Below, piece by piece: positions 1-64,000 of a DNA stretch of 64,000 nt; the first letter of the stretch is position 1; each line of letters begins with the position of its first letter. Under the pieces are notes generated by a model, which was not told where the DNA came from, ran no database searches, and saw only the letters and a program-made list of their open reading frames with translations. Position numbers and translations under genes: made by a program. The stretch is taken from the NCBI GenBank assembly GCA_016788585.1, contig JAEURP010000001.1, forward strand, positions 1 to 64,000, given 5' to 3'. Origin of the DNA: Chthonomonas sp. (GTDB taxonomy: Bacteria; Armatimonadota; Fimbriimonadia; Fimbriimonadales; Fimbriimonadaceae).

Positions 1-37
1 CGGGAGCCCACTTAGGGTGGCCCGGGTGAATAAGTGA

Positions 38-227
38 GCGGGTGCCATGGATAGCGCGTCGCGTTAGCGGATTGGCTTTCGTATGCCGGGGCCCCGACGT
101 GATATCCGTGTGTTTTGGGCACCTCTCGTCAAGGGGCCGAACGTGTACGAAACAAGCACGGATATCGTGTCTGGCGAACTTGCAAAGAGACGGTGCTTCG
201 TGGGGACACGCTATCCATGGCACCCGC
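38..227. repeat. Inverted pair of a dispersed repeat
   Basis: Positions 38-56 (GCGGGTGCCATGGATAGCG) are repeated exactly, inverted, at 209-227. Inside this pair a second inverted match of 10 bp (GATATCCGTG at 101-110, reverse complement at 157-166) is nested. The right half, read on the minus strand, aligns over about 90 bp with 10510-10600, so the family has at least three copies in this window. No protein-coding sequence of recognisable kind lies between the arms. It looks like a non-autonomous, hairpin-forming intergenic repeat. Mobility is inference. Confidence 0.75.
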
Positions 228-242
228 CCAATTGATCACATT

Positions 243-268
243 CTCCCCTCCCGAGCTTGTGAGGGGAG
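243..268. repeat. Hairpin CTCCCCTC / GAGGGGAG
   Basis: CTCCCCTC (243-250) and GAGGGGAG (261-268) form an 8-bp stem around a 10-nt loop containing GAGCTTG. A near-identical palindrome follows the related repeat copy at 10616-10635, so this hairpin seems to be part of the same repeat unit. No T-run follows, so it is not a typical terminator. Confidence 0.6.
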
Positions 269-291
269 GCGTGGGCGACAAGTCTGAGAGG

Positions 292-330
292 ATTTCACTA
301 TAGTCTGAAGACTTCCGACTATAGTGAAAT
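292..330. repeat. Near-perfect 39-bp palindrome
   Basis: ATTTCACTATAGTC at 292-305 is the exact reverse complement of 317-330. The centre continues the symmetry (GAAG-A-CTTC) with one mismatched pair. The right arm is the first unit of the 21-bp tandem array that follows, so the array starts with an inverted copy of its own unit. Confidence 0.8.
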
Positions 331-457
331 GTCTTCGGACTGCAGTAAAACGCCTTCAGACCATAGTAGGAAGCCTTCGGACTGCAGTGAAATGCCTTCG
401 GACTGCAGTGAAATCATCTCCGACTGTAGTGAAATGACCTGCGACTGCAGTAAATGG
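317..457. repeat. 21-bp tandem repeat array, seven units
   Basis: Units begin at 317, 338, 359, 380, 401, 422 and 443, exactly 21 bp apart; the last is partial. The consensus is roughly GACTGCAGTGAAATGCCTTCG with about 1-5 changes per unit. Because 21 is a multiple of three, the array is open on both strands: plus reads DCSEMPS heptapeptides (a 52-codon ORF at 329-487) and minus reads ISLQSEG heptapeptides. Neither reading has a convincing gene context, so I annotate only the repeat. There are no spacers, so it is not CRISPR. Confidence 0.85.
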
Positions 458-567
458 TCAACAATTCGGCGAAAAATACCGGGATAAATCGTCCTCGCGT
501 GCGGAATGACACCTGCATCGACCCCGAAAACGGGTCTGGGGATTACAAAACAATGTACATCACTGAA

Positions 568-1191
568 ATGAAGAGCGACGTAATGTTGCAGAATGAACTC
601 GCGAACTTTCTCGCGCAGGCCACCGCGAATGCAGACGAACTCGGCGTTGAGCCGGCGGAGATTGAATTGCTGACCGACAATATCGCCGCATTTGAGGCTG
701 GCATGAGCAGTGTCGTCGCCACCAAGGCCGCCGCCAAAGCCGCTGTGTCCGCGAAGAACGAAGCTGCCGCAACACTGCGCGCCCAGATCGCTTCTTTTGC
801 CCAAACATGGCGCGCCAACCAAGCGGTGAAGAACAGCACCCTGGCCGATGTGAACGTACCTCCTCACGCTACGGGTGGCTCTAGCACACCGGCGACTCAG
901 CCGACGGACCTGAATTTCACCTTGCCAACCGAGACGACCATCGCGCTCAAGTGGAACCGAAACGGCAACAAGCCGGGCACGGTTTTCAATGTGCAAACGT
1001 CGCCGACCGGCACGGGCAATTGGACGGTTTCGAAGATTACAACCGCGACCAAGGCGACCTTTACCGGCACGCCCGGCACGCCGATCTACTTCCGCGTGAT
1101 CGCAATTCGCGGCCAGTCCACCTCTGCGCCGAGCAACATGACCGTGGTTTGGCTGAACGAAGAGGCCGTGGAGCTTTTCGAAGCAGCATAA
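568..1191 (+). CDS. Fibronectin type III domain protein
   Basis: About 207 residues. The N-terminal half is alanine-rich and predicted helical (runs such as ATKAAAKAAVSAKNEAAATL). It is followed by a proline/threonine linker and one fibronectin type III-like domain with the usual core pattern (IALKWNRNGN, IYFRVIAI near the end). There is no signal peptide or membrane segment. The start is uncertain: ATGs at 553, 568 and 583 are all possible and no Shine-Dalgarno sequence is clear. A paralogue with the same architecture lies at the right end of the window on the minus strand (63448 onward). Function is unknown; the domain suggests protein binding. A hairpin terminator follows directly. Confidence 0.8.
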   Translation: MKSDVMLQNELANFLAQATANADELGVEPAEIELLTDNIAAFEAGMSSVVATKAAAKAAVSAKNEAAATLRAQIASFAQTWRANQAVKNSTLADVNVPPHATGGSSTPATQPTDLNFTLPTETTIALKWNRNGNKPGTVFNVQTSPTGTGNWTVSKITTATKATFTGTPGTPIYFRVIAIRGQSTSAPSNMTVVWLNEEAVELFEAA

Positions 1192-1219
1192 GAGATTTCT
1201 CTCCAAGGGGTCGAGAATT

Positions 1220-1252
1220 GGGCGGGCTTCGGCTCGCCCTTTCTTGTTTTTT
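1220..1252 (+). terminator. Rho-independent terminator after FN3 gene
   Basis: GGGCGGGC - TTCG - GCTCGCCC forms an 8-bp stem (one G-T pair) with a stable TTCG tetraloop at 1220-1239, followed by TTTCTTGTTTTTT. It lies 29 bases after the stop of the FN3 gene. Confidence 0.85.
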
Positions 1253-1265
1253 GGGCGCGACTTCC

Positions 1266-1340
1266 CTCCTCTCCCCTTGCGGAAGAGGAAGTTCGAGGAG
1301 TCTTGAGCGAGTAGCGAAAGAAGCTCGAACAGGAGAGGGG
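1266..1340. repeat. Imperfect nested inverted repeat in the intergenic spacer
   Basis: GTTCGAG (1291-1297) pairs with CTCGAAC (1324-1330), and outer C/T-rich and G/A-rich blocks (1266-1277 and 1331-1340) pair in part. It looks like a structured intergenic repeat of the kind scattered in GC-rich bacterial genomes. No second copy was found in this window. Confidence 0.4.
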
Positions 1341-1374
1341 TCGCCCGCTTAATTTCAAATTTATCTCTTATACT

Positions 1375-2622
1375 ATGGGCGTGAGATCCCTCTTGCTCTT
1401 TTCCGCTTTGCTGTCTACAGCGGCTTTCGCCTACGACAAGGTGATCGTGTTCGGCGACTCGCTGAGCGATATGGGCAATGTAGATGACGGCACCTTTGGC
1501 ATCGAGCCCGGCGGCGACTATTGGCAGGGACGGTTTAGCAATGGCAATGTTTGGATCGAGCGGCTTTGCACGCGGCTCGGGCTGCCTTTGGCGATGAGCC
1601 GCGCCAGCGGAACGAATTGGGCCCACGGCGGCGCGCAGACCGGCACGGGGACTTATGGTTTTCTGTGGATTCAATTCCCTCACCTGCGCACGCAAGTGAC
1701 GCGGTATCTGAATACGAACCCAGTGATCGGCGGCGAGAACCTCTTCGTCGTTTGGGGCGGCGCGAACGACTACTTTGATGGTCAGACCAATACGACCGTG
1801 CCGGTGAGCAATCTATCTTCGGCAATTTCTTCGCTTTATGCGCGTGGAGCAAGGAAGTTTCTCGTGCCGAACATCCCGTTGCTGGGCAATATTCCTTCTT
1901 ACATAGGCGGCGCGGAGGCAGAGGCGATGAACCTTCGGTCTTTGCAACACAACCTGGGGCTGGCCTCTATGCTTACTGGGTTGAGGGGGACCTTATCAGG
2001 GGCGGAGATTATCGAACTCGACATCGCGGGCGACCTGACTAACATTCAGGCTTACCCTTTCCTTTGGGGCCTGACAAATGTAACTCAGCCCGCTCTCACC
2101 ACCGGCGGGAATGACGACGAGTTCTTGTTTTTCGACGACGTTCACCCGACCCGAATTGGCCACCAGGCCTTAAGTGATGTGGCGTTCGATGCGATTTCTC
2201 CCGCGCACGCTTTGAACGGGACGATCAACCTTGGCGACTGGGTGGGGTCGGGTCCGGTTCCGGTGACTCTGCGGCTTTGGAAAGGTCCGCTGCTGATGGG
2301 GACCTATGAGACTGATCGAAACCCTTCGTGGGGCTTCGAGGTGATGGTGAAGCGGACTGGCTCTTACTCGCTGACGATTGATTCGCCACACTTCTTGCGT
2401 AGGCGGATTCCTGTGACACTAACCACAGCCCCGCTTTCAATCAGTGTTTCTCTCGAAAATGGCGACGCCGATGGCTCGGGCGAAGTAGATGCGGCGGACA
2501 TCGATTCCGTCATCCTGAACTTTGGCGGAACTGATGCAATGTCGGACCTCGATGGCTCTTCTGAGGTAGATGCAGAGGATATCGACATCGCGATAGCTAA
2601 CTTTGGCGCCGTGAATGAGTGA
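1375..2622 (+). CDS. Secreted GDSL/SGNH lipase-esterase with dockerin-like tail
   Basis: 415 residues. A signal peptide (about 1-19) precedes the GDSL block FGDSLSD with nucleophile Ser29. Further family blocks are the Gly in NWAHGGAQTG, GGAND (Asn131) and FDDVHPT with Asp254/His257, completing a Ser-Asp-His site. The enzyme should hydrolyse esters or lipids outside the cytoplasm. After the catalytic domain comes a beta-sandwich of about 85 residues with HFLRRRIPV, then the tail at 362-415 with two loops, NGDADGSGEVDAADID and DLDGSSEVDAEDID. The tail is shared with seven other secreted proteins of this window. The stop is immediately followed, without any spacer, by the stop of the convergent histidine kinase gene. 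A -10-like TTATCT lies 8 nt before the ATG. Confidence 0.88.
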   Translation: MGVRSLLLFSALLSTAAFAYDKVIVFGDSLSDMGNVDDGTFGIEPGGDYWQGRFSNGNVWIERLCTRLGLPLAMSRASGTNWAHGGAQTGTGTYGFLWIQFPHLRTQVTRYLNTNPVIGGENLFVVWGGANDYFDGQTNTTVPVSNLSSAISSLYARGARKFLVPNIPLLGNIPSYIGGAEAEAMNLRSLQHNLGLASMLTGLRGTLSGAEIIELDIAGDLTNIQAYPFLWGLTNVTQPALTTGGNDDEFLFFDDVHPTRIGHQALSDVAFDAISPAHALNGTINLGDWVGSGPVPVTLRLWKGPLLMGTYETDRNPSWGFEVMVKRTGSYSLTIDSPHFLRRRIPVTLTTAPLSISVSLENGDADGSGEVDAADIDSVILNFGGTDAMSDLDGSSEVDAEDIDIAIANFGAVNE

Positions 2623-4317
2623 CTAACCGTTCAGCTCTTTCGCCTTGTCGATATCGAGTCGGACCGGCACGGTGAACCAGAAGGTCGAACCAACCCCAAC
2701 TTCCGACTCGGCCCAAATCTTGCCGAGATGCACATCCTCAACCAAGTGCTTCACGAGGAAGAGGCCTAGGCCAGTGCCGTAGATCTTACGATTATCGTCG
2801 TTGTCCACGCGGTGGAACCGCTCGAAGACCTTGCCGAGGTGATCCTTAGGAATACCAAGACCCTGATCTTCGACGCCGATCTTGACCATGTCGCCTTCGA
2901 CAAGCGCGTGGAGCGTGATGTCTCCGCCACCTGGCGCGTACTTGATCGCGTTGTTCATCAAATTCGTGAGAATCTGGTCGAACTTGTCCTTGTCTCCAAT
3001 AATTGTGTCCGGCAATCCGGGCCCAAAGTTGGCTTTGAGTACATGGTTCTTGGTCGCTTGTTGTTGAACCTTGAGAACCTTGTCGAGTTGCTCGACCAAC
3101 GGAAACTCGGTGTAGTCTGGAGTAAGCGATTCACCGGCTTCGATGCGGCTTGTGTTAAGCAGGTCGTCGATGAGCCTTCTCAATCGGTCGCACTCGCCAA
3201 CAACGATGGTCAAGAACTCCTTCTGATCGTTCTTGTCGTAAATGTCGTCGTCGATGCCATCGAGAAGAGTGCTGCTAAAGCCCTTGATCGCCGTAAGCGG
3301 CGTACGCAACTCGTGCGAGGCCATCGCGACGAATCCCGACTTCATCTTCTCGATGTTCTTGAGATCGGTGACATCGCTCATGATGAGCACTACACCAAGA
3401 TTTCGCCCATCTTCATACTTCACTTGAGCCCCGTTGAGCTGGTAAATTCGCTCTCCGCCGGGGTGGTGGATGCTGAAATCGGCTGTCCCGCCTTCACCGC
3501 CTTCGTTCGCTCGGGCAAACATTTCGGCGATCTCCTTCGCCTTCATGATCTCGTGGAAATCCTTTCCGATCGGCGACTCGTTGTAACCAAAAATGGCACG
3601 AGCCGAGTTGTTCATCTGGCTAATCCGGCCATCGGCATTAACCAAAACGAGACCCGCTGAAAGCGACTCGAGCGTCTGAATCAGTTCTTCGCGCTCTTCG
3701 ACGACTTCGCGATAAAGCTGAAGGTTGGCGATAATCGAGCCGACGTTCTTCGCCATGCGCTCGAGCAAGCGCACATCTTCGTCGATGAAGTCCTCGCCGT
3801 GGCGCTTGTTGAAAGCGTGCATCACGCCGATGGTTGTGCGCTCGATGATACGATTCTCTTCGTCGCGCTTCTCGATGACGAGCGGAACCGTGACGCCATT
3901 GTGGACGCCAAGCATAGTCACGTGGTCTTGGACCGTGCGATTATCGGCGATGGCGTCGTGAAACAGCACTGGCTCGCTCTCGCGAAAGACTTGACCAGAA
4001 ATGCCCTCGGTAGCGCGAACCTTGAAGAATGGCAACCGCTCCTCCTCAACGCCAAAGGCGGGAGGAATGGCTTTGAGTTCTGCCATGTCACGGTCGTAAA
4101 ACATGATGACGACCTTTTCTGCCTGCAGAATCATCGCAATGCGCTGAACAAGCCGGCGCAGGGTCGCATCGGCTTCTTGCAAAGGTGCGACGTCGACCTG
4201 AGTTTCTGCAGAGGTGTGAGTAGTAACGACAGGCTCTTCTGCCCGCTTTTCAAGCTCGGCAACCCTTGCCCTTAGCTGCTCGTTCTCTTCTTTAAGCCGC
4301 TGCAGTTCGTCGCTCAT
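2623..4317 (-). CDS. GAF-PAS sensor histidine kinase
   Basis: 564 residues from the ATG at 4317 (a GTG at 4332 would add five). Order: N-terminal coiled coil with heptads (LKEENEQLRARVAELEKR), GAF domain (about 45-200), PAS domain (about 210-320), HisKA dimerisation domain with the phospho-acceptor His335 in SHELRTPLTAIKG, and HATPase_c with N box NLMNNAIKYAPG, G1 box EDQGLGIP and G2 box YGTGLGLFLVKHL. There is no membrane segment, so it is probably a soluble sensor whose GAF or PAS domain binds a small ligand or redox cofactor. No response regulator is adjacent, so it is an orphan kinase. Its stop abuts the stop of the GDSL gene. Confidence 0.93.
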   Translation of the reverse strand: MSDELQRLKEENEQLRARVAELEKRAEEPVVTTHTSAETQVDVAPLQEADATLRRLVQRIAMILQAEKVVIMFYDRDMAELKAIPPAFGVEEERLPFFKVRATEGISGQVFRESEPVLFHDAIADNRTVQDHVTMLGVHNGVTVPLVIEKRDEENRIIERTTIGVMHAFNKRHGEDFIDEDVRLLERMAKNVGSIIANLQLYREVVEEREELIQTLESLSAGLVLVNADGRISQMNNSARAIFGYNESPIGKDFHEIMKAKEIAEMFARANEGGEGGTADFSIHHPGGERIYQLNGAQVKYEDGRNLGVVLIMSDVTDLKNIEKMKSGFVAMASHELRTPLTAIKGFSSTLLDGIDDDIYDKNDQKEFLTIVVGECDRLRRLIDDLLNTSRIEAGESLTPDYTEFPLVEQLDKVLKVQQQATKNHVLKANFGPGLPDTIIGDKDKFDQILTNLMNNAIKYAPGGGDITLHALVEGDMVKIGVEDQGLGIPKDHLGKVFERFHRVDNDDNRKIYGTGLGLFLVKHLVEDVHLGKIWAESEVGVGSTFWFTVPVRLDIDKAKELNG

Positions 4318-4459
4318 AACATGGCTATCCACAATAAATCCGTATCTCCAAAAATGAAGGGAAGACGCAAGGATACCCCGTACCCTTCTGTTACACTACG
4401 CGAACCGCCCTACTTCTCGTGCCTTTGACCGCCCTAAACCGCCATTAGTTCACCCGCCG

Positions 4460-4465
4460 TATAAT
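4460..4465 (+). promoter_or_regulatory. -10 box TATAAT before the Lon-N gene
   Basis: A perfect TATAAT lies 11 nt before the GTG start at 4477, which predicts a leader of only about 4-5 nt. No good -35 hexamer is seen at 16-18 nt spacing. Confidence 0.55.
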
Positions 4466-4476
4466 GAAATGGACTT

Positions 4477-5145
4477 GTGTCGGATCACCTAGAAGACTTG
4501 CCTTTGTTCCCACTGCATGCCGTGCTCTTTCCATTCGAGCGGTTGCAGTTGCATATCTTCGAGTCGCGGTATTGCGACATGGTTAAGACATGCCTAGACT
4601 ATGATGCGCCCTTCGGTGTCGTTCTCATTCGACACGGAGAAGAAGTCAACGATACGCCCGAGCCCTTCTTGGTTGGGACCGCTTGCCGAATTGAGCAGGT
4701 TCACAATTACCCCGATGGTCGCATGCACATCAGCGTTCTCGGCGAGCGCAGGTTCCGAATTCGCCGCCTCGACGAGTCAAACCCATACTTGGTTGGACAA
4801 ACCGAGCCGGTAACGGAAGCCGATTACAAGAACACCGCTCGAATCATTGCCCTATCGTCCCGGCTCGCCGAGACCTTTGGCATTCTGATCACAGGAATGC
4901 TTTCGCGGCCCGATTTCAATATCGATGTGCAATTGCCCGACGATCCCATGATGCGCTCTTTCCTCGTGGCTCGTTTCCTAAACCTCGAAAACCCGATTAA
5001 GCAGCGCCTTCTGGAGTGCACCGACACAGAGCAAAGACTGGCCGAGCTCATCCCTCTCGTCGAGCAGCAGATCATTGAGTCGAACGCTCAGGTCGTCCAA
5101 AAGCTAACCCCCGAGGCGATGGCCGAGTGGATTACGCCGAACTGA
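4477..5145 (+). CDS. Lon N-terminal (LON substrate-binding) domain protein
   Basis: 222 residues. The protein opens with the LON-domain signature (LPLFPLHAVLFPFERLQLHIFE, split here as LPLFPLHAVLFPF then LHIFESRY) and continues through the pseudo-barrel (GVVLIRHGEEV, GERRFRI) into a C-terminal helical bundle. It lacks the AAA and Ser-Lys protease domains of true Lon, as in stand-alone family members of about 200-220 residues. Its role is unknown, perhaps substrate binding. I chose the GTG at 4477 because the ATGs just upstream are out of frame. A TATAAT box sits just before. Confidence 0.88.
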   Translation: MSDHLEDLPLFPLHAVLFPFERLQLHIFESRYCDMVKTCLDYDAPFGVVLIRHGEEVNDTPEPFLVGTACRIEQVHNYPDGRMHISVLGERRFRIRRLDESNPYLVGQTEPVTEADYKNTARIIALSSRLAETFGILITGMLSRPDFNIDVQLPDDPMMRSFLVARFLNLENPIKQRLLECTDTEQRLAELIPLVEQQIIESNAQVVQKLTPEAMAEWITPN

Positions 5146-5195
5146 AATCCAAAAGTTGCTATAGAATATTCCCTTAGGAACATTTTGGCAACATC

Positions 5196-6179
5196 ATGAA
5201 CTCGCGCACACCATTTACCCTGGCCCTTCTCACTTTCGGCTTCGCCAACTCAAATGGTGCCGTATTGCTCAATAACTTCAATACTTCAAATTCAGATACG
5301 GCTTGCATTTCGTTTTTGACACCCCAGATCCGGGTACTTCGTTTCACGACGCCCAACTATTCAACTCAGCTCCTCAGACTCACGACACGCATGACGTGCG
5401 TGGATCTCGTTAACCCAGGAGTCGCGGAGATACGACTAAATCCTGGGACTACAAATGCAGGAACTCTCGTGCACACGATGACGCCGCCCACTTTTATTTT
5501 TGGTGGAGTTCGGACCTGCGTTTTCACAACCAGCGGATTCACATTCCAGCCAAACACAACGTATGGCCTTACGGTTCGAGGCACTGTGGCAACCGATTCT
5601 GGAGCTTGGTACTATGCAAACCCGATCGTCACGCCATCGGGCCTAGCTACGTGGATCGACACCCGGCGGACCTACAACGGTACATCATGGGGAACGGACG
5701 CGCTAATACCGCGCATTACGTTGGAAGTTGCCGACCCAACCCAAACGCTAACCGGCAATCTGACGCTCTCCGATACGGTTGGGGCATTCGCCGCTAATAG
5801 AACCATGGCCTATACCATTGTTCAAGGCACGACTACAGTTCAAACCGGAACCGTCATCGCCTCGGCGACCACCACGCCTTACACTATTACTCTTCCAGCA
5901 AACATCACCGGTGGCGCAGTCATATCATTTGATGGCTCCTCATTCCTTCGCGAGAGCCACGGCATCACCCTGACCGGCACCACCACCAATGGCGGGTTTT
6001 CTAATCTTCTGAACGGGGACCCGGATCTGTCTGGTGAGGTTGACGCTGCCGACATCGACCTGGTGATCGCCGATTTTGGCAGCACTTCGGTGGGGCATTC
6101 TGACGTAGACGTCAGCGGCGAAGTGGATGCCGCCGACATCGATATCGTCATTTCAAACTTCGGCACGACGGACGAGTAA
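5196..6179 (+). CDS. Secreted protein with dockerin-like tail
   Basis: 327 residues with a signal peptide (about 1-21, ending ...NSNGA). The body (about 22-184) is rich in Thr/Asn beta strands and resembles extracellular jelly-roll 'anchor' domains (YGLTVRGT, GAWYY), but I cannot name it. It is followed by the beta-sandwich module (about 185-272, with GSSFLRE) and the double loop tail (about 273-327: NGDPDLSGEVDAADID and DVDVSGEVDAADID), ending FGTTDE. It converges on the next gene with a 2-nt gap. A TATAGAAT sequence at about 5160-5167 may be its -10 region, giving a leader of roughly 25 nt. Confidence 0.8.
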   Translation: MNSRTPFTLALLTFGFANSNGAVLLNNFNTSNSDTACISFLTPQIRVLRFTTPNYSTQLLRLTTRMTCVDLVNPGVAEIRLNPGTTNAGTLVHTMTPPTFIFGGVRTCVFTTSGFTFQPNTTYGLTVRGTVATDSGAWYYANPIVTPSGLATWIDTRRTYNGTSWGTDALIPRITLEVADPTQTLTGNLTLSDTVGAFAANRTMAYTIVQGTTTVQTGTVIASATTTPYTITLPANITGGAVISFDGSSFLRESHGITLTGTTTNGGFSNLLNGDPDLSGEVDAADIDLVIADFGSTSVGHSDVDVSGEVDAADIDIVISNFGTTDE

Positions 6180-6181
6180 AC

Positions 6182-7249
6182 CTAGGCATCGACTTCGCCA
6201 AAGCGGCTGATTACGACGTCGATATCGGCAGCGTCTACTTCAGCACTACCATCGACGTCAGCAGGGACGTCCGTGGTCAGCCCAAAGTCAGCGATAACGG
6301 CATCGATGTCCGCTGCATCCACCTCGCCCGATGCGTCAATGTCGCCCGAGATCAACGCGACATTCAGCACCTGGGACGATGATCCCAAGACCACATTGGC
6401 GGTCTTCACCAAGGTCGATTGCATCCGGAAGCGAAGCGAGACCGCCCCGTTTGGGGTCGGATCAAAGGCATAAGTTCCGCCTGGACCAAGAGTGATCTTA
6501 GGCTTGTTCACCAACGTACTGCCAGACCAAACCTCACAAGTTACGGTCTTGCCAGACAGATCCCCTATATAGTCGCTTGGCACAATGCTGCCCACGAGCC
6601 GCGACGGCTGATCCGTTGCGACATTGAAAATAATGCCCATGATCTCGCCAACCACAGGTGGCGAAGAAGTAAGCCCCAATTCGAGCGTGTCCCCAGCGAC
6701 AACGGCATGATTGAGCGCAGCTGGCCCGCCTGAACCGCTCGCCAAATTCAGCTTACTGGTCGATGGATAACTGCCATTGCTCGTAATCAAGCCTTGGCTC
6801 ACCGCCACACCATTCTTCTTAATTTCCCACACCATAGTCCGCCCCAAAACTCGTACATTCCAGATGTACGCCTGAATGGCGGCGACCCCGGCATGGGGTG
6901 CCGTCCAGCGTACTGCCGTGTAGTCTGTCCCGGTGCGATCAGTTTCGGCACCATGCGCAAACACGTCCCCCTTCTTCAGGTCGAGACCCTGAAAGTTATC
7001 GACTGTTGAACTTGCCCAAAACGGAACGTGAGCATTTTGCGGGAATTGCTCCTCGGCCCATGTAGGCTGATTCGAGCTATTTTGGTAGTAATCTGGCCAG
7101 CAAGACGTGAACGGCATGGTCGGGTTCTTCAGCAAGGTCCACACCCCGTTAGGATTCGTAGTGTTGCTGAAGTCGTTGCCGAGTTGCCAAAAGGCCCCTT
7201 GAGCCAAACAGGCAGAAGAAGCAAAAACGAGAACAAGAATGCGGTTCAT
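6182..7249 (-). CDS. Secreted protein with dockerin-like tail
   Basis: 355 residues from the ATG at 7249, giving a clean signal peptide (MNRILVLVFASSACLAQG). An upstream ATG at 7303 would put 18 extra residues before the signal and is rejected. The body contains WQLGNDFSNTTNPNGVW and a jelly-roll-like region, possibly carbohydrate binding; this is inference. A diverged beta-sandwich (about 214-300, lacking the usual FLRRK) leads into the tail at 301-355 (SGDIDASGEVDAADID and DVDGSAEVDAADID). A TATACT box lies 7 nt before the ATG, so the mRNA is probably leaderless. Confidence 0.82.
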   Translation of the reverse strand: MNRILVLVFASSACLAQGAFWQLGNDFSNTTNPNGVWTLLKNPTMPFTSCWPDYYQNSSNQPTWAEEQFPQNAHVPFWASSTVDNFQGLDLKKGDVFAHGAETDRTGTDYTAVRWTAPHAGVAAIQAYIWNVRVLGRTMVWEIKKNGVAVSQGLITSNGSYPSTSKLNLASGSGGPAALNHAVVAGDTLELGLTSSPPVVGEIMGIIFNVATDQPSRLVGSIVPSDYIGDLSGKTVTCEVWSGSTLVNKPKITLGPGGTYAFDPTPNGAVSLRFRMQSTLVKTANVVLGSSSQVLNVALISGDIDASGEVDAADIDAVIADFGLTTDVPADVDGSAEVDAADIDVVISRFGEVDA

Positions 7250-7256
7250 AAAACAA

Positions 7257-7262
7257 AGTATA
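7257..7262 (-). promoter_or_regulatory. -10 box TATACT, leaderless configuration
   Basis: On the minus strand TATACT is followed by 7 nt and then the ATG at 7249, so transcription would start at or next to the start codon. No clear -35 hexamer is seen. Confidence 0.55.
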
Positions 7263-7311
7263 AGAACCGCATCCGTGACAAACGCGTTACACGTATTCCT
7301 CAATCAAGAAT

Positions 7312-7770
7312 TTATTCGAGGTGGCTGCGAAGCATCCAGGCGTTCTTCTCATGAACGTCCATCCGCCGCGTGCCGAGGTCGGCTGTGGCTTGGTCGCCTG
7401 CTTTGTCCGCCGCCTCGATCACCCTCTTGGCTGCTGCCGCCACCGTCTCTTGGTCCTTCAGCAAAATCGCGATCATCTTCTTCGCGTCGGGATTCCCCGT
7501 CTCTTCCTTCACTGTGCTTAGCTTGGCAAAGGCCGTGAAACTGCCCGGCGCAAATGCCCCCAATGATCGGATGCGCTCAGCAATCTCGTCAATCGCCATC
7601 GCCAGTTCCGTGTATTGCACTTCAAACAGGGTGTGCAACGTCGTGAACATCGGCCCCACCACGTTCCAGTGAAAGTTGTGCGTCTTCACATACATCGTGC
7701 TGCTGCTCGCGAGGAGCACCGACAACGAATCAACAACTTCTTGCTTCGAGTTCTTTTCTGCTTTTGCCAT
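7312..7770 (-). CDS. dps: Dps-family ferritin-like DNA-protection protein
   Basis: 152 residues from the ATG at 7770; a longer frame to 7869 only adds residues from a C-rich spacer. The Dps signature is clear: THNFHWNVVGPMFTTLH, then FEVQYTELAMAIDEIAERI, which carry the His and Asp/Glu ligands of the inter-subunit ferroxidase site. The family forms 12-subunit shells that oxidise Fe(II) with peroxide and bind or shield DNA in stress and starvation. The N-terminus has the short lysine tail (MAKAEKNSKQE) often used for DNA contact. It is divergent from the aldolase gene across a G-quadruplex-prone spacer. Confidence 0.92.
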   Translation of the reverse strand: MAKAEKNSKQEVVDSLSVLLASSSTMYVKTHNFHWNVVGPMFTTLHTLFEVQYTELAMAIDEIAERIRSLGAFAPGSFTAFAKLSTVKEETGNPDAKKMIAILLKDQETVAAAAKRVIEAADKAGDQATADLGTRRMDVHEKNAWMLRSHLE

Positions 7771-7823
7771 GGTCGTTTTACTTATACGTATCGAGAGTGG
7801 CCGAAAGCATATAGTCCCACCGA

Positions 7824-7851
7824 CCCACCCACCCAAAACCCAGCCCAACCC
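7824..7851 (-). other. Potential G-quadruplex between dps and aldolase
   Basis: Six CCC runs on the plus strand (7824, 7828, 7832, 7839, 7844, 7849), separated by 1-4 nt, give six GGG runs on the minus strand. This fits the canonical four-tract G-quadruplex pattern with spare tracts. It lies in the divergent promoter region of dps (minus) and the class I aldolase (plus). Confidence 0.6.
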
Positions 7852-7886
7852 AGCAATCCCCAGCCACACCCAGCCAAAATAGACCC

Positions 7887-8948
7887 ATGCCCGATATCGC
7901 CAGCATCCTTGGAGACCACGCCGCCCTCCTCAGCCACGAGTGCAAGACCATCCCCAAAGAAAGCCTGCACCTGCCGGATGCCAATTGGGTTGACCGTATC
8001 TTCGCCCCCAGCGACCGCAACAACCAAACCCTTGGCGCGCTCCAAGCCATGTACGGTCAAGGACGCCTAGCAAACACCGGCTACCTCAGCATCCTCCCCG
8101 TAGACCAGGGCATCGAGCACAGCGCCGGCGCGAGCTTTGCCAAGAACCCCGCGTATTTTGATCCCGAGAACATCGTCAAGCTCGCCATCGAAGGCGGGTG
8201 CAATGCCGTCGCTTCGACCTTTGGCGTGCTGGCATCCTGCAGCCGCAAGTACGCTCACAAGATTCCGTTCATCGTCAAGATCAACCATAGCGAACTCCTC
8301 ACCTACCCCAACCGCCCTGACCAGATCATGTACGGCAGCGTCGAGCAAGCCTGGAACATGGGCGCGCGCGCGGTCGGCGCCACCATCTATTTCGGCAGCG
8401 ATGGCGCGTCCCGCCAAATCATGGAGGTCAGCGAAGCCTTCCAAGAAGCCCACAGCCTCGGCATGGCCACGATCCTTTGGTGCTACCTGCGCAACGACGC
8501 CTTCAAGACTGGCGGCACCGATTACCACGTCTCCGCCGACCTCACCGGCCAGGCCAACCACCTCGGCACCACCATCTGCGCCGACATCATTAAGCAAAAG
8601 CTGCCCGAGAACAATGGCGGCTACAAGGCGCTCAATACCGGCGGCTCATCCTATGGCAAGCTCGACGAGCGCATCTATTCGCAGCTCACCTCCGATAACC
8701 CCATCGACCTCTGCCGCTACCAAGTGGCCAATTGCTACATGGGCCGCGCCGGCCTCATCAATTCCGGCGGCGCATCGGGCGCCAACGACCTGCAAGACGC
8801 CGTCGTCACCGCCGTTATTAATAAGAGAGCGGGCGGCATGGGTTTGATTTCTGGCCGCAAGGCCTTCCAAAAGCCCATGGCTGAAGGCGTCGCCCTGCTC
8901 AACGCAATTCAGGACGTGTACTTAGACAAGAGCGTCACGGTGGCGTAG
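7887..8948 (+). CDS. fbaB: Class I fructose-bisphosphate aldolase (FbaB type)
   Basis: 353 residues, the size of bacterial FbaB enzymes, which cleave fructose 1,6-bisphosphate to dihydroxyacetone phosphate and glyceraldehyde 3-phosphate through a Schiff-base lysine. Visible blocks are [47 protein letters not shown] (conserved lysine region), GATIYFGS and the [10 protein letters not shown] / [15 protein letters not shown] phosphate-binding end. Codon use is extremely GCC/CTC/ATC biased compared with the neighbours, as expected for high expression. CAAAAT lies 6 nt before the ATG, a possible leaderless promoter. It is divergent from dps. Confidence 0.9.
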
Positions 8949-8973
8949 GCTTCCCTCAACATTGAGCCAAGGA

Positions 8974-9549
8974 ATGTCCCGCGCAATTTTAGTAACGAGC
9001 ACCTACTCGCAGTTATTCTGGGGAGCTATGCTTACAGTATCCGGTAAACCTTATGGCGACGAACTTCCATATCGTCGAGCAGAATCGGTTTTTGCTTTAG
9101 GTCTAGCCGCGTCCTTTAAGATTCAGCGAGCCCTGTATGACAACTACGACCTATCAGATGAGCAGGTTGAACCGGTTTACAGGACTTTCTTTAGCACGGT
9201 CAGGGGCCTAGACTATGTGTTCGAGGCCTACGAATTGTTACATCATCTGAATGATCGGTTCTATGACTTTATGGAAGAGCACGGGGACTTGGTTGCCATT
9301 GCAAACTTGAAGACAAAAATTCACTTTTGGGAGGGTGGAACTGCAGGCGACGACCGAGGTGATTCCGCCTTTGAAGCGCGGCTAAGTGATTCCCTGGCAG
9401 TTTTGGCAGGAGCAACTGCAATATTGGCGCGGTACCTACAAGACCCCCAGAATATTGTGTTTGAGGAGGCGGTTCTAAGTCTCCCCCAGTTTGATGAAAC
9501 TGCAGTTGTAGGAAGGCTGAGAGAACTAGAGTGGAAGTTCGTTCCTTAG
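8974..9549 (+). CDS. Hypothetical helical protein
   Basis: About 191 residues from the ATG at 8974; a TTG at 8962 would add four. No family is recognised. The sequence is mostly helical and acidic, with Tyr/Phe-rich stretches (ALYDNYDLSDEQVEP, VFEAYELLHHLNDRFYDFMEEH), no signal peptide and no transmembrane segment. Base composition is clearly lower in GC and codon use is less biased than in the aldolase just upstream. Together with the remnant and repeats that follow, this suggests an acquired patch. Its stop codon overlaps the stop of the convergent remnant by 4 bp (TTAG). Confidence 0.65.
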   Translation: MSRAILVTSTYSQLFWGAMLTVSGKPYGDELPYRRAESVFALGLAASFKIQRALYDNYDLSDEQVEPVYRTFFSTVRGLDYVFEAYELLHHLNDRFYDFMEEHGDLVAIANLKTKIHFWEGGTAGDDRGDSAFEARLSDSLAVLAGATAILARYLQDPQNIVFEEAVLSLPQFDETAVVGRLRELEWKFVP

Positions 9550-9725
9550 CTAGCGGCCCGTCGGGTAACTGGACCTAATGGCATCTCGTCCCATGTTCTG
9601 CCTTGCAGTACCCGGCCCGTCAAATCCTTGCGCTTACCACCCCATTGCTTGAAGAAGAACGCTACCTCGGCTCGCAAGCACTGATCTCTAATCGACTCAA
9701 CCCATACCGGGCTGGGTGGCCGGGA
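9546..9725 (-). pseudogene. C-terminal remnant of a DUF5131 (phage Gp37/Gp68-like) gene
   Basis: The last 59 codons read SRPPSPVWVESIRDQC, VAFFFKQWGGK and LQGRTWDEMP, which match the conserved end of DUF5131 proteins (usually about 240-260 residues). Upstream of SRP the frame stays open to 9893 but no longer resembles the family, and no shifted continuation was found. The first three-quarters of the gene are therefore missing. DUF5131 genes are common on phages and islands. The frame up to 9893 might still be expressed as a 115-residue chimera. Confidence 0.65.
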
Positions 9726-9751
9726 TGAATCCCAAAACTCTGCCCAATGAT

Positions 9752-9962
9752 GGGTGGCACTGGTGAAAGGTCGCGGCAACTCTACTCCAGCGCTAGTTGG
9801 TCCCGACCTTACACCAGTGACCTGACACCACATCCTTCCATCTGACAGTAGTTCCTTCTCGGCACTGCCCATAGCCAGGTGGTGACTAGACACTGGTGCT
9901 ATGGCGACCCTAAACAGCGAGTTCTTTTCAAACGCTGGCGCGCCACATCACCAGTGCCACCC
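9752..9962. repeat. 15-bp inverted repeat around the DUF5131 remnant
   Basis: GGGTGGCACTGGTGA (9752-9766) is perfectly inverted at 9948-9962. Partial copies of CACTGGTG recur between the arms, and the sequence outside the arms also matches in part (TGCCCA near both). The block straddles the open upstream part of the remnant frame and the 133-bp gap before the next gene. It may be residue of an insertion or recombination. Confidence 0.6.
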
Positions 9963-10026
9963 CCAGTGGGCAATATCCAAAACTCGCCTCGGGCACCCAG
10001 CCCGAAGTGATGACTGGGAATAGCAT

Positions 10027-10431
10027 CTAGAGCTTGAGTAACTTAAGCCTCTCTCTTAGTGAGTTGGACAAGTGTGGAAAGGTGTATTTGTCGCTTTCGT
10101 CCCAAGAAGACGTGCCAGCAAGTCTGCCGCTACTTAGCAGAATCTCAACAACCACGTCGTGATCGTACAAGTACCAATCTTCACCCTCACGAAAGGCAAT
10201 CCAAATCGCCTTATTCATGTACTTCTTGTCAACAGTCAACCTTGGCTTCAATTGAATCTTAAGAATTTCCCCATTAACGTGCAAGGCGAGTAGATCGGCG
10301 CCTTTTGAGTCGTCTGTGAGGCGCATGCTTACAAAGCCATAATCGGCGAGCGCACCAAAGAGCTTCATGCAGTTGTAGTTCTCTTTTTGGCGTGCCTCCA
10401 ACCTCGCGTACTCGATCCTACGAAACTGCAT
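10027..10431 (-). CDS. Hypothetical protein, PD-(D/E)XK nuclease-like
   Basis: 134 residues, starting MQFRRIEYARLEARQKENYN. This resembles a widespread family of small uncharacterised bacterial proteins. The segment GADLLALHVNG-EILKIQLKPRL has the spacing of the PD-(D/E)XK nuclease core (D ... hydrophobic strand ... QxK), followed by DKKYMNKAIWIAF. Catalysis is inference from that motif alone. There is no restriction or methyltransferase partner next door. It sits in the accessory patch between the DUF5131 remnant and dispersed repeat copy C. Confidence 0.7.
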   Translation of the reverse strand: MQFRRIEYARLEARQKENYNCMKLFGALADYGFVSMRLTDDSKGADLLALHVNGEILKIQLKPRLTVDKKYMNKAIWIAFREGEDWYLYDHDVVVEILLSSGRLAGTSSWDESDKYTFPHLSNSLRERLKLLKL

Positions 10432-10509
10432 CCGGCGATCTTACCAAAACCCGATATCCAAGTTGCAGGGCGAGCCACGAGGGTGGGCGGGGTGAATGTG
10501 TTCAATAGA

Positions 10510-10600
10510 GCGGGTGCCATGGATAGCGTGTCCCCGTCAAACACCACCCTTTCGCAATATCGTCAGACACGATATCCGTGCTTGTCTCGCACACGGCCCA
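10510..10600 (+). repeat. Third copy of the dispersed repeat
   Basis: GCGGGTGCCATGGATAGCG (10510-10528), then GTGTCCCC, and after a variable centre GACACGATATCCGTGCTTGT (10566-10585). The same order of blocks occurs on the minus strand within 140-227 and in part on the plus strand at 38-110. The variable middle has diverged more than the ends. Confidence 0.75.
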
Positions 10601-10615
10601 TACGTCTCTTTGCCC

Positions 10616-10635
10616 CCCTCCCAAGCTTGGGAGGG
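10616..10635. repeat. Perfect 20-bp palindrome CCCTCCCAAG/CTTGGGAGGG
   Basis: This 10+10 bp palindrome directly follows the dispersed repeat copy. It corresponds to the hairpin at 243-268 that follows the first pair. It lacks a T-run and stands 48 bases before the next start codon. Confidence 0.7.
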
Positions 10636-10682
10636 TGAGATGTACTTCAGTTCGAGGAGGCAGGCAAAAGGTAGATTGGACC

Positions 10683-10907
10683 ATGGACGAGCCGACCCTG
10701 CGATATTCCAATGGCGAGATCACGGTGCTGTGGAAGCCGAAGACGTGCATCCATTCCGGCATCTGCGTGCGCGGACTGAACGCGGTCTTCGATGTAAAAC
10801 GCAAGCCCTGGATCAATATTCTCGCCGCGACGACAGACGAGATTATCGCCCAAGTCGAGCACTGCCCCAGCGGCGCGCTCAGTTGGGAGCGCGCCGAAGT
10901 GGGCTGA
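10683..10907 (+). CDS. Small (4Fe-4S)-binding protein, Fer4_19/YjdI type
   Basis: 74 residues from the ATG at 10683. Cysteines in PKTCIHSGICVRGL and EHCPSGAL match the divergent single [4Fe-4S] cluster domain of YjdI-like proteins. These lack the full CxxCxxCxxxC motif and often carry only three Cys near one another. It is probably cytoplasmic with a redox or electron-transfer role; the partner is unknown. TAGATT lies 5 nt before the ATG. The stop is 3 nt from the stop of the convergent secreted-protein gene. Confidence 0.85.
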   Translation: MDEPTLRYSNGEITVLWKPKTCIHSGICVRGLNAVFDVKRKPWINILAATTDEIIAQVEHCPSGALSWERAEVG

Positions 10908-10910
10908 CTC

Positions 10911-11939
10911 TTACTCGTCTGTCGCGCCGAAGTTGGCGATAGCGATATCAATGTCGGCTGCGTCAACTTCACCACTGACATCGAGGTCGGCAGGGCCTAC
11001 GCTTGTACTGCCAAAGTCGGCGATAACAAGGTCAATATCAGCAGCATCCACTTCACCCGACGCGTCGGCGTCCCCATTTTGGAGAGGCGTCGTTCCGACA
11101 CTTACACCACTGCCGGTCAGGGTGATGGGAAAACCCTTTCGCACATGAGTTAAGCCATCGAAGGTGATGGTCGCCGGCCCAGTGAAGGCGGCCGGAATCT
11201 GGAAGGCATAGCCTTGCGTCGAGAATTGGGCAACAACACCGCCCGTTGCCACCACCGTCGTTCCTTGCGAGATGACATATTGGAATGAGCGACCGAAGGC
11301 AAAGTTTGCGACCGTGTCGTTCAATTCCAGAGTACCGACCACGGTTTGCCCCGGAGCCTGAACCAACGACAGCGACTGAATCATCGGCGAACCATTGAGG
11401 CCGTTGTTGTTTTGGCCTACGAGACGCACTTCGGTGAGCACAGCTCCGTGGAAAGCTGCGGGAAGCACGATCTTTTGCTGGTCGAATCGAACCCCCGTGC
11501 CCATGACATGAGTCCCGTTGACGTTCGGCGCAATGTTGTTGTAGTTGCCGTTGTAATGGTCGCGAATGTTGTCGCCCTGGGTGAGCACATACGTGTGGAG
11601 CAACCCACCGCTACCGTGCACTTCGACACGACCATTGAGCTGACCAATGGAGCCATAGCCGCTATTGATGCTCGGATACACCTCCGTGACACCAAACACA
11701 TTGACTGGAATGATCTTTGTCTCGTTGGTGACGAACATACAGGAAGACTGATTCAGCGTATTCACGGCGATGCGGTGCTCTATCCCAGCTATCGTGAACA
11801 TGCCTCCATTTGGTGGGTAACCGCTGCCACCGGTCAACGTGCTCAAGCGAGAGTTGACCATGGAATCGAAGTTGACATGGACGACGGCGTGCGCCGCCGT
11901 AGCGGATGCGAGAACAAGAAACGGACAGAATCCCCTCAT
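10911..11939 (-). CDS. Secreted protein with dockerin-like tail
   Basis: 342 residues from the ATG at 11939 (signal peptide MRGFCPFLVLASATAAHA); an ATG at 11981 would precede the signal by 14 residues. The body (about 20-190) is Asn/Gly-rich and beta-stranded, without a recognised domain. A beta-sandwich (about 195-287; GTLELNDTVANFAFG, THVRKGFPITL) is followed by the tail at 288-342 (NGDADASGEVDAADID and DLDVSGEVDAADID), ending FGATDE. The sandwich and tail are most similar to those of the gene at 5196. A TATACT box lies 6 nt before the ATG. Confidence 0.82.
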   Translation of the reverse strand: MRGFCPFLVLASATAAHAVVHVNFDSMVNSRLSTLTGGSGYPPNGGMFTIAGIEHRIAVNTLNQSSCMFVTNETKIIPVNVFGVTEVYPSINSGYGSIGQLNGRVEVHGSGGLLHTYVLTQGDNIRDHYNGNYNNIAPNVNGTHVMGTGVRFDQQKIVLPAAFHGAVLTEVRLVGQNNNGLNGSPMIQSLSLVQAPGQTVVGTLELNDTVANFAFGRSFQYVISQGTTVVATGGVVAQFSTQGYAFQIPAAFTGPATITFDGLTHVRKGFPITLTGSGVSVGTTPLQNGDADASGEVDAADIDLVIADFGSTSVGPADLDVSGEVDAADIDIAIANFGATDE

Positions 11940-11945
11940 TGTCAC

Positions 11946-11951
11946 AGTATA
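11946..11951 (-). promoter_or_regulatory. -10 box TATACT, leaderless configuration
   Basis: Minus-strand TATACT, then GTGACA, then the ATG at 11939. The 6-nt gap puts the expected transcription start at the start codon. Confidence 0.6.
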
Positions 11952-12073
11952 GCGGCACTCCGCAATTGGGAAGGCTGACAATTTTGCCGGAGTTCCATCT
12001 CATTGGGGCTCCCCGTATTCATACGAGCTTTGACAACTAAAGTGAATAAATTGCTCGAATTGCACAATCTCTT

Positions 12074-12117
12074 GCTACAATTAAGTGGGCCAGCTTTGCT
12101 CTGGCTCTGATTTTTTT
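12074..12117 (+). promoter_or_regulatory. Extended -10 promoter and 5' leader hairpin of PEP-CTERM gene
   Basis: TGCTACAAT (12073-12081) is an extended -10 element and predicts a start near 12088. The transcript would then begin with a stem, GGGCCAG - CTTTGCT - CTGGCTC (one G-T pair), followed by GA and seven T. This may be a 5' stabiliser or an attenuator. An AAGG (12137-12140) lies 7 nt before the ATG, one of the few Shine-Dalgarno-like sites in the region. Confidence 0.5.
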
Positions 12118-12147
12118 GCTCTCTTTTTGAGTTGGTAAGGCGTTTGT

Positions 12148-12819
12148 ATGAAAACTATTAGACTTTCTCTCGGGTTTATCCTGGGATCTTTTGGAGCGGC
12201 CTCGCAGGCCGCAACCCTGACGGCGAGCTACAGCTTCTCGATGAACCAGGGGGTTTCATTCTCGATGGGAAGCCTCACTGGTGCCCAAACGGCCGGCATT
12301 CATGGCGTTCGTACCGGCGGTGACACCGCATTGCTTCCTGGCGCTCCCTACGCTTTCGAAACCTACTGCGTCGAGGTTACGGAGCACATTCACAGTGGGA
12401 GCCAAACTCACAGTTCCGTAACTAACCTATTAGGCTCTACGACGGTAACGGGCGGCGTTTTCTTCGATGCGGTTCGTACGACCAGAATCGAAAAGCTCTG
12501 GGGAACATTTTTTGCTACCATCGGTAGCAATCAAAGTCGCTCGGCTGCATTCCAACTCGCCCAATGGGAGATCTGCTTTGATACCGATATGAACCTTGGA
12601 GGCGCCGGAACTTTCACAAGTTCGGACTCGGTTTCGGCTCTGGCCCAAACGTTCCTCGATGCTATCAGTAATGGTTCGGCAACCCAACGTCAGGGAATGA
12701 TCTTGCTTTCTGGTGAAGGCATTCAAGATCAGGTGACTCCCGTGCCAGAACCTGCTTCAATGGTCGCTCTGAGCTTGGGCGCTGCAGCACTGCTTCGTCG
12801 ACGAAAACTAGCCCGGTAA
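12148..12819 (+). CDS. PEP-CTERM sorting-domain exported protein
   Basis: 223 residues: signal peptide (about 1-21, ...AASQAAT), a beta-rich extracellular body with two Cys (TYCVEV and WEICFD), then the PEP-CTERM tail: VPEPAS, a hydrophobic helix (MVALSLGAAALL) and the basic end RRRKLAR. Proteins with this tail are recognised by an exosortase, cleaved and anchored or released at the surface; no exosortase gene is in this window. The gene has its own promoter and leader hairpin and is followed by a terminator, so it is monocistronic. Confidence 0.9.
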   Translation: MKTIRLSLGFILGSFGAASQAATLTASYSFSMNQGVSFSMGSLTGAQTAGIHGVRTGGDTALLPGAPYAFETYCVEVTEHIHSGSQTHSSVTNLLGSTTVTGGVFFDAVRTTRIEKLWGTFFATIGSNQSRSAAFQLAQWEICFDTDMNLGGAGTFTSSDSVSALAQTFLDAISNGSATQRQGMILLSGEGIQDQVTPVPEPASMVALSLGAAALLRRRKLAR

Positions 12820-12837
12820 TCACGGCCTTGCCGATTG

Positions 12838-12875
12838 GAACTCTGGCTTCGCGAAGAGCCGGAGTTCTTTGCTTT
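12838..12875 (+). terminator. Terminator after PEP-CTERM gene
   Basis: GAACTCTGGCT (12838-12848) pairs with AGCCGGAGTTC (12857-12867) with one G-T wobble and an 8-nt loop, followed by TTTGCTTT. Confidence 0.75.
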
Positions 12876-12925
12876 ACGCGAGTGCACAAGCTAGCGTTGC
12901 TTGGTAGGCTAGCGAAAATACGGTT

Positions 12926-12953
12926 TTGACTTTTGCACAAGCTCCATTAAAAT
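12926..12953 (+). promoter_or_regulatory. Promoter TTGACT-16-TAAAAT, leaderless
   Basis: The -35 TTGACT (12926-12931) and -10 TAAAAT (12948-12953) are 16 nt apart. GAAGAC and the ATG at 12960 follow, so the expected start coincides with the start codon. It is the best two-box example of the leaderless pattern in this window. Confidence 0.7.
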
Positions 12954-12959
12954 GAAGAC

Positions 12960-14135
12960 ATGCGTTATCGGTGGTTGTTTGCTTTAGTTGCGGCTGGACT
13001 GGCTTCACAAGCGTTTCCCAATAAGCGGATCATGGGCTGGGGGTCGACCCGTGGCGGCGAATCCTCGCTCCAATTCAGCGCCAATTACAGCGCGACTCGG
13101 ACGATGATCAGTCTGAACTTCCCTGGTGCGACGATTAGTTCGACCGATACGATTGCACCAACTGCCCTGCAGAACGTCGATATCATCTGGCTGGGGGTGA
13201 CAACTAGCTTCAACTCAGCGATTACGCCGCTATCAGCATCGGAAAAGACTGCCTTGTTGCGCTTTATTCAAGAAGGCGGCACTGCAGTGCTCTTTGCGGA
13301 CAACAGCACGTTCAGCGCGGGCGCAGTCGCAGCCAACAATTCGCTAATGAATCCGCTGGGCCTTGTGATCACAGGCACCCTGAATGGCACGGTCGCGCAT
13401 ACGTTTGTCAGCCCTGGCACATCTCCCTTTACTGGTCCATTCGGTGGCGTTGTCTCCCTCAACAGCGGATTCCCTGGCTGGTTCGCTTTTGTGCCGCCGA
13501 CAGGAGAGGTCCTCTCGACCGCAGGTCCGGGCGGCAATGCGCTTTTCGCTACTATTCCGCCAGACGGATTGGGCGAAGGTAGCGGTCGCTGTTGGCTCTT
13601 TGCCGACTCTGGACAGGCAGGCACTGGTGGAGTTCAAGGAGCGAACTGGAACACGCTTTTCGCGAACATGATCGAGGCGAGCACAGCGAGGGTTGCGGGT
13701 CAGGTGACGCTTGCCGATTGTGTTGCGATGACGATGCCTCGGTCACTTTCGCTTAAGGTGATGCAGGGCTCCACAACCGTTGCCACCTCCACAGTAATCT
13801 CGACCGCCGTGACGGACTATTTCTCAATCGGAATTCCGATGGGTGTAACCGGCGCGGCAGAGTTGATAATCGACGCTTCGCCCCACTTGCGCAGGAGGGT
13901 GCCTATCACTCTGGCCGGCGGTGGTCTCAATACCGGCGTGATCGTTATCGAAAACGGTGACGTAGACGACTCGGGAGAGGTCGACGCAGCCGATATCGAC
14001 GCGGTGATCGCCGACTTTGGCGACATTTGGCCGAACGGCGATGGCAATTCCTCTGCCGATGCGGATAACTCCGGCGAAGTAGATGCCGCTGATATCGACT
14101 TGGTCATCAGCGCATTCGGAAGCGTGGACGAATAG
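12960..14135 (+). CDS. Secreted protein with dockerin-like tail
   Basis: 391 residues with a signal peptide (MRYRWLFALVAAGLASQAF). The body (about 20-240) alternates strands and helices (NVDIIWLGVTTSFNSAITPLS, TALLRFIQEGGTAVLFADN). This resembles the class I glutamine-amidotransferase/ThuA-like fold used by many extracellular proteins to bind sugars; the resemblance is weak and only inferred. A beta-sandwich (about 243-331, HLRRRVPITL) leads to the tail at 332-391, in which the two loops (NGDVDDSGEVDAADID; ADADNSGEVDAADID) are spaced five residues wider than usual. Confidence 0.82.
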   Translation: MRYRWLFALVAAGLASQAFPNKRIMGWGSTRGGESSLQFSANYSATRTMISLNFPGATISSTDTIAPTALQNVDIIWLGVTTSFNSAITPLSASEKTALLRFIQEGGTAVLFADNSTFSAGAVAANNSLMNPLGLVITGTLNGTVAHTFVSPGTSPFTGPFGGVVSLNSGFPGWFAFVPPTGEVLSTAGPGGNALFATIPPDGLGEGSGRCWLFADSGQAGTGGVQGANWNTLFANMIEASTARVAGQVTLADCVAMTMPRSLSLKVMQGSTTVATSTVISTAVTDYFSIGIPMGVTGAAELIIDASPHLRRRVPITLAGGGLNTGVIVIENGDVDDSGEVDAADIDAVIADFGDIWPNGDGNSSADADNSGEVDAADIDLVISAFGSVDE

Positions 14136-14162
14136 AACCCAATATTAGGGCATCATAGAGCG

Positions 14163-14978
14163 ATGGACTCTGAGCTCAGGCCATTGCTGGTGATCGATGG
14201 CGACAATTTGGCGCATCGGGCCTACCATTCCTACCCTAAGAATGAGAGTGAAACGAACGCGATCATTGGGTTCTTTGGGATGCTGGGGCGAATCTACAAC
14301 GAGGAGCAACCGCGTGGAGTCTACGTGGCCTTCGACACGCTCGGAGTCGACACCTATCGCAATCAACTCTGGCCGCCCTATCAGGGTGGCCGCGTATTCG
14401 ATCATTCGATTGTCGAACAATTAGGAAGGCTACCTTCTTTGTGCAGAGCATTCGCCTTTGGCGTGGGCAAGGAAGCTGGCTATGAAGCGGATGACCTGAT
14501 GGCCGCGGCAGCCCTGGGCGAGGCCGAAGCAGGTGGCAAGGCCCTACTACTGACGGCCGACCGCGATTCCTATCAACTCGTCTCGGAGTCTATCACCGTG
14601 ATCTCGCCCCAACGCGGTACGCGGGAACTGGCGCGAATCGGTCCGCGGCAGGTGGTGGAGCGAATGGGCGTCCTGCCTGAACAAGTTCCCGATTTCAAAG
14701 CACTCGCTGGAGATGCTTCCGATAAGATCCCGGGCGTACGGGGTTGTGGCCCTAAGTCCGCGGCCGCGATGCTGCTTAAGCACGGGACTCTCGATCGCGT
14801 CGTCGCAGAATGGACTCCAGACAGAGCCAAGCAAATCCTCATGTTCCGCGAGGTGGCTCGCATGCGGCCCGAGGTGCCAGTTGAACTCCCCAGTAGCCCT
14901 CCCGACTGGGCTGCCGGCGCTGACGCCCTAGCCGCAATTGGACTCACCGATCTCGCTACGCGAATGAGGGGGATGTAA
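14163..14978 (+). CDS. 5'-3' exonuclease (FEN / Pol I N-terminal type)
   Basis: 271 residues. Acidic metal ligands appear in LLVIDGDNLAHRAY, VAFDTLG, EADDLMAAAA and LLTADRDSYQLV, followed by the helix-hairpin-helix region (ALAGDASDKIPGVRGCGPKSAAAML). This is the classical flap-endonuclease/5' exonuclease domain, which removes RNA primers and flaps. It is a stand-alone protein without polymerase domains. The spacer to the preceding gene is 27 bp and the stop is 1 nt from the convergent stop of the next gene. Confidence 0.92.
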   Translation: MDSELRPLLVIDGDNLAHRAYHSYPKNESETNAIIGFFGMLGRIYNEEQPRGVYVAFDTLGVDTYRNQLWPPYQGGRVFDHSIVEQLGRLPSLCRAFAFGVGKEAGYEADDLMAAAALGEAEAGGKALLLTADRDSYQLVSESITVISPQRGTRELARIGPRQVVERMGVLPEQVPDFKALAGDASDKIPGVRGCGPKSAAAMLLKHGTLDRVVAEWTPDRAKQILMFREVARMRPEVPVELPSSPPDWAAGADALAAIGLTDLATRMRGM

Positions 14979-14979
14979 C

Positions 14980-16047
14980 TTACTCGTCTACTTCGCCAAA
15001 GGAGGAGATAATGACATCGATATCAGCAGCGTCCACCTCCAGTGATCCATCAGCATCGCCAACCACGTTCCCAGTGTTTCCAAAGGCGGCAATGGCGGCG
15101 TCGATATCAGCCGCGTCCACCTCTGCCGAGTCATCTACATCTCCATTGCGCAAATCGGCGGTCGTACCATTCGTACCTGCGGCAAGTGGCATTGTTAATT
15201 TGCGGCGTAAGAAGGGCGAACCGTTGAAGGCAATGTCATAAGTTCCCGGCGTAACCGCGGGTGGAAGACCAATACTGAACGCACCCCCCGTTACCATGGC
15301 GGTGTGAATCGGTGTACTACCACCGACAGGCAGAATCTGAACTTGAATGGGAACTGAGCCTGGAGTGCCAATGAAGTTCTGCAGGTTGATCGTGCCGCTT
15401 AGCGTCATTGTTGGCTCCTCGTATTGGAACAAAGTGACGGGCGCGGCATGTTGCACGCCGGTCACAGACGTGTCCGTGCCCGCGCGTACAGCGGAGATCG
15501 TATCGTTGTACTCGGGGTCGGAAGTGCGCACGCCCGTAATCCAAGCATAAGATCCAAAGAAGCCTCCCCGCCGATGCTCCAGCATCAGATGTCCGCCAGA
15601 GTACACATATGGCGTGATGGCAATGAACGGAAAGAAGTTGTTTCCCGTTGGAATTGTATTGGCACCCACGCTGATCGAGCCGCTTCTCACCTGTGTTCGC
15701 GTCCCGATATAGTTGCTCAAGAAGGTTGTCGACTTCGCCCCCGGATGGACGCACGGACCCAGGTACAGATCGCACTTGATGTAATTTGCCGTCGTCGAGG
15801 GCCAGGTCGTGCTTTGAAGTGCGTGAACCTTGAACGCCACTCCGGTGATGGTGCGCCCAAGCAAGGGCACCAACTGATTCTCGTTCATCAGGATGACCCG
15901 CGTCATTTCTCCGTCATGGTACGGCCCGTCCGCCTGAGTTGCGACAGGATAATTAGGATTGCTGTTTGGAACGGCAAGGGTCGCCGCATTTGAATAGGGC
16001 GTCAATGCGAAAGCAAGCGAAAGTCCAAGAGGCCATTGAAATTGCAT
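14980..16047 (-). CDS. Secreted protein with dockerin-like tail
   Basis: 355 residues from the ATG at 16047 (MQFQWPLGLSLAFALTPYSNA signal). An earlier ATG at 16137 would place 30 residues before the signal. The body (about 22-210) is beta-rich with paired Cys (IKCDLYLGPCVHPG) and EHRRGGFFGSYAW; the family is not recognised. A beta-sandwich (about 215-300, GSPFLRRKLTMPL) is followed by the tail at 301-355 (NGDVDDSAEVDAADID and DADGSLEVDAADID). TATATT lies 6 nt before the ATG. Confidence 0.82.
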   Translation of the reverse strand: MQFQWPLGLSLAFALTPYSNAATLAVPNSNPNYPVATQADGPYHDGEMTRVILMNENQLVPLLGRTITGVAFKVHALQSTTWPSTTANYIKCDLYLGPCVHPGAKSTTFLSNYIGTRTQVRSGSISVGANTIPTGNNFFPFIAITPYVYSGGHLMLEHRRGGFFGSYAWITGVRTSDPEYNDTISAVRAGTDTSVTGVQHAAPVTLFQYEEPTMTLSGTINLQNFIGTPGSVPIQVQILPVGGSTPIHTAMVTGGAFSIGLPPAVTPGTYDIAFNGSPFLRRKLTMPLAAGTNGTTADLRNGDVDDSAEVDAADIDAAIAAFGNTGNVVGDADGSLEVDAADIDVIISSFGEVDE

Positions 16048-16053
16048 TCTTAC

Positions 16054-16059
16054 AATATA
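16054..16059 (-). promoter_or_regulatory. -10 box TATATT, leaderless configuration
   Basis: Minus-strand TATATT, GTAAGA, then the ATG at 16047. Confidence 0.55.
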
Positions 16060-16177
16060 ACAGAAGTTGCGGCAAAAGCACTTAAAATTTACTGTCAGCA
16101 AGTTTCGGTGGGCTGCGGGGAGGAACGAACAGTGCAATGCCAGCCATGAAAGTTCAAGACTCGGTACAACAAAGAAG

Positions 16178-16471
16178 ATGATCGTTCTAACTGCTTACGG
16201 ACAACTACAAGAAGATGGCGTCGAGATGTTCCTGGAGGCAAGCCACGAAAATAAGGCAAAGGCGCAGGCAGAAGCCGGTTGCGAGAAGTTCGATTACTAC
16301 CTTAGTGCTGAGGAACCGCTAAAGTTTGTGTTTGTAGAAGAGTGGGCCAGTATGGAACACCTGGAAGCTCATTTTGCAACGGAGCACTTCGCCCGCTTCA
16401 TGGCCTCAATGCAGGAGTGCTTAGCAGCCCCGCCAGATATTCGAATCTTTGACGCGACGCTCCGCCCCTAG
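16178..16471 (+). CDS. Antibiotic biosynthesis monooxygenase (ABM) domain protein
   Basis: 97 residues from the ATG at 16178, preceded by AAAGAAG. It has the ferredoxin-like ABM pattern: N-terminal strand MIVLTAYGQL, helix with CEKFDYYLSAEEP, strand FVFVEEWASMEHLEAHFATEHFARF. The EEW...H...HF motif is typical of small dimeric quinol or heme-related monooxygenases and peroxide-response proteins such as YgiN. The substrate is unknown. Its stop TAG overlaps the convergent gene's stop within CTAG. Confidence 0.85.
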   Translation: MIVLTAYGQLQEDGVEMFLEASHENKAKAQAEAGCEKFDYYLSAEEPLKFVFVEEWASMEHLEAHFATEHFARFMASMQECLAAPPDIRIFDATLRP

Positions 16472-17688
16472 TCGTCGACTCCGCCAAAATTGGCGATGAC
16501 CACGTCGATGTCAGCAGCGTCCACCTCCCCAGTGCAATCCACATCGGCATCGGGATTAGGCGATGCTGATGGGTAGGTATTGCCAAATCGCGCGATGACC
16601 AGATCGATGTCGGCGGCATCGACCTCGCCTGAAAAGTCAGGATCGCCATTTTGTAAGTTCACAGGTCCGGTGAGCACAATAGGGCCCGAGAGGTTGACCG
16701 GCACTTTGCGCCGAAGGAATGAAGATCCATTGAAGACTACTTCGGCTGGACCATTGTAATTGTCTGACACTTGCCATTGGAACCACTGCGAGTTGGTCGT
16801 CATGAACATCGTGCCCGAGTGGATAACGTTGGCGTTGTGAACCACCTGGTAGCTGATCAACCGGGGTGTGCCCGGAAAGCTTCCTACTGTGTCATCCAAG
16901 ATCACGGTGCCCTGAACCGTTCTGGGACTGGGTCCATAGGCAAGGGCCGTGACATTGTAGCCCCCTCCATAATTTCCGATCACCGCGGGTGGATTCACGA
17001 GCGAATGAACAACGGCCAAGCTTGATCCTTGAGTCACGTAGTTCATTCCAACAGTAGGGTGCCAGGCCAAATCAGTGTGGTTTAGGTTCCAGTAATCGGC
17101 GCCCGTCCAGGTGTACGAATGGGTTCCAAACGGATTATTGATAATGTGCCGGTGGTGCCCCTGCCAAGAGTTGTTTACGTCGAGTTTGTTCAGGGATGCC
17201 TCCGCCCCCGATACGAACAAGGTGTCCATATCAAGGTTGGAGGTCGCAAGGGTCTTGATCGCCATCTGTTGCCAAAAGCCATTCACGAGTAGCAGGCTAT
17301 TTGAGAAGTTGTTGCTACCAAATGCAATTACCAAGCCTCCAAGCGCAGGCGAGTATTCGAGTCCTTCGACAAACGACGTAGGCACCGGTACAAATGGGGC
17401 CTGCATTGAATAGTCATATGGGTCGATCGTGATGAGGTACGCCGTGTTGAAATCGAGGAAGGCCGTAATGACGTACTTATCCGCATCGGGAAAATACGTC
17501 ATTTGATTGACCGCGTTGATTCCACCCAGAGGCAACGTAGCCAATGGTGTGAATTGGGCCGTACTTTCGTTAATCTCGCCAAAGTAGTAATTGCCACCCA
17601 GGCTTGGAGCGATGCCCTTAAGTCCGGCAGCAGAGGAGGTTGAGGCAAAAGCAACACTCGCAATGAGGGCCAATCCACTAGAACGCAT
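16468..17688 (-). CDS. Secreted protein with dockerin-like tail
   Basis: 406 residues. Signal peptide MRSSGLALIASVAFASTSSA. The body (about 22-255) has recurring strand motifs (YFPDADKYVITAFLDFNTAYLITIDPYD, split; LEYSPALGGLVIAFG) that suggest a beta-propeller-like repeat protein. This is inference. Next come the beta-sandwich (about 258-346, GSSFLRRKVPVNL) and the tail at 347-406 with loops NGDPDFSGEVDAADID and DADVDCTGEVDAADID. A cysteine in the second loop is unusual for the group. TACAGT lies 6 nt before the ATG. It shares CTAG with the stop of the ABM gene. Confidence 0.82.
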   Translation of the reverse strand: MRSSGLALIASVAFASTSSAAGLKGIAPSLGGNYYFGEINESTAQFTPLATLPLGGINAVNQMTYFPDADKYVITAFLDFNTAYLITIDPYDYSMQAPFVPVPTSFVEGLEYSPALGGLVIAFGSNNFSNSLLLVNGFWQQMAIKTLATSNLDMDTLFVSGAEASLNKLDVNNSWQGHHRHIINNPFGTHSYTWTGADYWNLNHTDLAWHPTVGMNYVTQGSSLAVVHSLVNPPAVIGNYGGGYNVTALAYGPSPRTVQGTVILDDTVGSFPGTPRLISYQVVHNANVIHSGTMFMTTNSQWFQWQVSDNYNGPAEVVFNGSSFLRRKVPVNLSGPIVLTGPVNLQNGDPDFSGEVDAADIDLVIARFGNTYPSASPNPDADVDCTGEVDAADIDVVIANFGGVDD

Positions 17689-17694
17689 GCCAAC

Positions 17695-17700
17695 ACTGTA
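17695..17700 (-). promoter_or_regulatory. -10 box TACAGT, leaderless configuration
   Basis: Minus-strand TACAGT, GTTGGC, ATG at 17688. A GTGACC lies about 17 nt further upstream as a possible -35. Confidence 0.5.
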
Positions 17701-17808
17701 TCACGAGAGTGGGCCAGGGTCACATAGAATCTCATGAGGAGCTAGGTCGCAAGACGAATCAATGGGCAAAAAATCGGGATTTCCCGCAAATTTGCCTCCA
17801 AACCTGTT

Positions 17809-17814
17809 TAGAAT
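17809..17814 (+). promoter_or_regulatory. -10 box TAGAAT, leaderless configuration
   Basis: TAGAAT, AGAAAC, then the ATG at 17821 of the pilin-like gene. Confidence 0.55.
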
Positions 17815-17820
17815 AGAAAC

Positions 17821-18804
17821 ATGGTCCAGTCCCGCAAGGCCTTTACTTTGATCGAGTTGTTAGTGGTGATAGCCATCATCGCTATCCTCGCCGCTATCTT
17901 GTTCCCGGTGTTCGCCTCGGCCAGAGAAGCCGCAAAGAAGACCCAAGCGCTAAGTAACACGAAGCAAACGGGCACTTCAATCATCCAGTACTGCACGGAT
18001 AACGACGACATGTATCCGTTTTCGCACCGGATGAGCCCAGGCTGGTTCGTGAATATGGAGACTCCAGCTGGATGGACATCTACCCTTCGCGAGCGAGAGG
18101 ATGCCCTTACTTGGGCGAATTCGACGCAGCCCTATTCAAAGAGTTACGAAGTGCATACGGGACCGGGCGTTAACTACACGCTTATGGGACCCTATGGCTG
18201 GGCCAACCCAAACCTCCCTACTCGGCGTAAGCAACCTAAGAACGGAACTCAGTCGTTTAACGGATTGCTACACAGCTACTATCAGTCGGCGGTGGCGCGC
18301 CCCTCTGAGCTAACGCTGGTTTGGTGGGGAAATATGCGAGAAGAGTTAGCGGGTTACACCTTTGGCAATCCGATCCTTGGGTGCGGAACTGATCCTGGAA
18401 ATGTCCATGGCTTGACTCAATTCTGTCGCTTCAACCCCACGGGCAGGCCCGCTCCCACCATGGTTATTTCTGCCAATGCCAGCAGCCTTCAAAACGACGT
18501 GAGTTGGCCACCCCTCAACCCACGAAACGACACAGCTTGGGTTCAAGGAAAAGGAATGTGTTTCGTCTATGCTGATAGTAGCGCCAAGTGGGTCGCAATG
18601 AATCAAGGTGGCAACGCCGTCAGTGGCTACAAGAACTACAAGGATCCAACAATGGTCTACGCGGCCAAGGGCAGGCAGGTCACCTATCATCGGTGTTCGA
18701 CCGTCCCTGGATCAGTCAACGGCTACTATCTCAGTTTCTTCCGTCCGGACAGCGAGTTCAATTACCCAAGCGGTAACGCAAACACAACAGCATGCGGTTG
18801 GTAG
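17821..18804 (+). CDS. Type IV pilin-like protein with prepilin cleavage/methylation motif
   Basis: 327 residues. The prepilin signature is textbook: a short basic leader and [20 protein letters not shown] with Glu at +5 of the expected cleavage, followed by [15 protein letters not shown]. This N-terminus and length are typical of the large pseudopilin families expanded in Armatimonadota and Planctomycetota. The C-terminal body contains aromatic and Gly-rich stretches ([30 protein letters not shown]) and several Cys. It is processed by a prepilin peptidase and assembled or anchored in the envelope. A small lipoprotein gene overlaps its 3' end. Confidence 0.9.
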
Positions 18805-18947
18805 TTTTCCTTCTGGCGCTCCTTGCACTTCCATTGGCTGGTTGCGAACAGCGGGCCGAGCCTGACGTTCCCATGGACGCCTCCTCGAAGCGCGGCACAG
18901 AAACGACCAACACCACTGAAGATGGGCAGCCCCTTATGGGTCGCTAG
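18792..18947 (+). CDS. Small lipoprotein overlapping the pilin-like gene
   Basis: 51 residues, below usual length cut-offs. It starts [18 protein letters not shown], a complete lipoprotein signal with lipobox LAGC, and continues with a hydrophilic tail ([17 protein letters not shown] ... [11 protein letters not shown]). The ATG lies 13 nt inside the end of the pilin-like gene in another frame, so translation is probably coupled. After cleavage about 34 residues would remain tethered to a membrane. The function is unknown, but the coupling suggests work with the pilin-like protein. Confidence 0.75.
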
Positions 18948-19010
18948 CCGCGATGCGCCTTCTTGGCGCGACATCGTAGCTGGGGCCTTTGTCCGTCCAC
19001 GGTTTTGGCG

Positions 19011-19016
19011 TAAGAT
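19011..19016 (+). promoter_or_regulatory. -10 box TAAGAT with TTGTCC -35, leaderless
   Basis: TAAGAT, TCTGGT, then the ATG at 19023. TTGTCC lies 17 nt upstream of the -10 box. Confidence 0.55.
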
Positions 19017-19022
19017 TCTGGT

Positions 19023-22000
19023 ATGCAGCGAACTCTTCTTGGCTCATTATTGGTGACTGCCAGTTCCCTTGCAATCGGCCAGACCTATTCGTGGTCCAAT
19101 CCAGCTGGCGGCAACTGGTTTGACGTGGTCAATTGGACCGGCAACCAAAAGCCAACGAATACAACCACAGCTGCCTCTGTGTTCATCAATTCGGCGCCCC
19201 ATCTTGTTCCTGGAATGACGGCCTCGACGGAAATCACCATGCCGTACTCCGTCGGAACCCTTCAATCCGGAAATCGACTGGCTTTGATTGGATCGAGTAC
19301 GACGCTCTCGATCTACGGCACGGGAAGCACCATCAACAACCAGCTTTACGGCCAGAACGTCGCGATGATAACCGGCCCAGGCGATCTGACGGTCACTGGT
19401 GGAATCAGCGCCATCGGCATCCACCTTAACCTTGGGGGAGGCCTGATCGTACATGGCAACACCGAGTTTTACAATGCCTTTCAAGTTGGCAAAGCCACCT
19501 TTACGGGCCTCACGAATGTCTTGGGCTCCTTTGTCGGCTTGGAAAATCCTGCGACTCCCCTCATTGCCCACCCGGTAATCAACAGCGGAACTATGCGCTT
19601 CAATGATGGGACCTCGTTTAGCAATGGAAATCTGACCAATCAAGCTGGCGCCATGATTGAGAAGACAACCGGTACCGGTTCGGCTACCCTGTGCAGCTTC
19701 AATGGGCTCATCCCCCAATTTACAAACTATGGATTCGTTCGCTGCACTTCCGGAACACTAAACCTTAGTGGCTATGGCGACCAACGTGGTCAATGGATTA
19801 CTGAAGGCACGGCTCGCATTGGAATTCAAGGGGAACAAACTATGCGGGGTGGATTCTTTGGGGGAGATGCTGTTGCCACGCTTTCTAATGGCGGAACGTT
19901 AACCACTTCATCGAACAGCGGCACAATGGTCCTCGGAGGGCTAGAGCTTTCTAATGGAACGGTCAAGGCGAACACGCCCATTCGACTTGAGTCGCTTACG
20001 ATGAATGGTGGAAGGTTTCAAGGACCTGAGGCCATAGAAGTCGATGGACCAGCAACCGTTACAAGCGGAATCTTCGAATCGGGGACCACCAAATTCCAAG
20101 GGCCGACTCAATGGACAGCCGGTGCTTCGAAGATTGTCACTAGTGTCATCGAGAACCTGAACACCCTTACTCGGATAGGCGGCGGTGAAATTGGCAGCGG
20201 GAACGGCGAGATTCGAAACTACGGTACTTTTCGAACTACCGGAGGGGGCCAGATGATGGGAATCGACATCACGAATCATGGCACTTGGATTGTCGACAAT
20301 GCTGCGCTAGGGGGGATGTTCATCACCCCTAATGGTGCTGATGGTTCCTTCAATAATTTGGGCTCGGTCGACGTTGTTGGTGGGACATTTGAGTTTGCTG
20401 TTTCAGGCTCCAGTACCGGAAGTTGGAGTAATACTTCACCTCATTTAACTCGCTTTGGCCAGGTCAGCCACACGTTTGGCACTTCTTCTACATTTCCCAC
20501 GGCAAGATTCAGCGCAGCCGGGGCCTTTCTCGATTTCCAAGGTACGGCGACATTGCCCTATCTTCAACTCAGCGGCTCGACTGGAACAGAAATCCGGTCT
20601 CAATCTCAGCTGATCGTGCAAGATGTCGAAGGGCCAGCAGGTGGGCAAACTACCTTCTCCGGCGAAGGAGAGATTCGCATTGAAGACCAGTTTGCCACTG
20701 GCGGTGCCGTCTACTTCAATGGGCCTGGGCTAAACACATTTGCTGGAGGCGTGAATACCAATGGCCTTGGGAATTGGATCGTAAACCGGTCCGTGACGCT
20801 TGACGGACCCTCGACACTAACCGTCAATGCGTCTGGAGCAGCCTTTGGTGAACTCATCAACATTGGGTCTCTGAGTCTATTCGGCAGCAATGCTTCAATT
20901 CAGTCGCTACCTTTCGCAAACATGGGCACGATGGCTGCTGGAGGCTACACCATACATGGCAGCTTGGCGGCACCTTTTGTCCAGGCTGGCACGCTCTCCG
21001 TACCAAGTTTCTTCACGCTACGAGGCTACTCAGGTCATCACGGCACGACGACAACTTCGGGAGGTGGTCGGCTCATTCTTGATAGTGGTCTACACGAGTT
21101 CCAACCCGGCAATGACTATTCTGGCGCCGACATCGTTTTGAAGCGTGCCTTAACCGAACCCAGCGAGACATCTGTTCTTGGTCCGACATCGTTCCGCTAC
21201 GTCGAATTGCAGAACCCGGCCACCATCAATGCAAGCAGTGATCTCTCAATAGGAACCGTTATTGGCACTGGCCTAAACGTAAGCGGGACGGGCACCGTTC
21301 GTTCGACGACCAATGCCGAGCTACTTTTTCCGAACGTCTTGGCGGGCGGCAGATTTATGGTCGATAGTGGCAACCTAACTCTGCATCAGCCATCGATTGA
21401 AGGAACATTTGAGATTTCTGGCTTAGGTACGCATGTATTGTCAGGAATCACTGGTGGAAACGGGACCCTCATTAATCGCAGTTCGTCGACACTATCTGCG
21501 ACTGGAAATGTCACAGTCATGTCTTCGGTCACAAACGAAGGCACACTAAACATTTCTGCCACAAACATCTTCTCCTCTCTAGGATGGTTCAAGCTGCTCA
21601 ACAGCGGAACCTTGAACCTATCCAACGGGACCCTAAATGTGATGCAATCACCTAACTTGGTCGGCACCGTGTTTACCGGCGGCACGTGGAATATCGGTCC
21701 CGCTTCAGTGGTTCAAGTCGCCAGCGATGTAAGTAACTGGCAGGCGAACGTCAAATTCATTGGCCCTCACGCTCGCATTTATATGCCGGGCGGAATCAAT
21801 GCGTTCATCTTCCTCGCCGAGAATAATGGCCAAATTAGCTTCACCCAAGGAAACTCGCAGTCCATTTCATCAAGCAATCTCGTTTCGCGTGGTCTGATTG
21901 AAACGGATGCGACGAGTTCCTTCTCGGTTGCCGGCGCACTCAACATGCTGATGGGCGAACTCAAAAATCGGGGGACAATGACCTACAACGGCGGAATGTC

Positions 22001-22829
22001 CATTGCTTCAGGGACGGTCAACTTTGGTGGGACTATCACAACACCCCAACTTAACCAGAATGGGGGCACCTTATCCGCCGCCCACGACGGAGCGGGACTG
22101 GGAACACTTAATGGTGACCTAAACCTAGGATTTGGGAGCACCCTGACGGTAGACGTTAATCCGTCGATGCCCTCGTCGTCTGACCGTATTCAAGTGAACG
22201 GAAACGCGACGTTGGGAGGCGGCATTCAGCTACGAATTCCAAATGGATCGACGCTACCGCCGGGAACCGACCTCACCGTGATTTCAAGTTCGAACCCAAT
22301 TCAGGGCGGCTTTCTCAGCGTCCCGGCCGGATTCGCATTATCTACTTCCAGCAATTCCGCAACTCTCACCAGTCTGGCAACTATTGGCACACTCACCGTC
22401 GTTTCCGGCTCCATCTTGTTTGGCGATTATCTGAATGACCCATTTGGACTTACCGCGACAATCTCCTTCGTCCAGAATGGCGTGCCCATGGGTTCGATTC
22501 CCACAATCATCGACGAGAGCGGCAATTACTATGTCCACACGCACTTGCGAGGCACGTTTGACGTCTACGCGGATTCGACACCTTGGCTTCGAAGGAAGAA
22601 TCCAACCCCAATCGTGATTACGGACAGCGGGGTCACTAACCTGAACTTTTCCCTTCAAAATGGCGATACCAATTCGTCGGGCGAAGTAGACGCGGCAGAT
22701 ATTGATGATGTCATTGCGGCCTTTGGGAGTACGGATCCGGGGATCCCACAGGACCTAAATGGCTCGGCCGAGGTCGACGCGGCCGACATTGATATCGTCA
22801 TCGCGAACTTTGGTGCGGTCGACGATTAG
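19023..22829 (+). CDS. Large secreted beta-helix-like protein with dockerin-like tail
   Basis: 1268 residues. Signal peptide about 1-19 (...SSLAIGQ). It opens with GGNWFDVVNWTGNQKP, the motif seen at the start of many autotransporter-like and PEP-CTERM passenger proteins. It then runs for about 1,100 residues as short Gly/Asn/Thr/Ser repeats (for example GTLNLSGYG, NSGTLNLSNGTLNV, NRGTMTYNGGMSI), which fit a right-handed beta-helix. After a diverged sandwich (STPWLRRKNP) the tail occupies 1213-1268 (NGDTNSSGEVDAADID; DLNGSAEVDAADID), ending FGAVDD. There is no beta-barrel translocator, so it is not a classical autotransporter. It is probably a surface or matrix adhesin. Its stop overlaps the tatC stop (TTAG). 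Confidence 0.82.
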   Translation: MQRTLLGSLLVTASSLAIGQTYSWSNPAGGNWFDVVNWTGNQKPTNTTTAASVFINSAPHLVPGMTASTEITMPYSVGTLQSGNRLALIGSSTTLSIYGTGSTINNQLYGQNVAMITGPGDLTVTGGISAIGIHLNLGGGLIVHGNTEFYNAFQVGKATFTGLTNVLGSFVGLENPATPLIAHPVINSGTMRFNDGTSFSNGNLTNQAGAMIEKTTGTGSATLCSFNGLIPQFTNYGFVRCTSGTLNLSGYGDQRGQWITEGTARIGIQGEQTMRGGFFGGDAVATLSNGGTLTTSSNSGTMVLGGLELSNGTVKANTPIRLESLTMNGGRFQGPEAIEVDGPATVTSGIFESGTTKFQGPTQWTAGASKIVTSVIENLNTLTRIGGGEIGSGNGEIRNYGTFRTTGGGQMMGIDITNHGTWIVDNAALGGMFITPNGADGSFNNLGSVDVVGGTFEFAVSGSSTGSWSNTSPHLTRFGQVSHTFGTSSTFPTARFSAAGAFLDFQGTATLPYLQLSGSTGTEIRSQSQLIVQDVEGPAGGQTTFSGEGEIRIEDQFATGGAVYFNGPGLNTFAGGVNTNGLGNWIVNRSVTLDGPSTLTVNASGAAFGELINIGSLSLFGSNASIQSLPFANMGTMAAGGYTIHGSLAAPFVQAGTLSVPSFFTLRGYSGHHGTTTTSGGGRLILDSGLHEFQPGNDYSGADIVLKRALTEPSETSVLGPTSFRYVELQNPATINASSDLSIGTVIGTGLNVSGTGTVRSTTNAELLFPNVLAGGRFMVDSGNLTLHQPSIEGTFEISGLGTHVLSGITGGNGTLINRSSSTLSATGNVTVMSSVTNEGTLNISATNIFSSLGWFKLLNSGTLNLSNGTLNVMQSPNLVGTVFTGGTWNIGPASVVQVASDVSNWQANVKFIGPHARIYMPGGINAFIFLAENNGQISFTQGNSQSISSSNLVSRGLIETDATSSFSVAGALNMLMGELKNRGTMTYNGGMSIASGTVNFGGTITTPQLNQNGGTLSAAHDGAGLGTLNGDLNLGFGSTLTVDVNPSMPSSSDRIQVNGNATLGGGIQLRIPNGSTLPPGTDLTVISSSNPIQGGFLSVPAGFALSTSSNSATLTSLATIGTLTVVSGSILFGDYLNDPFGLTATISFVQNGVPMGSIPTIIDESGNYYVHTHLRGTFDVYADSTPWLRRKNPTPIVITDSGVTNLNFSLQNGDTNSSGEVDAADIDDVIAAFGSTDPGIPQDLNGSAEVDAADIDIVIANFGAVDD

Positions 22830-23683
22830 TCGCTTGAAAATGGGACCGCTTCGGGAGCGGGCTTTGGATCCTCGATCGGCTCTCCAACTGGCTCGACATA
22901 ATCATCCGGTAGTGGCTTGGTTGTCCACTTGACAGCGAGAACACTCAGCGCAAACAGAATGCACAGAGGCACCGCCAGCATCATCATGCTAAAGGGGTCA
23001 TTGGAGGGAGTAAGCGCGCCTGCCGCAAAGAAAATTCCAACAATCGCGTGTCTCCAATACTGATGGATAGTCGCCATCGGCAAGATGCCAACCCGGGCCA
23101 AGAAGTAGACGATTAGGGGCAGTTGAAAGCCCAGCCCAAAGGCCAACATCATGTTGATGATGAAGAAGACCAGTCGGCCAGCTTCTTGGTTGATTTGGGT
23201 GTCTCTAAAGCTTTCGAGTGCGATGCCCGCAAACCATTGCATGGCGCTGGGAATGATTTGCCAGCAGAACCAACAACCCAATGCAAAGAGGACAACTGAG
23301 AGAGGGCCTACTATCTTGAACGGCTTGCGTTCACGCGGCTTCAGGCCTGGTGCAACAAATCCCCAAACCTGAACAACCATGAAGGGGAGGGCGATTACCA
23401 AGCCAACGTAAAAGGACACCTTGAGCTGCAGCATGAAGGCGTCCGTAATCGAGTGCAGCACCTCGGCGTACTTGAGCTCTTTTGGCAAGCTCGCCATGGC
23501 GGTCGCGTTGATCGTGTCGTAGATCTTCTTGAAATTAAACCATGCAAATGTCCACGTGATCGCCAGGATGAGGAGACACCTGAAAATGCGCTTGCGCAAG
23601 TCTTCCAAGTGCTCGATGAGAGACATGCGAAACTCCTCGGGGTTCCCCGAGGAGTTCTTTAGCTTGTCGAGTAAGCCGAACAC
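22826..23683 (-). CDS. tatC: Sec-independent protein translocase subunit TatC
   Basis: 285 residues from a GTG that directly follows the stop of the upstream gene. An in-frame ATG at 23626 (MSLIEHLEDLRKR) is an alternative. TatC hallmarks: the N-terminal EHLEDLRKR, six hydrophobic segments, FGLGFQLPLIVYFLARVG and the region before the last helices (GALTPSNDPFSMMMLAVPL). The C-terminal tail is Pro/Glu-rich. TatC binds twin-arginine signal peptides in the inner membrane; TatA/B are not in this window. The 57 nt between the two start codons hold a perfect 10-bp hairpin (23633-23654), which could affect start choice. Confidence 0.93.
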   Translation of the reverse strand: MFGLLDKLKNSSGNPEEFRMSLIEHLEDLRKRIFRCLLILAITWTFAWFNFKKIYDTINATAMASLPKELKYAEVLHSITDAFMLQLKVSFYVGLVIALPFMVVQVWGFVAPGLKPRERKPFKIVGPLSVVLFALGCWFCWQIIPSAMQWFAGIALESFRDTQINQEAGRLVFFIINMMLAFGLGFQLPLIVYFLARVGILPMATIHQYWRHAIVGIFFAAGALTPSNDPFSMMMLAVPLCILFALSVLAVKWTTKPLPDDYVEPVGEPIEDPKPAPEAVPFSSD

Positions 23684-25201
23684 TTACTCCATGGTCATCG
23701 TGATGACCGTTCGCTGCCTGACCAAACGAGTTCGAGTCCGACCCTGGTTCTGGTTGTTCTGATTTCCACCAGTTGGGCCGCCACCCTGACCATTAGCGCC
23801 CATATCTTGGCCACCTAGGGACCGAGCCTGCATGAACGTCTTGGGGCCAAAAATTAGGCCGGGGCCAACCATTTGAATTGTGCCATTGGCATTTTCAAGT
23901 GGCAGTCCAGGAAGGATGCTACGTCCCATTCGGCGTCCGCCCTCTCGGCCATCGCCCCCTCCACCGCCCATATCGGGTCGCGTCAAAGGTGGTCCACCGC
24001 CTTGGCCACCACCAGCGCCGCCACCGCCTCCACCTACGTTCTCGCGAACGCGAGTGGTCATGGTGTAGCGCCGCTCGATCTTAAGAGGCATGCCTAAGTC
24101 AAGTGCGAACCAGTAATACTCTTCAAACTCCATGATCCCAGTCGCAGCCTGGCCCTGGGCCAGAACATTGCGAATCTTGGCGCATGGTCGGCCTCGCTCG
24201 TATTCGATGCCTTCCAAAGTTCCTCGGGCTTGAATCAGCTGAGTAAACCGATTGCTTTCCCGACCATTTTCTAGGTCCAAGACGGCTTGAGGAAGATAAC
24301 CAGTGAAGGCCGGACCACCGGGTCGAACTCCTCGGCTGGGGAGGATCGGCAGTGGAAGCATGGCAATGAGGTCGGTCGTGCCCGCTTCACTGAAGCCCTG
24401 TCCGTTCGGCGCGTAGAATGGCCACGCTCCGAAGATCTCCCGCCCATTGTTGGCGACGCGCATATAGAGCGGAGCCATGTTGTAATCGTAATACTTGTCG
24501 GGCTCGCCATTTCCTGAAGTGGTCAACATGGCATGATCTTGACCGCGCATGACGAGCGGTTGCATCAGCAGGAGCCCTTCCTTGGTTCCGTCGCTGTTGC
24601 GATATTGATTCATCACCGTTACGCGATAGCGGAACCTTTCTGGCTGACCCTCGACCGTACCAGCCTGAGACCCCAGTTGAGCCTGGGCTTCGGTCAAGTT
24701 CTGAATTGAGTTCTTGAATTCGATACCGTAGACGAATTCGGAAAGGGGCCGGAACGGGTAGCGAAGTACGAGACCTCCCGATGGAATCCGAATGCTGGCG
24801 GAATTATCCAGTTGGACAACAACGGACGACTTGTTTACCGGCTGAGTAAAGCTGCCACGGTTGACGTAAAGCACTGCTTCGATGGTCATCTGGCCATCGG
24901 GAATTCCCCTTGGGAAGTGGGGCTCTACCTTCTTCTTCGTGTCGAGCTTATAGATAAAATCGGTTGCGGTCGTGTTGACACCAGTCGAAGGGTAGTACGG
25001 CGATACCGCCTCAAGGAACCGGCCATTCACCCAAATCCCAACGAATCCTGCGCCCGCCGGGATAGACCGGACTGGAATGCGGACCTCGACAGTTTCTCGG
25101 ACCTTGGCGCCCTCAAGTGGGCGTCGAATGGTGAAGCTGCTTTGGGCAAAGGCGGAGCCGATTAGGGCTGTCAAACTTGCAAATACAATCAGTCGCTTCA
25201 T
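23684..25201 (-). CDS. Secreted protein with Gly-rich C-terminus, unknown function
   Basis: 505 residues, signal peptide MKRLIVFASLTALIGSAFAQ. The N-terminal part (about 20-130) looks like an Ig-like/Big domain (IRRPLEGAKVRETVEVRIPV, GFVGIWVNGRFLEAV). The middle is beta-rich and unrecognised. Residues from about 385 are low-complexity (GGGGGGAGGGQGGGPP, GGGGGDGREGG), then GPNNQNQGRTRTRL-like basic residues at the end. The stop directly abuts the GTG of tatC, so the two are co-transcribed and this gene comes first. The protein may be an envelope component. No catalytic motif was seen. Confidence 0.75.
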   Translation of the reverse strand: MKRLIVFASLTALIGSAFAQSSFTIRRPLEGAKVRETVEVRIPVRSIPAGAGFVGIWVNGRFLEAVSPYYPSTGVNTTATDFIYKLDTKKKVEPHFPRGIPDGQMTIEAVLYVNRGSFTQPVNKSSVVVQLDNSASIRIPSGGLVLRYPFRPLSEFVYGIEFKNSIQNLTEAQAQLGSQAGTVEGQPERFRYRVTVMNQYRNSDGTKEGLLLMQPLVMRGQDHAMLTTSGNGEPDKYYDYNMAPLYMRVANNGREIFGAWPFYAPNGQGFSEAGTTDLIAMLPLPILPSRGVRPGGPAFTGYLPQAVLDLENGRESNRFTQLIQARGTLEGIEYERGRPCAKIRNVLAQGQAATGIMEFEEYYWFALDLGMPLKIERRYTMTTRVRENVGGGGGGAGGGQGGGPPLTRPDMGGGGGDGREGGRRMGRSILPGLPLENANGTIQMVGPGLIFGPKTFMQARSLGGQDMGANGQGGGPTGGNQNNQNQGRTRTRLVRQRTVITMTME

Positions 25202-25303
25202 GTTTTTCTGTCAGCCTTGCGGCAAGCTGAAATCTCAACCCTTCAGACGCAAAGAACACCGCTTTCGTTACAGGGCTGAACTGTCCGTCATAATACACTA
25301 CAC

Positions 25304-27508
25304 ATGGTCGCTCCATTCGACCTCGACTCCCTTAACCCCCAACAGCGTGAAGCCGTGATGTGGCCCGGAGGTCCTTTGCAAATCTTCGCAGGGGCCGGGT
25401 CCGGCAAAACGCGGGTCATCACCTACCGAATAGCGAGACTTATTCAAGACGGCGTCAATCCGTCGAGAATCCTAGCGGTTACTTTTACGAACAAGGCCGC
25501 AAAGGAAATGCGTGAGCGGCTGGAGTCCCTACTCGGTGGCAAGGTGCGTTCGCTTTGGCTCGGCACCTTTCACTCCCTTTGCGCACGTATGCTCCGGATC
25601 GATGGAGAGAAGATTGGTCTGTCTCCTGAATTTGTCATTTATGACGACGGCGAGCAACTCGCCATTGTCAAAGACATCCTGAAGCGGATGGCCATCGATG
25701 AAAAGTCTCTCCAACCAAGAGCGGCGCTGAACGAGATAAGCAGGGCCAAGGAGCAAATGCTCGATCCTACCAAGTACGAAGAACAAGCGTCGGGATACCT
25801 CCAAAGAATGGTTGCTGGAATCTATCCCGAGTATCAAACCCGCCTTGCACGCGCTAATGCTCTGGACTTTGACGACATCCTCTATCATGCGGTCCGGCTC
25901 CTGGAGAGGGCGCCCGAAGTCCTTGAGAAGTACCAAGATCGCTTCATGCACGTCCTGATCGACGAATACCAGGACGTCAATTTCACGCAGTACCGGTTTG
26001 CCCAACTCATTTCGGCGAAACACCGCAACATCACGATCGTTGGCGACGATGACCAGTCGATTTATGCCTGGCGAGGAGCCGATGTGAGCTTGATGTTGCG
26101 ATTCAGCAGTGACCACAAGGACGCCAAAGTCATCACCTTGGGCCAGAATTACCGCTCGACAAAGGTGATCTTACAAGCAGCCGCCGATGTCATTCAACAC
26201 AACCGCGGACGAGCTGAAAAAGAACTCTGGACCGAGAATGAGGCTGGGCGGCCGATTTCCGTCACGGAGGCGGGCACAGATGAGGAGGAGGCCATGATCG
26301 TGGCCGATGCCGTACTCAAAGCCGTTCGATCCGGCCGCAGAAAATATGGCGAATTTGGCGTGCTTTACCGCACAAACGCGCAGTCGCGAGCTGTAGAAGA
26401 GGCCTTCTTGACCATGCGGATACCGCACATTCTGGTCGGTGGACAGAGATTCTACGAGCGACGCGAAATCAAGGACATTCTCGGTTATCTTCGGGTGATC
26501 CTTAATCCACTGGATGAAGCCTCGATTAAGCGAACGATCAACACCCCAACTCGTGGGCTCGGCGCAGGCTCGATTGGGCTATTCGATGAATGGTCCCGAG
26601 CGAGAGGTCTTGCCTGGTGGGACGCCATCCGAGAACAGTCGGTGCAATCTCAGCTCCCGAAACGAGCCCTCCATGGACTGCAGCAGTTTGTTGGTCTCGT
26701 TGAAGAGGGCAGAGACATGATGCAGGACAACTCCGTGACGGAAATGCTGGAATATGTCATGGCGAGATCGGGATATTTGGACTCGCTCAAGCAAGATCGC
26801 TCCGAAGATTCCATCAGTCGCCTGGAGAACTTACAGGAGCTTGTCCGAGTAACCCAGCAATACGACGAAACTGCCGATGAGCCCTCTCTGTTTGGATTCT
26901 TAGAACAAATTGCGCTCATTGCAGATACGGACCAAATTGAAGAAACCGGCGAGGCAGTCACCTTGATGACGCTTCACTCCAGCAAGGGTCTTGAGTATCC
27001 CGTGGTCTTCCTCATCGGCATGGAAGAAGGCGTCTTCCCCCACTCGCGGGCCATCGGAAACGAGATTGAGCTAGAAGAGGAGCGACGGCTCTGCTACGTT
27101 GGCATGACGCGAGCACGAGAAGAACTCCATCTCCTGCATTCGCGTCGACGATCCATGTACGGCAGTGCGAACTTCAATCGACGTTCTCGGTTTCTCGACG
27201 ATGTCGACCTGAGTGAGTCGGACAGCCTTGTTCCCCAAAAGCAGCCGCAAGCGCCCTTCCGAGACCTGCGCCAAGATCGCACTGGCGGTTATGCCGTAAC
27301 CCTTGTCGAGACCCCAAAGCCAAAGGGGCCGGCCTGGAAGCCCCCTTTTACAGTAGGCGAAAGGGTGCAACATGCCAAGTTTGGAATCGGTGTTGTCATC
27401 TCTTGCAGTCCGGTGAAGGGCAATGATGCAGAAGTTACCGTCGCCTTTCCAGGCGTCACGGGCGTCAAGAAACTCATACAGAGCTTTGCGAAACTGGAAA
27501 CTGTTTAG
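25304..27508 (+). CDS. pcrA: ATP-dependent DNA helicase PcrA/UvrD
   Basis: 734 residues, the usual PcrA length. Superfamily 1A motifs: LNPQQREAV (Q motif), AGAGSGKTRVITYRI (Walker A), TFTNKAAKEMRERL (Ia), LIDEYQDVNFTQY (Walker B), VGDDDQSIYAWRGAD (III), LGQNYRST (IV), VTLMTLHSSKGLEYPVVFLIG (V) and ERRLCYVGMTRAREELHLL (VI). The C-terminus keeps the Tudor-like PcrA tail (VGERVQHAKFGIGVVI). It unwinds DNA 3'-5' in nucleotide excision repair, rolling-circle replication and removal of RecA filaments or stalled RNA polymerase. TAATAC lies 7 nt before the ATG, a possible leaderless start. Confidence 0.96.
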   Translation: MVAPFDLDSLNPQQREAVMWPGGPLQIFAGAGSGKTRVITYRIARLIQDGVNPSRILAVTFTNKAAKEMRERLESLLGGKVRSLWLGTFHSLCARMLRIDGEKIGLSPEFVIYDDGEQLAIVKDILKRMAIDEKSLQPRAALNEISRAKEQMLDPTKYEEQASGYLQRMVAGIYPEYQTRLARANALDFDDILYHAVRLLERAPEVLEKYQDRFMHVLIDEYQDVNFTQYRFAQLISAKHRNITIVGDDDQSIYAWRGADVSLMLRFSSDHKDAKVITLGQNYRSTKVILQAAADVIQHNRGRAEKELWTENEAGRPISVTEAGTDEEEAMIVADAVLKAVRSGRRKYGEFGVLYRTNAQSRAVEEAFLTMRIPHILVGGQRFYERREIKDILGYLRVILNPLDEASIKRTINTPTRGLGAGSIGLFDEWSRARGLAWWDAIREQSVQSQLPKRALHGLQQFVGLVEEGRDMMQDNSVTEMLEYVMARSGYLDSLKQDRSEDSISRLENLQELVRVTQQYDETADEPSLFGFLEQIALIADTDQIEETGEAVTLMTLHSSKGLEYPVVFLIGMEEGVFPHSRAIGNEIELEEERRLCYVGMTRAREELHLLHSRRRSMYGSANFNRRSRFLDDVDLSESDSLVPQKQPQAPFRDLRQDRTGGYAVTLVETPKPKGPAWKPPFTVGERVQHAKFGIGVVISCSPVKGNDAEVTVAFPGVTGVKKLIQSFAKLETV

Positions 27509-28052
27509 CCTCATTGGCCTAGCCGCGTGCGGGTGCAATTCGCGTACGGCAAGCTACTTGCCGCTCAACTTGGGCTCCGAGTGGACGTACGAAGTAAATG
27601 GGCGCCTAAGAAACAGCGTCGAGGAAATGCGGGTCACGGGTCGAACAAGCGTCGAAGGCGTTCCTGGGTTCGTCATCACGGGGGCTCTCGGTTCTTCTCG
27701 CATGGCTTGGAAAGGCTCCACGCTCATCGCATCTGAACTCGCGGGAATCAGCTATTCGCCGGCGATCGTCCTAGCCGACTTCAACTCCCCACAGGCAGCG
27801 CGCGAATGGCGGGGCCAAGTTCGGGCATACGGCCTCACCCATCAAGCGACAGACGCTCTAACCCACACGGAGGAGACCTTTGCTCTGAGCGGGCGAAAGT
27901 TACCCGCGATCGCGGCGCAACACCGCCTCAAGTTCGGTAACGTGACAATCGCGACCAAGATCACGTTCGTCCAAGGTCTTGGCATTGCTTCACTAGATGA
28001 ACATCGAGACGGGCAATTCTTAGGTTCGATCCAATACTTAGCTGGCCCCTAA
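27486..28052 (+). CDS. Putative lipoprotein
   Basis: 188 residues if translation starts at the TTG at 27486, which overlaps the end of pcrA by 23 nt and gives a clean lipoprotein signal (MRNWKLFSLIGLAACGC, lipobox LAAC). Longer frames would bury the signal. The mature part begins NSRTASYLPLNLGSEWTYEVNG and is beta-rich, like many small periplasmic or outer-membrane lipoproteins; no family is assigned. It is coupled to pcrA by overlap. The stop TAA overlaps the lexA stop within CTAA. Confidence 0.75.
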   Translation: MRNWKLFSLIGLAACGCNSRTASYLPLNLGSEWTYEVNGRLRNSVEEMRVTGRTSVEGVPGFVITGALGSSRMAWKGSTLIASELAGISYSPAIVLADFNSPQAAREWRGQVRAYGLTHQATDALTHTEETFALSGRKLPAIAAQHRLKFGNVTIATKITFVQGLGIASLDEHRDGQFLGSIQYLAGP

Positions 28053-28678
28053 AAGGCCATGCCTTCGTAGTCGCGAATGAGTCCAACCACCCGGCCGATG
28101 ACCGCCGCATCCTCTTGTTCGACGATAATGGGGTCGTAGGCTGGGTTGGCCGGAATGAGCTTCGTCGCCTCGCGATCGAAGTGAATTCGCTTCACCGTAG
28201 CCTCGTCACCAAGGAGAACTGCGACTAGATCGCCATGGCTCGCGGTCTGCTGCGGCCGAATCACGACCAAATCTCTGGGCATAATGCCCTCACCCACCAT
28301 AGAGTCTCCGCGAACTCTAAGCAAGAATGCACTCTCGATATTTCGGACCATTTCACTTGGGACCGGAATGAGGTCCTCGACATATTCTTGGGCCGCGATT
28401 GGTATACCTGCAGCGATCGATCCAAGCAGCGGGAGCATCACGACACGGTTGTTCGACTGATACTCCGGATGCACGACTCGAATGGACCTTGGCGTATTGG
28501 CGCGCGTGATGTAGCCCTTTCTTTCTAGGGCATCGAGGTGTACTGTTACTCCGCGAAGGGACCCAATGGCGAACTTTTTGCCGATTTCACGAATTGAAGG
28601 TGGATAGCCTTCATTCTGCGAGTACTCCATCAGATACTTCAGGATTGCTTCTTGCCGAGTTGTGAGACCTTTTGCCAT
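28049..28678 (-). CDS. lexA: LexA repressor
   Basis: 209 residues from the ATG at 28678. Winged-helix DNA-binding domain (LTTRQEAILKYLMEY, YPPSIREIGKKFAI, VTVHLDALERKGYI), Ala-Gly cleavage site in GSIAAGIPIAAQ, catalytic Ser in RGDSMVGEGI and Lys in EATVKRIHF, as in RecA-stimulated autocleaving LexA. It represses DNA-damage genes. The recognition helix reads IGKKFAIGSLRGVTVH, which differs from the usual SxxAxxxHL pattern of Firmicute or proteobacterial LexA, so the operator is probably non-canonical. A candidate operator lies just upstream at 28699-28731. Confidence 0.95.
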   Translation of the reverse strand: MAKGLTTRQEAILKYLMEYSQNEGYPPSIREIGKKFAIGSLRGVTVHLDALERKGYITRANTPRSIRVVHPEYQSNNRVVMLPLLGSIAAGIPIAAQEYVEDLIPVPSEMVRNIESAFLLRVRGDSMVGEGIMPRDLVVIRPQQTASHGDLVAVLLGDEATVKRIHFDREATKLIPANPAYDPIIVEQEDAAVIGRVVGLIRDYEGMAF

Positions 28679-28698
28679 GGGTATTCCTAAGACGAATC

Positions 28699-28731
28699 GT
28701 TTGCGTAGAAATCTGCAGACTTTCTGCAAAC
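28699..28731. promoter_or_regulatory. Candidate LexA operator in the lexA / SurA-like spacer
   Basis: The block GTTTGC-GT-AGAAA-TCTGCAGA-C-TTTCT-GCAAAC is an interrupted palindrome whose outer arms (GTTTGC/GCAAAC, AGAAA/TTTCT) are symmetrical apart from a 2-nt insertion. It contains GCAGA-CTT-TCTGC as a perfect inner repeat. It is centred about 37 bp before the lexA start, where an autoregulatory site is expected. Binding is inference. Confidence 0.5.
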
Positions 28732-28798
28732 TTTGTCTACCGGAAACATTACCATACTATGGTTTTTCGCTGCTCGGTGCCATAATTGGAGCTCACGT

Positions 28799-30544
28799 AT
28801 GTCAATCACCTCCACGCGTAATTTCATCGAGAAGTCCGGCTGCGGTGTGATCACCGGCGTCCTTCTCGCTGCGATCATGGGGCTCAGCATGGCCTCGGGC
28901 CAGTGCAAAAATGCTCCTGGTGCCCAAGCGAACCCCAACGAGGCACCAGCAGTGGTCACCATTGGTGACACGAAGTTGACCGGCGCGGCTATCGATGCAA
29001 TTGCCAAAGATGATCTCGCCAACCGAGAGCGACAGGTTCTCGCCCAACTGCAAGGCAAGCCATTTGACGGATACAACAGCCTGCAGAAGGGGCAGTTCTT
29101 CCGTGATTCACTGGGATCGGCAGTTGACGGTGGCGTCAACATCCAAATGGCGAAAGAGGCGGGGATCAAACTCGAAGATTCGGTCCTTTTGGACAAATTC
29201 ATGAACGAGGTGACGACTCAGATCAGTCAGTTCCGCCAGCAGATGACCCAATCAGGTCAACTGCCAGCAAACGCCACCGAAGAGCAGTACCTCGCAAAGT
29301 TTAGAGAAGCAACTGGCGGAAAAACGCCGGACCAGTTGATCTCCGAAAACCGGACAATGTTGGCCGATCGACTCAAGGATCCGAATTTGAGTGTTCCCTT
29401 GAAGGGTCAAGGCGCCCAAATGCTTTGGATTGAGAAGGAAGAGAGCCTCACCCAGGTCTCGGACGCTGAACTGGACACGATCTTTGATACGGTGAATCTC
29501 AAGGCAATTGTTTTGAATCAGGCTCCGCGACAGAATCGCTTTCCAGATGCCGAGAGAATTCTTGCGGAAATCAAGTCTGGCAAGATCACTTTTGAAGCGG
29601 CAATGGACAAGTACTCCGAAAAGCCTTTGCCCAAAGACAAAACCAAAAAGAGTGATGTGACGGACATGTTGGCTTACCAGTTCTTGCTCACCGATCCAAA
29701 CTATGGAGTGGTTAAGACTCTGAAGCCTGGTGAAATCAGCGCCGTCATCAAGGGCGTCGATGGGCCGATTATCTACAAAATGATCAACGTTAAGAAGGAT
29801 AACAAGCCGGCCGACTTCGCTACCAACAAAGAGTTCTATCGGACGAACCACAAGAAGTTCATGGCAAACACCAAGTTCTTCAGGCTCCAGCGAGAAGCCC
29901 GAGAGAAGCTGCCAAAGTTTGGCGATGAGGGACTGAACCTCCTTTATCAGTGCTACCTCTTAGAACGGGACCCGATCTTGGAGCAAGACCACTTGAAGAT
30001 CGTTGAAGGTGCAGCTAAGCTGAGCACCAATGGCCCAGCGGTCATCGCCCGGCTTCTTTCGGGAAATCGCGTGTGGCGAGGTCTGCAGGGCGAAAACAAG
30101 TCGAAGTTCGAAGATGCCCACTATATGCCTGCTCTTGAGAACTTCCTCAACGCTTTTGGGCCAAACCCGGCTCTAAATTTGACCCTTGTCGACATGTTTG
30201 CATCTCGGAAGAGCGCAAAGGCGGGAGAACAGCTACTTGCGGCGTCGATCTCCAACACCAGCCTTAGTGACATGGGAAAGGCCATGTTTGACCGGATCAC
30301 ATCCAAATTCAAAGACCTGAAAGCGGCAGGACTCGTAAAGCCAGAAGTCTCGGCCCAAATTCAAGCAAATCTCGACCGCTGGAGCAAGGACAAGAAGCAA
30401 CGAGACGACCAAGCGAAGGAGATGGCCGCCAAAGAAGCTGCTGATCGAGCCAAGAACGAAGCGGCCATGAAGGCCGAGAAGGAAGCTGCCAAGACTAAGA
30501 CCCCAAGCCGACCGGACAGTAAGTCCTTACTTGAACCGCGATAA
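28799..30544 (+). CDS. SurA/parvulin-like periplasmic peptidyl-prolyl isomerase protein
   Basis: 581 residues from the ATG at 28799. One N-terminal membrane segment (GVITGVLLAAIMGLSMASG) is followed by a SurA-N-like helical domain (EAPAVVTIGDTKLTGAAIDAIAKDD, split) and a parvulin-like region around 230-330 (LKAIVLNQAP, ITFEAAMDKYSEKP, LKPGEISAVI). The C-terminal third is helical and ends with a long charged coiled coil rich in Lys/Glu/Ala. It is probably a membrane-anchored chaperone for exported proteins, which suits the many secreted proteins in this genome. A CATAAT box lies 12 nt before the ATG. It is divergent from lexA. Confidence 0.8.
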   Translation: MSITSTRNFIEKSGCGVITGVLLAAIMGLSMASGQCKNAPGAQANPNEAPAVVTIGDTKLTGAAIDAIAKDDLANRERQVLAQLQGKPFDGYNSLQKGQFFRDSLGSAVDGGVNIQMAKEAGIKLEDSVLLDKFMNEVTTQISQFRQQMTQSGQLPANATEEQYLAKFREATGGKTPDQLISENRTMLADRLKDPNLSVPLKGQGAQMLWIEKEESLTQVSDAELDTIFDTVNLKAIVLNQAPRQNRFPDAERILAEIKSGKITFEAAMDKYSEKPLPKDKTKKSDVTDMLAYQFLLTDPNYGVVKTLKPGEISAVIKGVDGPIIYKMINVKKDNKPADFATNKEFYRTNHKKFMANTKFFRLQREAREKLPKFGDEGLNLLYQCYLLERDPILEQDHLKIVEGAAKLSTNGPAVIARLLSGNRVWRGLQGENKSKFEDAHYMPALENFLNAFGPNPALNLTLVDMFASRKSAKAGEQLLAASISNTSLSDMGKAMFDRITSKFKDLKAAGLVKPEVSAQIQANLDRWSKDKKQRDDQAKEMAAKEAADRAKNEAAMKAEKEAAKTKTPSRPDSKSLLEPR

Positions 30545-30547
30545 ACC

Positions 30548-31243
30548 GTGAGCGGCAAGCTAACCCTGCTGGCATCTCCCTTGGGCAACTTGGGAGATGT
30601 CAGTGAGCGGTTCAAAAGAACCGTCGAAGAATGTTCGCTGGTCTTCGCTGAGGATTCGCGGGTTACAGGTCGGCTCTTGGATCATCTTGGGCTTAAGCGA
30701 CCTCAAAAAACGCTCAACGAACATACTGCTGAATCCGGACTTCAATCCTACGTGAAGGTCATTCAAGCGGGCGAGCACGCGGTACTTATTACTGATGCTG
30801 GCACCCCTGGAATAAGCGACCCTGGTGCTAGGTTTGTTTCCATGTGCGTGGAAGAAGGCATCGAAGTTGATGCCATTCCGGGTCCAAGTGCGGTCACCCT
30901 CGCCTTGAGCTTGAGCGGGTTCTACGCCCAGCGATTTGCTTTCTTGGGGTATCTGCCAAGAAAGCCCGGGCCAATGAGGGCTGAACTTGGGATTTTTGCC
31001 AACTCACCCTATTCTCTGGTTATCTTCGAGTCGCCATTTAGAATAGACGCCTTGCTTCAATGTGCCGGCGAAGCCTTGGGCAGCAGAAGGGTTGCGATCT
31101 GCCGTGAACTCACAAAATTGCACCAGCAAATCGTTCGTACAACCCTTTTGTCCCCACCCAACGTCCTTGAAATGCCAAGAAAAGGGGAATTTACTGTTGT
31201 GATTGAGGGTTATCGTAAGGGAACCCCGGCGGAAAACCAATAA
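30548..31243 (+). CDS. rsmI: 16S rRNA 2'-O-ribose C1402 methyltransferase RsmI
   Basis: 231 residues from a GTG start 3 nt after the preceding stop. Family motifs of the tetrapyrrole-methylase fold: LLASPLGNLGDVSERF, FAEDSRVTGRLL, LITDAGTPGISDPGARF and AIPGPSAVTLALSLSGF, then FLGYLPRK and ESPFRI. RsmI uses S-adenosylmethionine to 2'-O-methylate C1402 in the 30S decoding centre. The length is slightly below the usual 270-290 because the C-terminal domain is short. It is in one operon with the SurA-like gene. Confidence 0.93.
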   Translation: MSGKLTLLASPLGNLGDVSERFKRTVEECSLVFAEDSRVTGRLLDHLGLKRPQKTLNEHTAESGLQSYVKVIQAGEHAVLITDAGTPGISDPGARFVSMCVEEGIEVDAIPGPSAVTLALSLSGFYAQRFAFLGYLPRKPGPMRAELGIFANSPYSLVIFESPFRIDALLQCAGEALGSRRVAICRELTKLHQQIVRTTLLSPPNVLEMPRKGEFTVVIEGYRKGTPAENQ

Positions 31244-31279
31244 TGGTAATCTGCGACTTGCTCACTCTGTGACTGTGAA

Positions 31280-32209
31280 ATGCTGAAACTAAGACTCTTC
31301 TGGATCATCGGACTCTTCGCCCTCCTGGCGAATGTTGCCTTAGCGCAAGCACAAGAAGCTTATCGTCTACAGCCTGAGGACGTTATTCGAATCCAAGTCT
31401 TCGATGAGACTCAAATCGTTGGAGTCACAGCAGTTGGAAAGGACGGCAATGTAACGGCGCCATTCTTGGGTTTAGTTCGTGCAGAAGGGCTCACCACCAA
31501 CGAACTGGAAGCAGTCTTGGTCAAGGAGTACCAACGGGTCCTCCGCATTCGCGAGCCTCGTGTTTCGGTTACGATCGAGCGATTTAGAGAGATTCGAGCT
31601 TCGATCACGGGCATGGTCAATCGGCCTGGCGCATACCCTGTACGACCTACTGACGACATCCTCACTCTCCTTGCGCTTGGCGGCAATGCCATTCTCGAGC
31701 GAGCAGACCTCCGCCGAGCAAAACTGCAACGCGCCGGATCAAAAGAGGTAATCCCGGTGGACCTCTACGCCATGCTCACTTTTGGTGACTTGAGTCAGAA
31801 CTACACGCTCATGGACGGCGATATCTTGTCAATTCCAGAGGACAAGTTCAATGTCGTCAACGTCCTGGGTGCCGTTCAACAGCCGTTTAGCTTTCCGTAC
31901 CGCGAGGGTATGACCTTGGTCGATGCGATCGCCCAGGCCCGCGGTGATATTCCCTATCGATCGGCATTCTCTAAGATCACGGTTTATCGTGAGAACAAAG
32001 GGGCGCCCGGTACCTATACTGTCATTCGCTCGAACCTCAGCCGATTTTTTAAGAATGGGGACAGCTCCCAGAATATTAAGTTGGCAAAGGGTGACATCAT
32101 CTTCGTTCCCGAGTCCAACACTCCGGATGTTAACCGTATCTCTTCCGTTGCAAATACGGCAGCGAACTTCATCTTCATCCTAGAGCGGTTTGGGTTAAGA
32201 ATCTTCTAA
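31280..32209 (+). CDS. Polysaccharide biosynthesis/export protein (Wza-like, SLBB domains)
   Basis: 309 residues with signal peptide (MLKLRLFWIIGLFALLANVALA). A polysaccharide-export N-terminal domain (YRLQPEDVIRIQVFDE, GNVTAPFLGLVRAEGLTTNELE) is followed by two SLBB-like domains (ITGMVNRPGAYPV, VNVLGAVQQPFSFPY). Proteins of this family form the periplasmic or outer-membrane channel for capsular or exopolysaccharide. There is no lipobox Cys. No polysaccharide synthase is adjacent. It lies 36 bp after rsmI and is probably in the same transcript. Confidence 0.88.
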   Translation: MLKLRLFWIIGLFALLANVALAQAQEAYRLQPEDVIRIQVFDETQIVGVTAVGKDGNVTAPFLGLVRAEGLTTNELEAVLVKEYQRVLRIREPRVSVTIERFREIRASITGMVNRPGAYPVRPTDDILTLLALGGNAILERADLRRAKLQRAGSKEVIPVDLYAMLTFGDLSQNYTLMDGDILSIPEDKFNVVNVLGAVQQPFSFPYREGMTLVDAIAQARGDIPYRSAFSKITVYRENKGAPGTYTVIRSNLSRFFKNGDSSQNIKLAKGDIIFVPESNTPDVNRISSVANTAANFIFILERFGLRIF

Positions 32210-32212
32210 GTC

Positions 32213-32701
32213 TTGCAAAAAAAGCTTACGCGTCGCGAGGTCCTACGGAGCTACAAAGCTCGGGCCGACGCGCAGCGGACAGTATGGGCTCGTGTGGCAG
32301 ACTGGATGACGAGCCGTTTTGGCACCGTAGAGTTCTTCACTCTCAATGCAGCATGGTTCTTAGTTTGGATTCTCTGGAATGTAGGTTGGCTTGGGCTTAA
32401 GCCCTTTGACCCCTATCCATTTGGCTTTCTCACGATGGTCGTTTCTCTTGAGGCGATCTTCCTTTCTGTCATCGTTCTCATTTCCCAGAATCGCGCAGCA
32501 CATATCGCCGATGTTCGCGAAGAGGTGGAGCTAGAGATCAGTGTTTTGAACGAGTCGGAAACGACCAAGGTCATGAGCCTGCTGTGCTTACTTCTGGAAA
32601 AGCACGGGATCGACGTTTCAAAAGATGCCGAGCTTGCCAGAATGCTCCGCCCTACTGAAGAATCAGACCTAGAGAAGATCATCGAGAGCGAGTTACAGTA
32701 G
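32213..32701 (+). CDS. DUF1003 family membrane protein
   Basis: 162 residues from a TTG start 3 nt after the previous stop. Two adjacent transmembrane helices (VEFFTLNAAWFLVWILWNVGWL and, after PFDPYPFGFLTMVVSLEAIF, LSVIVLISQNR) contain the family signature PYPFGFLT..VSLEAIFLS..LISQNR. Cytoplasmic flanks are charged. The function is unknown; some members are annotated as cyclic-nucleotide-binding relatives on weak evidence. It is probably co-transcribed with the export-protein gene. Confidence 0.87.
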   Translation: MQKKLTRREVLRSYKARADAQRTVWARVADWMTSRFGTVEFFTLNAAWFLVWILWNVGWLGLKPFDPYPFGFLTMVVSLEAIFLSVIVLISQNRAAHIADVREEVELEISVLNESETTKVMSLLCLLLEKHGIDVSKDAELARMLRPTEESDLEKIIESELQ

Positions 32702-32711
32702 GCCTAAGAAG

Positions 32712-32717
32712 TACAAT
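32712..32717 (+). promoter_or_regulatory. -10 box TACAAT, leaderless configuration
   Basis: TACAAT, CTTCTTT, then the ATG at 32725 of the aldehyde dehydrogenase gene. Confidence 0.55.
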
Positions 32718-32724
32718 CTTCTTT

Positions 32725-34233
32725 ATGCCAACTACCCAAGAGGCCTCGCTAAAACTCATTGCAAATTTGGATTCCATGCGCGGAACGGACCTACTGGTCT
32801 GCAGTCCCATCGATGGCACTGAGCTTGCCCGACTGCGAATGGACTCGGCGCAGGACATCGAGCGAAAGATAGCCGACTCAGTGAGTGCATTTGAGGTCTG
32901 GCGAGACGTTCCAGCCCCTCGTCGAGGAGAGCTTGTTCGCTTATTGGGCGAGAAACTGCGAGCCCACAAGGAGGAACTGGCCCGCCTAGTGACCTTGGAG
33001 TGCGGAAAGATCATTGAAGAAGGCCGAGGGGAGGTCCAAGAGATGATTGACATCTGTGACTTCGCTGTCGGATTGAGTCGCCAACTTTACGGCCTGACCA
33101 TTCAAAGCGAACGCGCGGACCACGTGATGCAGGAAAACTGGTTGCCACTTGGGCCAGTGGGAATCATCAGCGCCTTTAATTTTCCAGTGGCCGTGTGGGC
33201 CTGGAATGCTTGCCTCGCCCTAGTTTGCGGTGACTCGTGTCTTTGGAAACCGAGTGAGAAAACCCCGCTGACCGCACTCGCTTGTCAGTCGCTCTTAGAC
33301 GAAGTCTGTCGCGACTTCGACGAAGCTCCAAAGGGCTTGAGCCAAGTTATCCTGGGTGGCTTTGAGCAGGGGAATCAACTTGTTGAAGACAGCCGCGTCC
33401 CGTTGATTAGTGCGACTGGTTCGACCCGTATGGGGCGTGCCGTGGGACCAAAGGTTGCCGCGCGCTTCGGGCGTTCCCTGCTTGAACTGGGCGGCAATAA
33501 CGCCATTATCGTTACAGAATCGGCCGATCTTGACATCGCCATCCCCTCCATCCTCTTCGGATCAGTGGGAACTGCCGGTCAGCGATGTACCTCGACTCGC
33601 CGAGTCATTGTCCATGAGACATTGGTCGACGAGGTCTTTGCCAAACTCGCCTCCGCATTTCGACAGATCGGAGAAAGCAAAGTCGGAGATCCCCTGGAGC
33701 CAACCACACTTGTTGGTCCGCTTATCGACGAACAAGCCTTTTTGGGAATGGAACATGCCCTAGAAGCAATCAAGCCCGACGCTGTCGAGATCATTGGGGG
33801 CGGGCGAACCCTTCAATCGCAGTTTCCGGGTGGCTACTATGTTCGTCCAGCCTTGGTTCGGCTGAACCAACAATCGAAGGTGATTCATGAGGAGACCTTT
33901 GCGCCCATCACTTATGTCATCCCATATCGTGATCTTGTAGAAGCCATGCAGATCCACAACGAGGTGCCACAGGGCCTCAGCTCGGCGATAATGACCACCG
34001 ACATCCGAGATGCCGAGACGTTTAAACGCTACAGCGATTGCGGAATTGCCAACGTAAACATTGGTACCAGCGGGGCCGAAATCGGTGGTGCTTTCGGGGG
34101 CGAGAAAGAAACTGGAGGTGGCCGCGAATCAGGGTCAGATTCTTGGAAGGCTTACATGCGACGACAAACCAGCACCACGTATTTTGGCCGCAAGAAGCCC
34201 GCTTTGGCGCAGGGAATACACTTTGACGTCTAG
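32725..34233 (+). CDS. Aldehyde dehydrogenase, ALDH7 / alpha-aminoadipic semialdehyde dehydrogenase type
   Basis: 502 residues. The sequence matches the ALDH7 branch (NWLPLGPVGIISAFNFPVAV; CLWKPSEKTPL; LELGGNNAIIV with the general-base Glu; GTAGQRCTSTRR with the nucleophilic Cys; GGAFGGEKETGGGRESGSDSW). Members oxidise alpha-aminoadipic semialdehyde/piperideine-6-carboxylate with NAD(P)+ in lysine degradation, and some oxidise betaine or lipid aldehydes. The substrate is inferred from subfamily likeness only. No lysine-catabolism partner gene is near. Its TAG stop overlaps the convergent gene's stop in CTAG. Confidence 0.9.
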   Translation: MPTTQEASLKLIANLDSMRGTDLLVCSPIDGTELARLRMDSAQDIERKIADSVSAFEVWRDVPAPRRGELVRLLGEKLRAHKEELARLVTLECGKIIEEGRGEVQEMIDICDFAVGLSRQLYGLTIQSERADHVMQENWLPLGPVGIISAFNFPVAVWAWNACLALVCGDSCLWKPSEKTPLTALACQSLLDEVCRDFDEAPKGLSQVILGGFEQGNQLVEDSRVPLISATGSTRMGRAVGPKVAARFGRSLLELGGNNAIIVTESADLDIAIPSILFGSVGTAGQRCTSTRRVIVHETLVDEVFAKLASAFRQIGESKVGDPLEPTTLVGPLIDEQAFLGMEHALEAIKPDAVEIIGGGRTLQSQFPGGYYVRPALVRLNQQSKVIHEETFAPITYVIPYRDLVEAMQIHNEVPQGLSSAIMTTDIRDAETFKRYSDCGIANVNIGTSGAEIGGAFGGEKETGGGRESGSDSWKAYMRRQTSTTYFGRKKPALAQGIHFDV

Positions 34234-35009
34234 AGCGGCCCGCGGACAAACAAAACAGCCGAATTGACCTTTGCAAGGACGCTTCGGACCATTTTTCCCG
34301 TGTCATCTTGGTGAGATTCGGTTGATGACAAGCCGACAAGTACGTGCGTTGCCGGTGCCTCTTGGAGCGCTGCTGCGATCGCGGAAGCGATGTCACGGCC
34401 CCGTTCCAGAACCAAGGTGTGGTCGACGCCCTCAATCTTGAGAGAGCGGTCTGCCTCTGCCAAGGTAGTCCGCGCCAGTTCTTCTTCTTCGTTCAGCGCA
34501 GCTTGAAGCGGCAGGTCTCGCGGCACGATGAGTGGAAAGAGAAGCCGTACATTGCCGGACAGCCCAGTCGCGAGTTCACTGCCAACTTTGATGACCTCGC
34601 TGTCGCAAGGCTTACCTTGGACAACGATCACAATTTGGACAATAGAGGCCTTCGCCTTCTTCTTAGGCGCCTCGTAAAGAAGGAGGTCCAAGGATCGTCG
34701 GGCTTCCTCGACTGTTGCCACGATCGGCAATTGCGAACGGACATCGGGAACCTGCTTCAGAACTTCCATGACCTGTTCGGGAACCGCAGCAACGATAACG
34801 CGTGCATCGTGGTCTTTCAAAAACTCCATCACGGAATGAAATGTGTCTGCGCCCTTCGTCGTGCATTCGATTAGGCCACTGCAGTCGATAATGACGCCAG
34901 AGGCATGGCGCTTGAGCGTGAGCGAAATCGCCGTATGGAGTGTCTCCCATTGATTGGAGCGCATGGCGCCCGAGAGGATGATCACATCTTCGTAAGATTC
35001 AACAATCAT
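34230..35009 (-). CDS. STAS domain - universal stress protein fusion
   Basis: 259 residues. An N-terminal STAS-like domain (about 1-105; YEDVIILSGAMRS, GVIIDCSGLIECTTKGADTF, with Ser/Thr at the position phosphorylated in anti-anti-sigma factors) is joined by a lysine-rich linker (APKKKAKAS) to a UspA-like domain (about 115-259; VIVVQGKPCDSEVIKVG, THVLVGLSS, SAVLFVRGPL). The start overlaps the stop of the KimA-like gene (ATGA), so the protein probably acts with that transporter. STAS and Usp domains both regulate transporters in other bacteria, but this fused order is uncommon. Confidence 0.78.
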   Translation of the reverse strand: MIVESYEDVIILSGAMRSNQWETLHTAISLTLKRHASGVIIDCSGLIECTTKGADTFHSVMEFLKDHDARVIVAAVPEQVMEVLKQVPDVRSQLPIVATVEEARRSLDLLLYEAPKKKAKASIVQIVIVVQGKPCDSEVIKVGSELATGLSGNVRLLFPLIVPRDLPLQAALNEEEELARTTLAEADRSLKIEGVDHTLVLERGRDIASAIAAALQEAPATHVLVGLSSTESHQDDTGKMVRSVLAKVNSAVLFVRGPL

Positions 35010-36862
35010 TTCAAGAAGTAGCGGACATTGGTGATGACGACATTCTTTCGAGTCCCCAAGGCGAGCTTCAAAGCAATCGCCACATTATTGTGAAGGAAGC
35101 GGTGATACCAGCGCTTCGGTACCGCCTCGGGCACGATCACGGTAATGAACTGGTCTGGAGTCTCGGCAATCGTCTGGTCGATATAGGCGGTGACCGGATC
35201 AACCAGTGATCGAAATGGCGACTCAAGGATCACGAGCGGTATCTCCTCGCCAAACCGAACCCAATCCTCCTTGATCTTGGCCACACTCTTTGCGTCTAGG
35301 GTCACGTGGATTGCACGGACGTCCTCGCTCAATGACTCGGCGTAAGCAATCGCCTGCAGAATGCCTTTGTGAAGCCGTGGCACCAGGAGTATCACAGTCA
35401 TCCTCACCTTGGGGACAGTGTCCGTCGGCTCGACCTCCAATTCTCGCGCCAAGTAGTCGTAATGACGCCGAATTCCAATGAAGACGCCCAACAGGATGCT
35501 CAGTGCGATTGGAACCAGCCAAGCGCCTTCTTTCCACTTGCTGACAAGCAAGACAATGGCCAGAATGGCGGTAATAATCGCGCCAAAAAAGCTAACCCAT
35601 GGCTTCCACCCGCCAAGCTTCAGCTTTCGAGCCCTAGCAAACATACCAGCCTGACTGAGCGTGAACGAAACAAACACGCCGACTGAATAGAGTGGGATCA
35701 AGAGGTGCGTATCTCCACCGAACTTGACGAGAAGGGCCATCGCGCTAAGGCTCAAGAATAGAATGCCATTCTGAAAAACGAGCCGATCACCCAGCGATGC
35801 CAATTGCCTCGGCAAGAACCCATCTCGAGCAATAAACGAGCAAAGCCGAGGGAAATCGGCATAGGCCGTATTGGCCGCGAGAATCAAAATCAGAGTTGTC
35901 GCGACTTGAAGCGCATTGAAGTAGAACGTTCCAAATGCTGTTGTGACTGGAAAAACCTGCTGGCAAACTTGAGCTAAGACCGTTTTGTAGCCAGCCTGGT
36001 GAAGCTCCATGGGAATGATATGGAACTTGTTACCGATAAAGCTGGCCCCAACAAACATGGCGGCGAGCAAGGTCGCCATGATCAATAGCGTGGCGGATGC
36101 ATTCCGCGCCGTTGGCTCCTTGAAGGCACCCGCGCCATCCGAAATGGCCTCGATGCCCGTTAGGGCGGCGCAGCCCGATGAAAAGGCCTTGAAAGCGATC
36201 GTAAGAAAGGCAGCGGTCATCCAGAACTGATCGACCAATTGATGCTCGGCGTGAGCGATGCTCTGAGGTACGGGTGGGGCGGGGAGAGTAAGGCCCCAGC
36301 CGATCATGCCTAGCATCAGTACAACAAAACTGTAGGTCGGGATGGCAAACACAACCCCCGACTCCTTGGCGCCTCGCAGGTTAGCAATTGTTAGCAACCC
36401 TATGGCCGCCACGCCCATCGGAACAATGTAACTCGACAGGGATGGCACAAGAGAAACGATTGCAAGAACGCCAGCGGAGATTGAAACGGAGACAGTCAGG
36501 ATATAGTCCGTCATCAACGCGGCGCCTGCTAGTTGCCCATAGCGAACGCCGAGATTGTCCCGCGAGACAATGTAGGAACCTCCTCCCTGTGGATAGGCAT
36601 GTATGGTCTGGTAGTAGCTGAAAGCAACCAAGAATATGAGGCCACTAATCACCAATGCAACCTCAAAGGTGAAGTGAAGGTAAGCGAGGCTGGCGACCAT
36701 GAAAACGCGCATGATCTCCTCTGTCGCGTACGCCGTCGAACTCAGCGCATCACTAGCAAATATGGGTAGGGCCGTACGCTTTGGTAGGCGCTCGTGGTGC
36801 GCGTGCTTGGTCGCGATTGGTCGACCCACTAAAAATCGCTTAACCTGCGAATAGAAACTCAT
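35006..36862 (-). CDS. APC-family permease, KimA-like potassium transporter
   Basis: 618 residues, close to the 607 of Bacillus KimA (YdaO). It begins FLVGRPIATKHAHHERLPKR then ALPIFASDALSSTAYATEEI, and has YPQGGGSYIVSRDNLG, DYILTVSVSISAGVLAIVS, AFKAFSSGCAALTGIEAIS, LILAANTAYADFPRL and a C-terminal cytosolic domain (VILLVPRLHKGILQAIAYA ... KRWYHRFLHNN), all shared with that family. About 12 transmembrane helices. KimA is a K+/H+ symporter inhibited by c-di-AMP in Bacillus; transport of K+ here is inference. No ydaO-type riboswitch is possible upstream because the gene overlaps nagA by 4 nt. Confidence 0.85.
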   Translation of the reverse strand: MSFYSQVKRFLVGRPIATKHAHHERLPKRTALPIFASDALSSTAYATEEIMRVFMVASLAYLHFTFEVALVISGLIFLVAFSYYQTIHAYPQGGGSYIVSRDNLGVRYGQLAGAALMTDYILTVSVSISAGVLAIVSLVPSLSSYIVPMGVAAIGLLTIANLRGAKESGVVFAIPTYSFVVLMLGMIGWGLTLPAPPVPQSIAHAEHQLVDQFWMTAAFLTIAFKAFSSGCAALTGIEAISDGAGAFKEPTARNASATLLIMATLLAAMFVGASFIGNKFHIIPMELHQAGYKTVLAQVCQQVFPVTTAFGTFYFNALQVATTLILILAANTAYADFPRLCSFIARDGFLPRQLASLGDRLVFQNGILFLSLSAMALLVKFGGDTHLLIPLYSVGVFVSFTLSQAGMFARARKLKLGGWKPWVSFFGAIITAILAIVLLVSKWKEGAWLVPIALSILLGVFIGIRRHYDYLARELEVEPTDTVPKVRMTVILLVPRLHKGILQAIAYAESLSEDVRAIHVTLDAKSVAKIKEDWVRFGEEIPLVILESPFRSLVDPVTAYIDQTIAETPDQFITVIVPEAVPKRWYHRFLHNNVAIALKLALGTRKNVVITNVRYFLK

Positions 36863-37893
36863 AACTCGATGCGTTCTCGAAGTTCACCGTCTAAGCTCCA
36901 GACCAATCTCACCTTGGGTTCGGATTGCAGACCGATCGCGCGTCTTGGATTATGACAGCAGGCGCGAATTGCGATTTCTGCCCCGAAGTCTTGCATCAGG
37001 TTTTGAAAGGCCGTGCGCAGCGTGATCGCACTTCCAGCAAGTGATCCACTAGATTCGATTCGTACGCTGCCAGAAGCTACCAGGCAGTCGTGCCCCCACA
37101 TTTTCAGCTTCGTTCCACTGGGCAAACCCGACGCCATGGTCGAATCGCTCACGGCAATGACATGGTCCTTCCCCTTGGCCCTGATCAATACCTTCACGGC
37201 GTCAGGCGAAACGTGCAAGCGATCATAGATCAGTTCGGCGTTCAACTCTTCTTGCGCCAAAGCGAACCCGACGGCTCCCGCCTCTCGATGATGAAAAGGC
37301 CGCATTGCATTAAAAATGTGGGTGGCGTGGCGGAAACCAGCATCCCAGCCCAATTGGGACTGGGCAAAGGTCGCGTTGGTATGCCCCATGCTGACAACAA
37401 CTCCACGAGCGTTTAAGTTCTTGGCTAAATCGAGGACACCAGGGACTTCCGGGGCCATGGTGATCACTTGCAACCTTGAGTCATCTACGATCTCCTGCCA
37501 GGCAGGATCGGAAGAGCATGGAGTGACGATGAGACTCGGTGGTTGGGCCCCGGCAAACTCGGGGCTAATGAAGGGGCCTTCGAGGTGAAATCCCCAAATA
37601 GAACGGTGCTGCGGAATGCTCGCGAGCGCATTTGAAATCGCTTCCGGCGTCGCCGTCACCGTTGTGGGCAGCCAAGTTTCATACCCATCCTCCTCCAACT
37701 TGGAAGCTAGGTCTACCATTTCCGCATTGGTTGCCGACATGAAGTCGATGCCAAAGGCGCCGTGGATATGAATATCTACAAGCCCGGGCGAAAGTACCCC
37801 TTCCGGTTGGCCCTGAACAGGCTCGTAACGATCACCTTCGACCGAATAGGTTCCAAAACCTTCTGGGCCAATCGCAAGAAAGACTCCTTTCAT
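36859..37893 (-). CDS. nagA: N-acetylglucosamine-6-phosphate deacetylase
   Basis: 344 residues, amidohydrolase fold. Motifs: SPGLVDIHIHGAFGIDF (metal-binding HxH), WGFHLEGPFISPEFAG (Glu ligand), VVSMGHTNATF, ATHIFNAMRPFHHREAG and VIAVSDSTMASG (catalytic Asp region). It hydrolyses GlcNAc-6-phosphate to glucosamine-6-phosphate and acetate in amino-sugar and cell-wall recycling. nagB and a GlcNAc kinase or PTS are not present in the window. The ATG overlaps the dprA stop, and its stop overlaps the start of the permease (4 nt each). Confidence 0.93.
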   Translation of the reverse strand: MKGVFLAIGPEGFGTYSVEGDRYEPVQGQPEGVLSPGLVDIHIHGAFGIDFMSATNAEMVDLASKLEEDGYETWLPTTVTATPEAISNALASIPQHRSIWGFHLEGPFISPEFAGAQPPSLIVTPCSSDPAWQEIVDDSRLQVITMAPEVPGVLDLAKNLNARGVVVSMGHTNATFAQSQLGWDAGFRHATHIFNAMRPFHHREAGAVGFALAQEELNAELIYDRLHVSPDAVKVLIRAKGKDHVIAVSDSTMASGLPSGTKLKMWGHDCLVASGSVRIESSGSLAGSAITLRTAFQNLMQDFGAEIAIRACCHNPRRAIGLQSEPKVRLVWSLDGELRERIEL

Positions 37894-38903
37894 GGCTTCC
37901 TGGCATACCCAATGCCATCTCTCAAGATGATTCCATCGAGCTCAAGCAGAGTCAGTTCACTTGAGACCACCGATACGTCGAGCCCTGTCTTATCCACAAT
38001 CACTTCCGATGATATTGGGTCGTCGCCTAAGACGGCAATAATGGCGCGCTGGGGCGCGGGTAGGTCTTCGATCAAGGCTTCTTCGGTCGGCCCACCCTCG
38101 ATTCCAAGGGTCTCCAGCACTTGATCGGGGTGGTCAACAAGCATCGCTCCATCTCGGATCAACGCGTGCGACCCCCTGAAGTTGGTCAGACTGATGTTGC
38201 CGGGCACAACGAAAACCATTCTATTGAGGTCTGCCGCCGCCCCAGCAGTACGCAACGCACCGCTCACTTCGGGGGCTTCGACAACGAGAACGGCGTCGGA
38301 AAGAGCGGCGATGAGTTGGTTTCGCTGGAGGAACCGATAGTGATCGGGCTTTGTTCCGCAAGCAAACTGGCTTATCAAGCAACCCGTTTCCGCGATTTGC
38401 TGAAATAGGCCGCGATGATTATGCGGATATGTACCCTCGATGCCGGTTGCCATTACGGCGGCGGTCTTCCCGCCCGCCTGCAAGGCTCCCGTGTGTGCCG
38501 CGTGATCGATTCCAAGGGCTCCACCACTGATGATCGTGACACCACACTTTGCAAGGCGCTCGGCAAATTTTTGTGCCACAGCTTTGCCGTAGGTTGTCGC
38601 CGATCGAGTGCCGACAATAGCGACGGTTGGAGCGTGCAAAGCAGAAGGATTCCCACGAACCCAAAGCGCTTGAGGAATTTGGCCAGCGTCCGCCAAAGTT
38701 GGCGAATAGTCCGGCCGTTCCCAGACCTTTGCGCCCATGCCGAGCGCACGCTCTAAATCACTCGATGACGCTGCTAGCAGCTTCTTCCGTTCAGCGTCGG
38801 TGAGGTGCGGGCTTTGCTTTAGCGCAACGATTGGATCGAGCCGAGACTCGGCAATCTCCTGGCAAATGACAACCGCACGCTTTGGCGGCGCCTCGCTCGC
38901 CAT
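37890..38903 (-). CDS. dprA: DNA-processing protein DprA
   Basis: 337 residues from the ATG at 38903; a TTG two codons earlier is possible. The Rossmann-like DprA domain shows TVAIVGTRSATTYGKAVAQ, VTIISGGALGIDHAAHTGAL, VMATGIEGTYPHNHRGLF, FLQRNQLIAALSDAVLVVEA and VFVVPGNI, followed by a C-terminal winged helix (about 265-337). DprA loads RecA onto incoming single-stranded DNA in natural transformation. It lies 29 bp after the PQQ-like gene and starts the tightly coupled dprA-nagA-permease-STAS/Usp run. Confidence 0.95.
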   Translation of the reverse strand: MASEAPPKRAVVICQEIAESRLDPIVALKQSPHLTDAERKKLLAASSSDLERALGMGAKVWERPDYSPTLADAGQIPQALWVRGNPSALHAPTVAIVGTRSATTYGKAVAQKFAERLAKCGVTIISGGALGIDHAAHTGALQAGGKTAAVMATGIEGTYPHNHRGLFQQIAETGCLISQFACGTKPDHYRFLQRNQLIAALSDAVLVVEAPEVSGALRTAGAAADLNRMVFVVPGNISLTNFRGSHALIRDGAMLVDHPDQVLETLGIEGGPTEEALIEDLPAPQRAIIAVLGDDPISSEVIVDKTGLDVSVVSSELTLLELDGIILRDGIGYARKP

Positions 38904-38932
38904 GAGCAATTGCCAGAAGGTTGCCGAAAAGC

Positions 38933-40459
38933 TCAGGGTCGACCCGGGCCGCCTTCGTTGCCGCCTCCCAATCCGCCGCCGCCTGAACTTGAGGCAGCTG
39001 CCTTCAAAGCTGGCAAGGTGTTGTCGATCATGACTCGGAATTGCGACTTCGACGTATTTCCAAGCCAGTCAGATACTGTAACGGTCAACGTTTTGGGCCC
39101 ATCGTTCAATCCTGGATTTTCGGTGCCATTAATTCGAACCACCAATTGTCCGTCTCGGGTGAGCAGGTGCTTACAAACACGGCCATCAATGTCAACCTTT
39201 GCCGTGTCCATGCGGACGCCCGAAGTGAGGTCCTCGACATCCCACAGGAAGAAAGGAGGTTGCTCGCCCGATCGAACGCCGGAGCGTCCCGACATTTCAT
39301 AGCCATTGACCGGGAAGAGAAAAGTGACGACCGGTGGGGTCAAGTCGACGCCTGCCTTACTATCGAAGGCGAGGATCTGACCGTCACGGCCATTAAGCAG
39401 TAGGGTGTCGCCGATGGCCAAAACTGGTGAAGCTGCCGTCATGTAGTTTGGCGGCGTGCGCCCATTACTATCCGCAACCGGCTTTGCGGCCGGACGCAAA
39501 ATGTAGTTCCAAAGGATTGACCCATCGGCAGGCTCGATCATGTTCATCGAACCATTAGAGGTGTTCACCACGATTTTTCCGCCCACAATGGTCGGTGCAT
39601 TGACGGCAGAAGACTGAAGATCGACTGGCGGGTGCGTTGCGCGGCCCTGCTTCGTGTACGTCCTCACGGAGCCCTGCCGAGTGACGACAGAGATTGTGTT
39701 TGCCGAAACTGCCGGCCCAAACACCGCTTGTTCCCCAATTGTAATGCGAGCCCGCTGACCACCATTCTGGCGAGCAAGACCCATGACGTAATCTCCAGAA
39801 ATCAGATAGACGGTGTCTTCAAAGACCACCGGGACGACGTCGGGATTAAGCTGCGTAAACTGGACCTTCCATCGAGCAGCCCCTCGTACTACATCGATCG
39901 CGGCTAACTCATAGTTGGAGGTGGTCAGAAAGATATCATTTCCGGAAGCGGCGAGTCTGCCGAGAATGCCGTTGTCGATCTTCATCGGTTTGGCCCAAGC
40001 TTCCTTTCCGTCGGCCGGATTGAGCGCGACCAGCGTATCGTCGCCCATTGGCAAAACAACAAACCCACCTGCGACGACTGGGTTACTTGCCAGACCGCCT
40101 GCAAGATTGAACTCCCACTTTGGCTTTCCGGTCGCAGCCTCAAAGGCATAAACCATGCGGTTATCCGCCGCAGCCACCACTGTATCCCCAGCGATCAGAG
40201 TTCCCCGATTGAAATTGCCTTGAATCCCGTCGGCCGGCCATCGCCAAATCTGGTTTCCAGTTTCCTTGTCGAGGGCGTAAATCCGACGACCAACTGCGCT
40301 AATGACGATGTTTCCGTATGCGGAGAAATCACCTGGAACTACCGATGTCGACTGCTGCCACTTCCAATTGAGCGGTGCCGGACCGGCAATCTGAGCCATT
40401 GCGGCAGAGGAAAAGAGGGCCACGGCGGCCACTAAAGTCAATCGCTTCACGTTAATCAT
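38933..40459 (-). CDS. Secreted PQQ-like beta-propeller protein
   Basis: 508 residues, signal peptide MINVKRLTLVAAVALFSSAAMAQ. Repeated WD-like PQQ blades (YALDKETGNQIWRWP, YAFEAATGKPKWEFN, VALNPADGKEAWAKP, NMIEPADGSILWNY, LAFDSKAGVD) form a propeller like that of BamB or quinoprotein dehydrogenases, but without catalytic residues of the latter that I can recognise. A C-terminal beta domain (about 385-490) and a Gly-rich end (SSGGGGLGGGNEGG) follow. A role in outer-membrane assembly or as a scaffold is possible. TATACT lies about 30 nt before the ATG. Confidence 0.85.
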   Translation of the reverse strand: MINVKRLTLVAAVALFSSAAMAQIAGPAPLNWKWQQSTSVVPGDFSAYGNIVISAVGRRIYALDKETGNQIWRWPADGIQGNFNRGTLIAGDTVVAAADNRMVYAFEAATGKPKWEFNLAGGLASNPVVAGGFVVLPMGDDTLVALNPADGKEAWAKPMKIDNGILGRLAASGNDIFLTTSNYELAAIDVVRGAARWKVQFTQLNPDVVPVVFEDTVYLISGDYVMGLARQNGGQRARITIGEQAVFGPAVSANTISVVTRQGSVRTYTKQGRATHPPVDLQSSAVNAPTIVGGKIVVNTSNGSMNMIEPADGSILWNYILRPAAKPVADSNGRTPPNYMTAASPVLAIGDTLLLNGRDGQILAFDSKAGVDLTPPVVTFLFPVNGYEMSGRSGVRSGEQPPFFLWDVEDLTSGVRMDTAKVDIDGRVCKHLLTRDGQLVVRINGTENPGLNDGPKTLTVTVSDWLGNTSKSQFRVMIDNTLPALKAAASSSGGGGLGGGNEGGPGRP

Positions 40460-40571
40460 GCTTTGGCTGGTCCTAATCGCTGAGCTTGCAGTATATCCCT
40501 GCGCTCAGCCTTTTGACGCAACCTATGGACGGCTAAGTTTGAGATGTGGTATCAATAAGGCCCGAACGGTT

Positions 40572-40648
<77 letters not shown>

Positions 40649-40675
40649 ACCGATCCTCGCGGTATCTTTCCCGCA

Positions 40676-41536
40676 GTGACAACTATCCTTTCAACTTGGA
40701 AAGAACCAGGCGAAGTCGCAATTCGTGCCGCTTGGAAAAAGCGAGACACCGGCGGTGGACTCGTTGATGCCTTGGAGGCAGGACTCGCCGCAGCAGAACT
40801 TGATCCCAATCTCATCATGATCGGACTTGGATCACTTCCCAACGCGGAAGGCGACCTAGAACTGGATGCCAGCATCATGCGCGGAAGCGACTATCTCTGT
40901 GGGGCGGTATGTGCTGTGCGCAATATCGTGCCCGTGATCTCTCTCGCAAGAAAAGTGATGGAAGACACGCCCCATGTGATGATTGCCGGCGAACAAGCCC
41001 GGCGCTATGCTATCGAGCAGGGCTTTGAGCCAAGACAAACCTTGACTGGCGAAGTGATTGCGAGATGGGAGGAATGGCGAGAAAGTCCAGAGCGCATCAA
41101 AGTCTATGAGCACACGCATAGCGACACCGTAACTATGCTCGGGCTCTCGGAGGGCAAAATGGTCGCCGCCTCTTCAACCAGCGGATTGCCGTTCAAACAG
41201 CCGGGCCGGGTCGGCGACTCACCGATCTTTGGAGCAGGAATCTACGCAGACGACGAGGTCGGCTCGGCTGGTGCGACCGGCAATGGCGAAGAACTTTGGA
41301 AAGCGGTGGCCAGCTTCAGGGCTGTTGAATTCATGCGTCAAGGGATGTCTCCACAAGTCGCCTGTGAGCGAGTAATCGAGCACATGATCCGTCGCCAGCC
41401 AAGAGCTCAGGAGTTACCATGCGTTGTTTTCGCGATGAGCCGCGACGGAGAAATCGGCGCTGCAACGACCAAGGACCAGTTCGACCTATGGATTTGCCAA
41501 GACGGCGAGTTCGAAATGAAGACATTTGTTGCATGA
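40676..41536 (+). CDS. N4-(beta-N-acetylglucosaminyl)-L-asparaginase family Ntn-hydrolase
   Basis: 286 residues from a GTG just after the tRNA. Glycosylasparaginase features: GGGLVDALEAGLAAAE, IGLGSLPNAEGDLELDASIM, and the autoprocessing site HSDTVTM, in which Thr151 becomes the N-terminal nucleophile, followed by AASSTSG, GRVGDSPIFGAGIYAD and GSAGATGNGEE. The precursor should cleave itself into two chains. The family removes Asn from N-linked GlcNAc in glycoprotein breakdown. There is no signal peptide, so it is cytoplasmic. Its stop overlaps the next start (ATGA). Confidence 0.92.
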   Translation: MTTILSTWKEPGEVAIRAAWKKRDTGGGLVDALEAGLAAAELDPNLIMIGLGSLPNAEGDLELDASIMRGSDYLCGAVCAVRNIVPVISLARKVMEDTPHVMIAGEQARRYAIEQGFEPRQTLTGEVIARWEEWRESPERIKVYEHTHSDTVTMLGLSEGKMVAASSTSGLPFKQPGRVGDSPIFGAGIYADDEVGSAGATGNGEELWKAVASFRAVEFMRQGMSPQVACERVIEHMIRRQPRAQELPCVVFAMSRDGEIGAATTKDQFDLWICQDGEFEMKTFVA

Positions 41537-41892
41537 ACCAACGACAGCAAGAACTTCTGGCTCGGGTCGAGCAAGCCATGGACCCCTATGTGACGTGTAG
41601 CCCCAAAGACCTGACCGTTTCGCTCCATATCCCGCCACAGGCCACCCATCAAATCATCGCCATAGGCGTGCAAGAAGAGCGTATCGTCCGCTTGGATAAG
41701 GATGTACTCACGCTACCGAAGCACCTACTTGCCCTCCGTAAACATATCGACTCCTTAACTCCGCGCTTTACGGTGGCAGACTTCCGCCGCGCCTCAGCCC
41801 TGCCCCGATCCATTGTGCCCGCCGTCCTCGACTGGTTTGACACACAGGGGATCACACAGCGGGAGGGTGACTATCGAATCGTCATCGGATAA
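41533..41892 (+). CDS. Winged-helix protein resembling the SelB C-terminus
   Basis: 119 residues from the ATG at 41533, coupled by 4 nt to the asparaginase gene. The end FTVADFRRASALPRSIVPAV then LDWFDTQGITQREGDYRIV strongly resembles the last winged-helix domain of elongation factor SelB, which binds the selenocysteine insertion hairpin. The upstream part (VTCSPKDLTVSLHIPP) fits a second winged helix. No GTPase part, selC tRNA or selenoprotein gene is in the window, so it may be an independent nucleic-acid-binding protein. It overlaps the next convergent gene by 11 bp. Confidence 0.7.
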   Translation: MNQRQQELLARVEQAMDPYVTCSPKDLTVSLHIPPQATHQIIAIGVQEERIVRLDKDVLTLPKHLLALRKHIDSLTPRFTVADFRRASALPRSIVPAVLDWFDTQGITQREGDYRIVIG

Positions 41893-42670
41893 GAGACCGG
41901 AGAGCATCGTCCAGCGTTGGGGTGCGAACAGTGACGGCACGGACCCACGGATAGCCGCGAACGACCAAGTCAGCAGCAAGCCTCTGCCCCTCCGTGGTCT
42001 TGATGACTAGCATGTCCGGGAACGACTCCACCTGCAATTGAAGAGGCTCCACCAGGGCCGCGATGGCTCCGGGGTTTTCGGTTTCCACTACCACAGTAGC
42101 AGGCCGAATGATCTTTAGCAGGTCGGAAGGGGCGCCGTCGAACCGAATACCGCGAGTGTTGAGCACAAGCAAGCGATCAACGCGCGACAGGATATCGGAA
42201 CGGGACGAGGCCATCACTTTTGCCGCCGGATGTTCCTCCAGCAGTTCAATTAGCCCGTCCAATACCCAAGGATCGGTCATATCGACCCAGTTCTCAAACA
42301 GAATCAAGTTCGCATCGCTGGCCAAAGCGGGCACGAAAGCGGCGGCCCGCCTGTGACCTTCGCTAAGAGAAGAAATCTGACTCTTTCGGACATCCCACAG
42401 GCGGAGCAAGGTAAGAATTCGGGTGATGCGGTCGGGGTCCGCTCCCTTTGCAAGTTGCTGCACGATCTTACGACCCTTCAGTTCAGAGGTATCCGCCCAT
42501 TGGCTGGAAACTTTCCGGCCCGCCCTCCCAACGATCTCAGCAAGAAACCTCGACACATCGATCTCGGCAGGTGCCACAACGCCAATCCAGATACCAAGGT
42601 CGACCCGGACCGTTATGGGCGCGGCCTGGTCAGAGACCCGATAGCCCGAAAGTGTTAGGAGTTCAGACAA
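41882..42670 (-). CDS. Degenerate ABC-type ATPase-like protein
   Basis: 262 residues from a TTG start overlapping the peptidase gene by 8 nt. The overall pattern is that of an ABC nucleotide-binding domain: signature-like ISSLSEGHRRAA (for LSGGQ), Walker-B-like LILFENW (for LLLDEP) and switch-like VMASSR. Where Walker A should stand, the sequence reads GVVAPAEIDVSRFLAEIVG, with no GxxGxGKS/T. The Walker B acid-Glu pair is also changed. ATP hydrolysis is therefore unlikely. It is the last gene of the GT4-aroQ-peptidase operon, and it is not a broken gene because the frame is intact. Confidence 0.65.
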   Translation of the reverse strand: MSELLTLSGYRVSDQAAPITVRVDLGIWIGVVAPAEIDVSRFLAEIVGRAGRKVSSQWADTSELKGRKIVQQLAKGADPDRITRILTLLRLWDVRKSQISSLSEGHRRAAAFVPALASDANLILFENWVDMTDPWVLDGLIELLEEHPAAKVMASSRSDILSRVDRLLVLNTRGIRFDGAPSDLLKIIRPATVVVETENPGAIAALVEPLQLQVESFPDMLVIKTTEGQRLAADLVVRGYPWVRAVTVRTPTLDDALRSLIR

Positions 42671-43727
42671 TGGTGAATGCTTTCGGCGTCTTGGTCAATA
42701 TCTCCGGTCCGTTCTCCGTGATAACGACATCATCTTCAACCCGAACGCCACCAAATCCTTCTATGTAGACCCCAGGCTCGACGGTCCAAACCTGGCCCAC
42801 GGCCAACGGTTCATCAGCGGTGAAATACAGGCGTCCAGGATCGTGAACCGCTCGCCCCAATCCGTGCCCAAGCGAGTGGCCAAAGTACTGTCCGAGGTCC
42901 TTTTCGTCAAGAACGTTGCGCGCATGCTGATCAACGTCCTTGCCGTTTGAACCCGCAACGAGAAGCTGACAGCACTCGACCTCGGCCCTCAGTACTTGCT
43001 CATAAATCTCTCGGTGCCTTTCTGTAGCCTCTCCAACGACTACAGTTCGGGTGAGGTCGCTCGAATAGCCATCCAAGGTGCAACCCAAGTCAATGGTCAC
43101 AAAATCCCCCTTCTCAATCTTGCGCTCGGTCGGTCGCGCATGGGGTTTGGCACTGTTTGGCCCACTGGCGACGATCGGGTCGAACCCTATTTGCGCGCCA
43201 TTCTTACGAAAGAAGAACTCGATATCAAGCCCAATGTCGTATTCACTAACTCCAACTTGGACCATGCTGAGCGCGCGTTGCATACAGGCGTCGCCAAGCT
43301 TGCATGCCTCGGTGATCTTGGCCACCTCAGCAGGAGTTTTTATCTTCATTAATTCTGTGACCAACTCCCCCATCGAAACCAAGTCAATACCTTCAAATTT
43401 GGTCTTCCAAGTCTCCCAGTTGGAGTACGAGATACTTGGCTCAAAGCCGAGTTCTTTCACCCCGAGCGCCACAAACTGCTCGGATAGGGTTTCATAAATA
43501 TTATTCGGTGACCCGAACCATTTAACTTCCAAATCTTTGACTTGCTGGTTTGCCTGTAGAGCGTATCGGCTATCCGTGACAAACACTGCATTGGAGGGCG
43601 TGACCAAGGCACATCCGAACGAGCCCGTGAAATCACTAATCCACTGAACGCTGGACGGCGCACTTAAAAGAACCGCGCTTAAGCCAGCATCCGAGAGGGC
43701 CTTTTGAACTCGAGCAACATGAGCCAT
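42663..43727 (-). CDS. pepQ: Xaa-Pro aminopeptidase / proline dipeptidase (M24B)
   Basis: 354 residues. N-terminal creatinase-like domain (1-125), then the pita-bread metallopeptidase domain with the five metal ligands in FVTIDLGCTLDGYSSDLTRT (two Asp), GHSLGHGLGRAVHDPG (His), WTVEPGVYI (Glu) and GGVRVEDDVV (Glu). It cleaves X-Pro bonds with two metal ions, in the cytoplasm. pepQ or pepP cannot be told apart from sequence alone. The frequent aroQ-pepP/Q neighbourhood (followed by efp in many bacteria) is present except that efp is missing. The start overlaps the aroQ stop by 1 nt (TGATG). Confidence 0.93.
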   Translation of the reverse strand: MAHVARVQKALSDAGLSAVLLSAPSSVQWISDFTGSFGCALVTPSNAVFVTDSRYALQANQQVKDLEVKWFGSPNNIYETLSEQFVALGVKELGFEPSISYSNWETWKTKFEGIDLVSMGELVTELMKIKTPAEVAKITEACKLGDACMQRALSMVQVGVSEYDIGLDIEFFFRKNGAQIGFDPIVASGPNSAKPHARPTERKIEKGDFVTIDLGCTLDGYSSDLTRTVVVGEATERHREIYEQVLRAEVECCQLLVAGSNGKDVDQHARNVLDEKDLGQYFGHSLGHGLGRAVHDPGRLYFTADEPLAVGQVWTVEPGVYIEGFGGVRVEDDVVITENGPEILTKTPKAFTIV

Positions 43728-44182
43728 CAGACAACTTCCTCGTGGAGGTTCTGGATAGCTCGAAGGGCGAGGAGGTAGCCATAGCCGCCAAAGCCCGCCA
43801 CTTGCCCCAACGCAATTGGAGCGATCACCGATTTCTGACGAAACTGCTCACGAGCATGAACATTGGTCATGTGTACTTCTACGACTGGCAAGCGGACACT
43901 CGACAGCGCATCTCGCAAAGCGATTGAGTAATGAGTCAGCCCGCCGGCGTTAATCACGATCCCATCCGCCCAACTACGGCACTCCTGAATCGTGTCGATC
44001 AAGACACCTTCGTGGTTTGACTGCAAAATCCGCAACTCCATGCCAAGTTTCTTCCCCTCTTCCTGAATCATGGCGTCGATGTCGCCAATTGGCTTTTTTC
44101 CGTACAGGTCAGGTTCGCGGAATCCAGTCAGGTTGATGTTGGGTCCGTGGAGAACGAGAATGTTTAAGACTTTTGTACTCAT
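43727..44182 (-). CDS. aroQ: 3-dehydroquinate dehydratase, type II
   Basis: 151 residues, the typical length. Signatures: ILVLHGPNINLTGFREPDLYG (split) with the catalytic Tyr on the lid, ILQSNHEGVLIDTIQ, GIVINAGGLTHYSIALRDAL and VVEVHMTNVHAREQFR. It catalyses the third step of the shikimate pathway, dehydroquinate to dehydroshikimate, as a dodecamer. The start overlaps the stop of the Trm112-like gene (ATGA), so translation is coupled. Confidence 0.96.
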   Translation of the reverse strand: MSTKVLNILVLHGPNINLTGFREPDLYGKKPIGDIDAMIQEEGKKLGMELRILQSNHEGVLIDTIQECRSWADGIVINAGGLTHYSIALRDALSSVRLPVVEVHMTNVHAREQFRQKSVIAPIALGQVAGFGGYGYLLALRAIQNLHEEVV

Positions 44183-44352
44183 TTTTCTTGGATCGGAATG
44201 GCGCTTTCGGGCAACAAGTGCGGAATGCCGTCAACAATTGGAAATGCCATATGGCAGGAGTCACAGATAAGCTGCGCGCCTTCAAGCCGAAGCTTCGGGC
44301 GAGACTCCTCGAGGGGGCACCCCAAGACCTCCACGAGCGCTGAATCGATCAA
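44179..44352 (-). CDS. Trm112-like zinc-ribbon protein (UPF0434/YcaR family)
   Basis: 57 residues from a TTG at 44352 that overlaps the glycosyltransferase stop (TTGA). An ATG at 44403 would overlap it by 55 nt and is less likely. The sequence (VLGCPLEESRPKL, LICDSCHMAFPIVDGIPHLLPE) fits the family core CP...L.C..C...FP..DGIP.LL. The first Cys pair is incomplete (CPLE rather than CPxC), so zinc binding may be partial. Family members activate methyltransferases in other organisms. Confidence 0.85.
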   Translation of the reverse strand: MIDSALVEVLGCPLEESRPKLRLEGAQLICDSCHMAFPIVDGIPHLLPESAIPIQEK

Positions 44353-45398
44353 CGTAACACCTCGCGATAAATCTCCAGATGTCGTTGTGCGCTCTTCTCC
44401 CATGAAAACTCTCGCGCCCGTTTCGGCCCAGCCTCTCGTAGCGCTTCAAGCTTACCGGAATCCCGAAGAAGAGTCTCAATTCGTGAGGCCCAGGTCTTGG
44501 CATCAAAGCTGTCGACGTACTCACATGCACTCGCACCGATTTCCGGAAGAGCCCCGCCTATCGAAGAGAGGACCGGACAACCTGCGGCAAACGCTTCAAC
44601 CAGCGGGATACCAAATCCCTCGTGATAGCTGGGGCAAAGATAGAGGCTTGCCGAAGCGTATAGGTCGGCGAGCCGACTTTCGGGCACATAGCCGGTGGTT
44701 TCCACTCGGCTGTTGAGACGAAGCGTAGCCCCCGGCTTGCCGGTCAAGACCAGCCGGTGAGGGAGATCGTCGGGCAAGAGATCAACCGCGTCGATAGCCA
44801 GTTGGATGTTCTTCCGGGGCCATTGGGTGGCCACGCTGAGTAAAAAGGGGCGACCATGATCGTCTCTTGTGCCACCAACCAAAGCCGTATTGGCGCCATT
44901 GTGTGCGACACGGACTTTCCCGCTGGCCGCCGGGTAGTACCGCTCGATTTCGGCGCGAGAGGTTTCCGAAACGGTGATCACGGCATCAGCGCGACGAACG
45001 GCACTTCCGACCCCTCTTTGGAGAAGCCAGCGGTCCTTGGGTGAAAACCACTTTGGCTCGATGCAAAAACTCACGTCATGGACTGTGGAGACTTTTTTCC
45101 CCGGTAATCCAAATGGAAGAGAGTACTGAGTGTGGACCAATTGTGGCTGGATCTGGCGCAAAGCGGAGGGCCAGGTGACAAATGACCAGACTCTGTTGTT
45201 TGGCGCAGAAAGAGTCACCCATCTTTCGAGCACAATCGGCGGTGTCGAGGCTGGTGGCGGCAAATTGGAGAACAAACGGAGGTCAAATTCGTGTTGGACT
45301 GTAAACAAGGCATCGATGAGTCCCGTCCAATACGTAGAATCGCCGCTCGACCTCCCGCCATACAGGCGGGCATCCAAGGCAATGAGCATTCGATTCAT
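44349..45398 (-). CDS. Glycosyltransferase family 4 protein
   Basis: 349 residues, GT-B fold. N-terminal acceptor domain (LIALDARLYGGRSSGDSTYW) and C-terminal nucleotide-sugar domain with FLLSVATQWPRKNIQLAIDA, PESRLADLYASASLYLCPSYHEGFGIPLVEAFAAG (split at the EX7E-type Glu pair in PSYHEGFGIPLVEAFA), and PVLSSIGGALPEIG. It transfers a sugar from a nucleotide donor with retention, probably in envelope glycan synthesis. It is the first gene of its operon. It is divergent from a small membrane protein gene, with 26 bp between. Confidence 0.92.
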   Translation of the reverse strand: MNRMLIALDARLYGGRSSGDSTYWTGLIDALFTVQHEFDLRLFSNLPPPASTPPIVLERWVTLSAPNNRVWSFVTWPSALRQIQPQLVHTQYSLPFGLPGKKVSTVHDVSFCIEPKWFSPKDRWLLQRGVGSAVRRADAVITVSETSRAEIERYYPAASGKVRVAHNGANTALVGGTRDDHGRPFLLSVATQWPRKNIQLAIDAVDLLPDDLPHRLVLTGKPGATLRLNSRVETTGYVPESRLADLYASASLYLCPSYHEGFGIPLVEAFAAGCPVLSSIGGALPEIGASACEYVDSFDAKTWASRIETLLRDSGKLEALREAGPKRAREFSWEKSAQRHLEIYREVLR

Positions 45399-45412
45399 AA
45401 TGAGAGTTGAGG

Positions 45413-45418
45413 TTATTT
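45413..45418 (+). promoter_or_regulatory. -10 box TTATTT, leaderless configuration
   Basis: TTATTT, TGGTCC, then the ATG at 45425, within a 26-bp divergent spacer. Confidence 0.4.
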
Positions 45419-45424
45419 TGGTCC

Positions 45425-45697
45425 ATGCGCAAGCGTAAAGCTCCGATCGCCGCTGTTTTCTTTCTCGTTCTGCTCATTGCGGTCGCGGCATTCTTCAACA
45501 TGCAAGGTGGTGCGGCCGGCGTCTACAATCCCGACGTCGAGCAACACGAAATGGACCAGCAGCAGGCCGCTCAAGAAGCACCGCCGCAGAGTGATGCGGC
45601 ACGTCGAGGCGAGATGCAGGAACACCTACAGGGTCAAGGAAAAGGGCCGCTGTCTCCTAATGCGCAGGAAATGTCTCCAGCGCCCCTGACTCGCTAA
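45425..45697 (+). CDS. Small single-span membrane protein, hypothetical
   Basis: 90 residues: basic start (MRKRKAP), one hydrophobic helix (IAAVFFLVLLIAVAAFF), then a polar Gln/Glu/Pro-rich tail (HEMDQQQAAQEAPPQSDAAR). It is likely anchored in the inner membrane with the tail outside. The family is unknown. Its last 41 bp overlap the 3' end of the convergent ABC ATPase gene, which is the longest convergent overlap in the window. Confidence 0.6.
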   Translation: MRKRKAPIAAVFFLVLLIAVAAFFNMQGGAAGVYNPDVEQHEMDQQQAAQEAPPQSDAARRGEMQEHLQGQGKGPLSPNAQEMSPAPLTR

Positions 45698-46412
45698 GAC
45701 GAAAGCCAACTCCAAAAGCGCCCCCAAGGACTCCGGCTCGCACTAGGTCCTCGAGCGGCATGGGCCCGTAGCACTTTTGATCGGTCAGCACGAGGGCCGG
45801 GGCGGCTAGGCGCTGAACCATCTGAAAATCGTGGACGGCGGCAATAATCATCTTTCCGTCTGCCGCGCACTTCTGGATGGTCTTTTCCAATTCCAGCTGA
45901 TACAGAATATCGAGGTGTGAATTAGGTTCATCGAGTAGCCATAGCGGCGACTCTTGCGCCATCGCCCGGGCGAGATAAACCCGCTGGCGCTCACCACCAC
46001 TAAGTTGCGAAATCAATCGGTCTGCGTACGGCGCACAACTTTGAGCTGACATAGCCTCATCGACCACCTGGCGATCCTCAGCCGTATCCGCCCACCAGCC
46101 AGACCGCACAAGGCGCCCCATACTAACCATCTCCCTGGCTGTGAATTCGAAGGGCACAGACTCATCTTGGGGGACGAAGGCCATTAACTTAGCGATCTCT
46201 TCGGACCGCTTTGCGGCAAGGTCGCTTCCATGAAAAGTGATCCGTCCTGCGACAGCGGGAACAACGCCCAATAGAGTCCTCAGCAAGGTGGATTTGCCAC
46301 TCCCATTGGGTCCAAGTAATAAGAGGATTTCTCCTGGATTCAGTTCAAATGAGATTCCGCTGGCAAGCGGTCGTCCACCGTAACCGATCGAGAGGTTCTC
46401 TATCCTAATCAA
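45657..46412 (-). CDS. ABC transporter ATP-binding protein, FecE/BtuD type
   Basis: 251 residues from a TTG start overlapping the exporter gene by 8 nt. Walker A GPNGSGKSTLLRTLLG, Q-loop FVPQDESVPFEFTAREMV, signature QLSGGERQRVYLARAM, Walker B LWLLDEPNSHLD and switch His in AAVHDF. The Q-loop and D-loop sequences are typical of iron-siderophore, heme or vitamin B12 importers. No permease or binding protein gene lies next to it, so it must pair with proteins encoded elsewhere. Confidence 0.88.
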   Translation of the reverse strand: MIRIENLSIGYGGRPLASGISFELNPGEILLLLGPNGSGKSTLLRTLLGVVPAVAGRITFHGSDLAAKRSEEIAKLMAFVPQDESVPFEFTAREMVSMGRLVRSGWWADTAEDRQVVDEAMSAQSCAPYADRLISQLSGGERQRVYLARAMAQESPLWLLDEPNSHLDILYQLELEKTIQKCAADGKMIIAAVHDFQMVQRLAAPALVLTDQKCYGPMPLEDLVRAGVLGGAFGVGFRLSESGALETFPAH

Positions 46413-48396
46413 TTCCGCCCTCAGTTAGGCCGCTGTTAAACGAGCGCCACATGGCAGCAAAGACACCATCCTTTTGTATGAGGTCGGTAGGGGTTCCCGA
46501 TTCAACTACTTCTCCGCGCCTCATCACCAAGATCGCATCAGCCCTCATGGCCGTGGTGAGGCGGTGCGCAATAAAGAGGGTGGTCCTTCCCCGCATAACT
46601 TCATCGAGCGCCTCCGTGACCGCCTTCTCACTATCCGCATCGAGATTGCTTGTGGCCTCGTCGAGCAAAAGCACTTTTGGCTTGCGAATGATCGCCCTTG
46701 CGATAGCGAGTCGCTGCCCTTCGCCACCGCTCACCTTCGCTCCGCGCTCTCCCAACTGAGTTTCGAAACCATTCGGCGTGGCTTCGATGAACCCTTTGGC
46801 GTGAGCGAGTTCAGCCGCAGTTGCCATTTCACTCTCATCGGCATTGGGGGCGCCAAGCCGGATGTTATCCGCGATGCTGCCAGCAAAGAGAAAAGTCTGT
46901 TGAGGCACGACGCCAAACTGCGAGCGATACCACCTAAGGTCCAGCTCTCGGATATCAACCCCATCGAGGAGCACCTGCCCTTCTGTCGGATCGTAGAAGC
47001 GCAATAGCAGGTCTGCGATGGTCGATTTCCCCGCCCCACTCGGACCTACCAAGGCAAGGCTGGAACCTGGCTCGATCACAAAACTAACCCGATCAAGAAC
47101 CGTGACTCCATCGTCGTATGCGAAGCTCACATTTCGGAACTCGATCCGCCCAGCGACGGACGGCAGTTGGGTTCCATCGAACACCTCAGTTTCCTCGGGG
47201 ATGTCGAGAATCTCAGAATATATTCGGGCCGCGGCGGCTTGAACCTGGTTGTACGTGCTGTTGACATTGCTCATGGCCTTCGCACCCTGGTTGATTACGT
47301 CCAGCGCAAAGGTCAGAGCCACAATTTGGCTGATCTGCAACATTCCCCAATAGGCCATGTAGCCGCAAAGAAAGAGAATTGTTGCGAGGCTAACGGCCCC
47401 GATCAGCTCGACCATGGGTTTGAGTTGAGCGAATCGGCGCGCGGCGCGCATCTGACTAGCAAAAGTCCGCTCGACAAGGGCACTGTAGATCGTGCTCATC
47501 CTGTCTTCTGCCGCGAAGGCCTTAACCACTCGTACGCCGCCCAATGCCTCGCTTGTGGTCCCTGCCAGGGTAGCAAGATCATCTTGCACGAGAGCTTGAT
47601 CCTGCTTCATTTTTCGCCCATTGCGCTGAACAAAAGCTGCCATTACAGGAACAAACAGCAGGGCAACGACGGCAAGCTGCCACTTGATGACAAAGATCGT
47701 GGCAAGGGCAGCGACCGCTTTGAAGGGACCGTCGATCGAATCACGAATGAGAGAGACGGCCGTCTGATAGACATTGACGTCATTGGTCAGGACACTTTGA
47801 ATGGCACCAGACCTTCTTTGCGAGAAATAGCGAACTGGAAGGCGCTGTAGCTTGGAGTAAAGCTGCACCCGCAGGTCAGCAGCCAGCCGCGCCGCTGCAC
47901 GGCTCAAGTAAAACGATTGCCCCCTCGTGAAGCCGTACTTGAGCACGAAGAGTGCAACAACGGCGAGGCAAGTCCACCCAAGTCGCTGGAGAGCCTCCTC
48001 CCTATGTCCTGTTGGTGTTGTTGGCACTTGCTTCAGAGATTCAATCGCTGCCTGTACTTCGGCCTCGTCCTTGTTCCATTCCAAGGCTAGAACTGAAGCG
48101 GGAGGCAAGCTAAGGCGCGGGTCCACCGGGTGTTTTTGTAGCCCTTCGCGAACTTGCTCCTTGGTTAATCCAAGCTTCGAAGCCAATTGAGATTCATACG
48201 GGACCGCTTCACTTAGATCCACGCGTGTTGGCGCGGCATCGTTGATCGAGCGGATGGCAAGCTCGGTCAAAGGAATGGTCGCCGCCGTCAGCAAAGCTCC
48301 AAGCGCCACGCAGACCAAACCCTTGACGATGTTCTTGCGCTGAGAACGAAGGGCATTGGCCAGTCTGGGATCGAAGCGAAAAATGAGCCTCGGCAT
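46405..48396 (-). CDS. ABC exporter, MsbA-like half transporter
   Basis: 663 residues from the ATG at 48396 (a TTG five codons upstream is possible). Transmembrane domain of six helices (about 25-400, with a long periplasmic insertion of about 90 residues after helix 1), then the NBD: Walker A GPSGAGKSTIADLLL, Q-loop GVVPQQTFLF, signature VSGGEGQRLAIARA, Walker B VLLLDEATSNLD and His switch IAHRL. Such homodimers export lipids, lipid A precursors or peptides. The enlarged first loop is unlike typical MsbA (about 580 residues). It is in an operon with the FecE-like ATPase. Confidence 0.9.
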   Translation of the reverse strand: MPRLIFRFDPRLANALRSQRKNIVKGLVCVALGALLTAATIPLTELAIRSINDAAPTRVDLSEAVPYESQLASKLGLTKEQVREGLQKHPVDPRLSLPPASVLALEWNKDEAEVQAAIESLKQVPTTPTGHREEALQRLGWTCLAVVALFVLKYGFTRGQSFYLSRAAARLAADLRVQLYSKLQRLPVRYFSQRRSGAIQSVLTNDVNVYQTAVSLIRDSIDGPFKAVAALATIFVIKWQLAVVALLFVPVMAAFVQRNGRKMKQDQALVQDDLATLAGTTSEALGGVRVVKAFAAEDRMSTIYSALVERTFASQMRAARRFAQLKPMVELIGAVSLATILFLCGYMAYWGMLQISQIVALTFALDVINQGAKAMSNVNSTYNQVQAAAARIYSEILDIPEETEVFDGTQLPSVAGRIEFRNVSFAYDDGVTVLDRVSFVIEPGSSLALVGPSGAGKSTIADLLLRFYDPTEGQVLLDGVDIRELDLRWYRSQFGVVPQQTFLFAGSIADNIRLGAPNADESEMATAAELAHAKGFIEATPNGFETQLGERGAKVSGGEGQRLAIARAIIRKPKVLLLDEATSNLDADSEKAVTEALDEVMRGRTTLFIAHRLTTAMRADAILVMRRGEVVESGTPTDLIQKDGVFAAMWRSFNSGLTEGGID

Positions 48397-48518
48397 GCGA
48401 ATTGAAAGCAAGTTTACACCCGACGACCACCATGCCCGTCTTTATGCCAGTAATGGGACCAATGCCGAATCCCGAACTAATCTAGTAGAAGAGAGTGTCG
48501 TAAACTCTAGTAGCCGCT

Positions 48519-49961
48519 GTGAAGAAACTTCTCGGATTAGTTGGATTGTTCCTTTTAGGGGCTCAGGCCTGCTTTGGCGATGATGCGCCAGCCCCAGCCA
48601 GCGTCGTCAAAATCAATCTGACCGCAAAGGCCGATACTCTGCCCCTATTCCCAGGAGCGGAAACCAATGTTTGGCGTTACGTAGTCTCGCCCCTTCCTCC
48701 GAACTCAACGAAGACCTCTTTTCCCGTCATCTACGTCAAGACCGGGCAGGTGCTCGATGTAAACTTCAAGAACGAACTTAGCGAAGCTACGAGCGTTCAC
48801 TGGCATGGCTTGGACATTCCCGCCTCTATGGACGGCCATCCGGCCGATGCGATCAAACCAGGTGGTTCCTTTCGATACCGTTTCATGGTTCCCAATCGAG
48901 CCGGCATGTATTGGTTCCACCCGCATCCGGACCAACGCACTGCGGTTCAGGCAGCAGCGGGCCTAGCGGGCGCCATTGTCGTTAGCGATGCTGAAGAGCG
49001 TGCCCTCACTCTTCCTCGGGGGAATCGAGATCAAGTCTTGATTCTGCAAGATCGCTATATCAGCGCAGGAAATCAGTTCCAGTACTCGGGCAATCCACAA
49101 CCGGGCTTCTTGGCCCCCCACATTCTGGTCAACAACAAGCGGAATGCAGCACAAAACGTTGAGACCGCGGTCTACAGGTTCAGGATTCTGAATGGCAGTA
49201 ATGCCCGAATCTATAAGCTTGCCTGGTCGAATAGTATGCCGATGACGGTACTTGGCGTCGACCAAGGGCTTCTTGCCGCCCCTGTGACTCGCAACTACGT
49301 AATGCTCGCACCCGGTGAGCGTATCGAGGTCTGGGCCGACTTTCGATCCATCGCAGTCGGAAACAATGTCAAGCTGATCAGCCAAGCCTTTACCCCTGGC
49401 GGACCGGCAATTGGCCTTGGGCTAAACCAGGGCGCGGCGTTCGACGTCATGAACTTCACGGTCAACGCAGCCGTTACCGATTCGATCGTGCTACCGTCGA
49501 TTCTTAGCTCTGGTGTGCCGGGCTATACGCTCGCTGGAGCGACTAATTTTGCCAATCCACGCCTGATTCCACTTTCGAGTTCTGGCGGCTTCTTTAGACT
49601 GAATGGCAGTCCGTTCTCAATGAATGTCGTTGCCTCAAATGAAATGCCCGTTCTTGGCGAAGCGCAGATTTGGGTTTTCCAAAACAATGCGACTACCCAA
49701 ATGCCCCACCCAATCCACCTCCACAGCTCAGGGTTTCGGGTCCTCGAACGAACGCAGTCGGGTGCTTTCCCTACCCAGGTCGCATCGATGCAAGATGGAT
49801 TTCTCGACGAAGGTCTAAAAGACACAACCCTGCTCATGCCAGGTGAGACTCTCAAGCTTGTCCAAAAGCCGCTCTTTTATACGGGCAAGTTCTTATATCA
49901 CTGCCATAACCTCGAGCACGAGGACACTGGCATGATGCGCAACTTCCAGGTTGTCCCCTAA
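48519..49961 (+). CDS. Multicopper oxidase
   Basis: 480 residues, GTG start, signal peptide (MKKLLGLVGLFLLGAQACFG). Three cupredoxin domains with copper motifs HWHGLD, WFHPHPDQ, MPHPIHLHSSGF and LYHCHNLEHEDTGMM. These supply the trinuclear cluster and the type 1 site (Cys in HCHNLEHED with Met ligand). It is likely a periplasmic oxidase of the CueO/CotA kind acting on Cu(I), Mn, phenols or similar. The substrate cannot be told, as no Met-rich insert like that of CueO is present. Its stop overlaps the stop of the next convergent gene (CTAA). Confidence 0.93.
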   Translation: MKKLLGLVGLFLLGAQACFGDDAPAPASVVKINLTAKADTLPLFPGAETNVWRYVVSPLPPNSTKTSFPVIYVKTGQVLDVNFKNELSEATSVHWHGLDIPASMDGHPADAIKPGGSFRYRFMVPNRAGMYWFHPHPDQRTAVQAAAGLAGAIVVSDAEERALTLPRGNRDQVLILQDRYISAGNQFQYSGNPQPGFLAPHILVNNKRNAAQNVETAVYRFRILNGSNARIYKLAWSNSMPMTVLGVDQGLLAAPVTRNYVMLAPGERIEVWADFRSIAVGNNVKLISQAFTPGGPAIGLGLNQGAAFDVMNFTVNAAVTDSIVLPSILSSGVPGYTLAGATNFANPRLIPLSSSGGFFRLNGSPFSMNVVASNEMPVLGEAQIWVFQNNATTQMPHPIHLHSSGFRVLERTQSGAFPTQVASMQDGFLDEGLKDTTLLMPGETLKLVQKPLFYTGKFLYHCHNLEHEDTGMMRNFQVVP

Positions 49962-50536
49962 CGGCGACGACGTCGCATAAGGGCCGCTACGCCAAGGCCA
50001 AGAGCTGCCATTGTCGCTGGCTCCGGAACAGGCGTTACAACGAACTCTAACGTGTAATTAGTTGGCGAGTTGAACTGGTTCATCCAAAAACTGTATTGAC
50101 CCGAAGGGAGTGGCGGAGTGAACACTTGCGATCCGAAGACCCCTTGTCCCATTACTGGGAGAATGTCTGTGTTCAGTTCATTCTGGCCAAAGTGAGCCCA
50201 GCCCAAAAGTCCCGCTGGGTCGGGAGCGTCGGGATCCACAGTAAATGTCGGACCCGTCGTCACGCCAATGAACATTAAGTCTTGGGTGTCAAACGAACGA
50301 ACAATGATGCTGGAGAGCTGCTTGCCTGCATCGAGGTTAAACGTGTAGAAGTCGAGTTCGCTATCACCTGTCGTGGCAAGAATCTCGTTAGAGCCGATTG
50401 ATAGGGACAAGACAGTGGGATTGAATCGGTCGCCCGAAAAATCTCCATTAATGGCTTCGTTCCAAACTACCGCTGCATTTGCCCCTTGGGTCACGGTCAG
50501 TCCAACAATTGCCAAAATTGGTGTGGAAAACTTCAT
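49958..50536 (-). CDS. PEP-CTERM sorting-domain exported protein
   Basis: 192 residues: signal peptide (...LTVTQGANAA), a beta-rich body with Asp/Asn-rich loops (SNEILATTGDSELDFYTFN, WAHFGQNELNTDILPV) resembling pre-peptidase C-terminal/DVUA0089-like domains, and the tail VPEPAT - MAALGLGVAALM - RRRRR. It is the second protein with this tag in the window. TACACT lies 8 nt before the ATG, giving a very short leader. Confidence 0.88.
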   Translation of the reverse strand: MKFSTPILAIVGLTVTQGANAAVVWNEAINGDFSGDRFNPTVLSLSIGSNEILATTGDSELDFYTFNLDAGKQLSSIIVRSFDTQDLMFIGVTTGPTFTVDPDAPDPAGLLGWAHFGQNELNTDILPVMGQGVFGSQVFTPPLPSGQYSFWMNQFNSPTNYTLEFVVTPVPEPATMAALGLGVAALMRRRRR

Positions 50537-50598
50537 TGCGATTCAGTGTAACACTGCATTTCCCGTGCCACAAGGCAAAACTTGCTAGATTCCAAGCT

Positions 50599-51333
50599 CT
50601 ATTGGGACAGTTTGGTCAGCGCGGTCCTTAGTAACTTCTCAGACACAGGCTGATTACCCTCTCGGCTAAGGACGCGGACGATGGGCTCGTTCTTTTGTAT
50701 CCCACCTGTTGCCGAGTCGAGATCAGCGGCGATCTGGAGCATTTCCAACCCATCGACCAAAACATCTTCAAGCGATCGTGTGTTAAATGCCCCCTTGTGC
50801 TTTGTGATGTAGTCAAAGATGCCTCGAATCTGAGTGCTCCCACTACCTGCTGCCGCAAAAGGACCGCTTTGGAACCTTGCGCCGGCCGTATCGAAGAAAT
50901 AGACTCCGAATCGATCTGCCTTGGGATCATAGGCGGCCACGATTGGCAGAAACACTCCGATTCCCTCCATTGCCATACCAAGATTGCTGGCGAGAGCCCG
51001 ACTAATCTCTTGCAGCTTTCCTTCAAGAGACATTTCCCCAAATTGCATGCGCCGGTAGTACTTGAAACTGTGCTTCAAGAGGCGGCAAATCTCAACGGAC
51101 CGGGCAAACGAGCCGCTGATGGCCACGACCGTCCGGTCATCAAGCGCAAATACCTTTTCGGCCTGGTCGAACATGATCATGTTGCCCATGGTCGCTCGGC
51201 GATCTGCAAATGTAACCACGCCTTGGTCGAATTCTAGAGACAAGACGGTCGTACCGTGGGCTTCCTTATCAGGATGATAAGGCTTGGGTTGGTAGCCGAC
51301 CAACTCGGCGAAGGACCTGGGGGCCTTAGTCAC
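50599..51333 (-). CDS. prcB: 20S proteasome beta subunit
   Basis: 244 residues from a GTG that overlaps the UBact stop (GTGA). A propeptide of 27 residues ends ...KEAHG before Thr28, the N-terminal nucleophile after self-cleavage (TTVLSLEFDQGVV). Further beta-subunit marks: FADRRATMGNMI (Asp and Arg near the active site; a Lys in QAEKVFALDD), SGSFARSVEI, AAGSGSTQIRG and the DLDSATGG motif. It degrades tagged proteins inside the barrel. The alpha subunit (prcA) is not next to it in this window, unlike in Actinobacteria. Confidence 0.94.
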   Translation of the reverse strand: MTKAPRSFAELVGYQPKPYHPDKEAHGTTVLSLEFDQGVVTFADRRATMGNMIMFDQAEKVFALDDRTVVAISGSFARSVEICRLLKHSFKYYRRMQFGEMSLEGKLQEISRALASNLGMAMEGIGVFLPIVAAYDPKADRFGVYFFDTAGARFQSGPFAAAGSGSTQIRGIFDYITKHKGAFNTRSLEDVLVDGLEMLQIAADLDSATGGIQKNEPIVRVLSREGNQPVSEKLLRTALTKLSQ

Positions 51334-51506
51334 TCGCCACTCCTTTGTCGGTACTTCTTCGCCTGATCAGGATCCACCTTTTTCAGCCGCTCAGCCAAAG
51401 GGTTTGGCTTTGTCGGGCGCTCCTGTTTGGGAGAGCTTGGCCCTTCTTCATCGCTGTGCTTGCGACCAGGGCTAGGTTCAGGTTGTCGCGTGGTTCGTTC
51501 AGGCAT
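51330..51506 (-). CDS. ubact: UBact, Pup-like protein modifier
   Basis: 58 residues, too short for ordinary gene-length filters. It starts MPERTTRQPEPSPGRKHSDE, is disordered and rich in Pro/Glu/Lys, and ends KKVDPDQAKKYRQRSGE. That C-terminal block is the hallmark of UBact, the Pup relative described in several Gram-negative phyla including Armatimonadetes. The terminal Gly-Glu resembles Pup after deamidation, so the Glu side chain can be linked directly to a substrate lysine. The ATG overlaps the Dop-like gene by 8 nt and the stop overlaps prcB by 4 nt, so all three are translationally coupled. Confidence 0.92.
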   Translation of the reverse strand: MPERTTRQPEPSPGRKHSDEEGPSSPKQERPTKPNPLAERLKKVDPDQAKKYRQRSGE

Positions 51507-52872
51507 CGTCCAATCCTCTCAGAGCTTCTATAAACTCAAGTACGTTGGTTATCTCGGAGAGTTTCTTAGGATAGCTGACGTCTGGCCTCAGTTCGACCTC
51601 GCCCTGACGAAAAACCAAGCTGCGCCAACTCACACTAAGCAAGTCTTTCCGAAACTTCTCGACCGCAATCCCCCTTGCAAATGCTCTGGACCGCTGCCCA
51701 CCTTCATTGGGGTGCCAGTCCTCAATCTCATCTGCTTCAAGCAACGCTTGGTAGAGGCTTTCCTCGGGATCGAGGTCCGAATAAGCGAGGTCGATGGCTC
51801 TCGGATCGGGTGAGTTCGCCATTTCCACAAGGCGCTTTTTCGCTGCCCAGTCCACGCTTCGAGCAAACCCATCGAAGTCCCGATCGAGATCCACAAGGAG
51901 TGACCGACACTCATTGCCAATCTCAGAATCATCGAGGTACGAGGCGAGAACCTCTGCCGCTGTAACCACACGGTCCTTGAGATCAAGCTCGAATTTCTGG
52001 GATTCATCCTTGCTGATGGCCTCAAAGGAAGCCACTGGTGAAGCAAGGTCCCACTCCGGCGAATTGCCATCGAGCGCCATTTGAATGGCGCGTCCAACCA
52101 AGTACATCTTCCGCCTCGAACACGAAGGCATGCGGTTCGCATCGCCGGCAATGACGTGGAGCCTCATCCACTTCGATGGGTCAGCGTGGGGCTCGTCTCG
52201 GGTGTTAAAGACTGGCCGCCGATACAAGGTATCGACACTCGCCAACTCCGAGAAGTACTCCGCCCGCTGGCTCAGTTGAAAGTCGCAAGGTGTTCCGTGT
52301 TCATGGCCAACCTTTCCCGCCCCGGTCAATACTTGCCGCACGACAAGGATTGGCACCACGGCGCGCATGAGGCTCTCTACCGGCAAGGAGCGTGGCACCA
52401 GGTAGCTTTCGTGTGTTCCATAACTCGCTCCGTGGAAGTCCGTATTGTTTTTGTAAACCTTGACCCGTCTACCAGTCTGCGCCGAATACGCCTGAGCGGC
52501 TTGCCAAACGACCTGCTCGCCGTTCAGGTCATCCTGCATAACGGCATCTAAGCTTCCCTCTGCCGTCGCATATTCCGGATGCCCATGGTCGTTATAGAAG
52601 CGGGCACCATTGGGGAGAACGCGATCAGACCGCAAGTCTTTGGCGGGCGGCAACTGCTTGCCTTCGTCAAACTCAGCATCAATCGGGTCGACCGATAGTG
52701 CCTCCGCTTCGAATCCACGTAGGTCCGATCGCGGACCCTCAAAACGGTAATCCCAACCCACGAAACATGGGTTGGGATAACTGCGGACGACTTCAGCCGC
52801 GTCCTCTAGCTGTTCTTTCGGTCCGCGCCCTTCAATCCAGAGTCCATACTCTGTTTCGAGGCCGCAGAGCAT
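51499..52872 (-). CDS. dop: Dop/PafA-family enzyme, closer to Dop (UBact deconjugase)
   Basis: 457 residues of the carboxylate-amine/glutamine-synthetase-like fold. It begins with GLETEYG, the family's ATP/metal Glu motif. The next 60 residues hold a Dop-type insertion (WDYRFEGPRSDLRGF), then NGARFYNDHGHPEYATAE, KVYKNNTDFHGASYGTHESY, LSQRAEYF, FNTRDEPHADPSKWMRLHVI, and a C-terminal SWRSLVF. The insertion and C-terminus match Dop better than PafA. As the modifier already ends in Glu, deamidation is not needed and removal of the tag from substrates is the likely job. A ligase role cannot be excluded. The start overlaps the lipoprotein stop by 1 nt (TAATG). Confidence 0.9.
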   Translation of the reverse strand: MLCGLETEYGLWIEGRGPKEQLEDAAEVVRSYPNPCFVGWDYRFEGPRSDLRGFEAEALSVDPIDAEFDEGKQLPPAKDLRSDRVLPNGARFYNDHGHPEYATAEGSLDAVMQDDLNGEQVVWQAAQAYSAQTGRRVKVYKNNTDFHGASYGTHESYLVPRSLPVESLMRAVVPILVVRQVLTGAGKVGHEHGTPCDFQLSQRAEYFSELASVDTLYRRPVFNTRDEPHADPSKWMRLHVIAGDANRMPSCSRRKMYLVGRAIQMALDGNSPEWDLASPVASFEAISKDESQKFELDLKDRVVTAAEVLASYLDDSEIGNECRSLLVDLDRDFDGFARSVDWAAKKRLVEMANSPDPRAIDLAYSDLDPEESLYQALLEADEIEDWHPNEGGQRSRAFARGIAVEKFRKDLLSVSWRSLVFRQGEVELRPDVSYPKKLSEITNVLEFIEALRGLDDA

Positions 52873-54191
52873 TACCTTCGGTAGACGCCGAAGCCGCCAC
52901 TGGTTCCAAATGGCCAGATTCCAGGCGGCACACCCGTTACATCCCAGTCGCCGCGCCGGACCGTGCCATTCACCGTGACCAAGTTCGTGAGTGTTCCCTG
53001 AACTTCATTTGCCGGCACGGCATCGTCGATCGTATCGATTGGATACAGCTTGAAGATGTTCGAATTTGGATTTCCGCCGACGTTGTAGAACACGCTGCCG
53101 TACCAGAGATCAACGACATTGCCACCTGACGTTCGGTAAAGAACGAACTGCTGCCGAGCATTTGTCGCGCTGGCGGTGGTCTCACGGCTCGTCGGGAACG
53201 CAACTGCAACGGTCGTATCCGAAGAAGTGATGGCCGAACCAAACGGCTTCCAAGTACCTACGATACTCGTGTGGCGGGTTAAGGCTGGACCAGTGTCATC
53301 GAGAATGAACAGATTTGCGCCCGAAATTTGACTTCCAGGAGGCCCAATCGGAGGGCCTTGCGTGACCTTGCCGTTCTGGACATTGATGGGGTCCAGCAAT
53401 TCAAACTCTGAAGTGGAGCCCATTCCTCGGCTGTAGCCGTATCCATCACCGCTGAAATAAACGCGATCAGCGTTGCTGTTGTCGACGTGCAGTTGAGGCT
53501 TGCTCGACACGGCCGAGATATCAAAGGCCACATAGTCGGCGAACTGACTGATCATCTTGTTGTAGATCGGATTAAAGTTCGCAGTTCGGAACGCTGCATC
53601 ATCCCAGAAGATGGTGTCGTCGCCGAAGTTGTAGTTCAGCATCGAATCGTCGAGACGGACTGAGAAGTTGCTGACTCGGCCGGGGAAAACGCGAACGTCA
53701 GCTTCGAATGGATTCGGAGCTTGGAACGCAACGCCGTTGTCGCTCGTGCGGTTGGTCTCGGTCCCGTTCTGTCGCTCGATGAATTGCTTAATCTCGAGAA
53801 GATACTCTGCGTAGTTGAGCGAACTGGATCCAATTGGGAACTGAACGCCAAAGCCTTGGGCATTGATCGTGTAGCCATCCAACTGGACGTTCATTTCTTG
53901 CAGAACATTGTTCTCGCCGGTTGGAATAAAGTCGAACTGGCTGTTTTGGAACCGAACATTTCGGACGACGGCCGTTTGGGACTGCGCGGCGCCGCGAGGA
54001 AGGGTTCGACCCATGCCGCTCAAGAAGGTAGTTTGAACAACCCCACCCGAGCCAAGGCTAAACGTGGGATAAGTTCGACCACCGCCGCCACCGCCGCCGG
54101 GGCCACCGACACCGCCGCCACTACCATTGTCGCCACCGCCGCATCCGGCCAATAACGAAGCTACGCAAGCAAAGAATAACAGCTTTTTCAT
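52872..54191 (-). CDS. Lipoprotein coupled to the UBact locus
   Basis: 439 residues: lipoprotein signal MKKLLFFACVASLLAGC, then a Gly-rich flexible linker (about 19-38) and a large beta-rich domain without recognised family (NVLQEMNVQLDGYTINAQGF, FAADVRV-like strands, YFSGDGYGYSRGMG). The C-terminus ends GGFGVYRR. It precedes the Dop-like gene with a TAATG overlap, so it is the first gene of that operon. How an exported lipoprotein relates to a cytoplasmic tagging system is unclear. The arrangement could be incidental. Confidence 0.75.
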   Translation of the reverse strand: MKKLLFFACVASLLAGCGGGDNGSGGGVGGPGGGGGGGRTYPTFSLGSGGVVQTTFLSGMGRTLPRGAAQSQTAVVRNVRFQNSQFDFIPTGENNVLQEMNVQLDGYTINAQGFGVQFPIGSSSLNYAEYLLEIKQFIERQNGTETNRTSDNGVAFQAPNPFEADVRVFPGRVSNFSVRLDDSMLNYNFGDDTIFWDDAAFRTANFNPIYNKMISQFADYVAFDISAVSSKPQLHVDNSNADRVYFSGDGYGYSRGMGSTSEFELLDPINVQNGKVTQGPPIGPPGSQISGANLFILDDTGPALTRHTSIVGTWKPFGSAITSSDTTVAVAFPTSRETTASATNARQQFVLYRTSGGNVVDLWYGSVFYNVGGNPNSNIFKLYPIDTIDDAVPANEVQGTLTNLVTVNGTVRRGDWDVTGVPPGIWPFGTSGGFGVYRR

Positions 54192-54311
54192 GCTGGATAA
54201 GTTCTCTCAGATCTGATGGGCCACGAGGCCGCACGTGCAAGTATAGACGACTTCCACGCAGAAGTTGGACGCCCCATACCTTTGCAAAGTTTGCTTCATT
54301 TTTTGCGCTGG

Positions 54312-54317
54312 TACAAT
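54312..54317 (+). promoter_or_regulatory. -10 box TACAAT before yceD
   Basis: TACAAT lies 10 nt before the ATG at 54328, with TTTGCT at 16 nt spacing as a possible -35. It would drive yceD-plsX-fabH with a leader of about 4 nt. Confidence 0.5.
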
Positions 54318-54327
54318 CCGTTCCCAA

Positions 54328-54855
54328 ATGAAGCGCGATGGAATGCTTGATCTTAACGATGCGCTTCAACACCCAGGGCGTGTTATTGCGGTCGACATCT
54401 CAACCGAGATGCCGGGGGAAGAAGATATCAATCTCACCGAGCCGGTGGAAGGGTTTTTGGAAGCCGTCAGCACCGGAAATCAGTTAATGGTGAAGGGCGA
54501 ATTCAAAACACGCTGCACGCTTCAGTGCGCAAGGTGTGGCGGACCGCTAGAACAAGATCTCAAGTTTGAGATTAGCGAGGACTTCTCTGTCGCTGGCGTC
54601 CCGAGCATGTACGCGCAAGATGACTTCGCGCGCATTGTCAGTGAAGAGGACTTTCCTCTATTTGAGGAGAACAACCTTATCGTCGAAGCCTTGATTCATC
54701 AAGGCCTACTCATAAACTTGCCGCAGGCCCCCCTTTGCGCTTACGGTTGGGACGGCGATTGTCCAGAAGCGAGAAACATACCAAAGCAGCGAAGCGAGCA
54801 GGCACACCCGCTGGAGTCGCTCTCAGAGTTGCTTGACCCGGAGGAAAGCCCCTGA
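54328..54855 (+). CDS. yceD: YceD / DUF177 family protein
   Basis: 175 residues from the ATG at 54328; a longer frame from 54265 would run through the promoter. The DUF177 core has two Cys pairs (RCTLQCARCGGPLEQDL, then PLCAYGWDGDCPEARN), typical of the metal-binding form, and IVSEEDFPLFEENNLIVEALIHQGLLINLP (split) with the conserved DLxxxVxExIxLxLP pattern. In many bacteria yceD precedes rpmF (ribosomal protein L32) and plsX and takes part in 23S rRNA metabolism. Here rpmF is missing from its usual place. The stop overlaps the plsX start. Confidence 0.9.
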   Translation: MKRDGMLDLNDALQHPGRVIAVDISTEMPGEEDINLTEPVEGFLEAVSTGNQLMVKGEFKTRCTLQCARCGGPLEQDLKFEISEDFSVAGVPSMYAQDDFARIVSEEDFPLFEENNLIVEALIHQGLLINLPQAPLCAYGWDGDCPEARNIPKQRSEQAHPLESLSELLDPEESP

Positions 54856-55838
54856 ACCGAATTGCCATCGACGCGATGGGAGGCGATTACGCCCCCAAAG
54901 AGATCGTTCTCGGAGCGATTCAGGCGCATAGCGAAGTACGTGCCCAACTCATCTTGGTGGGGAATCAAGATCAAATCAATGCGCTCATGCCATCGCGGCC
55001 ACCCAATATCGAAGTCATTCACGCCAGTGAGGTGATTGGAATGGACGACAAGCCAATTGAGGCGATCCGGAAGAAAAAGGACAACTCACTGAGCCGCTGT
55101 GTGGAATTGGTCAAGGATGGTCGTGCCGATGCTGTCGTTAGCGCAGGAAACACTGGGGCGGCAGCTGCCGCAAGTCTCTTAGCATGGCGGCAAATGCCCG
55201 GAGTCCATCGCCCGGCAATCGCAACGAGCATGCCAAACAAGTTTGGGCACTTCTTGCTGCTCGATGCTGGCGCCTCGCCCGACATCGACCCCGAGCAGAT
55301 TGTCGAGTTCGCGCTCATGGGGAGAGCCTATGCCATGGCCGTTATGGGACGAGAGAATCCTAAGGTTCACTTGATCAATATGGGCGAAGAACCGGGCAAA
55401 GGGAGCTCCTTTGCCAAGCAGGCATTTAATTTGCTAGAAAAGTTCCCTTGGTTCGCCGGAAATGTCGAAGGGAAAGACCTCGTCCGAACGCAACTTGATG
55501 TAGTTGTTTGTGATGCTTTCGTCGGAAACATCATCCTCAAAACGGCGGAGGGAGTCGCCGAATACATCTTCTCGGAGATAAAAGACGCCGCAACTGCAAA
55601 CATCATTACCAAGCTTGGCTTCCTTCCCATTAGGACCAAGTTGAGGCCATTGGCAAGAAAACTGGACTATGCCGAGTATGGTGGGTCACCTCTTCTTGGA
55701 TTAAATCACCTATGCACAATTTGTCATGGGAGAAGTAATGCGAAAGCGATCATGAACGCCATCAAGGGAACTGATCTCGCCCTCACCAATGGACTCATTC
55801 AAAAGATCAAAGAGTCGTTCACACAAACAAACGGATAA
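54852..55838 (+). CDS. plsX: Phosphate acyltransferase PlsX with a non-standard start codon
   Basis: 328 residues if initiated at the CTG at 54852, giving MNRIAIDAMGGDYAPKE, the usual N-terminus of PlsX. No ATG, GTG or TTG exists in this frame between the upstream stop (54834) and the ATG of DAMGGD at 54876, which would delete the first strand. CTG overlaps the yceD stop as CTGA, in line with the other 4-nt couplings here. Motifs: AVVSAGNTGAAAAASLLAWR, LLLDAGASPDIDPEQIVEFA (split), VCDAFVGNIILKTAEG and GGSPLLGLN. It converts acyl-ACP to acyl-phosphate for phospholipid synthesis. Confidence 0.9.
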   Translation: MNRIAIDAMGGDYAPKEIVLGAIQAHSEVRAQLILVGNQDQINALMPSRPPNIEVIHASEVIGMDDKPIEAIRKKKDNSLSRCVELVKDGRADAVVSAGNTGAAAAASLLAWRQMPGVHRPAIATSMPNKFGHFLLLDAGASPDIDPEQIVEFALMGRAYAMAVMGRENPKVHLINMGEEPGKGSSFAKQAFNLLEKFPWFAGNVEGKDLVRTQLDVVVCDAFVGNIILKTAEGVAEYIFSEIKDAATANIITKLGFLPIRTKLRPLARKLDYAEYGGSPLLGLNHLCTICHGRSNAKAIMNAIKGTDLALTNGLIQKIKESFTQTNG

Positions 55839-55853
55839 ACTCGTGGGAACCCA

Positions 55854-56837
55854 ATGACAAGAGCGGTCATCCATGGCGTCGGACACGCAGTCCCAGACAA
55901 AGTCCTTTCTAATGCAGATCTTGAGAAGATGGTGGACACCAACGACGAGTGGATCAAGCAACGAACAGGCATCGCCGAGAGGAGGGTCTGCGGCCCTGAC
56001 GATTCCTGCACATCCCTGGCCGTTACGGCTGCTCAACGTGCATTAGCCGCTGCCGGTACAAGCGCCGAGGAAGTGGAGATGATCGTCGTTGGCACGGTGA
56101 CCGGGGACTTCCCGTTCCCAAGTTGCAGTTGCCTGGTTCAAGACCACTTGGGAGCAACCAATGCTGGAGCCTTCGACGTCGGTGCGGCCTGTGCCGGATT
56201 TATTTACTCTGTTGCCAGCGTGGCCCCCATGCTAGAAACCGGCAAGATTAGGACTGCGCTAGTCATTGGTGTTGACGTCCTCAGCAAATACGTCGACTAC
56301 AGCGACCGAAGCACTTGTGTTCTGTTTGGGGATGGGGCAGGCGCCGTAGTATTAAAGGCTGAAGAGGCGACAGATCGCGGTGTTATCGACACGGTCCTGC
56401 TTTCCGACGGATCCGGTGCCAAGCACATCAAGATGGAGTATGGAGGCACAGCGAACCCTCCTCACCAAGGATTGCCGGAAGGCATGAATCCATTTCTATT
56501 CATGGCGGGCGCGGAAGTTTATCGCTTCGCCGTGGGTGCGATGGGCGACGCCTGCGAGAGAGTTCTCGAGCGGACCGGATTAAGGGCGAGCGACATCGAT
56601 CTTTTCGTTCCGCACCAAGCGAACCTAAGAATCATCGAATCGGCGGCAAAGAGGCTCGATCTTGCCGATGACAAGGTCTTCATCAATGTTCAAAACTATG
56701 GCAACACGAGCGGTGGCTCAATTCCCATCGCCCTGAGCGAAGCCTCAGCACAGGGAAGGCTCAAGAAAGGCGACTTGGTGATGACCGTTGGATTCGGCGC
56801 CGGTTTAGTCTGGGGCGCCAACCTCATTCGCTGGTGA
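55854..56837 (+). CDS. fabH: Beta-ketoacyl-ACP synthase III
   Basis: 327 residues. Thiolase fold with the catalytic triad Cys113 in DVGAACAGFIYSVAS, His in FVPHQANLRII and Asn in NYGNTSGGSIPIAL, plus the N-terminal YKTR-like segment WIKQRTGIAERR. It starts fatty-acid chains by condensing acetyl-CoA with malonyl-ACP. It follows plsX by 15 bp, the classical plsX-fabH order. A strong bidirectional terminator follows. Confidence 0.95.
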   Translation: MTRAVIHGVGHAVPDKVLSNADLEKMVDTNDEWIKQRTGIAERRVCGPDDSCTSLAVTAAQRALAAAGTSAEEVEMIVVGTVTGDFPFPSCSCLVQDHLGATNAGAFDVGAACAGFIYSVASVAPMLETGKIRTALVIGVDVLSKYVDYSDRSTCVLFGDGAGAVVLKAEEATDRGVIDTVLLSDGSGAKHIKMEYGGTANPPHQGLPEGMNPFLFMAGAEVYRFAVGAMGDACERVLERTGLRASDIDLFVPHQANLRIIESAAKRLDLADDKVFINVQNYGNTSGGSIPIALSEASAQGRLKKGDLVMTVGFGAGLVWGANLIRW

Positions 56838-56848
56838 CCGGGAAGATA

Positions 56849-56882
56849 ATAAAGGGCTGGCACCAAAGTGCCAGCCCTTTAT
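56849..56882. terminator. Strong bidirectional terminator after fabH
   Basis: ATAAAGGGCTGGCAC - CAAA - GTGCCAGCCCTTTAT is a perfect 15-bp stem with a 4-nt loop. It has A-rich and T-rich ends, so it can serve fabH (plus) and the beta-barrel gene (minus). Confidence 0.92.
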
Positions 56883-56899
56883 TCTCCGAAATAGCCGCC

Positions 56900-57406
56900 C
56901 TAAAACTTCATACCGTAGTGAACGGAGATCGCGTTGAGATGCCCGCCATTGATGCTATCCGACCACCACATGGTGGCTTCGGCAAAGGTGTTTTCTCCCA
57001 AGTTGAGCCCGAGCCCGCCTCGGAAGCCCCAAACCGTTTCAGTTCCGCCCAAGCGAGCGTGAACCAGCCCAGCGCCGCCAAACAGGTACGTGGATTCGCC
57101 CACGCTGGTTTGCCCAAGCGGAAGTCGCGCGTTGTACATGACAGGTACAAACCACCCTCGCTTTCCATCGAGAGAACCGGTCATGAAGTCCATGCTAAAG
57201 TACCAGCTCAGCTGATTCGCAATTCTGAGAGAAGTTGGTATGTCGGCACCAATGCCAAAGAGCGTGCCCGTGAAGTCACGCGTGTTTGTTTCAAGCGGGA
57301 AAGTGGCCCCTAGCCTTAAATTCATATTGGTGGGCAAGAGGTTGGACTGGGCCTGCGAAACAGAAACGAGGGCCAAAGCAGAAAGAACAAGCAAGTTGCG
57401 GTTCAT
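56900..57406 (-). CDS. Outer-membrane beta-barrel-like protein
   Basis: 168 residues: signal peptide MNRNLLVLSALALVSVSQAQ, then amphipathic strands with alternating hydrophobic residues and aromatic girdles (LRLGATFPLET, LSWYFSMDFMTGSL, YLFGGAGLVHARLGG, FAEATMWWSDS), ending HYGMKF with a C-terminal Phe, the classic outer-membrane insertion signal. It is probably an 8-strand OmpA/OmpW-like barrel of unknown function. It supports a diderm envelope. Confidence 0.82.
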   Translation of the reverse strand: MNRNLLVLSALALVSVSQAQSNLLPTNMNLRLGATFPLETNTRDFTGTLFGIGADIPTSLRIANQLSWYFSMDFMTGSLDGKRGWFVPVMYNARLPLGQTSVGESTYLFGGAGLVHARLGGTETVWGFRGGLGLNLGENTFAEATMWWSDSINGGHLNAISVHYGMKF

Positions 57407-57468
57407 GACGGTGTAATGACGATTCGTAACCTCGCCCCGATTCCCGTGACCGGTAAACTGAAGATTCT

Positions 57469-59466
57469 ATGCCTCAGTTGTTGTTGGAACTTGGAATGGA
57501 GGAATTGCCGGCCTCATTTGTTGAGCGTTCTTTTCAACAACTCCTCGGCGAGGTCATTTCTCGTCTCGATGAAGAGGCCATCTCTTACGGGGTCGGAGAA
57601 GCGATCGGAACGCCTCGGCGGCTCATTATTCGTGTCGAGAATGTCTCCGATACACAACCGGACCGCACGGCTCAGGTTCGTGGACCCGCGCTGAAGGCCG
57701 CCTATGCTGAAGACGGATCACCAACTAAGGCTCTTGAGGGGTTTTGTCGAGGGCAGGGTGTTTCACTCGATTCCTTGTCAAAGGACGAAACTTATGTCTG
57801 GGCGACTAAGCTCACTCCAGGTAAGCCGACTATCGAAGTCCTGCCAGCGGTTCTTGAAGAGGCCATCCGCGCCCTTACCTTTGACAAGTCCATGCGATGG
57901 GGAGCGAATCGTATGCGATTCGCTCGTCCTATTCGATGGATCCTCGCCAGCTTTGGGGGCATGCACGTTCCATTTTCGGTCGAAACGGTTAGCAGCGGCT
58001 TGAAAAGCGTCGGACATCGCTTTAACAGCCCGGAGTCATTCGAGGCATCAAACTGGGATGCGCTCGTTGCGGAACTGCGCAGCCGCCAGGTGGAACCAGA
58101 CCCCGAGATTCGTCGAAACCGGATTCTCGAAGGTGCACAAAAGATGGCGACCGGAACTCCAGAATTGACGGAAGCTTTGGTTGAGGAAAATGTCTACCTA
58201 ACTGAATGGCCCGATGCACTTGAGGGGGAGTTTAAGTCCGAGTACCTCTCGCTCCCAGAGCCGGTACTCGTGACTGCGATGGCAAGGCACGAGCGGTTCT
58301 TCCCTGTCCGCAATCCCGCGGGAAAGATCACCAACCGGTTCATCTCGATCCGAAATGGCGGCGAAGTATCAACCGTGAGTCGGGGGAATGCTTGGGTCCT
58401 TAATGCGCGATTCAATGACGCTAAGTTTTTCTTCGACGAAGATAGCCACTTCAGCATGGATGACTTTCTGGCCCGAACCGATCGGATGCTGTTTCAAGAG
58501 AAGCTAGGATCAGTCAGGAAGCGCGCAGACCGATTATCCAGCCTTGCCGGCCTACTTTCCAATGGAAATGAGGACGCAAAAAGAGCCGGCCTTTACATGA
58601 AAGCGGATTTGAGCACTGGTCTCGTAAGCGAATTGGCAAGTTTGCAGGGGATCATTGGTGGCGAGTATGCAAGGCGTGCCGGTTGGTCTGATGACATTGT
58701 CCATGCAATCAGCGTGCAATATCACCCAGAGCGGGCAGAGAACGACATCGCTCGGTCCGTCATTGCCGCAGACCAGCTAGACAAGCTCGCTGGTTATCTG
58801 GGGCTGGGACTCGCGCCGTCGGGAAGTAGTGATCCCTACGGCTTGCGAAGGGCTGCGACGGTTTTGATTGAACTGGCGTGGAACTGGCCTTCCACGCAGT
58901 CGTGGCTTCCGTCCTTCCGAAAGGCGCTGGCTCAGTTCGAAGGCATCGCTCTTGATTGCGAGGCCGCAGAGTCTTCTCTCGGAGAACTCTTTGCTGGGAG
59001 GTACAAAGCCCTCGTCTCTGACGCACGCTATGACCTCTTGGAGGCAGCCATGCTGGAGCAAGATCGGGAAGAGTTACTCAATCCCAATGCTGTAAGGGCG
59101 CGGCTCGCGGCGCTACAGTTGGGTGCCCAAGACCCAGCCTTGGTGCAAGCAGCTACGCGACCCCTCAATATCGTCGCCGCAGCAAAATCCAAAGGCATTT
59201 CCATCGGCTCGCTTAATGAAGCTGATCTCGATTCCGCATCCGGTTCTGATCTCGCAAACGCCGCCAGGAACCTCGTGGCCCGTTCAAGCCCAGAAGAATT
59301 GATCGAACAGATTCGAAATCTTGTGCCCGCTATCAACGGATTCTTTGACACGACGATGGTGATGGTCGACGACCTCAAGGTGCGTGATGCCCGCTTGGCT
59401 CTCCTAGACTTTGTGGGACAAAAGCTCCTGCTAGCGGGTGACTGGACGAAAGTGGTCATTGAGTGA
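57469..59466 (+). CDS. glyS: Glycyl-tRNA synthetase beta subunit
   Basis: 665 residues, slightly shorter than the 689 of E. coli. The start MPQLLLELGMEELPASFVERS and the segments GTPRRLIIRVENVSD, FDKSMRWG, FARPIRWILASFGG, VTAMARHERFFPVRN and LNARFNDAKFFFDEDSH are diagnostic. The C-terminal DALR-like anticodon domain (FFDTTMVMVDDLKVRDARLALL, split) is present. The alpha subunit gene glyQ, usually just upstream, is absent; a beta-barrel gene on the other strand lies there instead. The partner must be encoded elsewhere. TAAACT lies 9 nt before the ATG. Confidence 0.95.
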   Translation: MPQLLLELGMEELPASFVERSFQQLLGEVISRLDEEAISYGVGEAIGTPRRLIIRVENVSDTQPDRTAQVRGPALKAAYAEDGSPTKALEGFCRGQGVSLDSLSKDETYVWATKLTPGKPTIEVLPAVLEEAIRALTFDKSMRWGANRMRFARPIRWILASFGGMHVPFSVETVSSGLKSVGHRFNSPESFEASNWDALVAELRSRQVEPDPEIRRNRILEGAQKMATGTPELTEALVEENVYLTEWPDALEGEFKSEYLSLPEPVLVTAMARHERFFPVRNPAGKITNRFISIRNGGEVSTVSRGNAWVLNARFNDAKFFFDEDSHFSMDDFLARTDRMLFQEKLGSVRKRADRLSSLAGLLSNGNEDAKRAGLYMKADLSTGLVSELASLQGIIGGEYARRAGWSDDIVHAISVQYHPERAENDIARSVIAADQLDKLAGYLGLGLAPSGSSDPYGLRRAATVLIELAWNWPSTQSWLPSFRKALAQFEGIALDCEAAESSLGELFAGRYKALVSDARYDLLEAAMLEQDREELLNPNAVRARLAALQLGAQDPALVQAATRPLNIVAAAKSKGISIGSLNEADLDSASGSDLANAARNLVARSSPEELIEQIRNLVPAINGFFDTTMVMVDDLKVRDARLALLDFVGQKLLLAGDWTKVVIE

Positions 59467-60512
59467 TGTTTGAGGCTGCGTTTGAATTTCTGCATGCTGA
59501 GGTCTCGCCTCGCGCCAACGAAATTGACGGCAACCTCGATGCCCTTCGCGTAGCACTAAGGGGGCTCTGCGACTGCGGGCTGATGGCACTGAAGCGCCCC
59601 GAGGGGTACGGCGGGCCCGCGTGTTCTGAACCTGAGTTTCGAGCATTTCAAGAGGAGGTAGCTCGAGCTAGTGGTGCCCTCGCCTTTCTTCAAACCCAGC
59701 ACCAAAGCGCAGTTGGTCTGATTGCCAAGGGCAACAATGAGAAGCTCAAGCAGGAAATGCTTCCGAAAATGCACGGCGACGAGGCCCTGACTGGCATCGC
59801 GTTCAGCCAACTCAGACGATCCGGCCCTCCGATCACAAGAGCTACTAAAACTGATGGTGGTTACATCATCAACGGCTCGCTTCCCTGGGCAACTGGGCAT
59901 TCTCTGTTCCGCAATGTTCTTTTGGGGGCCGCGCTCGACGACGGTAGCAGCGTGTTCGGCATTGCCCCGTTTACCGATTGCGATACGATCAAGTACAGCC
60001 CTCCCATGCGGCTCGCGGCCATGGAGAGCGCGCAGACTGTTTCCGCTGAGCTTCACTCGCATTTTTTGCCCGACGAATTGGTCGTCGACCTCAAACCCCC
60101 AGGCTGGATCCTACGGAATGATATGATCAACATTACGCTCCAGGGATTCTTTGCCATTGGGTGTGCTCGTGCCGGGGTCGACGTGATTCGGCAATCGGCG
60201 GCCCAACGAGATCGCCACTCACTAAATCAGGCTGCAGCCCTTTTGGAAAAGGAGATCGCGGCTTGCCGCGGTCAGCTCCAATCTGCGCAAGCAGCGAGCG
60301 AAGAGACAACTCAAGAGAAACTCGAATTGCGCGCATGGGCCATCGACCTGGCCGGGCGCTGCTCCCATGCCGCCGTCGCGGCCAGCGGAGGAAGAGCAAA
60401 CAGCCTCAATCATCCTGCACAAAGGATCGTACGCGAAGCGATCGTCTTCACGGTCAGTGCACAAACCGAGGCCATTCAAGAAGCAACGCTGCGACGTTTG
60501 ACTAGGTCCTGA
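59466..60512 (+). CDS. Acyl-CoA dehydrogenase-like flavoprotein
   Basis: 348 residues from the ATG at 59466 (GTG at 59463 is possible), overlapping the glyS stop by 1 nt. Acyl-CoA dehydrogenase architecture: N-terminal helices (LCDCGLMALKRPEGYGGP), FAD-contact loop region (LTGIAFSQLRRSGPPITRA, YIINGSLPWATG) and a C-terminal helical domain. The catalytic Glu of canonical enzymes is not evident in the shortened C-terminus (NSLNHPAQRIVREAIVFTV; Glu may be that in REAIVF). The substrate is unknown, and it may act as an oxidase or hydroxylase-like flavin enzyme. It is translationally coupled to glyS. Confidence 0.8.
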   Translation: MFEAAFEFLHAEVSPRANEIDGNLDALRVALRGLCDCGLMALKRPEGYGGPACSEPEFRAFQEEVARASGALAFLQTQHQSAVGLIAKGNNEKLKQEMLPKMHGDEALTGIAFSQLRRSGPPITRATKTDGGYIINGSLPWATGHSLFRNVLLGAALDDGSSVFGIAPFTDCDTIKYSPPMRLAAMESAQTVSAELHSHFLPDELVVDLKPPGWILRNDMINITLQGFFAIGCARAGVDVIRQSAAQRDRHSLNQAAALLEKEIAACRGQLQSAQAASEETTQEKLELRAWAIDLAGRCSHAAVAASGGRANSLNHPAQRIVREAIVFTVSAQTEAIQEATLRRLTRS

Positions 60513-60547
60513 AACCACGTAATAAAGTTCGCGCGTAGAGTCTTTTG

Positions 60548-60564
60548 GATGTGAATGTCACATC
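60548..60564. promoter_or_regulatory. Palindrome GATGTGA-ATG-TCACATC
   Basis: A perfect 7+7 bp inverted repeat with a 3-nt centre lies 34 bp before the start at 60598. It could be an operator. Spacing is too short for the CRP consensus TGTGA-N6-TCACA. Confidence 0.45.
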
Positions 60565-60597
60565 TGAAGCAGATATACGTCAAAATTGGGTCCAACT

Positions 60598-61497
60598 ATG
60601 AATCGTCCTCTCAAGCTCTCCGTTTTCGCCCTTTTGCTCATGGGTGGCAGTTTTGCCTTTGCTCAGGAAACTACACAGCCAGCCAATGAACCAGTCCTTT
60701 TCAAGCGCACTTTTACCAATGGCCTTGTCGAGAAGTACGTCGTGACTTCGCAAATCAGCTCCAACACCGATCTCTCGTCGGTGGGGCAAGACGTTCAGTC
60801 AATGAATTTCGATACGAGCATGGACGCTACCTACACTTACAGCAATGTCAAGGAAGATGGCTCCGCACTTCTCACTTTCCTCTTCAACAACATCAAGATG
60901 AAGGCCGAGGGCCCGATGGCAGAAATGATGGGGCAGATGGGGGACCAGACTCCAAAAGAGATCAAGGGCACGCAAACCGTAAACCCATTCTTTAAGATCA
61001 CGAACACCAAGATGGAAACGGCCAACTCATCGATGATGCAAATGATGGGTGGCAACAATATCTCCGAGATTTTTGCATTCGTCGCATTCCCAACCAAGGC
61101 GGTCGCGATCGGCGACACTTGGGAAGCCGACGTGCCATCCATGGGCGGCATGTTTGAAAAGGGCGCAAAGATGACGGGCAAGTTCGTCGGCGCGGGCGAG
61201 ATCGGCGACAAGAAGGTTTGGAACCTTCAGTTCACCGGCAAGCCAAAGATGACCATCGATATCGGCAAGATGATGGCCGAAAATCCCAACCAAGGCGAAT
61301 CGGGCATGCCGCCGATGAACATCCTTATGGAAGGCACGACTTCTATGCTCATCAAGGTTGCAGTCGATCAGACCACATTCCAAATCCTCTCCGTTGATTC
61401 GGCCAGCGAGACTGACGGGAAGGTCAAGCTTGTTGATATGGGTATGGAGTTCCCATCCACTGGGCAGCAGGTCAGCAAGATCGTCGTTAAGAAGTAG
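60598..61497 (+). CDS. Secreted protein of unknown function (DUF6263-like)
   Basis: 299 residues from the ATG at 60598, signal peptide MNRPLKLSVFALLLMGGSFAFAQ. The mature part is rich in beta strands and Met/Lys (LLTFLFNNIKMKAEGPMAEM, KKVWNLQFTGKPKMTIDIG), with a pattern resembling the DUF6263 family of exported proteins (AIGDTWEADV near the middle). The function is unknown. A perfect palindrome lies upstream, and a terminator separates it from the convergent symporter gene. Confidence 0.75.
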   Translation: MNRPLKLSVFALLLMGGSFAFAQETTQPANEPVLFKRTFTNGLVEKYVVTSQISSNTDLSSVGQDVQSMNFDTSMDATYTYSNVKEDGSALLTFLFNNIKMKAEGPMAEMMGQMGDQTPKEIKGTQTVNPFFKITNTKMETANSSMMQMMGGNNISEIFAFVAFPTKAVAIGDTWEADVPSMGGMFEKGAKMTGKFVGAGEIGDKKVWNLQFTGKPKMTIDIGKMMAENPNQGESGMPPMNILMEGTTSMLIKVAVDQTTFQILSVDSASETDGKVKLVDMGMEFPSTGQQVSKIVVKK

Positions 61498-61509
61498 TCA
61501 CTCCTGCAA

Positions 61510-61547
61510 AAAGAACACACCTCGGTCGCTGGCCGGGGTGTTTCTTT
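61510..61547. terminator. Bidirectional terminator between secreted protein and symporter
   Basis: AAAGAACACACCTCGG pairs imperfectly with CCGGGGTGTTTCTTT around TCGCTGG. The stem is A/T-rich outside and G/C-rich inside and fits termination of both convergent genes. Confidence 0.75.
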
Positions 61548-62847
61548 AAACCTCAGGCTCACGCTGTTTGGGACCCGCCACGCAAGCCGCGATCGTCATG
61601 TCGCCGATCACGTTCACGACCGTTCGGCTCATGTCCAAAATCCGGTCGATGCCTCGCGTCAAGGCAATTGATGTCGGCGGCACGCCGACCGTTCCGCAAA
61701 TCGCGGCGATCATAGGCCAAGAGCCACCCGGAACACCCGCCGTTCCTACGCCAGCGAGGATGCAAAGCCCGATCACTGCGAGTTGATCCGGCAATGCAAG
61801 CGCAATCCCAAAGACCTGGGCCAAGAACAGCACCGTAATCCCCTCGAAAAGTGCCGTACCATTCTGGTTCGCCGTCGCGCCGACGGTCAGCACAAAACTA
61901 TTGATTTCGCGCGGTATGCCGACTTCTTCTTCGCCGACACGAAGTGCTGTTGGCAGAGTCGCATTGCTGCTGCTGGTGCCAAATGCGGTTAGAATCACTT
62001 CGCGGACTTGCCGGAAGAACTCCAAAGGACTCCGCTTCGCCACCACAATCAGCGCGAGAGAATAGGTGACGACCAAGTGCACCGCCAAGACCACGAGCAC
62101 CAGCCCCGCGTATTTGCCCAGCGCCGTGAACGCTTCAATCCCCAACTTTGCCGCCGTCCCAAACATCAGCGCCGCGACACCAACCGGCGCGAGTTTCATC
62201 GCCATGTCGATCAGGCGCAAGGAGACCGCGAAAACTCCATCGAGAAAGTTCTTGACTGGAAGGGCCTTCTCCGCCTCGACGGTCGATAATGCGATCCCAA
62301 ATAGCACCGCGAAAAGCATGAACGGCAATGCCCCGCCGAAGGATGGCTTCGCGGCCTCCTCGATTGGGTTCTCGGGCACGAAACCAAGGATCGTCTCGCC
62401 GAATCCTTTGCCTTCCTTCGCCTTTTCGACCGCCGAAGCCGCGGCGGTTTCGTCGCCATAAAGCTCCATGAGCTCGGCCCGGCGTTCGGCAGAGATCCCC
62501 GCGCCGGGTTGCACGATCGCTACACCCGCAACAGCCAATCCAACCGCGATACTGCTCAGCACGACCGTCAATCCAAGCGCCTTAAAGCCAATGCGTCCGA
62601 GCTTCTTCAGGTCGCCCACGTCGGCGACCCCCAAAACCAGCGCCGAGAAGAGCAAAGGCATGACCACCAGCAAGGTCAATCGTAAGAAAATGTTGCCGAC
62701 CGGCTGCGTAACTTCCTTAATCCACCACGCCAGATCGGGATTCTTGAGGCCATAGACCGCTTGCGCGACGCCCCCGGCGATGCTGCCGATCAGCATCCCG
62801 ATTAGGATCTTGGTATGGAGGGGCAATTTCTTGCGCTCGGCCGTCAT
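61546..62847 (-). CDS. Dicarboxylate/amino acid:cation symporter (DAACS, GltP type)
   Basis: 433 residues, about eight transmembrane helices plus two re-entrant hairpins. Signature segments: FGTSSSNATLPTAL (serine-rich HP1 tip), GATANQNGTALFEG (NMDGT-like Na+ site), GVGTAGVPGGSWPMI (HP2) and GIDRILDMSRTVVNVIGDM (substrate-binding Asp/Arg/Asn of helix 8). It carries glutamate, aspartate or C4-dicarboxylates with Na+ or H+. A 60-residue insertion between helices 2 and 4 (EAAKPSFGG region preceded by KEGKGFGETI) is polar. It follows the small conserved gene by 15 bp. Confidence 0.93.
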   Translation of the reverse strand: MTAERKKLPLHTKILIGMLIGSIAGGVAQAVYGLKNPDLAWWIKEVTQPVGNIFLRLTLLVVMPLLFSALVLGVADVGDLKKLGRIGFKALGLTVVLSSIAVGLAVAGVAIVQPGAGISAERRAELMELYGDETAAASAVEKAKEGKGFGETILGFVPENPIEEAAKPSFGGALPFMLFAVLFGIALSTVEAEKALPVKNFLDGVFAVSLRLIDMAMKLAPVGVAALMFGTAAKLGIEAFTALGKYAGLVLVVLAVHLVVTYSLALIVVAKRSPLEFFRQVREVILTAFGTSSSNATLPTALRVGEEEVGIPREINSFVLTVGATANQNGTALFEGITVLFLAQVFGIALALPDQLAVIGLCILAGVGTAGVPGGSWPMIAAICGTVGVPPTSIALTRGIDRILDMSRTVVNVIGDMTIAACVAGPKQREPEV

Positions 62848-62862
62848 GGAACTGAGGACGAG

Positions 62863-63267
62863 CTAGAGCCCTTCCTCGGCGCGCAGGGCGTCCATCATCG
62901 CCGGATCGAAGGTCAACTTCTTGCGCACAGGCGCCTTCGCGTCGATCATTCTCCAGAACGGCGCGACCTCAGCCTGGCTCTTTCCCAAAGACATTTCCTC
63001 GTGCGCGGCCTCGGCGACGATTCGCAAAAAGATTCCGCTCGTGAGGGGGCAGGTCGCATCGGCCCCGCTCTCATGGGCAAAGGTCTCACGCATCTGAACT
63101 AGGCTGCGTGCCTCGCCGCGAGGGATTGCCCGCATATAGGCATCCACCATCAGCGGCGTCGGAATCAACAACTTTGTGCCAATGGGCAAGCCCCACATCG
63201 CCTTGTCCATCACCTCGACAACGGGATCCTTCCCATTATGAAGTTTCTGCTGCCAGGTCTTCGCCAT
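62863..63267 (-). CDS. Conserved hypothetical protein, possibly MGMT/ATL-fold
   Basis: 134 residues. A well-defined small family: KVEVMDKAMWGLPIGTKLLIPTP-like start, PRGEARSLVQMRETFA, ADATCPLTSGIFLRIVAEAA, PFWRMIDAKAPVRKKL. The order of these blocks (helix-turn-helix-like part, then a strand with PFWR..D) resembles the DNA-binding half of O6-alkylguanine transferases, where the PCHR motif would be replaced. The resemblance is weak, and function is not established. The start codon follows the stop of a 24-codon frame without a gap. Confidence 0.7.
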   Translation of the reverse strand: MAKTWQQKLHNGKDPVVEVMDKAMWGLPIGTKLLIPTPLMVDAYMRAIPRGEARSLVQMRETFAHESGADATCPLTSGIFLRIVAEAAHEEMSLGKSQAEVAPFWRMIDAKAPVRKKLTFDPAMMDALRAEEGL

Positions 63268-63342
63268 CTAGTCGTCTGCCTCCTTGCCGGCGGAGGCCAA
63301 CAATCCGGCAAAAAGGAGGGGCAAAGCCTGTTGTAACCTCAT
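63268..63342 (-). CDS. Candidate 24-residue membrane peptide
   Basis: Reading MRLQQALPLLFAGLLASAGKEADD. A basic start and a hydrophobic stretch resemble a signal or membrane peptide. The TAG stop directly abuts the ATG at 63267 of the next gene, and TATACT plus a 6-nt gap stands directly before its own ATG, the same arrangement as other leaderless genes here. It could be a leader peptide or upstream ORF that controls the following gene. It may also be chance. Confidence 0.4.
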   Translation of the reverse strand: MRLQQALPLLFAGLLASAGKEADD

Positions 63343-63387
63343 ACAAACAGTATAAGGAAAATTGCCAGAACATGGGGTTCGCCAGGC

Positions 63388-63418
63388 AAAAAGCAGGCAC
63401 CCCCGCCGAAGCGGGGGT
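63388..63418 (-). terminator. Terminator-like hairpin after FN3 gene copy
   Basis: On the minus strand ACCCCCGC - TTCG - GCGGGGGT (63399-63418) is a perfect 8-bp stem, then GCCTGC and five T. It stands 30 bp after the stop of the FN3 gene. The plus-end FN3 gene has the same loop and placement. Confidence 0.55.
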
Positions 63419-63447
63419 CACAAGTGCCCGATGGCTAACGCAAGTCG

Positions 63448-64000
63448 TTATGCAGCTTGAAGTAGGGTGGTCTCTTCTTCGCCGGGCCAGATCGTAATCG
63501 GATCCGATGGCGCAGATGTCAGGTTATCGCGAACAGCCGTGACGCGGTAATACACCGGCACACCGGGCTGCGAAACAGTATTGAATTTCGCCTTGGTGGT
63601 CGAGCCGATGTTGGTCCAAATCGTCGCGCCGTTCGGGCTTCGCTCAATCTGGAAAATGGTGCCCGGAATATTGCCATTGCGCTTCCACTTGAGCATGATC
63701 GAACCTTGCGAGGTCGCATTGAAGGTCATTTCGAGCGGCTGCGTTGGCGGGGTCGAGGTTCGGCCCGGGTTGTGCGCCGGCAAAAGGAGTTCGGCAAGGA
63801 CTTCGTCGGGCACGTCTTGGTTGGCGCGCCAAATCTTGGCCCATCGGCCCACTTCGGCGTGCGCGGCGTCGAGGGCGGCGTTCTTGGCGACCACGCTTGC
63901 CGCGTAGGCAGCCTTCGCGTCGCTCGCATTGCCCAATGCGGTGTTGAGGGCCGTGAAAATAGCCGCCATGCTGGCCAGTTCGGGAGCCGTGATCAGCAGA
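63448..64000 (-). CDS. Fibronectin type III domain protein, cut by the window edge
   Basis: The visible 183 or so codons hold an alanine-rich helical part (LGNASDAKAAYAASVVAKNA, RWAKIWRANQDV), a Thr/Pro linker and one FN3-like domain (IMLKWKRNGNIPGTIFQIE, VYYRVTAVRDNLTSAP). The frame continues past base 64000 without a stop. By comparison with the paralogue at 568-1191 the real start lies some tens of codons further, and an ATG at 63969 is internal. The two copies share the order of parts and the final acidic end. Confidence 0.82.
   Translation of the reverse strand, partial: LLITAPELASMAAIFTALNTALGNASDAKAAYAASVVAKNAALDAAHAEVGRWAKIWRANQDVPDEVLAELLLPAHNPGRTSTPPTQPLEMTFNATSQGSIMLKWKRNGNIPGTIFQIERSPNGATIWTNIGSTTKAKFNTVSQPGVPVYYRVTAVRDNLTSAPSDPITIWPGEEETTLLQAA

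Follow-up and report, generated by a model that had tools for sequence, protein, structure and literature searches.

The closest described relatives of the locus analysed here are the UBact system, reportedly described by Lehmann, Udasin, Livneh and Ciechanover in 2017, and the actinobacterial Pup-proteasome system (PF05639, PafA, Dop, Mpa/ARC, PrcAB). Excerpts of the literature on such systems show that Pup-like tags end in G[EQ], as Iyer et al. already reported in 2008 (PMC2588565), that a Glu end removes the need for deamidation (2025 review, PMC12288473), that opening of the mycobacterial proteasome requires a GQYL end (PMC12288473, PMC8755798), and that homologues of Dop and PafA occur in draft Armatimonadetes genomes, though very sporadically in such phyla (Hecht et al. 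2020, PMC7947786). The locus reported here lies in a 64,000-nucleotide stretch of DNA that was analysed as a whole, hereafter the window. We put at about 0.9 the probability that it encodes the core (dop-UBact-prcB) of a protein-tagging and proteasome system of the Pup-like (UBact) kind, judged from the presence of the parts, their family membership and catalytic residues, their neighbourhood, and their joint presence or loss across genomes. It shares with the UBact system a modifier family scoring over both curated cut-offs, a Gly-Glu/Gln end, and a Dop-like gene and proteasome subunit alongside the modifier gene in a Gram-negative lineage; it differs, as far as tested and in gene order only, in that pafA, prcA and the ARC ATPase gene are on other contigs, and also in the lipoprotein-like gene that precedes dop. 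With the actinobacterial system it has in common PF03136, pup_AAA and the bacterial 20S alpha and beta families and, presumably, the chemistry, but the modifier matches neither the Pup model nor PDB Pup chains, the ATPase tail lacks GQYL, and the enzymes score below equivalog cut-offs. The phylum and enzyme families are those of the homologues in Hecht et al. 2020, but here PF03136 is widespread across the order, with 59 of 61 genomes carrying it.

All three genes are on the minus strand and overlap. In the direction of transcription, dop (51499..52872) encodes a 457-residue Dop-like, probable UBact-removing enzyme (PF03136, E = 6.4e-100); UBact (51330..51506), a 58-residue protein modifier with a C-terminal Gly-Glu; and prcB (50599..51333), the 244-residue proteasome beta subunit PrcB. 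The dop/UBact overlap is 8 nt (51499..51506), as in relatives G001, G003 and G004, and the UBact/prcB overlap is 4 nt (GTGA, 51330..51333), a length shared by most family members; together these overlaps suggest that translation of the three proteins is coupled. A scan for promoters and terminators returned nothing above chance. The preliminary description of this DNA had the three frames and both overlaps right, and the neighbourhood of dop and prcB on which it relied is kept in relatives; its range for the locus, 51330-52872, takes in UBact and dop but misses most of prcB, which reaches 50599. PrcB matches PF00227 (82.9 bits, E = 3e-23) and scores 130.7 bits against NCBIfam TIGR03690, below the equivalog cut-off of 191.9; among solved structures, the nearest to it are beta subunits of actinobacterial proteasomes. 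A 27-residue propeptide precedes the catalytic Thr28 already noted in the preliminary description (codon 51250..51252, minus strand); this residue stands where the mature chain should begin (HG|TTVL) and aligns with Thr1 of mature beta subunits. The catalytic triad is kept in alignment to PDB 2h6j: Thr28, plus Asp17 and Lys33 counted from Thr28.

Two other features of the window were recorded in passing. A gene for a PEP-CTERM protein (49958-50536, minus strand) lies 62 nt past prcB, an arrangement that is the same in G001 and G004 and absent in more distant relatives. The first 23 kb encode several secreted-looking proteins ending in a dockerin-like repeat, DxDxSGEVDAADIDxVIxxFG, with 11 pattern matches near stop codons (including 2464, 6102, 6259, 10982, 13959, 15051 and 16545).

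The remaining parts of the system are found elsewhere in the same genome. Contig C8 carries PrcA (TIGR03691, 66 bits, E = 3.2e-18; PDB bacterial alpha subunits, 3.4e-9), contig C18 a second PF03136 protein considered below, and contig C6 an ARC/Mpa-type ATPase (TIGR03689, 449.7 bits, under the cut-off of 504.75) with proteasomal-ATPase OB domains (PF16450, PF17758), an AAA domain (PF00004) and Mpa (5kwa, 2.1e-103) as its best PDB match. Dop, PafA, PrcA, PrcB and ARC all fall below their NCBIfam equivalog cut-offs. The tagging-degradation set is thus complete but scattered, its six parts occupying four places in the genome, and the working system proposed in the preliminary description gains a ligase, an alpha subunit and an ATPase, its activity being read from homology only. 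In G051, of a sister family, five genes stand together in the order dop-UBact-prcB-prcA-pafA, and the gene coordinates point to this order in G037 and G045 too. The window's family has kept just dop-UBact-prcB as a cluster, with prcA, pafA and ARC separated. In G009 (L132/L079, contig C4) even this trio has been relocated and now follows directly on the ribosomal genes rplM-rpsI.

The UBact system has already been described and is common in the phylum, and this locus is ordinary for its group and no new system, although comparison across relatives brings out two minor peculiarities that lend themselves to testing. Among 61 genomes, comprising the window's own and its relatives, UBact is present in 55, PF03136 in 59 and ARC in 58; a search of Armatimonadota, a phylum that has received little study, found UBact in 137 of 205 genomes, and named records with UBact are nearly all from Fimbriimonadaceae, Fimbriimonadales or other Armatimonadota. 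Two nearly complete genomes have neither UBact nor PF03136 nor ARC: G032 (97% complete) also has no proteasome-family protein, and G039 (96% complete) has a single proteasome-family frame of 189 residues that is probably HslV. The remaining four UBact-less genomes of the 61, all fragmented drafts, still have PF03136. In another family of the same phylum, two genomes each have a tandem pair of UBact-like matches (G066:C4:768105-768378, G067:C30:12142-12415), possibly a duplicated modifier.

Upstream of dop, and overlapping it by 1 nt, is a gene for a lipoprotein-like protein of 439 residues (52872..54191, minus strand), which begins with a lipoprotein-type signal (LLAGC) and matched no family in Pfam. 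Homologues (L071-L086 and others) occur in 34 of the 61 genomes, all within the window's family, and in nearly all of these the gene is directly upstream of dop. A structural model of the protein (pLDDT 82) has a beta-rich predicted fold, for which Foldseek returned no match at E <= 0.001 and VIA-align no convincing one (best Z 5.3, over 95 residues). We count this gene as a neighbour conserved in the operon, not as an established component of the system, because in G009 the trio has moved away from it. The lipoprotein and ATPase genes are only ~0.9 kb apart in G009, and a functional link between them was considered; we judged the closeness coincidental because the lipoprotein gene there keeps its yceD-plsX-fabH neighbours while dop-UBact-prcB adjoins ribosomal genes.

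The 58-residue frame is short and overlaps both of its neighbours, as might be expected of a chance open frame between two genes, but that explanation has practically no probability left and was rejected in view of the profile matches and substitution pattern. The frame matches PF20513 in Pfam (E = 9.4e-18, 64.2 bits, cut-off 27.8) and NF033388 in NCBIfam (62.4 bits, cut-off 35), so that by two curated models the predicted protein belongs to UBact; it is conserved across the phylum; and against two congeners its pN (0.17-0.18) is far below its pS (0.73-0.83), the more so in the last 26 codons (pN 0.06, pS 0.85-0.91), although these ratios are rough since synonymous sites are close to saturation. 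The UBact frame is plainly coding and under purifying selection. Its C-terminus is LKKVDPDQAKKYRQRSGE, the final four residues being RSGE, and the position, Gly-Glu end and UBact identity proposed in the preliminary description all stand, the last now by profile search. PF20513 is the sole Pfam family at E up to 1, the Pup model PF05639 giving no match, and a PDB search at E up to 10 returned no Pup chain and indeed no chain at all. The identity of the PF03136 enzyme beside it requires a similar weighing, since both homologues in this genome score under the equivalog cut-offs and the one in the window adjoins UBact. The window enzyme scores 285.3 bits against the NCBIfam Dop model (TIGR03688, cut-off 492.3) and 197 bits against PafA; falling under the former cut-off, it is filed as Dop-like within PF03136 and not as an NCBIfam equivalog. 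Aligned to solved Dop (5lrt, 4b0r) it shows the Dop-loop region and NGARFYNDHGHPEYAT, and it carries the catalytic Asp motif YNDHGHPEYAT (DHxHPEY) and the NTRDEPHA of Dop. The 488-residue protein on contig C18, which was aligned with the window enzyme, lacks the Dop-loop and has YIDAVGSHLEYATAE; it scores slightly higher with the PafA model (292 bits, against 280 for Dop), and its alignment with solved PafA covers the whole length. From the loop, motifs and model preferences of the two proteins, the window gene is probably the deconjugase and the C18 protein probably the PafA-like ligase, and an exchange of these roles is very unlikely. Within the family Dop is clearly less conserved than PafA (median pairwise identity 49% vs 64%, lower in 210 of 210 pairs), which, like the scores under the equivalog cut-offs, counts against the preferred reading. 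Frames of 552 and 476 residues had hinted at a fusion of Dop with UBact in G012 and G016, but the two frames end separately there and the idea was dismissed. In relative G006 (L076 3610-5353) dop is seemingly split into two pieces in different frames, perhaps an assembly error or a decayed gene.

The C6 ATPase ends in QKNIL, and among 32 ATPases of the order (L006, L042-L070, L131, L133) none has a GQYL end or a penultimate Tyr; the last position but one holds Val in 23, Ile in 8 and Met in 1, Arg stands fifth from the end in 24, and the common end is R-[RK]-x-[VI]-[IVL]. Coupling of ATPase and core is therefore not assured by the sequences, the tail lacking the penultimate Tyr that docks mycobacterial Mpa to the core. 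These tails would suit a system in which UBact tagging is mainly a reversible regulatory mark, with the proteasome as one outlet only or acting without ATPase docking of the mycobacterial type, as would the separation of prcA, pafA and ARC from the dop-UBact-prcB cluster in the window's family and the Pup systems without proteasome linkage that excerpts of Iyer et al. 2008 (PMC2588565) place in other phyla. That UBact and prcB share one overlapping cluster in nearly all family members, and that genomes retain or lose the core subunits, the ATPase and the tag as a set, argues against it, and we consider a mainly regulatory role unlikely, the preferred reading being a tagging and proteasome system.

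The terminal Glu codon of UBact is GAG (51333..51335, minus strand), as seen in the sequence and by comparison with relatives. Its first base, 51335, makes the difference from the closest relatives, congeners G001 and G004, which have CAG (Gln); its last base doubles as the first base of the prcB start, which is GTG here and ATG in relatives with terminal GAA or CAA. All 55 of the 55 UBact tags compared end in GE (22) or GQ (33), and on a tree of 49 Dop proteins the end changes at least 12 times, or at least 6 times if only branches with bootstrap >= 95 are counted and those below are resolved in favour of fewest changes. Single-base Glu/Gln switches occur even inside the window's genus. No statement of such frequent switching among close relatives was found in excerpts of the literature on Pup-like tags, and it is the only addition made here to the known G[EQ] end. 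The idea that Dop evolves faster where the tag ends in Glu was tried and rejected: the Dop/PafA divergence ratio showed no difference between 7 Glu and 14 Gln genomes (Mann-Whitney p = 0.49), a result consistent with tag removal being what keeps Dop. We offer as a tentative proposal, one that leaves more room for doubt than for belief, that in this order the ATPase opens and docks to the 20S core by a tail that has no Tyr and usually reads R-[RK]-x-[VI]-[IVL], unlike GQYL/HbYX, and that toggling of the UBact end between Glu and Gln makes the need for a Dop deamidase differ between sister species.

By homology with the described systems, each reaction step, and degradation itself, would proceed as follows. 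UBact carries Glu at its end from the start, so that no deamidation step is needed, and the PafA-like ligase encoded on the other contig would, at the expense of ATP, link this Glu through its gamma-carboxylate to lysines on target proteins. Recognition of the disordered UBact would fall to the ARC/Mpa-type ATPase, which would also unfold the target and thread it into the PrcA/PrcB core, where Thr28 would serve as nucleophile in its degradation. The Dop-like enzyme would cut UBact off again, both rescuing targets and recycling the tag.

The value of the locus lies in the comparison set to which it belongs, namely a large number of related genomes in which the tag-and-degrade pathway is complete, the tag flips between Glu and Gln by one base, and the ATPase tail lacks the Tyr regarded as essential for docking. 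Sister species within this set would allow one to ask why Dop is kept when deamidation is unneeded, and by what means an ATPase lacking the usual Tyr interacts with a bacterial proteasome.
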